Origin: Planctomycetota bacterium
GTDB lineage: Bacteria > Planctomycetota > Phycisphaerae > SM23-33
Direction: 5' to 3'
DNA length: 34,638 bases
NCBI GenBank assembly: GCA_016235825.1
Contig: JACRIL010000250.1
Span: 1 to 34,638 of the forward strand
The notes under the pieces were generated by a model. That model saw nothing but the letters and a program-made list of their open reading frames with translations, did no database searches and had not been told where the DNA came from. A program made the translations under genes and the position numbers. The first letter of the stretch is position 1; each line of letters opens with the position of its first letter. Shown in pieces: positions 1-34,638 of the stretch.

Positions 1-36
1 AAAGCGACATTTTGCCCGCCATAAACAGGCAGCAGG

Positions 37-138
37 GCCGATAAGGACAGATTTTTAACGCAAAAATATGAAACTTGCGGAAAACAACAACGGCCTCGCG
101 ACGAATCAAGGTTGTGGACGACTAAATCGACAAGCCCT
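37..138 (+). repeat. Terminal inverted repeat, left copy
   Basis: These 102 bases are an exact reverse complement of the last 102 bases of the window (34537-34638). Identity stops abruptly at 138/139 on the inner side. The outer 36 bases (1-36) have no counterpart at the other end. The repeat overlaps no convincing gene. The right copy continues inward into a module of short GC-rich palindromes, so this looks like part of a dispersed intergenic repeat at which the assembly ended. A true linear-replicon end is less likely because the left copy is not terminal. Confidence 0.95.
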
Positions 139-153
139 TTCATAGGCGAACGA

Positions 154-1791
154 TCACCTCTGGCCGGATTTGCCGGCCGGTGCGGTTGCCGGGTGGGTCG
201 CCATTTTTGCCCAGTAAGCGGCCTTGCGTTTATGACGTTCTTCCTTGATTTTTTCATCCCCTTTGAACAGAGATTCCTTGATTGGCAACTCGTCGACAGT
301 CAGTGGTTTGACGTCAAGTTTGTCAGCAAGCGCCTTGATACGTTTTTCAAGCACTTTGCTGTTGCCGCCGATGTTTTCCAGGATCTTATCCGCTGGCAGG
401 CCCCGCCCGATTTCATCAAAAACATAATTATATATATTGAATAGGCCCAACCTTAAAATCAAATCGTGTTTGTCTTTGATATCCCGATTTGAATGAACTA
501 TCTCTAAAAACAACGGCAATTTCCTGGCCGCATCTTCTGCTTTTAAGTCATTGTAAGATTCATATTCGCCTTCTGCAAAAAATACACACATATCGACTTT
601 TAAAGAATATTCTATGCGCCCTCTGTAATATTCCAATTTATTTAGCACCTGTTCCTGGGTCGAATTGTATTCAGGATGGCCAAGTTCAAGGGGGCCAATG
701 CCCATGCCGAAATATTCTCCATTTTTCATAAGTAGGTATATGCTGTCGCCCGTTTCGACAACAGTAACCCTGTCCACGCATGGCATTTGGCGGTAATACT
801 CCGCATATCTTTCCGCAAATGGTTTATCTGATGGATGTGCGGACAAGTATCTAAGTTTTTGCCACTTATGTTCGCCAAGGACCTCCTCCATTTCGCTGAA
901 ATCCATATCCTCAGTCAGGCCGGGCGGGATGCCAACGGCATCTTTGGAGACATCGTATTGGGGCTGGGGCCAACGGCCTTTGACGGCAAGAATATCGTTG
1001 ATGTACAAATCCGCACCGATGCGGCTGACTGTATATGGCGACTCTATGTATTTGCCGTCTATAAAGACAAAACCGTTATTCATGGGAGTGCCGAGGGTTT
1101 TACCGAAGAGTTCGACATCCCGATATTTTCCGGCTTGGGTCGCAGGATGGTTTTGGGCGGCGGGCATGTTTACCGGTGTGCAGGTCGTGGCGGACATGGG
1201 CAGGGCCATTGCGATCATCATGAGAACGCCTTTTCGGACCATCATTACGGCGATTGCGGCGAGCAGGAGGTTGGCGACCTTGGATGCGGCCTTGGCGCCG
1301 GCCTGGCCCAGCAGGCGCATCAGCAGGCCCGCGCCAGTCAGGGCAATCCAGACGAGGATTATATTCAGGATCACGGCCGCAAGTGCGACCTGGTAGCCGT
1401 ACAGGTCGACCTGAATCAGCGAGGCGGTCAGGACGCCGGGTCCCACGATCAGCGGCGTGCCGAGCGGCACGGCCCCGATATGCTCCGAACCCTTGGGGTA
1501 CCGTGTGCCGCGAACCAGGTCGGCCACCGCGAAGATGAACAGCAGCCCGCCGCCGGCGACCATGAAATCGGCGGAGGTTATGCCCAACATGATGAAAATC
1601 CACTTGCCCAGAAAAATAAACCCGATCGCCACCGCGCTGGCGGTAATCACCGACAATCTGGCCACCCGCCTCCTGGCCTGCGCGTCCATGCCCTCGGTCA
1701 GGCCGGCGTATATAGGCACCAGCCCGATCGGATCAAGCGCGAAAAAGATCGTCATCGCCGCCAGAGCGAGCTGCGTCAGCATTTCATTCAT
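154..1791 (-). CDS. MarC-family membrane protein fused to a secreted-type domain of unknown function
   Basis: The first ~190 of 545 residues are a MarC/UPF0056 integral membrane protein. There is a typical opening (FFALDPIGLVPIYAGLT), several hydrophobic helices, and the family's PLGTPLIVGPG loop near residues 109-119. MarC proteins are inner-membrane proteins of uncertain transport role. Without a stop, the frame continues at about residue 183 into a stretch that looks like a signal peptide (MVRKGVLMMIAMALPMSATTC), then about 330 soluble residues. These include NNGFVFIDGKYIESPYTV (239-256), which resembles a domain I recall from planctomycete hypothetical proteins. The start at 1791 is chosen because GAGGAA precedes it and MarC homology begins there; an upstream ATG at 1911 only adds residues encoded by a hairpin repeat. 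The distal part (roughly 400-900) is visibly richer in AT than the MarC part. This is either a real fusion or two genes joined by loss of the marC stop. Confidence 0.8.
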   Translation of the reverse strand: MNEMLTQLALAAMTIFFALDPIGLVPIYAGLTEGMDAQARRRVARLSVITASAVAIGFIFLGKWIFIMLGITSADFMVAGGGLLFIFAVADLVRGTRYPKGSEHIGAVPLGTPLIVGPGVLTASLIQVDLYGYQVALAAVILNIILVWIALTGAGLLMRLLGQAGAKAASKVANLLLAAIAVMMVRKGVLMMIAMALPMSATTCTPVNMPAAQNHPATQAGKYRDVELFGKTLGTPMNNGFVFIDGKYIESPYTVSRIGADLYINDILAVKGRWPQPQYDVSKDAVGIPPGLTEDMDFSEMEEVLGEHKWQKLRYLSAHPSDKPFAERYAEYYRQMPCVDRVTVVETGDSIYLLMKNGEYFGMGIGPLELGHPEYNSTQEQVLNKLEYYRGRIEYSLKVDMCVFFAEGEYESYNDLKAEDAARKLPLFLEIVHSNRDIKDKHDLILRLGLFNIYNYVFDEIGRGLPADKILENIGGNSKVLEKRIKALADKLDVKPLTVDELPIKESLFKGDEKIKEERHKRKAAYWAKMATHPATAPAGKSGQR

Positions 1792-1833
1792 CGTTCCGGT
1801 TCCTCGATGCTCCCTGCCATCCGCGTTAAAACA

Positions 1834-1904
1834 CACCCTCAAGCTTCCGGCTTCGCTGAAGCTTCGCCGGACAAGCCGCTGCGTTGCAGCTTCGCTTGAG
1901 GGTG
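1834..1904. repeat. Hairpin-forming intergenic repeat
   Basis: Perfect 11-base arms (CACCCTCAAGC at 1834-1844 and GCTTGAGGGTG at 1894-1904) enclose a GC-rich interior with further self-complementary CTTCGC/GCGAAG-type pieces. It lies between the divergent marC-fusion and hemB genes, so it is not placed as a terminator of either. It resembles a dispersed REP-like palindrome. It also creates a spurious N-terminal extension to the membrane-protein frame. Confidence 0.75.
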
Positions 1905-1953
1905 CCACCAAATGCCGCTTTCAAACATCGCTCTTCCGCCGGACAATCCGGCA

Positions 1954-1983
1954 TTGCGTCCGGCAGGGGGGATATTATATAAT
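1954..1983 (+). promoter_or_regulatory. Candidate sigma-70 promoter of hemB
   Basis: TTGCGT (1954-1959) and a perfect TATAAT (1978-1983) are separated by 18 bases, on the hemB strand, about 34 bases before the chosen start codon. The -35 match is moderate. No transcription data are available. Confidence 0.45.
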
Positions 1984-2016
1984 CAAAACGCTTTCCTCCC
2001 GCAGGATAAATTATTT

Positions 2017-3003
2017 ATGGCAGGGTTTCCCACAAGAAGGCTCAGGCGGTTAAGGCAGAACCCGACGCTCCGCCGGATGCTCGGCGGGGCGAGGCTGTCG
2101 ATGCAGGAGATGATCTGTCCGCTGTTCGTAACCTTCGGGCAGGGCGTCCGGCGGCCTATCGAATCTCTGCCAGGCCATTTCCAGATCTCGGTCGATGCGG
2201 CGGTGGAGACGGCCCGCGACTGGGCGGGCAAGGGCGTTCAGGCCGTGCTGCTGTTCGGCATCCCGCAGCACAAGGACGCCTGCGGCAGCGGCGCCTGCGA
2301 TCCGCAGGGGCCTGTACAGCAGCTTGTATCCAGGCTCAAAAAGGACCTGCCGGACCTGCTCGTGATAACCGATGTCTGCCTGTGCGACTACACGGATCAC
2401 GGGCACTGCGGCCTGCTGAAGACCGCCCGCGACGGCGCCCTGGAGGTCGGTAACGACAGGACGCTTGAGGTGCTGGCCAAAATTGCCGTCTCGCACGCTC
2501 AGGCCGGGGCAGACGTGGTCGCCCCGTCGGCGATGATGGACGGGCAGGTGGCCGCGATCCGCCAGTCGCTCGACCAGTCCGGCCTGGCCGATACCGCCAT
2601 AATGTCCTACACGGTGAAATTCGCGTCCTGCTTCTATCAGCCTTTCCGCGACGCGGCCGACTGCGCCCCGAAATTCGGAGATCGCACCGGCTACCAGATG
2701 GATTTCCGCACGGCCGGCCAGGCCGTCGCAGAGGCCCGCCAGGACATCGAAGAGGGCGCCGACATGATAATGGTCAAGCCTGCCGGGCCGTACCTTGATA
2801 TAATCGCCCGCGTACGGCAGTCGACGGACGCCCCGCTGGCCGCCTACCAGGTCAGCGGTGAATATTCGGCGATTAAAGCCGCCGCCGCTGCCGGCTGGCT
2901 CAACGAGCGGTCCGCCGCGGTCGAGTCGCTCACGGCCATCAAGCGGGCCGGCGCGGACCTGATTATAACTTACTTTGCCCCGCAACTGGGGGCATGGATC
3001 TGA
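2017..3003 (+). CDS. hemB: Delta-aminolevulinic acid dehydratase (porphobilinogen synthase)
   Basis: This cytoplasmic enzyme condenses two 5-aminolevulinate molecules to porphobilinogen, the first common step of tetrapyrrole (haem) synthesis. The 328-residue length is normal for the family. The zinc-binding cysteines are in VCLCDYTDHGHCG (Cys121, Cys123, Cys131), marking a zinc-dependent type. The two active-site lysines are Lys201 (SYTVKFAS) and Lys254 (IMVKPAGPYLD), the latter forming the Schiff base. The start at 2017 is preferred over the in-frame ATG at 1912 because family homology begins shortly after it, an AGGA lies upstream, and the earlier start would include the promoter. The last 10 bases overlap the next gene, suggesting coupled translation. 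Haem supply could serve the bacterioferritin encoded further along, though that is only an association. Confidence 0.97.
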   Translation: MAGFPTRRLRRLRQNPTLRRMLGGARLSMQEMICPLFVTFGQGVRRPIESLPGHFQISVDAAVETARDWAGKGVQAVLLFGIPQHKDACGSGACDPQGPVQQLVSRLKKDLPDLLVITDVCLCDYTDHGHCGLLKTARDGALEVGNDRTLEVLAKIAVSHAQAGADVVAPSAMMDGQVAAIRQSLDQSGLADTAIMSYTVKFASCFYQPFRDAADCAPKFGDRTGYQMDFRTAGQAVAEARQDIEEGADMIMVKPAGPYLDIIARVRQSTDAPLAAYQVSGEYSAIKAAAAAGWLNERSAAVESLTAIKRAGADLIITYFAPQLGAWI

Positions 3004-3875
3004 AACAAATGGCCGACACCAACATCAAGGCCTCGCAGAGCCAGGATTGCGGCACGTTTCTGCTCGACGTGGTCGGGCAGTTCGACTACGACGACCTTGC
3101 CGTAAAATGGACATCCGCCAATCGCCGCTCGAACGGGGAAATCGACGCCCTGATCGAAAGCACCTGGAAGGAGGCCGCCGAGCGGTCTGTCAGGGAAAAC
3201 CGCATGCTCTACAACGGCAATCTCTGCCGCCTGGTGGACATCGGTTTTGAAGGCCCCAAACTCCTGCTGACCCTTGGGCCGGTTACGTTCCAGGAATTTC
3301 TGGGCACGAATCTGACGCATTCCGACCTGCGGCTGGCGCACGGGCAGGACGTGCTGGCCGACCCGCTGGGCGTCTCGGCCGCTATCACAACCAACGACCA
3401 GTTCGTCTTCATGGGCCTGCGGAGCCAGAAGGTCTTCTATCACGCCGGGCGCATCCATCCTATCGGCGGCGTGCTGGAACTTTCGCAGCCGCAAGGCCCT
3501 CTGCCGAATCCGTTCCGGGCCATGGTCGATGAACTGGCCGAGGAGGTCAACCTGCCGGGCCACTGCGTAAAGGAGATCGTCTGCGTCGGGCTGGTCCGCG
3601 ACAAGCACATCGTCCAGCCGGAGCTTATCTTCGACGTGGCGATCAACGCCGATTTCGAGGCCGTCCGCTGCGCCGTCGCACAGGCCAAAGACAGCGGCGA
3701 GCACGTGGAATTCATACCCATCCGCAACCATCCCGCCGCCGTCGTCAGCTTCATCGAGCAGCGGTACGTCGAACTGACCGCCGTGGGCCTGGCGACACTG
3801 CTCCTGCACGGCCTGAAACATTGGGGCAGCGGATGGTTCGCCTCCACCCAGGGCTACCTGAGAAGCCTGATTTGA
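2994..3875 (+). CDS. Nudix-hydrolase-like protein
   Basis: This 293-residue soluble protein has a central Nudix-like region. HPIGGVLEL (155-163) is followed by VDELAEEVNL (178-187), which matches the second half of the Nudix box (REUXEEXGU), with Asp in place of the usual Arg and Asn in place of Gly. The essential Glu pair of the metal site is kept. Family members cleave nucleoside diphosphates linked to another moiety; the substrate cannot be told here. The N-terminal ~120 residues have no recognised motif. The start codon lies inside the 3' end of hemB (10-base overlap), so the two are probably one transcript. Because the box is degenerate, the protein could be a catalytically weak or non-hydrolytic Nudix fold. 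Confidence 0.75.
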   Translation: MDLKQMADTNIKASQSQDCGTFLLDVVGQFDYDDLAVKWTSANRRSNGEIDALIESTWKEAAERSVRENRMLYNGNLCRLVDIGFEGPKLLLTLGPVTFQEFLGTNLTHSDLRLAHGQDVLADPLGVSAAITTNDQFVFMGLRSQKVFYHAGRIHPIGGVLELSQPQGPLPNPFRAMVDELAEEVNLPGHCVKEIVCVGLVRDKHIVQPELIFDVAINADFEAVRCAVAQAKDSGEHVEFIPIRNHPAAVVSFIEQRYVELTAVGLATLLLHGLKHWGSGWFASTQGYLRSLI

Positions 3876-3904
3876 CGCCTAAATATTTTCTGTAATAAAC
3901 TAAC

Positions 3905-3933
3905 TTTTCCGGGTCTGGCGTGTCTTGTATAAT
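3905..3933 (+). promoter_or_regulatory. Candidate promoter of the secretin-N-like gene
   Basis: A perfect TATAAT lies at 3928-3933, with a poor -35 candidate (TTTTCC, 3905-3910) 17 bases upstream. It would give a leader of about 95 bases before the ATG at 4034. The support is essentially the -10 box. Confidence 0.35.
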
Positions 3934-4033
3934 GAATAGGGACATGGAACGGCCTTAAATGCACTCATACATACCATCCTCGCGCGTTCGGTCCCGGTTA
4001 ACTGAATAGAATTCCTGACCAAGGAGACAAGCC

Positions 4034-5065
4034 ATGAAAAACCTCGTTTGGACATTCGCCGCCGTAACGGCCCTGCTGCTGCCGCCGGCGCAGGCCCTGG
4101 AAAAGCAGGAATCCTCCAAGCCCCAGGACGCCCTCGGCAAGACGCTTACGAAGGTCGCCATCGAGGGCACGGTCAGCTCCGCGATTCAGGACATCGCCAG
4201 GCAGGCCGGCGTGGTGATCGAGGTGGACTGGGTCGCCCTCGGCAGGGCGGGCGCCAGCGATAAGGCCAGGGTCAGCCTCAAATACGATGAGGCCACCGTC
4301 AGCAAGCTGCTCCGCCTGTGCCTCGAACAGGCCGCAAAGGACAAGCCTCTCGGCTGGTATGCCAGCGACAAGGCCATTCACATAACCACCCAGTCGGTTG
4401 TGTTCGCCCGCCAGTCGGCCGACGCGCCCAAATCGGTCAACGCCGTGGCCGACAAGCCAAAGCCCATGGACCTGAACTTTGAAAACGTCGCCCTGGCCGA
4501 CGTGCTGGAATTCCTTCGCGAAAAGACAGGGCTGAACTTCTTCATCAACTGGAACGCCCTGCAGGCCTCGGGTATCGGCAAGGATACGCCCGTCAGCCTG
4601 AAGGCGTCGGGACTTTCGGTTGCCAAGGTGCTCAATATGATCCTTGACAGCGTGAGCGCCAATAAAGGCAAGCTGGAGAGGCTGTACTGGATAGTCGAGG
4701 ACGGCGTCGTAACGATCACCACCGGCGAGTCGCTCAATCAGGAATCGACCGTCAGGATGTTCGACATCGGAGATCTGCTGTTCGAGGTGCCGCGTTTCAC
4801 GTCCCCGCGAATCGACATTTCGTCAATTACCAGCGGCACCACAGGCGGCGGCGGGTCAATTTTCACGCCGGCGCCGGCCGCGGCGGGAGGGGACGACCGC
4901 AAGCAGAAAATGATCGACTCCATTACGACGGCGATAAAAAACACCATCGGCGACGATATGTGGGCCCCGACGGGCAAAGGAACAATTTCGTTCATTAACA
5001 ACACGCTCGTCATCAGCCAGACCAAACTGGGATGGAAACTCCTGGCGGGAGGATTAATGAAATAA
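4034..5065 (+). CDS. Exported protein with two secretin/STN-like domains
   Basis: The 343-residue product begins with a clear signal peptide (residues 1 to about 21, cut after PAQA), so it is exported. Two similar segments follow, around 40-115 and 145-225. Each has the pattern of a beta-alpha 'secretin and TonB N-terminus'-like repeat: LNFENVALADVLEFLREKTGLNFF, shown here only by its start and end, then VSLKASGLSVAKVLNMIL-type helices and a closing strand ending in ITTG. A Gly/Pro/Ala linker (about 275-290) leads to a last domain of ~60 residues. No secretin pore domain is present, so it is not a full secretin. Proteins of this build are common in planctomycetes and of unknown function. A strong Shine-Dalgarno (AAGGAG) precedes the start, and a terminator hairpin follows. 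Confidence 0.8.
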   Translation: MKNLVWTFAAVTALLLPPAQALEKQESSKPQDALGKTLTKVAIEGTVSSAIQDIARQAGVVIEVDWVALGRAGASDKARVSLKYDEATVSKLLRLCLEQAAKDKPLGWYASDKAIHITTQSVVFARQSADAPKSVNAVADKPKPMDLNFENVALADVLEFLREKTGLNFFINWNALQASGIGKDTPVSLKASGLSVAKVLNMILDSVSANKGKLERLYWIVEDGVVTITTGESLNQESTVRMFDIGDLLFEVPRFTSPRIDISSITSGTTGGGGSIFTPAPAAAGGDDRKQKMIDSITTAIKNTIGDDMWAPTGKGTISFINNTLVISQTKLGWKLLAGGLMK

Positions 5066-5092
5066 GCGGGTTTTGCGGCGGGGGCGAGGCGG

Positions 5093-5127
5093 AACCGGTT
5101 TCAAAAGAAACCGGTTTCGCTGTTTTT
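5093..5127 (+). terminator. Rho-independent terminator
   Basis: A perfect 10-base-pair stem (AACCGGTTTC / GAAACCGGTT) with an AAAA loop is followed within a few bases by TTTTT. It lies 27 bases after the stop of the secretin-N-like gene and should end that transcript. Confidence 0.85.
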
Positions 5128-5186
5128 ATGGGATTGACAGATTCCGGCCGGTCGGATTTGTAATTTCCGATCCGGCTGATAGAATT

Positions 5187-5200
5187 TGACATTCCTGTCA
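5187..5200. promoter_or_regulatory. Small palindrome before the Gfo/Idh/MocA gene
   Basis: TGACA-TTCC-TGTCA is an operator-like inverted repeat, 13 bases before the start codon at 5214. A TTGACA lies slightly upstream at about 5137, but its -10 partner is poor. The assignment as an operator is a guess from symmetry and position. Confidence 0.3.
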
Positions 5201-5213
5201 GGGACAATACAAC

Positions 5214-6512
5214 ATGAAGTCCGCCCCGATCACGGCCGTAATCGTCGGCGCCGGCCACCGCGCCCTGCTTTACGCCGGTTACGCAAAGAATCATCCCGAC
5301 CGGCTCAAAATAGTCGGCGTGGCCGATCCGTCCGGGGTCCGGCGCGAGGCCGCGGCCAGGGAATTCGGTCTCTTGCCCGATCAGTGCTTCAGCACCGCCG
5401 GGGAACTGGCCGCCGGACCGAAGCGTGCCGACGCCGTGATAAATGGCACGATGGACAACCAGCACGTCCCGACGACCCTGCCCCTGCTTGACGCCGGTTA
5501 CGACGTCCTGCTGGAGAAGCCTTTTGCCGTAAGCATTGACGAAATCCGCGCTCTGGCGCAGGCGGTGCGAAAGACCGGCCGCAAGGTGATGATCTGCCAT
5601 GTCCTGCGATACGCCCCCTTTTACGTCGAGATCAGGTCCCGCGTCGCCGGCGGCCAGATCGGCGAAGTCGTAAACATCCAGACCACCGAGCACGTCAGCT
5701 ACCACCATATGGCCGTCGGGTTCATCCGCGGCAAGTGGCGGAAAAAGGACGACTGCGGCTCGCCGATGCTGCTGGCCAAATGCTGCCACGACCTGGACCT
5801 GGTGGCATGGATGAAAAGCGGAATCCATCCGAGCCGGGCGGGCAGCTTCGGCGGCCTGACGCAGTTTAAATCCGAAAAAGCCCCCGATGGTTCGGGCCGG
5901 CGGTGCATGGTCGATTGCACGATCGAGGGCCAGTGCCCCTATTCGGCCCGAAAGCACTACATCGAACGCAACTGGTGGAATTTCTATTCGTGGGAATCGC
6001 TGGAACACGTCAAAAGTCTCACCGACGAGGCCAAACGCGAATCGCTCAGGACCGACAACCCGTTCGGCCGGTGCGTCTGGCGATGCGATAACGACGTGGT
6101 CGATCATCAATCGGTCGTCGTGGAGTTCGCCGACGGCTGCACAGCCACGCACAACATGGTCGGCGGCGTGGCCATGCCGTCGCGGTCCATGCACCTGATC
6201 GGCACGGCCGGCGAAATATACGGCTCGCTCGAGACCAGCAGATTCGCCGTCCGCCGCCTCAACCCCGACGTCCAGTGCGGCTATTCGGAAGAGACGGTCG
6301 ATCTGAACGTCCAGGGCGATATGCACGGCATGCGCGGCGGACACGGCGGGGGAGACCTGCTGCTGGTCCGCGATTTCGTCGATTTTCTGCAAGGCAGCCC
6401 GCCATCCATCTCCTGCACCACCATCGACGATTCCATCAGCGGCCACCTCATCGCTCTCTGCGCCGAACAGGCCCGCCTGAATAACACCATCGTCGATATC
6501 CCGAAACTGTAG
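5214..6512 (+). CDS. Gfo/Idh/MocA-family NAD(P)-dependent oxidoreductase
   Basis: This 432-residue dehydrogenase belongs to the family that oxidises or reduces sugars, inositols and related polyols. The N-terminal Rossmann fold carries VGAGHR (11-16) for the dinucleotide. EKP (101-103) holds the conserved lysine near the active site. CHDLDLV (191-197) supplies the His/Asp pair typical of the family. The C-terminal alpha/beta substrate domain contains an unusual cysteine- and tryptophan-rich segment at about 240-285. There is no signal peptide, so it is probably cytoplasmic. The start is supported by AGGGAC nine bases upstream. It stands alone between a terminator and the polyamine genes; its substrate cannot be assigned, although the window's glycan genes make a sugar derivative likely. 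Confidence 0.9.
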   Translation: MKSAPITAVIVGAGHRALLYAGYAKNHPDRLKIVGVADPSGVRREAAAREFGLLPDQCFSTAGELAAGPKRADAVINGTMDNQHVPTTLPLLDAGYDVLLEKPFAVSIDEIRALAQAVRKTGRKVMICHVLRYAPFYVEIRSRVAGGQIGEVVNIQTTEHVSYHHMAVGFIRGKWRKKDDCGSPMLLAKCCHDLDLVAWMKSGIHPSRAGSFGGLTQFKSEKAPDGSGRRCMVDCTIEGQCPYSARKHYIERNWWNFYSWESLEHVKSLTDEAKRESLRTDNPFGRCVWRCDNDVVDHQSVVVEFADGCTATHNMVGGVAMPSRSMHLIGTAGEIYGSLETSRFAVRRLNPDVQCGYSEETVDLNVQGDMHGMRGGHGGGDLLLVRDFVDFLQGSPPSISCTTIDDSISGHLIALCAEQARLNNTIVDIPKL

Positions 6513-6562
6513 ATGTATGATTCTTCCTGCGGGAAACGACCAGTCCGTTCGGGGAGGCGATC

Positions 6563-6589
6563 TTGACAAGTACCTGCGGACGATATAGC
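6563..6589 (+). promoter_or_regulatory. Weak candidate promoter of the agmatinase operon
   Basis: TTGACA (6563-6568) is followed after 15 bases by TATAGC (6584-6589). The -35 is perfect, but the spacing is short and the -10 is moderate. It lies 52 bases before the start of the agmatinase gene. Confidence 0.35.
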
Positions 6590-6641
6590 CTCATCCTGCG
6601 GCCATGCCGCAAGAAATTTTCGGAAAGGAAGCGGACTTTTA

Positions 6642-7541
6642 ATGGTCCCGATGAACGGCAACTTCATGAATCTCTCCGGCGTGCTGGCTGACAAGGCCCT
6701 GGCCCGCTACGCCGTGTTGCCGATTCCTTACGAGGCGACGGTTTCGTACAAGACAGGCACGGCTGGCGGGCCGGCCGCGATAATCGAGGCCTCGACGCAG
6801 GTTGAGCAGTTCGACGAGGAACTCAAGGGCGAGTTTTTCCAGGCTGGTATCGCCACATACCCGGCTGTCGAGCCGGCCGGCGACCCGGCAGGGGAGTTGG
6901 AAAAGGTTTACCAGGCCGCACGGGCGATTATGAAGGAAGGCAAGTTCCTGCTGACGCTCGGCGGCGAGCACAGCATCACGACCTCGCTGGTCCGGGCCGC
7001 CATCAAGCAGCACGGGCCGCTGAGCGTCCTCCAGATCGACGCACACGCCGACCTGCGAGACGCGTACGACGGCACGAAGCACTCGCACGCCTGCGTCATG
7101 CGGCGGGTGCTGGAAATGGGCTGCAAGATCAGCCAGGTCGGAATCAGGAATTTCTCCCGGGCGGAGTTGGAGGAATGTCCGAAACAGGCTGCGGCATTCA
7201 TCACGCCGGAGATCGTCGAGACCGATCTCCGCTGGATCGACCGGGCGATAACTCCGCTTGGGCCGAAGGTCTACCTGACCATAGACGTGGACGGTTTCGA
7301 CCCGGCCTGCGTTCCGGGCACCGGCACGCCGGAACCGGGAGGGCTTACCTGGCGGCAGGTTGCGGCGCTCGTGCGGCGCCTGTGCGAGAGGCGGCAGGTG
7401 GTTGCCGCCGACATCGTCGAACTGGCCCCGATTCCGGGCATGCACGCCGGCGATTTCCTCTGCGCCCGGCTGGCGTACAAGATAATCGCCTACACGCAAC
7501 TGCGGAAAGCGGCCGTCAAGACCGAAAGGAAACGGAAATGA
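6642..7541 (+). CDS. speB: Agmatinase (ureohydrolase)
   Basis: It hydrolyses agmatine to putrescine and urea in the cytoplasm, using a di-manganese centre. The ureohydrolase metal ligands are all present: GGEHS (His110), DAHADLRD (Asp133, His135, Asp137) and DVDGFDP (Asp215, Asp217), followed by the family signature PGTGTPEPGG. At 299 residues the length is normal. GGAAAGGAAG upstream supports the ATG at 6642; a second in-frame ATG at 6651 is possible. The stop overlaps the next start (ATGA at 7538-7541), so it is translationally coupled to the arginine decarboxylase that makes its substrate. This pairing makes agmatinase far more likely than arginase or formimidoylglutamase. Confidence 0.95.
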   Translation: MVPMNGNFMNLSGVLADKALARYAVLPIPYEATVSYKTGTAGGPAAIIEASTQVEQFDEELKGEFFQAGIATYPAVEPAGDPAGELEKVYQAARAIMKEGKFLLTLGGEHSITTSLVRAAIKQHGPLSVLQIDAHADLRDAYDGTKHSHACVMRRVLEMGCKISQVGIRNFSRAELEECPKQAAAFITPEIVETDLRWIDRAITPLGPKVYLTIDVDGFDPACVPGTGTPEPGGLTWRQVAALVRRLCERRQVVAADIVELAPIPGMHAGDFLCARLAYKIIAYTQLRKAAVKTERKRK

Positions 7542-8095
7542 GCAGGCTCCAACTGGTGCCCAAGGAATTTTTTTTCACAAAGGGAGTCGGCAGGCACCAC
7601 AACCGCCTCCAGAGCTTCGAGCTGGCGCTGCGGCAGGCGGGCATTGAAAAGGGCAACCTGGTCCGCGTGTCGAGCATCCTGCCGCCCAAGTGCAAGATCA
7701 TCCCTCGCAACAAGGGCCTGGCCCAGTTGCAGTCCGGCGAGATCACGTTCGTAGTGCTGGCCGAGGCCTCGACCGACGAGCCTTCGCGGCTGGTCGGGGC
7801 GGGCGTGGGGCTGGCCGTGCCGGCCGACGGCCAGCAGTACGGATACATCAGCGAGCACCACTGCTTCGGCATGACTGAGAACAAACTGGGCGACTTCGTG
7901 GAAGACATGGCCGCGACCATGCTGGCCATGACGCTCGGCATCGAGTTCGACCCAGGCACCGACTACGACGACCGCAAGGCCATCTACAAAATGTCCGGCA
8001 AGATCGTCCGAACCAGCGCTACCGTCCAGACCGCAGAAGGCGACAAGAACGGCCTGTGGACCACCGTCGTCGCAGGCGCGGTCATGCTCCTGTAA
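7538..8095 (+). CDS. pdaD: Pyruvoyl-dependent arginine decarboxylase
   Basis: It decarboxylates arginine to agmatine. The 185-residue proenzyme self-cleaves to generate a pyruvoyl cofactor, and the cleavage site is the serine pair in LVRVSSILPP (Ser45-Ser46), giving a small beta chain and a larger alpha chain. The GYISEHH segment (Glu106) carries the conserved catalytic glutamate region. The start at 7538 overlaps the agmatinase stop by four bases and has AAAGGAAA just upstream. The longer open frame running back to 7175 only shadows speB and is not coding. Together the two genes form a complete arginine-to-putrescine route. Confidence 0.95.
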   Translation: MSRLQLVPKEFFFTKGVGRHHNRLQSFELALRQAGIEKGNLVRVSSILPPKCKIIPRNKGLAQLQSGEITFVVLAEASTDEPSRLVGAGVGLAVPADGQQYGYISEHHCFGMTENKLGDFVEDMAATMLAMTLGIEFDPGTDYDDRKAIYKMSGKIVRTSATVQTAEGDKNGLWTTVVAGAVMLL

Positions 8096-8108
8096 AAGGA
8101 TGGACAAA

Positions 8109-8669
8109 ATGGAGCAATTCTATTCAAAATTAGAGGAGGACGCGAAGAAATGGTACGAGTCGTTAGATCCGCAAACTCGTACGACTGTTGATGAAAAGGT
8201 GGCAATATTGAAGAAGTTTAATGCTTATGCCCCTTTAGCCTGGGTGGAATCTGAAATGAATGAAAACATTCCGCAAGTCGCCAGGTTTCTGTTTCTTCAT
8301 TGCGTACGTTCGGAAGTAATTAATGGTTACTCGAATTTCAAAATTCCAGACAATGATGATTTTGAGAAGTCTATACCGCCATATAAGCGATTAGAGGTGG
8401 GAGAAGAAGCGCTTAACCGCCTGATTGCTGCCGGAGTTAATCGGGAAGATATTGTGCGTGTTGCCCGGGCGGCCGTTTGCACGGCAGCATTCAATTTTGT
8501 GGCAATGCTTGACCGTTGTTCTGGTCCTCCAGATGTTGACAAAGTCGCAAATGCGCCAGATTGGGCACTTATGGAAATTGTCAAAAAAGACGGAGAGCGG
8601 AAGCTTTCAGGTCGAATGTTGGATGGTTTACATGAATCAATTTATAATTTGTATCCGGATGACGAATAA
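8109..8669 (+). CDS. Hypothetical soluble protein, compositionally foreign
   Basis: I do not recognise this family. The product is about 186 residues, acidic and probably all-helical, with no signal peptide or membrane segment. It contains a run resembling a helical repeat (GEEALNRLIAAGVNREDIVRVAR, quoted only to locate residues ~100-122) and ends YPDDE. The ATG at 8109 is preferred to that at 8100 because AAAAGG is then at normal spacing; the first ATG directly abuts the GG. It follows the arginine decarboxylase stop by 13 bases and may be co-transcribed. Its codons are strikingly AT-rich against the GC-rich neighbours, which suggests recent acquisition. Small acidic helical proteins of this kind are often immunity or antitoxin-like, but nothing here proves that. 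Confidence 0.7.
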   Translation: MEQFYSKLEEDAKKWYESLDPQTRTTVDEKVAILKKFNAYAPLAWVESEMNENIPQVARFLFLHCVRSEVINGYSNFKIPDNDDFEKSIPPYKRLEVGEEALNRLIAAGVNREDIVRVARAAVCTAAFNFVAMLDRCSGPPDVDKVANAPDWALMEIVKKDGERKLSGRMLDGLHESIYNLYPDDE

Positions 8670-8770
8670 CAATCTTATGAATAGGCATAAAGTATTGCCG
8701 AAAGAATCTCACTTTGATAAATGTCATCCGCGTTGACACGTGGGTTTTTTTGCCTTTTCACCTCCCGAAA

Positions 8771-9203
8771 TTCCGGTACGACTTTGATACCTTGTGGATT
8801 CAGCGCGGCCGATTCGCAGGCTCGGAGAGCCGGCAGAAAGTAGCCCCGGGTGGAGCGGCGAAGCGACGAAGTCGCTCGACGCGGAACCCGGGGAAGGTCG
8901 TCATTAAACAAGTTTCAAAATGTTCGCTCGTGCCACAGGCAGATGATCCCGAATCCTGGAACGCCCCGGCCATCGGTCTTGGTCGATTCACAGGACCGTT
9001 GGCAGAGGTATTCGGGAATTTTGTCCGGACTGCCAGTGGCGGGATCGGAAATCAAAAAAATACATTTATTGGCGACTTTCCCCCGGGTTCCGCTTCATCC
9101 GCCTTGCGGCGGACTCGCTGCACCCGGGGCTACACTCTGCCGACCCTTCGGGTCTACGAATTGGTCACACTGAACTTGCAAGGCATTATTGTTCTGCCGG
9201 AAA
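8771..9203. repeat. Large imperfect inverted repeat in a gene-free region
   Basis: The 560-base stretch 8670-9229 holds no credible gene. Its most regular parts are GTAGCCCCGGGTG-like and GCGGAACCCGGGG-like blocks at 8840-8893 and, inverted, at 9080-9133. Similarity continues outward: a CCTTG..GATTCAG.. block near 8793-8805 is mirrored near 9171-9183, and an ATTTCCGG-type end is found on both sides. Arms are therefore about 125 bases, separated by about 180 bases of unlike sequence. The frames that cross it are by-products of the repeat. It resembles dispersed intergenic repeats I recall from planctomycete genomes; that recollection is unchecked. Confidence 0.7.
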
Positions 9204-9215
9204 TATGAACAATAA
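9186..9215 (-). terminator. Possible terminator hairpin after gltA
   Basis: Perfect 9-base arms (TTATTGTTC 9186-9194, GAACAATAA 9207-9215) with a 12-base loop lie 14 bases beyond the citrate synthase stop. The stem is AT-rich and has no clear U-run, so it may only be the edge of the adjacent repeat. Confidence 0.35.
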
Positions 9216-9229
9216 CAGAGAAATAAAAA

Positions 9230-10510
9230 CTACTTCCTGTCCTTCATATCGAGGTAGTGGCGTTCGTTGGGGCCGGTGTAGATTTGCCTTGGCCTGGCGA
9301 GGCGGAAATCTTCGCTGTGGGTCATTTCCCGCCACTGGGCCAGCCAGCCCGGCGTGCGGCCTATGGCGAACAGGACGGTGAACATGTCGTAGGGAATCGC
9401 GGCGGCCTTGAGGATCAGGCCGGAATAGAAATCCACGTTCGGATACAGGTTTCTCTCCAGGAAATACGGGTCTTTCATGGCGATGGCCTCGAGTTCCATC
9501 GCTATGTCGAAGCACGGATCGGTCATACCCGGCTTGGCCAGAAGTTTGTGGCATATTTCTTTCAGTATCTTTGCCCGCGGGTCGTAGGCCTTGTAAACCC
9601 TGTGTCCGAAGCCCATGAGGCGTTCCGCGCGGTTTTTGGCCCGTTCGACGAACTCGGCCGGCTTTGCGCCGCTGTCGCGGATATGCTCAAGCATGGTTAT
9701 GACTTCCTGGTTTGCCCCGCCGTGCCGCCTGCCCCAAAGCGCGCAGACGCCCGACGAGACGACCGAGTAGATGTTGGCCAGGCTCGAGCCGACCATGCGG
9801 ACCGTGCTGGTGCTGCAATTCTGCTCGTGGTCGGCGTGCAGGATCAGGAAAGTCTCCACCGCGTGGACGATGTCGGGATCCTGCACGTAGTCTTTCACCG
9901 GCGAGGAGAACATCATGTTCAGGAAATTCTCGACGTACTTGAGCTTGATCGACGGATAGACCACCGGCTCGCCGATCGACTTTTTGTACGACATCGCGGA
10001 TATCGTCCTGACCTGCGAGATCAGGTTGGCGACGAGCTGGTTTTCCATGTCTTCGGTCAGGTCCTCCGGCGCCGGGTAGAACGTCGAGAGCGAGGCTACC
10101 ATGGTCGAAAGTATGCCCATGGGGTGTGCGTCGCGCGGGAAGCCGAAGAAAAAGTGCGTCATATCCTCGTGTATCAGCGACGAGGCGTTGAGCAGGTTGG
10201 AAAACTTCTTGAGCTGCGTGGCCTTGGGCAGTTCGCCGTAGACCACCAGGTAGGCTGTCTCGACGAACGTGCTCTTTGCCGCCAGCTCCTCGATGGGATA
10301 GCCGCGGAAGCGCAGTATGCCCTTCTCGCCGTCTATGAAGGTTACGCCGCTCTTGCAGGAGCCGGTGTTGGCCAGCCCGCTGTCCATGGTTACAAAGCCG
10401 GTGTCCTGCCGCAGGCGCGTGATGTCGATGGCCTTTTCGTTCTCGGTGCCGACGACGATCGGCAGATCGTAGGTCTTGCCTTCGAGGATGAGCTTTGCGG
10501 TGTCTGTCAT
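9230..10510 (-). CDS. gltA: Citrate synthase
   Basis: It condenses acetyl-CoA with oxaloacetate to citrate, the entry step of the TCA cycle. The 426 residues correspond to the type II (E. coli-like) length. Catalytic residues are visible: His228 in HADHEQNCSTS, His303 in GFGHRVYKAYDPRAK and Asp360 in NVDFYSG. The beta-rich N-terminal domain typical of hexameric enzymes (KLILEGKTYDLPIVVG) is present. Two starts are possible. 10510 (MTDTAKL) fits homologues and has AAGGAAGG upstream; 10537 adds nine residues and has GAGGAA upstream. It follows the PLP decarboxylase gene on the same strand with only 12-39 bases between, so they probably share a transcript, an unusual pairing. Confidence 0.96.
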   Translation of the reverse strand: MTDTAKLILEGKTYDLPIVVGTENEKAIDITRLRQDTGFVTMDSGLANTGSCKSGVTFIDGEKGILRFRGYPIEELAAKSTFVETAYLVVYGELPKATQLKKFSNLLNASSLIHEDMTHFFFGFPRDAHPMGILSTMVASLSTFYPAPEDLTEDMENQLVANLISQVRTISAMSYKKSIGEPVVYPSIKLKYVENFLNMMFSSPVKDYVQDPDIVHAVETFLILHADHEQNCSTSTVRMVGSSLANIYSVVSSGVCALWGRRHGGANQEVITMLEHIRDSGAKPAEFVERAKNRAERLMGFGHRVYKAYDPRAKILKEICHKLLAKPGMTDPCFDIAMELEAIAMKDPYFLERNLYPNVDFYSGLILKAAAIPYDMFTVLFAIGRTPGWLAQWREMTHSEDFRLARPRQIYTGPNERHYLDMKDRK

Positions 10511-10549
10511 GTTGTTTTTCCTTCCTTGCGTCGCCATGCGATTTCCTCT

Positions 10550-11773
10550 TTAGGCCACGATGACCTTTGCCGGCGGAATGCCGTTGAATGTAAGCGCGCT
10601 GGCGCAGCTGTACGCCCCGATGTTCGGCACGTAGACCACCCCGCCGACGTCCAGTTCGGGCAGTTCCTGGCTGAGCGAGATGGTGTCCAGGCTGTCGCAT
10701 GTCGGCCCGGCCAGAATCGACAGGAATTTCTGCGTCCTGGTCAGCGTATAGACTTCGTATTTGCAGTGGTCGAAGAGGATGCCGGAGAAATCGCCGTAGA
10801 CGCCGTCGTCGAGGTAGTAGTAGTTCTTGTTGTTCCGGATGGACCTGCCTATGACGCGGCAGATGAGCATTCCGGCCGGGCCGGCAAGCGCCCTGCCAGG
10901 CTCGGCGATGATGTCGATGTCCCTGGGGAACAGCCGGTCGATCTCGCGCCTCAGCCGCCCGGCGAAGGTGTCCAGGCTGACCGTGTCGGACCTGAAATGG
11001 CGGATGGGAAATCCGCCGCCGATGTTGATCATCCTGATCCTCAGCCCGTGCGAGCGGGCCTCGTCGAGAATCTGCGCGACCATCTCGAAGGCCCGCAGAT
11101 AATTCTCGATGTTGGTGCACTGCGAGCCGACGTGGAAGCTGACGCCTTCGGGCCTCAGGCCAAGCGTTTTGGCCTTGCGAAGCATGGGCACGATCTGGTC
11201 CTGGTCGGCCCCGAACTTCAGCGAAAGCTCCACGATGCTGCCGGTGTTGGCGACCTTCAGCCGGGCCAGCACGCTGGCTCCGCGGGCGTATTTTGCGATC
11301 TTGTAAAGCTCCGGCTCGTTGTCGAACGTCATCAGGTTTACGCCGACCTTCCTGGCGTATTCCAGGGCCTGCGGCGTCTTGATGGTGTTGGCGAAGATTA
11401 TCCGGTCGGGCCTGACGCCCTGGGCAAGCGTGTGGCCGATCTCGCCGGCGCTGGCCACGTCGAAGCAGCCGCCCATGTCGCGGAACGTCCGGATGATGTC
11501 CGGATGCGGATTGGCCTTGATGGCGTAAAAGGGGCGGACCCGCGGCAGAAGCCGGCAGAACTTTTTGTAGCAGTTGGCCAGTTCGCCCTTGCTTATGACC
11601 ATCAGCGGCGTGCCGTGCAGGCGGATCAGGGCCTTGATCCGCTTTGGCAGCCGCAGATGCATGATCGACTCGGGCGTCCTGTGAACCGAGGCCGGCACGA
11701 ACTGCCGCTCGTTCAGGATCGACTCGCCCGCCGGCCCGCCGCGGCCGGTCTTTCTTCCGACTTTCTTCGCCAT
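10550..11773 (-). CDS. Fold-III PLP decarboxylase of the ornithine/lysine type
   Basis: This 407-residue enzyme has the alanine-racemase-like barrel fold of eukaryotic-type ornithine decarboxylases. Lys86 in FYAIKANPH binds PLP. FHVGSQ (213-218), GGGFP (252-256) and EPGRALAG (291-298) form the cofactor phosphate site. Cys359-Asp360 in AGPTCDSLD matches the catalytic Cys-Asp of ornithine decarboxylase, and IGAYSCASALTFNG is the C-terminal Tyr loop. Ornithine is the best guess, with lysine also possible; a diaminopimelate decarboxylase is less likely. It would make putrescine directly, in parallel with the arginine route encoded at 6642-8095. The first ~35 residues are a basic extension. AGAGGT precedes the ATG. 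It is divergent from the bacterioferritin gene. Confidence 0.9.
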   Translation of the reverse strand: MAKKVGRKTGRGGPAGESILNERQFVPASVHRTPESIMHLRLPKRIKALIRLHGTPLMVISKGELANCYKKFCRLLPRVRPFYAIKANPHPDIIRTFRDMGGCFDVASAGEIGHTLAQGVRPDRIIFANTIKTPQALEYARKVGVNLMTFDNEPELYKIAKYARGASVLARLKVANTGSIVELSLKFGADQDQIVPMLRKAKTLGLRPEGVSFHVGSQCTNIENYLRAFEMVAQILDEARSHGLRIRMINIGGGFPIRHFRSDTVSLDTFAGRLRREIDRLFPRDIDIIAEPGRALAGPAGMLICRVIGRSIRNNKNYYYLDDGVYGDFSGILFDHCKYEVYTLTRTQKFLSILAGPTCDSLDTISLSQELPELDVGGVVYVPNIGAYSCASALTFNGIPPAKVIVA

Positions 11774-11887
11774 GTTGACCTCTGGGTGTCCTTGACTGGC
11801 CAGCGCCTCATGCGCCGAATCGCAAATTTATATCAAGACTGGCCATGTGCAAGTTTAAATTTAATCATTTTTGCGGCCGACAACGGA

Positions 11888-11915
11888 TTGAATCGCCCGG
11901 CCGGACGCATATAAT
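11888..11915 (+). promoter_or_regulatory. Candidate sigma-70 promoter of bfr
   Basis: TTGAAT (11888-11893), a 16-base spacer and a perfect TATAAT (11910-11915) lie 75 bases before the bacterioferritin start. I saw no obvious Fur-like box overlapping it. Confidence 0.55.
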
Positions 11916-11990
11916 TATCCCAAACCGTCCGGGCCGCCGCTGGTGGCGGGCCTGAGAATGATTATGTCCCTTGACCAAGGAGCTCAAAAC

Positions 11991-12461
11991 ATGAAGGGCA
12001 ACGCCAAACTGATCGACATGCTGAACTTCCTTCTGGCCGACGAACTGACCGCCATCAGCCAGTACATCGTCCACTCGGAGATGTGCGCCAACTGGAACTA
12101 CCAGGGGCTGCACAACCACTTCGAGAAGCGGGCCATCGACGAGATGAAGCACGCCGAAAAGCTCATCGGCCGCATCCTCTTCCTGGAGGGCTTGCCGGTC
12201 GTCGATAAGCTCAACCCGATGCACATCGGCCCCGAAGTGCCGAAAATGTTCGCCAACGACCACGCCGCCGAGGAAGGCGCGATCAAGGGCTACAACAAGG
12301 CCATCAAGCTGGCCGGCGACGTCGCAGACTTCGCCACCCGCGAAATACTCGAAGGCATACTCAACGACGAGGACCGCCACATCGACGACATCGAGGCCAA
12401 CCAGGACCAGATCAGGCAGATGACGCTCCAGGTCTACCTGACTACAAAGGTCGCAGAATAG
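11991..12461 (+). CDS. bfr: Bacterioferritin
   Basis: This 156-residue iron-storage subunit assembles into a 24-mer cage that oxidises and stores iron. Ferroxidase ligands are in place: ADELTAISQY (Glu18), EMKHAEK (Glu51, His54), AAEEG (Glu near 94) and NDEDRHIDD (Glu near 127, His near 130). The methionine in DEMKH corresponds to the haem-ligating Met52, so haem binding is possible. The start at 11991 has a strong AAGGAG six bases upstream; the in-frame ATG at 11943 lies before this ribosome site and is rejected. The WD40 lipoprotein gene begins 18 bases after the stop. Confidence 0.97.
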   Translation: MKGNAKLIDMLNFLLADELTAISQYIVHSEMCANWNYQGLHNHFEKRAIDEMKHAEKLIGRILFLEGLPVVDKLNPMHIGPEVPKMFANDHAAEEGAIKGYNKAIKLAGDVADFATREILEGILNDEDRHIDDIEANQDQIRQMTLQVYLTTKVAE

Positions 12462-12479
12462 CGGATAAAGATTATTGCC

Positions 12480-14660
12480 ATGGTTGCCTCCCGACATTCT
12501 CCGGCGGCAATATTGTCGGGCGTCTTGTCAGGCGTTCCGGTGCTGACAACCATCCTGGCCGCTGTTGCAATCTGTGGTTGCAGGTCGAATCCGTCGCAGA
12601 CCTCGCAAGTCCCGGCAACTGTGCCCGACAATCCCAGTCGACCGGCTTCAGAATCGAAGAAAGAGATCGCCCCGACGGAGGTAAGGGATTGCTGGGGCGA
12701 CATTCTGCCGCCAGGTGCTCTCGCCCGGTTGGGCACAATACGATATCGAATTAACGCTTATAGACCGATAGGCCGTCTTCAATTCAACGCGGATTCGTCA
12801 ATTATTCGCGCGGGTTTGTCGGCGTGGGATGTCCGAACGGGAGAACTTCAGCCGCCACTGCTGCTACCCGAGGAGGACGCTCACATACGCTTTCTCGGTT
12901 TCAGCAGCGATGGCAAACAGGCGCTCTACTGCTCACCGCAAACCGGTTCAACAGGAGTTCCACATGGGAGCAGCGGCCGGGTTCTGACTCTGCGAGACAC
13001 ACGGACAGGCGATGTTGTTAAAAAATTTGAGGGCGATGCCGGAAGGGGTTGGGCCGGAGGGGCGACTTTCTCCACTGACGGCAGATATGCTGCCGTTATC
13101 GATCTGGACATGCGGGTCGGCGGCGACAGTTGGGGCAGCGCGTTTGGTTTTGCCGTCTGGGACGTCAATAGCGGACAGAAGATTATCACAAAGGATAATC
13201 CCGTTTCTGCACATTATGCTATGATTGGCGGCCTGGATTTTTCGCCCGATTGCAAGTTTCTGGCCTTGGCCGGTAGCGATGGCGTTATTCGGATATACGA
13301 CCTGCCCGGCGGCAACGAGACCAGAACGTGCAGCACCAAGGCCCAGCAGATTTGGGCGCCCCGCTTCATCGACCAACAGACGTTGTGCGTAGGTGGCAGC
13401 GATGGCGTTTTTATCTGGAAACTAGACCAGTCTGCGCCTGAATTTTGGAAGGCTAATACCCAAATTGTTTATCAAAACACGGTTTCACCCGACCGCAAGT
13501 ATCTTGCATCGGCAACATGGAAGGGTCTGGCAGTCTTTGAACTGGCCACCGGAAAGCCACTCGTTTCTCCAGATGAGAGTCAGCAGGCGGATGTAGTCAT
13601 TTCCGTGGCGTTTTCTGATGATGGAAGACTACTTGCATTTAGCCGCGGCCAGTGCGTGGAGTTTCTCGAAGTCGGGACCTGGAAGCCCGCCCACACTGTC
13701 CAATCGCACACTGTTCCAGTCCAAGCTTTGGCAGTTTCGGCAGACGGCCGGTTGATTGCCACTGGCGACTCGCATGGCGTGATTCGACTCTGGGATGACC
13801 ATGGCAGGCCGCTCAAAACGTTCCAGCACGACAACTGCGTAGTGGAACAACTGGCCATCTCACCGGACGGCAAGACAGTCGCTTCGCCGATGGGCCTGTG
13901 GAACATCGCCGATGGCAAACTGCAGGTTGCCTACGAAAGCGATACCCGTTGCTTACTTCGTTTTGTCGATCAAGGCAGGCAAGTCCTGGAAGTCGGGCAG
14001 AATGCCATCTGCTGGCGCGACGTATCCAGCGGAACACCGGTCAGGACAATAAAACTCAATCATCCATACGCAATTGTGCGAGCCACAATGTCAACCGACG
14101 GCAGCATTCTTGTCTGGTCAGAGACCGACCAAAGCCAGCAATGGAAGTCAAGACCGTCGTCACAACCGACCAACCCTGTATACACGGCTCATATCTATGA
14201 CATAATCGCCGGCAAAGAGATCGCTCATTATTCTGTCGGTGAACACGCATTGGCCCTGTCGCCCGATGGAAAACGACTGGCTGTGGGCGAGAGCATCGAC
14301 TACCAACAGCGCCCTGCCCGGCTATATGTTACGATCCGCGATACGGCTACCGGCAAGGTGCGTAACAGGATTGTCGTCGAGCCTGGCTATTCATCGCTGC
14401 TGGAATGGTCGCCGGACGGGCGTTTTCTTGCCGCTGAATATCGCGACAACATCATTCGTATATATGAGACCGATGGATTCAGGGAAATCGGACGTTTCAC
14501 GGGGCACCCCAACTACATCCAGAAAATATGTTGGTTTGCCGAGGGTAAAAAATTGGTGTCGGTCGGTTACGACACTACTGGTTTAATCTGGGACATGAGC
14601 AAGATGCAAAAATCCACCGCCACCCAAGCCATCGAAATGGTCGGAGAAGGCGAAAAATAA
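12480..14660 (+). CDS. WD40-repeat lipoprotein of the planctomycete type
   Basis: The 726-residue product has an N-terminal hydrophobic segment ending ICGC (Cys34 as possible lipid-anchored cysteine), so it is probably exported and membrane-anchored. After a Pro/Ser-rich linker comes DCWGDILPPGALARLGT (70-86), a motif I associate with planctomycete WD40 proteins. The rest is built of beta-propeller blades with recurring [FV]SPDG-K/R-LA and [VI]R[IL][WY]D patterns, for example near 260-285 and 410-440, enough for two propellers. Such domains bind partners; no catalytic domain is seen. It begins 18 bases after bfr, but no Shine-Dalgarno precedes its ATG, so co-transcription is uncertain. Base composition is a little less GC-rich than the surroundings. 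Confidence 0.85.
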   Translation: MVASRHSPAAILSGVLSGVPVLTTILAAVAICGCRSNPSQTSQVPATVPDNPSRPASESKKEIAPTEVRDCWGDILPPGALARLGTIRYRINAYRPIGRLQFNADSSIIRAGLSAWDVRTGELQPPLLLPEEDAHIRFLGFSSDGKQALYCSPQTGSTGVPHGSSGRVLTLRDTRTGDVVKKFEGDAGRGWAGGATFSTDGRYAAVIDLDMRVGGDSWGSAFGFAVWDVNSGQKIITKDNPVSAHYAMIGGLDFSPDCKFLALAGSDGVIRIYDLPGGNETRTCSTKAQQIWAPRFIDQQTLCVGGSDGVFIWKLDQSAPEFWKANTQIVYQNTVSPDRKYLASATWKGLAVFELATGKPLVSPDESQQADVVISVAFSDDGRLLAFSRGQCVEFLEVGTWKPAHTVQSHTVPVQALAVSADGRLIATGDSHGVIRLWDDHGRPLKTFQHDNCVVEQLAISPDGKTVASPMGLWNIADGKLQVAYESDTRCLLRFVDQGRQVLEVGQNAICWRDVSSGTPVRTIKLNHPYAIVRATMSTDGSILVWSETDQSQQWKSRPSSQPTNPVYTAHIYDIIAGKEIAHYSVGEHALALSPDGKRLAVGESIDYQQRPARLYVTIRDTATGKVRNRIVVEPGYSSLLEWSPDGRFLAAEYRDNIIRIYETDGFREIGRFTGHPNYIQKICWFAEGKKLVSVGYDTTGLIWDMSKMQKSTATQAIEMVGEGEK

Positions 14661-14692
14661 CTGGAGCAGGTCGGCGGCACACTTGCGACAAA

Positions 14693-14800
14693 CGCGGGCG
14701 GGATGCCCGCGCCACAAACAACCAAAGCCACGGCCGGGACGGCCGTGGAACACACGGGCAAGATGCCCGTGCCACAAACTTCATGGGCGAGACGCCCATG
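14693..14800. repeat. Array of four REP-like palindromes (cluster A)
   Basis: There are four hairpins: 14693-14711, 14728-14748, 14753-14771 and 14782-14800. Three are 19 bases with 7-base arms and a 5-nt loop (GGGAT, AAGAT, GAGAC); the second has 8-base arms and a GGGAC loop. Units 1 and 3 are followed by GCCACAAAC. The array sits between the convergent ends of the WD40 gene and miaB, where it could end transcription from both sides. Confidence 0.85.
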
Positions 14801-14804
14801 CTGC

Positions 14805-16244
14805 TTACAGACAGCCGAGGAGGGTCAATGATGTGGCGTCGGTTATTTGGACGTTGACGTATCTGCCGGAGAGGGTGGCTAGGCCGTCGAAGACAACGAT
14901 GTGATCGCCAGTTGTTCTGCCCATGAGTTGGACCGCGGCCGGAGCGGCCGCAGAGACGCCAGTTGCCGATGCATGGATCGGCGGATTCGGAGACGATGAG
15001 CTTTCATGTTTCCGGCGGGCGGTTTTTTTCGCGGATGCAGATGGCCCTTCGACAAGCACATCGACCGTTTTGCCGACATATTGACGATGATGTGCCAGAC
15101 CGGCCTCTTCCTGAACGGCCAGCAGCTCGTTATTCCGCCGGGCCTTGACGGCCTGCGGGATGTCGTCGGCGTATTTTTTCGCCGCTGGCGTGCCCGGCCG
15201 GGCCGAATATTTGAAGATGAACGAATTTTTATATCCGCTGCGGCGGATTAGGTCTGCCGAAGCCTGGTGGTCTTCCTGGGTCTCGCCCGGAAAACCCACG
15301 ATGAAGTCGCCGGCCAGCACCACGCCCGGCACGATCGTCCGCGCGCGATCCACGAATTCGTCGTATTGCCGGCGGGTATATCCGCGGTTCATCCTCGTCA
15401 GCACCGCGTCCGATCCGCTCTGGGCCGGGCAGTGAATATACGGGCAGACGTTCGGCAGGTCGCGCATCGCCTGCAATATATCGTCGCCGAAGTCGGTCGG
15501 GTGGCTGGTTACGAACCGCAGCCTTCGCAGGCCAGGCACGGCCGAGACCGCGGCGAGCAGGTCGCTGAACCGCACCGCCCTGCCGCTGCCGGCCCAGTGA
15601 TAGCTGTTGACCGTCTGGCCGAGCAGGGTGATCTCGCTCCTGCCGGCCTGCACCAGCCGGCCGACCTCCTGGACGACGTGCGACGGATCGCGGCTGTGCT
15701 CGGGGCCGCGGACGAACGGCACGATGCAGTAGCTGCAGAAAAAATCGCAGCCGCGCATCACGCGGACGAACGCCTGCGATTGGCCCGCGGCGGCCGACAC
15801 GTCGCGGGCAAGATCGAGATCGTCCATCCGGGCGATATCGTCTTCGCCCGGTCCGGCCGGTCGGGCCGGGTCGAGGCTTACGCCGCCTGCGCCCGCCGCC
15901 GCCCTCGCCAGCAGTTCGGGCAGATCGAACAGCCGGCCCGGCGAGCAGACCACGTCAACGGCAGGATATTTCCGCCGCAGCGACTCGCCCATCCGCTGGG
16001 CCATGCAGCCGATGACGGCCACCAGCAGCCTCTTGCCCGATTCCTTCCGCTGCGCGTCAGCCCCGATCCGCGAGAGCACCTTCTGTTCGGCATGCTGGCG
16101 GACAGAGCATGTGTTGTAAACCACCGCGTCGGCCTGGCGGCGATCTTCGACGATCTCATGCCCGGCCGCCCGCAGCGCCCCGGCCGCAAGCTCGCTGTCG
16201 AGCTTGTTCATCTGGCAACCCATCGTCTCGATGAAGATTCTCAT
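14805..16244 (-). CDS. miaB: tRNA-2-methylthio-N6-dimethylallyladenosine synthase
   Basis: This radical-SAM methylthiotransferase modifies A37 of tRNAs reading UNN codons (i6A to ms2i6A). The N-terminal UPF0004 domain holds the auxiliary cluster cysteines Cys10, Cys46 and Cys80 (TMGCQMN, NTCSVR, IGCMAQ). The radical-SAM cluster is CDFFCSYC (Cys166, 170, 173). HCPAQSGSD, LMGRTTGDHIVVFDG and a C-terminal TRAM domain distinguish MiaB from RimO and MtaB. Length is 479, a little long because of an Ala/Ser/Pro-rich stretch of about 35 residues (about 407-440) inside the TRAM domain and a Gly/Ala/Pro insert near 115-133. The ATG at 16244 gives the expected N-terminus (MRIFIETMGCQMN). Confidence 0.95.
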   Translation of the reverse strand: MRIFIETMGCQMNKLDSELAAGALRAAGHEIVEDRRQADAVVYNTCSVRQHAEQKVLSRIGADAQRKESGKRLLVAVIGCMAQRMGESLRRKYPAVDVVCSPGRLFDLPELLARAAAGAGGVSLDPARPAGPGEDDIARMDDLDLARDVSAAAGQSQAFVRVMRGCDFFCSYCIVPFVRGPEHSRDPSHVVQEVGRLVQAGRSEITLLGQTVNSYHWAGSGRAVRFSDLLAAVSAVPGLRRLRFVTSHPTDFGDDILQAMRDLPNVCPYIHCPAQSGSDAVLTRMNRGYTRRQYDEFVDRARTIVPGVVLAGDFIVGFPGETQEDHQASADLIRRSGYKNSFIFKYSARPGTPAAKKYADDIPQAVKARRNNELLAVQEEAGLAHHRQYVGKTVDVLVEGPSASAKKTARRKHESSSSPNPPIHASATGVSAAAPAAVQLMGRTTGDHIVVFDGLATLSGRYVNVQITDATSLTLLGCL

Positions 16245-16323
16245 TTAATTTCATGATATCCAGCCGGCGGCGAGGTTCCAATCGGCAAAATTGGGAGTAA
16301 CACCGGATTGTGGTTTATTGTGG

Positions 16324-16370
16324 TGCGGGCATCTTGCCTGCATAGAAAAATTGCAGGCGAGACGCCTGCA
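16324..16370. repeat. Pair of REP-like palindromes (cluster B)
   Basis: Two 19-base hairpins lie at 16324-16342 (loop ATCTT) and 16352-16370 (loop GAGAC), in opposite orientation to each other, flanked by GTGGTG/CACCAC. They can also pair with each other as one long stem. They lie between the divergent miaB and korA genes, upstream of the korA promoter. Confidence 0.85.
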
Positions 16371-16401
16371 CCACAAACAGCCCGGCAAAATTAACAATCA
16401 T

Positions 16402-16430
16402 TTGAGGCGGCGGGATGAATAGGCTATAAT
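16402..16430 (+). promoter_or_regulatory. Candidate sigma-70 promoter of korAB
   Basis: TTGAGG (16402-16407), a 17-base spacer and TATAAT (16425-16430) lie 27 bases before the korA start. This is the best-formed -35/-10 pair in the window. Confidence 0.65.
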
Positions 16431-16457
16431 TCCGCACGTTGCCGGAGGGAAAAGAGG

Positions 16458-18134
16458 ATGAACCAAATGGACCTTAATATTCGTATCGCCGGCGAGGCAG
16501 GCCAGGGCGTGGCTTCGGCCGGAGCGCTGGTCGTGGGCGCGGTGGCCGAATTGGGCGTGCACGTGCTGGCCAGCCAGAGCTACATGTCGCGGATCCGCGG
16601 CGGGCTCAACTGGTACGACATCCGGGTCGGCTCGGCCGAGCTGTTCGGCCCGCGGGAAAAGGCCGATCTGCTGGTCGCCTTAACGCCGGTGGCGCTGGAG
16701 CTTTTGCGAGGCGAACTGACCCCCGGCGGGCTGATTCTTTTCGACGGCGAGTCGGCCGGCGAAGGGGCGGCGGCCCTGGCCTTCACAAAAAAGGCGAAGG
16801 AGGCCGGCGGCTCGACCCTGATGGCCAATACGGTCGCGGCAGGGGCGGTCTTCGCGGTCCTCGGCTACAATCTCGACGAACTCTGCAATTATCTCGCCCG
16901 GCAGTTCAAGAAAAAGGGCGACGAGGTCATTCAAGCCAACATCCGCTGCGCCCGGGCGGGCGCGGAACTGGCCGGCGGCCTGGCCGGCAAAATGCCCGGT
17001 CCCCGGCCCGCCGGTGCGCCAAAGCCGCTCTCTGCCGGGGCCGAGGCGATCGGGCTTTCCGCCGCCGTAAGCGGCGCGAAGTTCGCAACGGCATACCCCA
17101 TGTCGCCCAGCACGGCGACCTTCGCGTATCTGGCGGCAGTGGCGGACAAGTACAACATTGTCGTCGAGCAGGCCGAGGATGAGATCGCGGCGGTGAACAT
17201 GGCCTGCGGGGCCGTATACGCCGGCGCGCCCGCGCTGGTTACCACAAGCGGGGGCGGATTCGCCCTTATGGTCGAGGGTCTGGCTCTGGCGGGGATGCTG
17301 GAACTGCCGGTGGTGATAGTTCTTGCCCAGAGGCCCGGCCCGGCCACAGGCCTGCCCACGCGAACCGCACAGCAGGACCTGGCCTTCAGCCTTTCGGCCG
17401 GGCACGGCGAGTTTCCGCGGGCGATCTTCGCACCGGGCACAATCGGGCAATGTTACGACCTGACCCGCCGGGCGCTCCAGACCGCCCACAAATACCAGAC
17501 GCCGGCGATCATCCTCACCGACCAGTTCCTCCAGGACATGCAGAAGAACGGCCCGCCGCTGCCGGACAAGCCTGACCCGATAGACCGCTGCATTGTTGCC
17601 GACGCCGGGACCGGCTACGTCCGCCATGCCGTTACCGAGAGCGGAGTCTCGCCTCGTGCGATACCCGGCGGGGCGGCTCTCGTCGTCTCCGACAGCGACG
17701 AGCACGACCAGGCCGGCCATCTGACTGAAGACCTCGACACGCACCTGGTGCAGCACGACAAGCGGATGCGAAAGCACGCCGGCCTGCTGGGCGCGGCCCT
17801 GCCGCCCGAATGGTACGGCCCGGCCGACGCCAAGACCGTCCTGCTGGCATGGGGCAGCACCTACGGCCCGGCCCGAGAGGCCGTCGATATCCTCAACGCC
17901 GGCGGGCAGTCCGCCGCCATGCTCCACTTCGGCCAGGTCTGGCCGATCGATGCGGCGAGAGTCCGCGACCTGCTGAACAGGCGGGCCACGATAGTCAGCG
18001 TCGAGGGCAACAGCACGGCCCAATTTGCCGGCCTGCTCAAGCAGCTCCGCGCGATCGACGGCTGCCGCGAACTGCTGCGATACGACGGCATGCCGTTCAC
18101 GGCCGAGTACATCGTCGGGCGGATGAAAGGATAA
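16458..18134 (+). CDS. korA: 2-oxoacid:acceptor oxidoreductase, fused gamma-alpha subunit
   Basis: With the next gene it forms a CoA-dependent 2-oxoacid:ferredoxin oxidoreductase, converting for example 2-oxoglutarate to succinyl-CoA, in either direction. The 558 residues comprise an N-terminal gamma domain (IAGEAGQGVASAG, 10-22; SYMSRIRGG) and, from about 200, the pyrimidine-binding alpha domain (AYPMSPSTATFAYLA; VEQAEDEIAAVNMACGA; TTSGGGFALMVEGL), followed by a domain II with LLAWGSTYGPAREAVDIL. This gamma-alpha fusion plus separate beta is the KorAB architecture. No ferredoxin-like delta subunit is encoded nearby. The substrate could be 2-oxoglutarate, pyruvate or a branched-chain oxoacid. 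GGAGGG and AGAGG precede the start; the ATG at 16467 is an alternative. Confidence 0.92.
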   Translation: MNQMDLNIRIAGEAGQGVASAGALVVGAVAELGVHVLASQSYMSRIRGGLNWYDIRVGSAELFGPREKADLLVALTPVALELLRGELTPGGLILFDGESAGEGAAALAFTKKAKEAGGSTLMANTVAAGAVFAVLGYNLDELCNYLARQFKKKGDEVIQANIRCARAGAELAGGLAGKMPGPRPAGAPKPLSAGAEAIGLSAAVSGAKFATAYPMSPSTATFAYLAAVADKYNIVVEQAEDEIAAVNMACGAVYAGAPALVTTSGGGFALMVEGLALAGMLELPVVIVLAQRPGPATGLPTRTAQQDLAFSLSAGHGEFPRAIFAPGTIGQCYDLTRRALQTAHKYQTPAIILTDQFLQDMQKNGPPLPDKPDPIDRCIVADAGTGYVRHAVTESGVSPRAIPGGAALVVSDSDEHDQAGHLTEDLDTHLVQHDKRMRKHAGLLGAALPPEWYGPADAKTVLLAWGSTYGPAREAVDILNAGGQSAAMLHFGQVWPIDAARVRDLLNRRATIVSVEGNSTAQFAGLLKQLRAIDGCRELLRYDGMPFTAEYIVGRMKG

Positions 18135-18147
18135 GAGGGATAAAACC

Positions 18148-18966
18148 ATGGAACTCGCCAAGGCAGACAAACAGCCGTCGTGGTGCCCGGGGTGCGGAAA
18201 TTTTTCGATCCTCAAGGCCTTCAACGCGGCGTTTGAGCAGTGCGGACTGGATCCGCGGCGGACCGTGCTTGTCAGCGGCATCGGGCAGGCGGCAAAGTTT
18301 CCGCACTTCGTCCAGGTCCGCACGAACGTCTTCAACGGCCTGCACGGCCGGGCGCTGCCGGCCGCAACGGCCATCAAACTCGCCAATCATGCCCTTGAAG
18401 TAATCGTAACCAGCGGCGACGGCGACATGTACGGCGAGGGCGGAAACCACTTCATCCACGCCGTTCGCAGGAATATCGGGATAAAGGTGTTCGTGCACAA
18501 CAACCAGGTTTACGGCCTGACCAAGGGCCAGGCCTCGCCCACCAGCGACCTGGGCTTCATCACTAAGATTCAGACCCACGGCGTGCTCTCGCTGCCGCTA
18601 AACCCGCTGGCCCTGGCGATAGTCGAGGAGGCGTCCTTCGTGGCCAGGTCCTTCAGCGGCGACGTGGAGCACCTGACCGAGATGATGAAATTAGCGATCG
18701 CCCACAAGGGCGGGTTCGCACTGCTCGACATCCTCCAGCCGTGCGTGTCGTTCAACAAGACCAACACCTACAAGTGGTACAAGGACCGCGCGCGGAAGAT
18801 CGACCCGTCGCACGACCTCACCGACAAACGCGCCGCCTTGGAACTGGCCTTCAAATGGGGCGACGAAATACCCATCGGCGTCCTCTACAAATCCGCCCGG
18901 CCGTCAATGGAATCCCGCATCGACACCCTCAAATCCGCATCGTTGGTAGAACAGTTGAAGGAATAG
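18148..18966 (+). CDS. korB: 2-oxoacid:acceptor oxidoreductase, beta (TPP) subunit
   Basis: This 272-residue partner of KorA carries thiamine diphosphate at GDGDMYGEGGNH (90-101) with HNNQVYGLTKGQASPTS (118-134). Three of the four usual [4Fe-4S] ligands are visible: Cys13 and Cys16 (WCPGCG) and Cys199 (QPCVSF). At the place of the usual third cysteine (SGIGCS in studied enzymes) this protein has SGIGQAAK, with Gln47. The cluster may thus be differently ligated or absent. The gene starts 13 bases after korA. The substrate is not assignable from sequence. Confidence 0.92.
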   Translation: MELAKADKQPSWCPGCGNFSILKAFNAAFEQCGLDPRRTVLVSGIGQAAKFPHFVQVRTNVFNGLHGRALPAATAIKLANHALEVIVTSGDGDMYGEGGNHFIHAVRRNIGIKVFVHNNQVYGLTKGQASPTSDLGFITKIQTHGVLSLPLNPLALAIVEEASFVARSFSGDVEHLTEMMKLAIAHKGGFALLDILQPCVSFNKTNTYKWYKDRARKIDPSHDLTDKRAALELAFKWGDEIPIGVLYKSARPSMESRIDTLKSASLVEQLKE

Positions 18967-19006
18967 GATTGGCCGGCGGGATGGATGGGTTTCGTAGTTT
19001 CGTAGG

Positions 19007-19026
19007 GCGTGCAACTCGTTGCACGC
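19007..19026. repeat. Hairpin between convergent korB and fumarase genes
   Basis: GCGTGCAA and TTGCACGC form a perfect 8-base stem with a CTCG loop. There is no U-run. It is a short dispersed-type palindrome and could weakly terminate either flanking gene. Confidence 0.5.
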
Positions 19027-19072
19027 GGAAATTATTCGAGCGAGATAAAATCCGAGTATTTCGTGAACGGCA

Positions 19073-19915
19073 TCAGATGCTGATTTCGGCGTGGCGATGG
19101 CTGTGGCAGTCGATATTGACGGCGACGGGAAGCGAGGCGATGTGGCAGGGGGCGGATTCGACGTGCACGGCAAGTGCGGTGGTCCGGCCGCCCAGGCCCA
19201 TCGGGCCGATGCCGGTGGCGTTGATGCGGGCGAGCAGGTCGCGTTCGAGCCGGGCGTCGATTGGATTTTCAGAAGGCCGGCCCAGCGGGCGGAGCAGGGC
19301 CAGTTTGGCGAGCATGGCGGCCCGTTCGAAATTTCCGCCCAGCCCGACGCCGACGATGATCGGCGGACAGGTTTTTCCGCCGGCCTGCACGACCGTTTTG
19401 ACGACGAAGTCGGCCACCGCGGTGGCATCGGCGGAGGGTGTCAGCATCGCCATGGCCGACATGTTCTCGCACCCGCCGCCCTTTGCGGCAAAGCGGACGG
19501 TTGCGCGGTCGCCGGGCACGAGGCGAGTGTGCAGGATAGCCGGCGCGTTGTCGCCGGTGTTCCGCCGCTCGAGCGGATGGGCGACGACGCTTTTTCGCAG
19601 GCCCAGCCGCGTGTAAGCGGCGGCCACGGCGGAGTTGACTGTCTGCTCCAGCGGCTGGCCCGTGACGAGCACCTGTTGGCCGATATCAAGGAACACTACG
19701 GCCAGGCCGGTGTCCTGGCAGAGCGCCCGCCGCTCGGCGGCGGCGATGCTGGCGTTCTCGATCAGTTCGCCAAGTATGTCGCGGGCGAGCGAATTATCCT
19801 CGACGGCAATCGCGGTGGTCAGTGCATCCAATTCGGCCCGGCCCAGCGTGAAGCTGGCCTGCTCAATGCACTGCTCAACGGCCCGGCCTATCTCGGCGGC
19901 GTCAATTTCTCTCAT
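19073..19915 (-). CDS. Class I (iron-sulfur) fumarate hydratase, alpha part
   Basis: It is homologous to the N-terminal, cluster-bearing half of class I fumarases and to the alpha subunit of L-tartrate dehydratase. Three [4Fe-4S] ligands are visible: Cys66 (LCQDTG), Cys149 (GGGCENMS) and Cys183 (KTCPP). GGRTTALAVHVE and the C-terminal HIASLPVAVNIDCHSHRH match the family. At 280 residues it is the usual length of a separate alpha subunit, so a beta subunit must be encoded elsewhere; none is in the window. Fumarase is the most likely activity given the citrate synthase and KorAB genes, but tartrate dehydratase cannot be excluded. It starts 20 bases after the glycoside-hydrolase stop on the same strand and has no strong Shine-Dalgarno. 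Confidence 0.9.
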   Translation of the reverse strand: MREIDAAEIGRAVEQCIEQASFTLGRAELDALTTAIAVEDNSLARDILGELIENASIAAAERRALCQDTGLAVVFLDIGQQVLVTGQPLEQTVNSAVAAAYTRLGLRKSVVAHPLERRNTGDNAPAILHTRLVPGDRATVRFAAKGGGCENMSAMAMLTPSADATAVADFVVKTVVQAGGKTCPPIIVGVGLGGNFERAAMLAKLALLRPLGRPSENPIDARLERDLLARINATGIGPMGLGGRTTALAVHVESAPCHIASLPVAVNIDCHSHRHAEISI

Positions 19916-19935
19916 GCCGCCGATTATCGCACCCG

Positions 19936-22881
19936 TCAGTTGAGCTTGCCAAGCTCTTTTCTCGCCTCTTTTGCGGCCTCGGTGTTGGGATGATCGGTGA
20001 TGACTTTGCGGAGCAATTCCTTCGCCTTGGCCGGGTCGGCTGTAACATAAATCTTCGCGGCGGCCAGTTTGCGTTTTGCCTGCGCCTCCTGGTCGTCGGC
20101 CGGAGGAGTAACGACGGCGGGCCTGGTTTCAGTCTTGGGATCGGTCTTCACGTCGGTCTTGGGCGGGGTCTTTCCGCCGTTGGGGTCAGGCTTTACTTCC
20201 ATAACAACCGACGCCTTGCCCGCGGCCGACGGGTCGCCGAGCACCACGTACATCGCGTCGGCCGGCAGCTTCACCGAGGCCGCCTCGCCCTTGCGGGCCA
20301 GCTCCAGTTCCTTGACCGGATACCCGTTGATGTCCAGCAGCGTCGCCTTCTTGATTCCGGCGTTGGCCACCGACACCGTAACATCGGTGTTGGCCACGTT
20401 CCACGGCGCAGCGCCGGTGGAGTCGATTTTGAAACCGCTGAAACTGTCTTTGCCGCCCCTGCCCTTGAAGTCCGAGGGGCTGGTCTTGAATCCGTAGGGC
20501 CGGCAGACGGTCGTGATCTGCACCAGCAGGACGGCGGAGGTCTTTATGGGTTTGTCGTCCAGCGGCACGACCAGGACGGTCGCGTACTCGTTGCCCGACT
20601 CGACCTCGACGTCGGCGAGTTTGACATTCTTGATCTTGCCGATGAAGCCCGTAACGCCCTGGGCTTTGGGGGCGTTGACCGTGCAGAGGCCCTTGTCGTG
20701 GTTAAGCTCGATCTCGCCTGTGATGCTCTTTACGGTCTTGGCAGAATCGTCGATGTACTTGGCGAAATCGACCGCGGTGCTCTTTGCCGGGTCGCCGCCG
20801 TATTTTACCTCGACCGGCCCGACCAGGTACGCCAGCGGATTGACTCCGCCCTGGATCGCACATTCCTTGGAGACGTTGCCCGTGTCGCGTAAAGAATCGA
20901 ACCCCTCGTCCTCGGCGATGACGGGCGTCTTGAGGTCGAACATGTCGGCAAGAGCGCGTTCTTCGTGCACGGCCGGCTCTCCCTTTTTCAGGAAGCCCTT
21001 GCGGAACATGAGGGCCGCCGCGGGCCAGCTGCCCATCTGGCAGGGGTCGGCCATCACCCACTTGCCCAGGTTCGCTGAGTATCCGGGCACTCCGGTTGCA
21101 AACCAGTAATAGCCGTCCATGCCGTTAAGCGAGCTGTACGCCGCCACGAGGAAAGGCCCTTCCGACTGGTATTCTGTGGGCGGCACCCAGCAGCTTTCAG
21201 ATATGATGTACGTCTGCGAGGCGACCTGCTTGGCGTTCGTGGGTATTTTGCGGGGATTCAGCAGGCACGAGAAAGACGTGAAGCAGTCGCCCGGGTCTAT
21301 CGCGTAGCCGGAGCGGTCTTTCGGGGACGGGTTGACGTGCACGCAGCCGGTGTAGCGGTTGACGCCGATGACCTCGTTGGCCGTGTACGAGTAGCGCTCC
21401 AGGTCCAGCAGCCGGACCTGGTCGGCGGTCCGCCAGTTGCCGGCGTTGACCATACCTTTGTAGCCGCACTCGTCGCGGAGAAATTTCTGGAGGTCGGCGT
21501 TCCACTTGTGCATCAGCTCGGCCAGGAAGTGCATGGAGTTCTTGAGCGGCTGGCCGGCGTTGGGCGTCTCCCAGAAGTTGAAGCTCAGCTTGCAGGAGCC
21601 GAGATTCTTCTCGGTCAGCCACTTGTCGAATATCGCCTGGAGGCGGGCGTATTCCTCGGCGTTTTTCGTGATCGTCTTTGCCGTGTGGAAGAACAGGCTG
21701 TCCTCGTTCTGTATCTGGAAGATGGCCAGGGCCGGGTCCTTGGCGAGCGGCGTTTTGTTAGATTCAAAGGGATTCGGGCGAGTCAGCAGTTCCTTGACCC
21801 AGCCCTTGTAGGCCTTCTGGAGGTCCTCGTCCCAGAAGAGCATCCCCCACGGCGCCCCGCTTGGATGACCCTTGAGACCCCAGTTAGGCCCGACCTCGCG
21901 AATCGCCCAGTAAGGCGAATATGTTACGTAGATGCCCTCCTTTTTCATGACGGCCACCAGCTTCTGGGCGGCCGTGATGTCTTCCTCGTTGGGCTTGGAG
22001 AACGGCTGATCTTTCGGCGGGTTCAGATCGCCGTGATGGCGGACCATATTGATGCCCCGCTTGGCCAGGTGCTTGGCATGGTACTCCAGGTCGTCGGTGC
22101 CGGGCGCTGTCTGGACGCTGGTGTTGGCGCACCAGAGGCGGACAGGCTTGCCGCTGCCCAGGACGAAATCGCCGTCGGGGGTCATCTTCATGTACCCGGA
22201 CTCGCCGGCGATTTTCTCGTTAAGCGGCCGCAGGTCTATCGGCGAGGGCTTGTTGAATTCGTCGAAGTCCGGCTCGAACGCCCATTTGCCGGCATCGGCA
22301 AGGCCGAGCTTCTGGCCCGGCTTGACCAGGCCGCTGGGAATGAAAGACTTGTTGGTCAGCACGAAGCAGTCGAAGACGAACGCCCCGTATTTGCCGTCCT
22401 TGCTTGGGATGGCCTCGATCCTCAGAGTGCTTTTGCCGGCCGGCAGCTTCACCTTGCCGGCGCAGATCCAGTTGATGCAGTGCGTCCTCAGGCTGACCGA
22501 ATCGAGCAGGGGAAAACGATCGACGTTTTTGAACTCATCGCTGTTGAATTTCCATTTGAACGGGCCGTGATGCCAGAATTTGCGCACGTAGAAGGTGTAG
22601 TTGCCTTCAGCAGGGACATCTACCTCATACTCCAGGAAGGTTCCTTCCTGACTTGTTCCGCCGATGCTCTTGCCGCCCGAGAGCTTGGGGTTTGCAGAAT
22701 CGAAGACGTGGCCGTCCGACATATTCTCCGACTTGGCCTTGGCCGCCTCGCCCTCCCACCACACATAGGCAATGCCTCCGGCCGGGGTCGGCGGGGGATT
22801 GGCGCCGGGGGCCTGTTGTAGCAAGGCCAGCCCGGCAAGAAGAATCAGACCGACTGCCGTTGCGGCTATCGAGAGCTTCAT
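19936..22881 (-). CDS. Large secreted glycoside-hydrolase-like protein
   Basis: The 981-residue product starts with a signal peptide (1 to about 29). Residues ~35-175 look like a CBM6/35-type carbohydrate-binding beta-sandwich (WWEGEAA, GNYTFYVRKFWHHGPF). A TIM-barrel glycosidase region follows (about 220-700), with RGINMVRHH, IFQIQNEDS (Glu393, likely acid/base) and YIISESCW (Glu562, likely nucleophile), the spacing seen in clan GH-A enzymes. A beta-rich region follows, then a Pro/Lys/Thr linker (about 895-935), and a helical tail resembling one tetratricopeptide repeat. The exact GH family cannot be assigned by eye. The start at 22881 is chosen because it opens the signal peptide; the ATG at 22950 adds non-signal residues. 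The LacI-type gene lies upstream. Confidence 0.8.
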   Translation of the reverse strand: MKLSIAATAVGLILLAGLALLQQAPGANPPPTPAGGIAYVWWEGEAAKAKSENMSDGHVFDSANPKLSGGKSIGGTSQEGTFLEYEVDVPAEGNYTFYVRKFWHHGPFKWKFNSDEFKNVDRFPLLDSVSLRTHCINWICAGKVKLPAGKSTLRIEAIPSKDGKYGAFVFDCFVLTNKSFIPSGLVKPGQKLGLADAGKWAFEPDFDEFNKPSPIDLRPLNEKIAGESGYMKMTPDGDFVLGSGKPVRLWCANTSVQTAPGTDDLEYHAKHLAKRGINMVRHHGDLNPPKDQPFSKPNEEDITAAQKLVAVMKKEGIYVTYSPYWAIREVGPNWGLKGHPSGAPWGMLFWDEDLQKAYKGWVKELLTRPNPFESNKTPLAKDPALAIFQIQNEDSLFFHTAKTITKNAEEYARLQAIFDKWLTEKNLGSCKLSFNFWETPNAGQPLKNSMHFLAELMHKWNADLQKFLRDECGYKGMVNAGNWRTADQVRLLDLERYSYTANEVIGVNRYTGCVHVNPSPKDRSGYAIDPGDCFTSFSCLLNPRKIPTNAKQVASQTYIISESCWVPPTEYQSEGPFLVAAYSSLNGMDGYYWFATGVPGYSANLGKWVMADPCQMGSWPAAALMFRKGFLKKGEPAVHEERALADMFDLKTPVIAEDEGFDSLRDTGNVSKECAIQGGVNPLAYLVGPVEVKYGGDPAKSTAVDFAKYIDDSAKTVKSITGEIELNHDKGLCTVNAPKAQGVTGFIGKIKNVKLADVEVESGNEYATVLVVPLDDKPIKTSAVLLVQITTVCRPYGFKTSPSDFKGRGGKDSFSGFKIDSTGAAPWNVANTDVTVSVANAGIKKATLLDINGYPVKELELARKGEAASVKLPADAMYVVLGDPSAAGKASVVMEVKPDPNGGKTPPKTDVKTDPKTETRPAVVTPPADDQEAQAKRKLAAAKIYVTADPAKAKELLRKVITDHPNTEAAKEARKELGKLN

Positions 22882-22903
22882 AGTGCACCTGCCTTTCGCA
22901 AGA

Positions 22904-22921
22904 ATCCGTTTGAATACGGAT
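22904..22921. promoter_or_regulatory. Palindrome upstream of the glycoside-hydrolase gene
   Basis: ATCCGT-N6-ACGGAT lies 23 bases before the start codon of the glycosidase gene and downstream of lacI on the same strand. Its size and position fit an operator for the neighbouring LacI-type regulator, although it lacks the central CG common in that family. Inference only. Confidence 0.35.
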
Positions 22922-22990
22922 GTATTGTTCACTTGCCCGAATATCGGCAATGGTTACACGAAATTCCGGAATCTCACGGAGCGGCCGGCC

Positions 22991-24127
22991 TTACGCCGAG
23001 CCGTTTTTGGCGGCGGCAGTTTCCGGTTGCGGCCTGCACGGGATCGTCTTTCGGGCCATCCCGTCGATTTCCTGAAGCAGCGGGCAGACCCTTATGGCGC
23101 CCTTTGCGGCCGTCTTGGCGGACTGGGCTTGTTCCAGCAGCCTGATGGCGGCCAGTCGGCCTATCTCCTGCCAGTCAATCGCGATGAACGTGGTCCGTCT
23201 GGGCGGATAGAACAGCTTGCCCGCCAAAATGTCCTCCGCAACATCCATCGGCCAATCTTCAAAATGAACGCACTCGATCTTGCCCAGCTCGCCCGGCAGG
23301 CGGCCCGCGTCGTCCGGCAGCGGATAAAGCAGGGACATGCTTATGTAACTGTTCTCGACGAAGACGGCGGTCGGCGGGTCGGGCAGGGCGAGCAGTTCGC
23401 TCACGAGGCGGCGCGCCGGCAGCCACCCTTCCTGCCCCTGCCCCTGCCGGATGGCCTTCACGCAGCGTTTGTCGAGCGTCAAGCCGGCATCGTTTATGGC
23501 GGCCTGGAAACCGGCGAACTTCCGGTTGCTGTTGATGCCCGCCAGGCTGAACTGCCAGCGGATCGTTCCTATATTCTTGTGGCCGCGGGATATCAGCAGC
23601 CGGACCGCCTCGTAAGCCCCGGAAAAAGAATCAACGACCACGGCGCTGTAGCCGGAAATCTCGGTGTCGTATCCGAGCTGGACGACGGGCACGCCCGCCT
23701 GACTGAACAGTTTGCATGCGTCTTTCAAGCAGCCCAGGTCCGTGCTGACCAGCACTCCGCCGGGGTTGGCCTGGCATATCCGCGAGAGCTGTTCGAGCTT
23801 CGAGGAGTCGCTGGGACCATTGCCTGTCAGAAATTCCACATGGAGGCTGGCCTGGGCCTCAGACATCGCCGACTGGATTCCCTCGAGCTGGCTCAGGACG
23901 GCCGTCGACTTGCCGGCAGACGTGATCTCGGGCAGGTCCAGCAGAAACACGAACGGCTTGCGGAGATGCTTGGGCTTGAAGCCCGCCTGCTCCAACTGCG
24001 AAACCACCCTGCCGCGGACCCGCTCCGAGGCCCGCCCCTTGCCGTTGAGTATCAGCGAAACAAGAGAGGGCGAAACCCCGGCGCGCCGGGCGATGTCTTT
24101 TAACCGGATCTTCGGCCTGATCTTCAT
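22991..24127 (-). CDS. LacI-family transcriptional regulator
   Basis: The 378-residue protein has an N-terminal LacI helix-turn-helix (IRLKDIARRAGVSPSLVSLI, 7-26) with the hinge-helix region to about 58. A periplasmic-binding-protein-like effector domain follows (QLEGIQSAMSEA; GVLVSTD; GYSAVVVDSFSGAYEAVRLLISRGH, named only by its ends). It should repress sugar-related genes until an effector binds. The start at 24127 puts the HTH at the usual distance from the N-terminus. It has no Shine-Dalgarno, and its promoter's -10 lies only 7 bases upstream, so translation may be leaderless. The likely target is the adjacent glycosidase gene and possibly the acetylesterase; autoregulation is possible. 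Confidence 0.92.
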   Translation of the reverse strand: MKIRPKIRLKDIARRAGVSPSLVSLILNGKGRASERVRGRVVSQLEQAGFKPKHLRKPFVFLLDLPEITSAGKSTAVLSQLEGIQSAMSEAQASLHVEFLTGNGPSDSSKLEQLSRICQANPGGVLVSTDLGCLKDACKLFSQAGVPVVQLGYDTEISGYSAVVVDSFSGAYEAVRLLISRGHKNIGTIRWQFSLAGINSNRKFAGFQAAINDAGLTLDKRCVKAIRQGQGQEGWLPARRLVSELLALPDPPTAVFVENSYISMSLLYPLPDDAGRLPGELGKIECVHFEDWPMDVAEDILAGKLFYPPRRTTFIAIDWQEIGRLAAIRLLEQAQSAKTAAKGAIRVCPLLQEIDGMARKTIPCRPQPETAAAKNGSA

Positions 24128-24133
24128 GGTAAT

Positions 24134-24162
24134 TTTGTAGTAAATAATTGAACAAGTGTCAA
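24134..24162 (-). promoter_or_regulatory. Promoter of the LacI-type gene, leaderless geometry
   Basis: On the minus strand TTGACA (24162-24157), a 17-base spacer and TACAAA (24139-24134) precede the ATG at 24127. Transcription would begin within a base or two of the start codon. Confidence 0.6.
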
Positions 24163-24217
24163 TGGCAAATCCCGGCCGGGGCAAACCTGCCTGCTCATGT
24201 GTTGGAGGACTTGATCT

Positions 24218-24272
24218 TCAACTTGCAATACCCGGCCAGGAGTCGGTTCGGAAGGGCAGGGCGGGCGGCCGA
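24218..24272 (-). pseudogene. Stray 3' end of a sialate O-acetylesterase gene
   Basis: Read on the minus strand, this short stretch encodes PALPFRTDSWPGIAS and a TGA stop. The intact acetylesterase at 25679-27604 ends PALLFRTDDWPGITT and TGA. At DNA level 24223-24266 matches 25684-25727 in the same orientation with about four mismatches. Nothing of the rest of the gene is present; the doc-like gene ends 15 bases upstream. It is either a displaced original gene end left by integration of the island at 24223-25727, or the last trace of a deleted tandem paralogue. Confidence 0.75.
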
Positions 24273-24287
24273 TGCAGAGAGGTCAGG

Positions 24288-24665
24288 CTAATGCGACAAT
24301 TTGCGAAAGAACTCCGCCACTTCCTTCTTTCCGGCCTGGCCGGTTGCAACCGACATGGTCAGATCGTAGAGGCTTCCCTTGGGCGCAGCGATCTTAACGC
24401 TGTTGAGGTCCATGAACGTCAAAGCGGCGAGCAGGCCCGTCCGCTTGTTGCCGTCGATGAACGGATGATTCTGGACGATGTGGAACAGGTACGCCGCCGC
24501 CATCTCGAAGATGTCGCTATGGAGGTGCTGGCCTCCAAAGGTTGCCTGCGGCTGCGCCACGGCCGATTCCAGCAAGCCCATGTCGCGCACGCCATGCACG
24601 CCGCCCTACAATTCCACCTGGTCAGCGTGAAGCATAAGGATGTCCTGGACCACAAGGAAGTCCAT
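24288..24665 (-). pseudogene. doc: Doc-type (Fic-fold) toxin gene interrupted by an amber codon
   Basis: The full frame from the ATG at 24665 reads MDFLVVQDILMLHADQVEL, then TAG (24608-24606), then GGVHGVRDMGLLESAV and on to a second stop at 24288. It is 125 codons, the length of Doc toxins, with the conserved N-terminal 'H..Q...GG' segment and the Fic motif HPFIDGNKRTG. Doc toxins are kinases that phosphorylate elongation factor Tu. The TAG falls where the family has an aromatic residue, consistent with one base change from a tyrosine codon. TAG is a normal stop in this genome (bfr, korB, Gfo/Idh/MocA and this gene's own end), so readthrough is unlikely. A GTG at 24599 could restart translation without the first 22 residues. 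The gene lies six bases after its antitoxin. Confidence 0.85.
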
Positions 24666-24671
24666 CGGCAA

Positions 24672-24899
24672 TCACTCGGCCAACCGCTTGAGGTCGTCGC
24701 CATACCGCCTGTTCATCTTCTCCAGGGACGCCCGAAGTTTCTTCTCCCGTTTGGCGTCACGAACAGGCGAGATCATAAGCGTCTGGCCGTTGGTAGTCAG
24801 TTCCAGCGGCGTGTCCGGCGTCGCCCGCAGAAGCTCAAGGATCGCCCGGTCGAGCACAAGGGCGTAGCTGTTGCCATGTTTAATCAACGTCTTGACCAT
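24672..24899 (-). CDS. AbrB/MazE-like antitoxin of the doc module
   Basis: This 75-residue protein has a swapped-hairpin AbrB-type DNA-binding domain (VKTLIKHGNSYALVLDRAIL, 2-21, then LELTTNGQTLMISPV), followed by a charged helical tail (REKKLRASLEKMNRRYGDDL) that would wrap the toxin. The start at 24899 has a strong AAGGAG six bases upstream; the open frame extending to 25064 runs through the promoter and is rejected. It is intact, unlike its toxin gene. It would repress its own promoter; three GTGTATAC-like repeats lie just upstream. Confidence 0.9.
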   Translation of the reverse strand: MVKTLIKHGNSYALVLDRAILELLRATPDTPLELTTNGQTLMISPVRDAKREKKLRASLEKMNRRYGDDLKRLAE

Positions 24900-24916
24900 G
24901 TATCTGCTCCTTCTTC

Positions 24917-24949
24917 GTGTATACAACGTAGTGTATCCAGTGTGTTTAC
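24917..24949. promoter_or_regulatory. Three direct repeats in the antitoxin/HTH intergenic region
   Basis: GTGTATAC (24917-24924), GTGTATCC (24931-24938) and GTGTTTAC (24942-24949) lie in the 76-base gap between the antitoxin gene and the divergent HTH gene. They are candidate operator half-sites controlling both. Confidence 0.45.
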
Positions 24950-24975
24950 GAAAGTCAACCTGATTTGAGGGGAAC

Positions 24976-25167
24976 ATGAATGAAGAACTGGACATCCTGT
25001 CGCTGACGGTTACGGCCGTGGCGAAGCTGCTGAAGGTCGCGCCGAAGACCATACAAGAACACATTTGCCGCAGCCTGCCACTGGCGAATGGAAGGGTCGA
25101 CCTGATCGTGTACGAGGCCTGGCTGAATCAGACAATCGAAGAATCATCGAATAGGAGAGACGAATGA
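24976..25167 (+). CDS. Small helix-turn-helix protein, excisionase/MerR-like
   Basis: The 63-residue product contains LTVTAVAKLLKVAPKTIQEH (10-29), a winged helix-turn-helix start like those of excisionases and MerR-type DNA-binding domains, followed by RVDLIVYEAWL, which fits the wing and closing helix. GAGGGGAAC precedes the ATG. It is divergent from the antitoxin across a gap holding three direct repeats. Within an island bounded by direct repeats, an excisionase-like role is attractive but unproven; a regulator of the antitoxin promoter is equally possible. Confidence 0.7.
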   Translation: MNEELDILSLTVTAVAKLLKVAPKTIQEHICRSLPLANGRVDLIVYEAWLNQTIEESSNRRDE

Positions 25168-25174
25168 TGTTTTC

Positions 25175-25606
25175 CTATTTTCCATCAATTCCTGATGTTT
25201 TTTGATTGCTCTGGCGTTGCCTACGGCGACAACTCAGCCACATGGCCAGTGGAATCGTGGCGACAGCAATCACGAGACATAGGCCCATGCAAAGAAGGAA
25301 TACCTTCCACCCTGCGCCGAAAAAGATCGACGGTACGGCAATAAAAACCCCCGCCAGAAGCAAACAGAAACCACGCAGGCCAGCGAGCGCTCTTTCGCCT
25401 GTCTCCTCACCGTCGCTGCCCCGGAACATGATCCAGATGTTTGCCGTGGCCGGAAGCACAAAGACAAGCCCAGCGATAGAAAACCACAGGCTCCGCCCGA
25501 ATTCGAGATGGAAGGGTTGGCCGAGGAGCCAGATCACCCCTGCACCAACCAGTGCGGCTGCCGCTGCAATGACCAAGAAAAGCAAGATTTCAGTCAGGCA
25601 TCTCAT
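25175..25606 (-). CDS. Small membrane protein with four predicted helices
   Basis: I do not recognise the family. The 143 residues contain four hydrophobic stretches, at about 7-27, 41-62, 78-97 and 102-125. An acidic loop (GSDGEETGER) lies between helices two and three, and the tail is very basic (CRRRQRQSNQK). The basic tail suggests a cytoplasmic C-terminus. The gene lies inside the direct-repeat-bounded island, converges on the HTH gene with seven bases between, and is 72 bases beyond the acetylesterase stop. No strong Shine-Dalgarno is seen. Confidence 0.65.
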   Translation of the reverse strand: MRCLTEILLFLVIAAAAALVGAGVIWLLGQPFHLEFGRSLWFSIAGLVFVLPATANIWIMFRGSDGEETGERALAGLRGFCLLLAGVFIAVPSIFFGAGWKVFLLCMGLCLVIAVATIPLAMWLSCRRRQRQSNQKTSGIDGK

Positions 25607-25678
25607 GGTTCATTATCGCTCCGTGATTGTCCCTGCTGTGCACCTGGCAGGTAGCACCGGGCTAAATAATCTTTATGA

Positions 25679-27604
25679 TCATGTTGTAATACCCGGCCAG
25701 TCGTCGGTTCGGAAGAGCAGGGCGGGCAGGCCTTCTTTGTTATACAGGGTGCAGGCGGGATTGTCGGCCCAGGCGTATCTGACGGCGATGGGCCGGGCGA
25801 CCTGCCCGCAGGTCAGGACGACTTCGTCGCCTTCTATCCGCGCGTCGGCCCAGTGGAATTTTTTGTCGCTTCCCGCGATGGCAAATCCTTTGAGTGCCGG
25901 TCCCTTTATCGTCAGCCCGCCGCAGACGTGCGAGAACCTGATTTGCACCGACGAACCCCTGACGGTCATGGATTCATAGACCGGCCCGGAATGCGCGATC
26001 TGCCGGCCATAGGTCTTCGCCAGCGCGACCAGGGCCAGCCGCAGACACACATCCTGTTTATTTTTCGGATGCACGTCGTTTGCTTCGCCCACGTCGACGG
26101 CAGTCGCCAGGCCGGTCTTGGGCAGCGCAAGGGCCATCGCCTGGGCCTCCCGTAGTTCGGCCCAGGCGCTGTTTGTCGGCTGAAATGGAATCTGCCCGAA
26201 ATTGGCTATCTGCACAATCAGGAACGGGAAATCGCCCTGTCCCCAATGGCTTCGCCAGTCTTTTATCATAAGCGGCAGGAGCCTGCGGTAGGTCCTGGCC
26301 GCACTGGAGTTGCTCTCGCCCTGATACCATGTTGCGCCCCGGATTCCATACGGTATAAGCGGTTTGATCATACCGTTGAACAGGAAGGCCGGGAAGTTTA
26401 CCGGATTTGCAGGCATCAATGCGGCGATGGATTGCAGCTTGAGTTCTATCTTGTGCCGCCAGATCCCAGCCAGAGGGATTGCCGATGATTCCGCCTGGCG
26501 CGGGTACAACCGGAGTTGCTCAGCCCTGCCTGCCGCAAACCCCCCGTTGCCGTAATGGTCGAAAATGCGAACAGCTATCACATTTTTGCCGGCTTTAACC
26601 AGTTTGCCCGGAACAGCGTAGACTCGCGGAATCAGATAGGCATTGCCATTTTCATTGCCGCTCGTCCCGACCAGCTCGCCGTTGAAGTAGGTATGGTCGA
26701 AGTCATCCAACGGCCCCAGTTCGAGCACAAGTTCCCTGCCGGCCCAGTCCATCGGAACTTCTACATCTTTTCGGAACCATACAGCGCCGTCAATATCGCC
26801 GATCTCCGTGTTTTCCCAATATCCGGGCGCCATGAATTTGCCCCATTCGGAGTCGTCAAATTCGCTCTTGGCCCAGCCCTTTTTCTGCCCCTTGTTGCCG
26901 TGGTCCTTCCATGCCGGCGCCCAGAGATCCAGACGCAAATCCTTACGATTAACCTCGATGAACTTTTCGTAATCGGCTTTCTTTGAGTCGCTTTGCCTGT
27001 ATATATCCTGGAATTCCGGATCGCCTTCAAACGCCTGCCGGCTTGTCCATGCCTCGATGATGGTTCCGCCGACGGAACTGTTAATTAATCCGACAGGCAC
27101 GCCAAGTTCCTTGTGCAGGCGCCGCCCGAAAAAATACCCCACGCCCGAAAAACCTCCAACAGTCTGCGGAGAGCATATCTGCCACTGGCCGGTGCAGTTG
27201 TCCCTGAGGTCCGGACTGCTGGCCCGCTGAACCGTGAAAAGCCGGATTTGCGGATAATTCGCCGCGGCGATCTCCCGTTCTGAATCATTGCAGGCTGTCA
27301 CCGGGAATTCCATGTTCGACTGGCCCGAGCACAGCCAGACCTCGCCGATCATAACGTCGCGGCAGGTTATCTTCTTTTTGCCGCAGGACGCGGCCAGTTC
27401 ATAAGGCCCGCCCGCCTCCATCGGATCGAGCCGCAGCAGCCAGCGGCCGTCCGGTCCGGATGAAGTCTGAACGCTCTGCCGATCAAGGCTGACCGTAATT
27501 TTCCGGCCGGCCGGGGCGACGCCCCAGACGGCTATCGGCATCTGGCGCTGAAGAACCATCGAATCGCCGAAAGGCGAACCAAGGCTGAAATCCATAGACG
27601 GCAT
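25679..27604 (-). CDS. Sialate O-acetylesterase family protein
   Basis: The 641-residue protein has the SGNH/SASA esterase core. Ser96 in CSGQSNMEF is the nucleophile, NSSVGGTIIEAW the oxyanion region, and ATWYQGESNS and DVHPKNKQDV (the latter bearing the catalytic His) complete the fold. A galactose-binding-like jelly-roll insert lies around 250-370 (FDDSEWGKFMAPGYWE; HTYFNGELVG). Family members remove O-acetyl groups from sialic acids or other glycans. No signal peptide is evident, which is unusual for the family, so it may act in the cytoplasm on imported sugars. AAGGAT precedes the ATG. Its final 14 codons are duplicated at 24218-24266 beyond the accessory island. The C-terminal RTDDWPG is a family hallmark. 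Confidence 0.92.
   Translation of the reverse strand: MPSMDFSLGSPFGDSMVLQRQMPIAVWGVAPAGRKITVSLDRQSVQTSSGPDGRWLLRLDPMEAGGPYELAASCGKKKITCRDVMIGEVWLCSGQSNMEFPVTACNDSEREIAAANYPQIRLFTVQRASSPDLRDNCTGQWQICSPQTVGGFSGVGYFFGRRLHKELGVPVGLINSSVGGTIIEAWTSRQAFEGDPEFQDIYRQSDSKKADYEKFIEVNRKDLRLDLWAPAWKDHGNKGQKKGWAKSEFDDSEWGKFMAPGYWENTEIGDIDGAVWFRKDVEVPMDWAGRELVLELGPLDDFDHTYFNGELVGTSGNENGNAYLIPRVYAVPGKLVKAGKNVIAVRIFDHYGNGGFAAGRAEQLRLYPRQAESSAIPLAGIWRHKIELKLQSIAALMPANPVNFPAFLFNGMIKPLIPYGIRGATWYQGESNSSAARTYRRLLPLMIKDWRSHWGQGDFPFLIVQIANFGQIPFQPTNSAWAELREAQAMALALPKTGLATAVDVGEANDVHPKNKQDVCLRLALVALAKTYGRQIAHSGPVYESMTVRGSSVQIRFSHVCGGLTIKGPALKGFAIAGSDKKFHWADARIEGDEVVLTCGQVARPIAVRYAWADNPACTLYNKEGLPALLFRTDDWPGITT
25684..25727 (+). 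repeat. Right direct repeat of the island (att-like)
   Basis: This 44-base segment at the 3' end of the acetylesterase gene matches 24223-24266 in the same orientation with about four mismatches. Between the two copies lie the toxin-antitoxin, HTH and membrane-protein genes. Confidence 0.8.
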
Positions 27605-27617
27605 GGCTTGATCCTTA

Positions 27618-27634
27618 AGTATTCTGAAAATACT
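27618..27634. promoter_or_regulatory. Palindrome upstream of the acetylesterase gene
   Basis: AGTATT-N5-AATACT lies 13 bases before the start codon and overlaps the zone just after a possible TATAAA -10. It is operator-like by symmetry and position only. Confidence 0.3.
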
Positions 27635-27648
27635 GTTTTTTATAGTAG

Positions 27649-27747
27649 CACGGGCGTCTCGCCCGTGAGTATCAGGGGCATCCTGCCCTTGGGTGCAATT
27701 GTTTCATGGCCGAGACGGCCATGTTACTCATGGGCAAGATTCCCATG
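27649..27747. repeat. Array of four REP-like palindromes (cluster C)
   Basis: There are four 19-base hairpins, at 27649-27667 (loop GTCTC), 27673-27691 (ATCCT), 27705-27723 (GAGAC) and 27729-27747 (AAGAT). The first two and last two are in opposite orientation as judged by their loops. They belong to the same family as the clusters at 14693 and 16324. They separate the co-directional aldo/keto reductase and acetylesterase genes and may reduce readthrough. Confidence 0.85.
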
Positions 27748-27775
27748 CTACTCTTTCATTGACCCTTGAACGAAA

Positions 27776-29764
27776 TTATACAAACCACACCTCGCCGAAT
27801 CCCGAAGGATCTCTCCAATTGTCCCGTCCGCCGGCGAAAATGAACTGGCCGACCCGCTTGCCGCCTTTGTCGGCGGTGTTGACGGCGATGTCAAATCCGA
27901 GCTTTGAAGGGACGCCTTCGGCGACGCAGAACGAGGCGTAGGGTATCTTTGCGCGAATGCGGTAGCCGTCCGGGGTTCTTTCGGATGAGACGTCAATTCC
28001 CTCGATGTTTTGCGGGCTGTTGAAGAAGGCCGGGTATTTGCCGGGCGTGCCGGGATAAAGAAATAACTGGTAGACGCCTTTCTCGTATTTCGGAAAACCG
28101 ATCCGCGAGGGCTGGCGGCCGTCAAGGTACACCTCCAGGCCGTCCACCAGCGAACCACTGTGCGATTCCGCCCGTGAAGGAAACAGGAAATCGTCCCGCA
28201 CGTCCGCCGTCAGGTCCAATCCGTCTTTCGCCCGCGACAGCCGGAAGCGAAGGCCGTGCTTGCGGGCCGTGTCCTTCGCGGCCGTGAAATCATCTTCGGA
28301 TGCCTCGACGGACAGCCAACCGTCGCCCTTCTCCTGTGCCCCATTCCCCTTCGGAAGCACGAGATAATTATAAACCTTTTCCAGAGTCTGCGTCGCCGGG
28401 CCGCAGGAAATGCCGATCTTCATCACAATCTGATGCCGCCTGACATCGGCCTTGCCCCCGATGGTCATTGCCCGCCATGCCATTGACGGCACGGCGCCGA
28501 AGTCCTTGCTGTCGTCCGCGACAGCGGTCTGTCCGTCGCCGGCGACGGTAACTTTAATCTGGCGTTCCTCCGCGGAGAAATTCCGCAGCCTCAGCGACAT
28601 CTGGAAGCCGCCGTCCATTCCGATCCGATTCATGGCCGTATTGCAGATGACAGATCCCGCCCGGCCGTCCAGCATCAGGGCGGTCTCATTGAGCCTGTCC
28701 GGAATTTTGATGCCCTGCGGGCACAGCGGCATGCACTTGCCGCAATTGACGCACTCCGCGGCCCGTGTTCCGGGCGTATTTTTGTACCTGTTTTTCGCGT
28801 TATCCTTCAGCCCGTATATCAGGACCTGGTTGAACATGTCGAGGTTGTCTGGGATGTTGATGCCCTGCTGGCACGCCGGCAGGCAGTAGCGGCAGGCCGT
28901 GCAGTATAGCCCGCTCTTTTTTTTCCGCTCGGCAATCGCATCATCCAGGGTCGCGATCTGTTCGGGCGTGAAGGGTTTTGCGCTGTTGGCGAGCGAGGCG
29001 TTTTCCTCGAGCTGCCGCATCTCCGACATGCCGGAAAGGGCGACGTTCACGGCCGGGTGGCCCCAGACAAAACGCAGCGCCGCCTCGGGCGTCGATTTCG
29101 CCTGGCCGCCCGTCAGTTCCCTGATCTGCTCGCTGGGCAGGCCCAGCCTTCCGCCGCCCACCGGGCCCATAACCACCACGCCCATGCCTTTCTGGCGGGC
29201 GTACTTCATCGCGTCGGCGTTTCCCTGATCCAGCAGATTGTATTGCAAAATCACGTTCTCGTAACAACCGGTGTCGACCAGCTTGATGAGATTCTCCGGC
29301 GTGTCGTGGAAACTGAAGCCGATGTGCCGGCTCAGGCCCTGCTGCCTGGCTTTGAGCATGAGCCGCGTCTTGCCGTTTTTGGCCGGATCCAGATTATTGA
29401 CGTACATCTCCCAGTTGATGCCGTGATGGCTGTAAAGATCGAGGTAGTCGGTCCGCATCAGCCGCAGCGAGTTTTCCAGGGCACGCCACCAATCGTCGTC
29501 GCTGGCGGTGGACAGGCTGTTTTTCGTGGAGAGAACGACTTTGGGGCGCATTGCCTGCATCGCCTCGCCGATCGCGGCCTGGCTGTCGGAATTGCAGTAG
29601 CCGATTGCAGTGTCGAAGAAATTCACGCCCAGTTCGACCGCGCGGTGCAGCATGGGGATGGCCAGGCCCCGGTCGACCCTGCCGTCCTTCATGGGCAGCC
29701 TCATGCAGCCGAACCCCAGGGCCGAAACCTTCAGGCCTGTATTGCCCAATTCCGAGTAACGCAT
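27776..29764 (-). CDS. Aldo/keto reductase with two ferredoxin-like clusters and a CBM9-like domain
   Basis: Residues 1-285 form an aldo/keto reductase barrel with the catalytic set Asp51 (FFDTAIGY), Tyr56, Lys81 (LSTKNS) and His113 (YSHHG). Residues 288-298 (CTACRYCLPAC) and 338-348 (CVNCGKCMPLC) are two 4-cysteine motifs for [4Fe-4S] clusters, an arrangement known in a subgroup of these reductases. From about 440 to 662 the protein continues into a beta-sandwich resembling family 9 carbohydrate-binding / DOMON-like modules (LEVYLDGR; RDNWRDPSGFGEVWF). There is no signal peptide, so a carbohydrate-binding module on a cytoplasmic redox enzyme is odd. The frame is uninterrupted. AAGGAG precedes the ATG. 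A promoter with a palindrome lies just upstream. The substrate is probably a sugar or sugar lactone. Confidence 0.9.
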   Translation of the reverse strand: MRYSELGNTGLKVSALGFGCMRLPMKDGRVDRGLAIPMLHRAVELGVNFFDTAIGYCNSDSQAAIGEAMQAMRPKVVLSTKNSLSTASDDDWWRALENSLRLMRTDYLDLYSHHGINWEMYVNNLDPAKNGKTRLMLKARQQGLSRHIGFSFHDTPENLIKLVDTGCYENVILQYNLLDQGNADAMKYARQKGMGVVVMGPVGGGRLGLPSEQIRELTGGQAKSTPEAALRFVWGHPAVNVALSGMSEMRQLEENASLANSAKPFTPEQIATLDDAIAERKKKSGLYCTACRYCLPACQQGINIPDNLDMFNQVLIYGLKDNAKNRYKNTPGTRAAECVNCGKCMPLCPQGIKIPDRLNETALMLDGRAGSVICNTAMNRIGMDGGFQMSLRLRNFSAEERQIKVTVAGDGQTAVADDSKDFGAVPSMAWRAMTIGGKADVRRHQIVMKIGISCGPATQTLEKVYNYLVLPKGNGAQEKGDGWLSVEASEDDFTAAKDTARKHGLRFRLSRAKDGLDLTADVRDDFLFPSRAESHSGSLVDGLEVYLDGRQPSRIGFPKYEKGVYQLFLYPGTPGKYPAFFNSPQNIEGIDVSSERTPDGYRIRAKIPYASFCVAEGVPSKLGFDIAVNTADKGGKRVGQFIFAGGRDNWRDPSGFGEVWFV

Positions 29765-29798
29765 CGCGTGCTCCTTAATTATCTGATGGCTTATTCAT

Positions 29799-29844
29799 AT
29801 ATGCACATATTTGCATATTATAGCCGACCGGATTGGGACATCAA
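29799..29844 (-). promoter_or_regulatory. Promoter with overlapping operator-like palindrome, aldo/keto reductase gene
   Basis: On the minus strand TTGATG (29844-29839), a 16-base spacer and TATAAT (29822-29817) form a promoter. Directly after it, ATATGCA-N6-TGCATAT (29818-29799) covers the expected transcription start. This geometry suits a repressor. Confidence 0.5.
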
Positions 29845-29891
29845 GATGAACGACACGGTTCTGGAATCGTCCGTTGCAGCAATAAGGCCGC

Positions 29892-31490
29892 TTAATTGTC
29901 CGGCTTGTCGGCAGGTGCGGCTGTTTCGCCCACCTTTGCGGCCGGTGAGGAAGATTCCGCTGAGCCTGACGCCGGCTGGGTCTGCGTCGCCGGGGCGTCC
30001 AGCGTCCAGTTCTTTCCGGACTGCGTAAATGCCGGCGGGTCGGCCTCAAGAACAGATTTCAGCTTCTGCACCTGCTCATCGCTCAGGCCGAAACAGAAGA
30101 CCATCCCGCGTTTGCCCAGCGGGAATGACAGGCGGTTTTTGAGAGGCCGGTATTTTTCGTAGGCCGTCTGAAACTCCCCGACATCCCTGGGCGCGTCCCA
30201 CAGCGTGATCCACACGCCGGAAAATCCCGCCGCCGCGGATGCCCGGCTTGCCGGGCCGTCTGGGGCGTCCGAAGGGATGCTGGCCGGCAGGCTGCCGGGT
30301 GTTCCGGCCGGCAGGAGCAGGTAGAACCTGTCGCCGCCCCATCCGGCTGCGGCCCGGTTAGTGCACCTTGACGCGCTGGTCAAAATGTCCGTGTCGAACT
30401 GGTCTCTTCGGGACAGAATCGAGCAGAGCATCTCGCCGATCGTGTTCCTGTAAACCGACTTGAGGTCCATCTTTGAAAAAATCTTTTCCATATCGGCGTC
30501 GCGGACCATCACTGGCTCATCCAGTTTGGCTTTGTCCCAGTATTTCTCCGGATGCAATACCTGTTCAGAAGACAACGGAGGATTTTTGGCCGTCGCCAGC
30601 AGGACATCCCCCAGCTTTTCAAGCGCCTGCGGCTCCGACAACACTACCGTCCGCAGGTCCTTGCCCTTGAGCAGAAAAGGCGGCCCGACCGTGTACACCA
30701 TCACCAGCGACATGAAGTACGTTGGAAGTTTGGCGAGCTTGGCCGCTTCCTTCTGTTCCTTCAGGGCCATGCGGGTCATCTCAGCCATGTCGAGCTTGCC
30801 GCTTTTGGACAGCGCCACGAGATATTGCGTCATTGATATGGTGGCCGAGCCTTCAGCCACGCTTCGCCAGGCGAGGCTCCAGTCTTCCGTTTCCTCGCGG
30901 CTTTTGGCGATCTTCTCCAGATTGAAATACTGATCGTCCATGGCGTGGGTGAGCTCGTGAGAGGTGATAATTCCTTTGTATGTGGTTGAGAACTCGTCGT
31001 AGACGCGAAGGGGCATGTAATATTTGCCGGTCTTGGAGCTGTAGAATCCGCCGGCCTGGTCGGCCACGAAATTCTTGAAGGTCTGCTTGATGTCGCAGTC
31101 GGGCGGAATCAGCCCGGTGAGCTTCATGAAGGCCTGGAGCTGCTCGTATTCGCCCGGTTTGAGGTCGGCATCGATCTCCTTGTCCATGTGGGCCTTGACC
31201 TGCTCGTTCGTCAGGACCTCGGCGCCCACAGTTTTTTTGTATTTCCAGCCCCGGATTTCCTCGACCTGCCCGAGAATCTGGTTGACCATCTCCTGGAGGT
31301 CGGCGGTGGCCTGGGCCGTTGACGGCTGGGACGCCGCCGGCCTTTTGACTGCCGGCCTGCTAATCGCGGGCCTGGCCGCCGCGGCGGTATCGGGCGAAAC
31401 AGTGGACGTCGCCGGACCGGCGGAATCGCCGTAAACGATTATCTGAAGCACGCAGGTCAGGCACGTCGCCAGAATAAGGCCGGTTCTCAT
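29892..31490 (-). CDS. Secreted zinc metallopeptidase-like protein (HELTH)
   Basis: The 532-residue product starts with a signal peptide (MRTGLILATCLTCVLQIIVYG). An Ala/Pro/Thr/Ser-rich linker follows (about 22-62), then a helical domain with the zinc motif HELTH (178-182) in GIITSHELTHAMDDQYF. VAEGSAT (Glu213) follows 30 residues later and is well placed as the third ligand, as in gluzincins. A C-terminal region (about 330-500) contains WITLWDAPRDVGEFQTAYEKY, located by its ends. The tail is low-complexity (Ala/Pro/Ser). The substrate is unknown; peptidases of this form occur in planctomycetes. The start at 31490 opens the signal peptide and has AAGGATCG upstream; the longer frame to 31601 is rejected. 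Confidence 0.8.
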   Translation of the reverse strand: MRTGLILATCLTCVLQIIVYGDSAGPATSTVSPDTAAAARPAISRPAVKRPAASQPSTAQATADLQEMVNQILGQVEEIRGWKYKKTVGAEVLTNEQVKAHMDKEIDADLKPGEYEQLQAFMKLTGLIPPDCDIKQTFKNFVADQAGGFYSSKTGKYYMPLRVYDEFSTTYKGIITSHELTHAMDDQYFNLEKIAKSREETEDWSLAWRSVAEGSATISMTQYLVALSKSGKLDMAEMTRMALKEQKEAAKLAKLPTYFMSLVMVYTVGPPFLLKGKDLRTVVLSEPQALEKLGDVLLATAKNPPLSSEQVLHPEKYWDKAKLDEPVMVRDADMEKIFSKMDLKSVYRNTIGEMLCSILSRRDQFDTDILTSASRCTNRAAAGWGGDRFYLLLPAGTPGSLPASIPSDAPDGPASRASAAAGFSGVWITLWDAPRDVGEFQTAYEKYRPLKNRLSFPLGKRGMVFCFGLSDEQVQKLKSVLEADPPAFTQSGKNWTLDAPATQTQPASGSAESSSPAAKVGETAAPADKPDN

Positions 31491-31628
31491 GATCGATCCT
31501 TTCGGTTCGGGAAAATAAAGCTCCGATATTAAACCATGATAAGTCCGTTCTGTCCCGCAGTATTTGAAAAAAGTGATTAGCTCTCCCATCCCGTGCTCCA
31601 CACGAATTTTCCGCCGATTATCTCGCTC

Positions 31629-31657
31629 TTGTGGGCAAGACCGGATGTGTCTATTAT
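31629..31657 (+). promoter_or_regulatory. Candidate mutS promoter, nearly leaderless
   Basis: TTGTGG (31629-31634), a 17-base spacer and TATTAT (31652-31657) end nine bases before the mutS ATG at 31667. No Shine-Dalgarno precedes that ATG. Confidence 0.5.
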
Positions 31658-31666
31658 CAACCGGCC

Positions 31667-34330
31667 ATGGAACAGGAAACTCCGGACCAGCTCGACACGC
31701 CGGCGATGCGGCAGTACAAGGCCTTCAAGGCCCAGCATCCCGGCTATCTGCTGCTGTTCCGCATGGGCGACTTCTACGAGACGTTCTACGAGGACGCCAA
31801 GGAGGCATCGCGGATTTTGGGCATCGCCCTGACGGCCCGCAGCAAGGGCGCCAACGCGGTGCCGCTGGCGGGAATTCCGTTTCACGCGCTGGACAGCTAT
31901 CTTTCGCGGCTGATCAAGGCCGGCTGCCGGGTGGCAATCTGCGAGCAGGTCGAGGACCCAAAACTGGCCAGGGGGCTGGTCAAGCGGGACGTGGTCCGGC
32001 TGATGACGCCCGGCACGCTGACCGAAGAGGAACTGCTCGATCAGAGGCAGGGAAATTATCTGGCGGCGATTTTTATCCCGGAAAAGAGCGGCGCGGTGCG
32101 GGAAAAAGCGGGCAATTCGTCGGGCAAAACCGAACCCGGCGAGATGGCCGGGCTGGCGTGGGTGGAGTTGTCGAGCGGCGGGTTCTGGACGATGCTGGTC
32201 CAGTGCGAGCATGTAATGGACGAACTTGTCCGGATCGGTCCGGCGGAGGTGATTTTTCCGGAGGGCGGCAGGTTCGACTCGCCGGCCTGGCGGGACTCGC
32301 TGCGGCAGGCCGTCGGCGCGACGCCGACATCCCGGCCGGCGTGGGCGTTCGATGCACGCTCGGCCATGCAGGCGCTCAACGAACATTTTGAGACGAAAAC
32401 CCTCGAAGGCTTCGGGTTTGAAAAGTGGGACGAATCGGTCTCGGCGGCGGGGGCGATAATCGACTATCTCAAGGAGACCCAGCGGACCGCGATTGGACAC
32501 ATTCTTTCGCTGCGGCGATTCGACCGGCGCGACCACATGGCCATCGACGCAAACACCCTCCGCTGCCTGGAGGTCCTGCGGACGCTGCGGTGCAACAGCC
32601 GTTCGGGCAGCCTGCTTGCGTGCGTTGACAAGACGTGCACCGGCATGGGGGCACGCCGGCTGGAGCAGTGGCTGTCGTTCCCGCTGACCGGCTACAGTCA
32701 GATACTCGCCAGGCACGACGCGGTCGAGGAATTGTCCGGCGACCGCTGCCGCCTGACGGAACTGCGGCAGGCGTTTCAGCAGGTCGGCCAGATCGACCGC
32801 ATAGCCGCCAACGTGGCGATGGGGCGCGTCAGGCCCAGGGAACTTGTTACGCTTGGCATCTCGCTGGGCCTGCTGCCGGAAATCTGCCGGCTGATGGAGG
32901 GAGCGAAGGCCGAACTGCTGGCCGGGATATCGCCGCAACTTTCCGGCCTGGGCGGGCCGGTCGAGCTTATCGCACGGGCCGTAGATCCGGACTGCCCGAA
33001 CGTCCTGCGCGACGGCGGCGTGATCGCCAAAGGGTACGACGCCGAACTGGACCGTCTGAGGCGGATCGGCTCCGACGGGCAAAGCTGGCTGGCCGACTAC
33101 CAGGCACAGCAGATTCAGCAGACCGGCATCGGCAACCTGAAGGTCGGCTTCAACCAGGTCTTCGGATATTACATCGAGATAACCAATTCTCACACCGGTA
33201 AGGCGCCAGCCTCTTACGTTCGCAAGCAGACGCTCAAGAACGCCGAGCGGTACATAACCGACGAACTCAAGCGATACGAGGGCGAGGTTCTGACGGCCGA
33301 GGAAAGGGCCAAAAAACTCGAGTCGCAGATTTTCGAGCAGGTGCGCCAGGAATTGCTCGGCCATATCCCGGCGATCCAGGCGGCGGCCGGGGCGGTCGCA
33401 GACCTGGACGTGCTGGCGGCCCTGGCGGCGCTGACGGTCGAACGCGGCTACGTCCGGCCGGCCATAACGCAGGATTGCGTGCTGGAAATCGCCTACGGCA
33501 AACATCCGGTGCTGGCCGAGCAGCTCCGCGAGCAGTTTGTCCCCAACGACGTGAAGATGGACGGCCAGGACAACCGGCTGCTGATAATCACCGGCCCGAA
33601 CATGGCCGGCAAAAGCACATACATCCGCCAGACGGCCCTGCTGGTTCTGATGGCCCAGGCGGGCAGCTTCATTCCGGCTCGCTCGGCCGTGATAGGCCTG
33701 GCAGACCGCATCTTTACGCGGGTCGGGGCGGCCGACGAACTGGCTCGCGGCCTGTCAACCTTCATGCTCGAAATGGTCGAGACGGCCAACATCCTCAACA
33801 ACGCCACCGGCCGGTCGCTGGTCATACTCGACGAGGTCGGGCGCGGCACGAGCACAAGCGACGGACTGGCCCTGGCCTGGGCCGTCTGCGAGCACATCGC
33901 CCTGCGCATAAAGTGCAGGACCATGTTCGCCACGCACTATCACGAGCTGACCGAGCTTGAAGAACTGCTGGACGGCACGAAAAATCTCAATGTCGCCGTC
34001 CGCGAATGGGCCGACCAGGTGGTCTTTCTGCACAAGATCGTCGAAGGCGGCACGGATCAAAGCTATGGCGTGCACGTCGCTCGCCTCGCCGGCGTGCCCA
34101 AAGAGGTGATCGAGCGGGCGAGAACGCTCCTTCCTCAGCTTCAGGCCCATCTGGCAAAGGGGCTGGACATGCCTGCCCTGGCCCAGCGGGCTAAGGCCGC
34201 CGCCGCCCAAATGGATCTTTTCGCCGATCCGGCCTCGCGAATAGCCGCCGAGATAAAATCCGCCGACCTGGAAAACATGACGCCGCTTCAGGCTCTGGAC
34301 CTGCTGAGAAAATTGAAATCGGAACTGTGA
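31667..34330 (+). CDS. mutS: DNA mismatch repair protein MutS
   Basis: MutS recognises mismatches and small loops and starts repair with MutL. The 887-residue protein has the full MutS1 architecture. The mismatch-binding domain carries Phe36-Tyr-Glu38 (RMGDFYETF). Connector, lever (about 270-540) and clamp domains follow, then the ATPase domain with Walker A GPNMAGKST (643-651), Walker B with DEVGRGTSTSDG, and the THYHEL signature. A C-terminal helix-turn-helix dimerisation end follows. The start at 31667 matches homologues (MEQETPDQLDTPAMRQYKAF). A GTG at 31631 would add 12 residues that overlap the promoter. No mutL is in the window. Confidence 0.98.
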   Translation: MEQETPDQLDTPAMRQYKAFKAQHPGYLLLFRMGDFYETFYEDAKEASRILGIALTARSKGANAVPLAGIPFHALDSYLSRLIKAGCRVAICEQVEDPKLARGLVKRDVVRLMTPGTLTEEELLDQRQGNYLAAIFIPEKSGAVREKAGNSSGKTEPGEMAGLAWVELSSGGFWTMLVQCEHVMDELVRIGPAEVIFPEGGRFDSPAWRDSLRQAVGATPTSRPAWAFDARSAMQALNEHFETKTLEGFGFEKWDESVSAAGAIIDYLKETQRTAIGHILSLRRFDRRDHMAIDANTLRCLEVLRTLRCNSRSGSLLACVDKTCTGMGARRLEQWLSFPLTGYSQILARHDAVEELSGDRCRLTELRQAFQQVGQIDRIAANVAMGRVRPRELVTLGISLGLLPEICRLMEGAKAELLAGISPQLSGLGGPVELIARAVDPDCPNVLRDGGVIAKGYDAELDRLRRIGSDGQSWLADYQAQQIQQTGIGNLKVGFNQVFGYYIEITNSHTGKAPASYVRKQTLKNAERYITDELKRYEGEVLTAEERAKKLESQIFEQVRQELLGHIPAIQAAAGAVADLDVLAALAALTVERGYVRPAITQDCVLEIAYGKHPVLAEQLREQFVPNDVKMDGQDNRLLIITGPNMAGKSTYIRQTALLVLMAQAGSFIPARSAVIGLADRIFTRVGAADELARGLSTFMLEMVETANILNNATGRSLVILDEVGRGTSTSDGLALAWAVCEHIALRIKCRTMFATHYHELTELEELLDGTKNLNVAVREWADQVVFLHKIVEGGTDQSYGVHVARLAGVPKEVIERARTLLPQLQAHLAKGLDMPALAQRAKAAAAQMDLFADPASRIAAEIKSADLENMTPLQALDLLRKLKSEL

Positions 34331-34413
34331 ATATTCTCAAGCGAAGACTATCACTACAACGCTACGAAGGCCATTTTGTCCATAATGATAGGGGAGTCCA
34401 ACAGCCTTATTTC

Positions 34414-34495
34414 GCCCTTGCAGGGCTTTGCGGATTATTCTCGCCGATTTTCCCAGGGCGTTGCCCTGGGCTGTAATATTTTGCCCTTTCAGGGC
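34414..34495. repeat. Three short palindromes at the right end
   Basis: The 308-base stretch after mutS contains no credible gene. It holds GCCCT-N3-AGGGC (34414-34426), CCCAGGGC-GTT-GCCCTGGG (34452-34470) and GCCCT-TTC-AGGGC (34483-34495). A further stem, AAGCCC / GGGCTT, lies near 34523-34543 where the terminal repeat begins. These look like one dispersed repeat module, and the first could help end mutS transcription. Confidence 0.8.
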
Positions 34496-34536
34496 GAAAC
34501 ATCCATCGGCGAACCATTCCTGAAGCCCCCTGCGCG

Positions 34537-34638
34537 AGGGCTTGTCGATTTAGTCGTCCACAACCTTGATTCGTCGCGAGGCCGTTGTTGTTTTCCGCAA
34601 GTTTCATATTTTTGCGTTAAAAATCTGTCCTTATCGGC
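34537..34638 (-). repeat. Terminal inverted repeat, right copy
   Basis: Exact reverse complement of 37-138, reaching the last base of the window. On its inner side it adjoins the palindrome module at 34414-34495, which the left copy does not share. Confidence 0.95.

Follow-up and report, generated by a model that had tools for sequence, protein, structure and literature searches.

A rare, recurrent fusion of an iron-sulfur aldo/keto reductase to a CBM9-like tail in Planctomycetota

Introduction

Why should a redox enzyme with no visible secretion leader end in a domain of the kind that holds sugar on a secreted xylanase? This is the question raised by one gene in the 34,638 nucleotides of planctomycete DNA (contig JACRIL010000250.1) that we refer to as the window. 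An original prediction, made from the letters and their translations, saw in it an aldo/keto reductase (AKR) joined to two iron-sulfur motifs and a CBM9-like module, and proposed that the latter holds a large or polymeric sugar for reduction, linking ferredoxin-type electrons to glycan chemistry. The iron-sulfur AKR family is poorly studied, yet its relatives are common in the class to which the window belongs, and a natural fusion is one handle on the substrate or partner of such enzymes. If the tail binds sugar, a substrate class is named; if it does not, the case warns that a CBM9_1 match does not prove that a protein binds glycan. Our literature search found nothing on the function of iron-sulfur AKRs and nothing on an AKR/Fe-S/CBM9 fusion, which is the subject of none of the titles listed on CBM9 and Planctomycetes. 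An excerpt of one paper (PMC4265447) describes a predicted AKR active on butyraldehyde whose membership of the iron-sulfur subfamily is only possible. We put the odds at roughly even (0.5) that the protein is an NAD(P)(H)-dependent iron-sulfur reductase carrying a CBM9-fold accessory tail that does not grip polymeric glycan.

Results

The gene is a single open frame whose coordinates and strand were predicted exactly (Table 1) and which continues for just 10 codons 5' of its ATG. Judged by eye, no leader-like stretch precedes the barrel, in agreement with the predicted lack of a signal peptide. Aldo_ket_red, Fer4_9 and CBM9_1 all score above their curated Pfam cut-offs within the one frame, while nothing exceeds the NCBIfam cut-offs among the 23 matches listed. 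Sequence matches of the full protein in the PDB fall either on the barrel (best 1ynp, E 8.6e-21) or on the CBM9 part (7nwn, 1i82), and none of the best 60 of 70 matches covers both. Scans returned 3 promoter-like sites (2.0 expected) and 9 terminator-like sites (5.5 expected), counts that carry no weight in our reading.

Table 1. Coordinates of the fused gene, its parts and its downstream neighbours in the window
Feature	Position	Strand	Basis or remark
Whole fused gene	27776..29764	(-)	662 aa; ATG at 29764 with AAGGAG ribosome site upstream; stop at 27776
Aldo/keto reductase barrel, residues 1-280	28925..29764	(-)	Pfam PF00248; tetrad conserved among 50 aligned sequences
Dicluster 4Fe-4S domain, residues 287-351	28712..28906	(-)	Pfam PF13187; cysteines 288, 291, 294, 298 and 338, 341, 344, 348
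Segment without Pfam match above cut-off, residues 366-488	28301..28669	(-)	Pfam matches at best well under cut-off
CBM9-like C-terminal domain, residues 489-662	27779..28300	(-)	Pfam match 506-659; five-tail profile matches 1i82
SASA-type esterase with GH2_N domain	25679-27604		Downstream of fused gene; Pfam
LacI regulator	22991-24184		Downstream; Pfam
1004-aa protein	19936-22950		Downstream; Pfam gives no glycosidase family up to E 0.1

The barrel matches Aldo_ket_red at residues 16-276 with 124 bits against a cut-off of 24 (E 8.4e-36), and a putative catalytic tetrad of D51, Y56, K81 and H114 is complete, the roles being those we take to hold throughout the AKR superfamily. By profile and tetrad alike, then, the window protein is a predicted member of that superfamily. 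Across 50 aligned sequences, the window's included, Y56 and K81 are each found in 49 (with one gap at each), D51 in 44 (Glu in five others) and H114 in 43, while H153 is invariant; also well kept are G245 (50/50), S244 (48/50) and N255 (47/50), presumably residues of the NAD(P) site. Behind the barrel, Fer4_9 scores 34.6 bits (cut-off 27) over the motifs CTACRYCLPAC and CVNCGKCMPLC, and each of the eight cluster cysteines is kept in all 50 aligned sequences. The first motif of the window protein reads CxxCxxCxxxC and is thus one residue longer than the CxxCxxCxxCP of 43 of the 50. The pair of 4Fe-4S motifs C-terminal to the barrel, which together have eight cysteines, would place the protein in the iron-sulfur AKR subfamily, that is, among the AKR plus Fer4_9 proteins for which we take COG1453-type to be the family label. 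A separate Lentisphaeria record (L023:5599-9708) holds three tandem iron-sulfur AKR genes, which suggests local expansion of the family.

A domain-architecture search for the fusion had been proposed with the original prediction. Searches of 392 phylum-sample and 397 class-sample genomes, with the loci read, returned the same in-frame layout in four more, two from other classes of the window's phylum (G284 and G145, the latter with its protein's N-terminus cut by a contig end) and two from its own order (G506, G491). The tail beyond the iron-sulfur domain measures 298-306 residues in these four and 296 in the window, as opposed to 1-31 in the other 45 of 50 relatives. In a tree of the 50, the five fused proteins form one group with support of 88/90, which falls short of the tool's mark of 95/80; their clustering was matched by none of 500 shuffles. 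Because five genomes share the in-frame layout and form one tree group, the window gene is not the product of a frameshift or of two genes joined during assembly. An apparent swapped order (tail before barrel) in an 824-residue frame of G566 was rejected, as no domain matches its additional N-terminal portion and there is an in-frame start for the barrel itself.

The fusion is therefore real and recurrent across lineages, and it is also rare: while 83 of 397 class-sample genomes match the window protein at E 1e-40, a tail-profile search, with the window's own genome counted each time, finds the full tail in 3 genomes at every level: out of 38 in the order (where two others match weakly and in part), out of 387 in the class sample and out of 362 in the phylum sample. 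No fused member was seen among 387 genomes sampled from the phylum of the Lentisphaeria record, where the tail profile makes 22 CBM9-type matches in 17 genomes and the barrel has no match in the 20 loci around them (two matches had no locus), and no relatives were found in viral contigs. Ordinary parts stand here in an unusual combination, with a tail that was probably gained once.

The tail itself has two parts. Between the iron-sulfur domain and the CBM9 part lies a stretch of about 120 residues that the original prediction did not describe, for which Pfam gives nothing above cut-off (best SupH-like_C, E 0.073, and fn3_5, E 0.26) and which is perhaps a putative Ig/Fn3-like beta domain. In the second part, CBM9_1 matches the window protein with 34.2 bits against a cut-off of 23.4, also passed by G284 (29.9 bits), and the other three fused proteins stay below it. 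Although just two of five pass, the relation to CBM9 is sound for the fused group, since a profile built from the five tails finds TmCBM9-2 (PDB 1i82) at E 2.6e-8 over most of the module; at profile level, the predicted CBM9-like character of this part thus stands. A single-sequence structure prediction of residues 374-662 has a mean pLDDT of 33, so that the CBM9 fold is taken from the profiles.

Identities among the five fused proteins are 46-68% for the barrel and 43-71% for the iron-sulfur part, against 20-40% for the CBM9 part and 9-38% for the middle part; judging by these figures, the tail is evolving far faster than the barrel. Such poor conservation would suit a passenger with little function of its own, which a single event of domain shuffling would have brought in from CBM9_1 proteins of these groups; the sampled genomes do indeed have CBM9_1 on proteins of unrelated kinds (GH10, metallophosphatase). 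Set against this are a near-constant length of 296-306 residues kept in stop-free frames by five members from four families, and tail positions invariant in all five, among them N395, H503, D541, L547 and D548. We hence regard a mere passenger as rather unlikely and favour an accessory tail with a role.

Could that role be to hold a polymeric sugar for reduction by the iron-sulfur-fed AKR, as first proposed? The CBM9_1 match itself speaks for it, and the binding site can be compared with that of TmCBM9-2, in which, according to an excerpt of PMC8280721, Trp71 and Trp175 clamp the sugar and Gln96 and Asn172 contact glucose. The window copy has a TmCBM9-2-like motif, NWRDPSxFG, that contains the Trp175 equivalent, and a Glu is kept at the E77 equivalent, so that sugar binding by this member is possible. 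It has Ser, however, where TmCBM9-2 has Trp71, and Asp at the Asn172 equivalent, and in none of the five fused proteins are both clamp aromatics found together. The Trp71 column differs by alignment (one places no aromatic there in any of the five, another a Trp in G284, G491 and G145), and both give 0/5 with a full clamp. For comparison we used CBM9_1 segments from unrelated proteins, 23 after one of 24 (L086, from residue 341) was dropped as a middle part rather than CBM9; these include several near copies (L084, L085 and L093 among them), and 7 of the 23 have an aromatic at both positions. The difference between 0/5 and 7/23 could be chance (about 0.16 by hand calculation), and since just 7 of 23 keep the pair, its absence is no more than suggestive against sugar holding. 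At the level of residues, it would lower the likelihood of a sugar reading for the tail, and the case for sugar binding appears weak.

Gene context had been invoked in favour of a glycan role. The acetylesterase directly downstream and the nearby LacI regulator named in that argument are real by Pfam matches, the supposed glycosidase lacks the Pfam match that would make it one (Table 1), and the esterase lies 171 bases from the fused gene, across repeated stem-loops; two small genes without Pfam matches separate esterase and regulator. Around the four relatives the genes are others. The G284 copy adjoins a protein kinase, DUF401, an M16 peptidase, a prepilin peptidase and a PRPP synthetase, with a T2SSE gene and, at some 5 kb, a Kdo-transferase-like gene further off; G506 adjoins FapA and an HD-domain regulator, and G145 DUF2330 and HEAT. 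The G491 copy adjoins a heparinase II/III-like gene (about 2.6 kb away), DUF6268 and TerB, with a Gfo/Idh/MocA oxidoreductase further off. The heparinase-like gene favours the polymer proposal and is the one glycan-suggestive neighbour among the scanned genes of the four; the scanned neighbours of the other three hold no carbohydrate-degradation match, G284 offering just its Kdo-transferase-like gene. An operon common to the relatives was sought among the scanned neighbours and not found. Ten neighbours from six loci of tail-less relatives likewise have little in common, and include two PQQ_2 propeller genes (L063, L064) and one second iron-sulfur AKR (L067).

Several features of the surrounding DNA may be recorded here. 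Short intergenic hairpins (e.g. CACGGGCGAGACGCCCGTGCTAC) at window positions 27610-27745 are part of a genome-wide repeat, presumably of REP/BIME or MITE type: GGGCNNGANGCCCNTG..CTA has 41 forward and 50 reverse matches in its own genome (a few places being counted twice owing to the variable gap) versus 0 and 1 for a reversed control, often as inverted pairs some 70-100 bases apart. Upstream, the gene at 29892-31601 matches the Hvo_1808 surface protein family with 85.8 bits (cut-off 200). A pyruvate/2-oxoacid ferredoxin oxidoreductase-like gene (16458-18134) and a fumarase (Fumerase) gene (19073-19915) fit an anaerobic, ferredoxin-using metabolism.

Two further points weigh on the polymer proposal. 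With no secretion leader seen, contact with a polymer is unlikely. Moreover, coupling ferredoxin-type electrons to glycan chemistry would call for a flavin or a similar gate between one- and two-electron transfer, and Pfam finds no flavin domain in the protein, which leaves that part of the original prediction, like the sugar holding inferred for a tail that keeps the second clamp Trp alone, short of support. To our minds, reduction of a polymeric glycan held by the tail is unlikely. Distinctly improbable is a new class of intracellular redox enzyme whose NAD(P)H/iron-sulfur AKR receives a soluble sugar or the end of a glycan from the CBM9-fold sandwich and reduces the sugar carbonyl in a ferredoxin-coupled reaction. 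Very improbable is a DOMON-like haem b domain completing an AKR-ferredoxin-cytochrome chain, for which cellobiose dehydrogenase and ethylbenzene dehydrogenase gamma, with their DOMON-like haem b domains, are the model: CBM9_1 belongs to a Pfam clan with such haem domains and one would supply an electron partner for the clusters, but H503 is the sole invariant candidate ligand in the five tails, in which every Met, Lys, Cys and other His position varies, and a conserved axial pair thus seems to be missing.

Discussion

We prefer to read the protein as a cytoplasmic enzyme of the iron-sulfur AKR subfamily that depends on NAD(P)(H) and whose tail is an accessory. Its barrel would reduce (or oxidise) a carbonyl or alcohol by Asp-Tyr-Lys-His chemistry, an activity suggested by the presence of these residues, while the dicluster ferredoxin domain, found in every relative examined, may exchange single electrons with a partner or else hold the fold. 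The C-terminal portion of about 295 residues, probably a single gain, would consist of the unmatched segment and the CBM9-fold sandwich, and the latter most likely serves as an accessory domain for docking or oligomerisation. Alternatively, it may have a small, soluble ligand resembling a saccharide, bound in a manner particular to the lineage. Between docking or oligomerisation and the holding of a polymeric glycan, we see the former as more likely.

Two known systems frame the accessory-tail reading. The first is TmCBM9-2 of Thermotoga xylanase 10A, which has in common with the window copy the equivalents of Glu77 and Trp175 and differs from it at the Trp71/Ser position; it also belongs to a secreted xylanase, whereas the redox enzyme that carries the window's CBM9-like domain has no visible leader. 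The second comprises the iron-sulfur AKRs themselves, with which the window protein shares barrel, active-site residues and eight cysteines. The nearest tail-less ones, from the same class, are 43-49% identical to it over about residues 1-370, and one encoded in the window's own genome (C75) is 44% identical; these enzymes stop 1-31 residues past the iron-sulfur domain, where the window protein adds 296.
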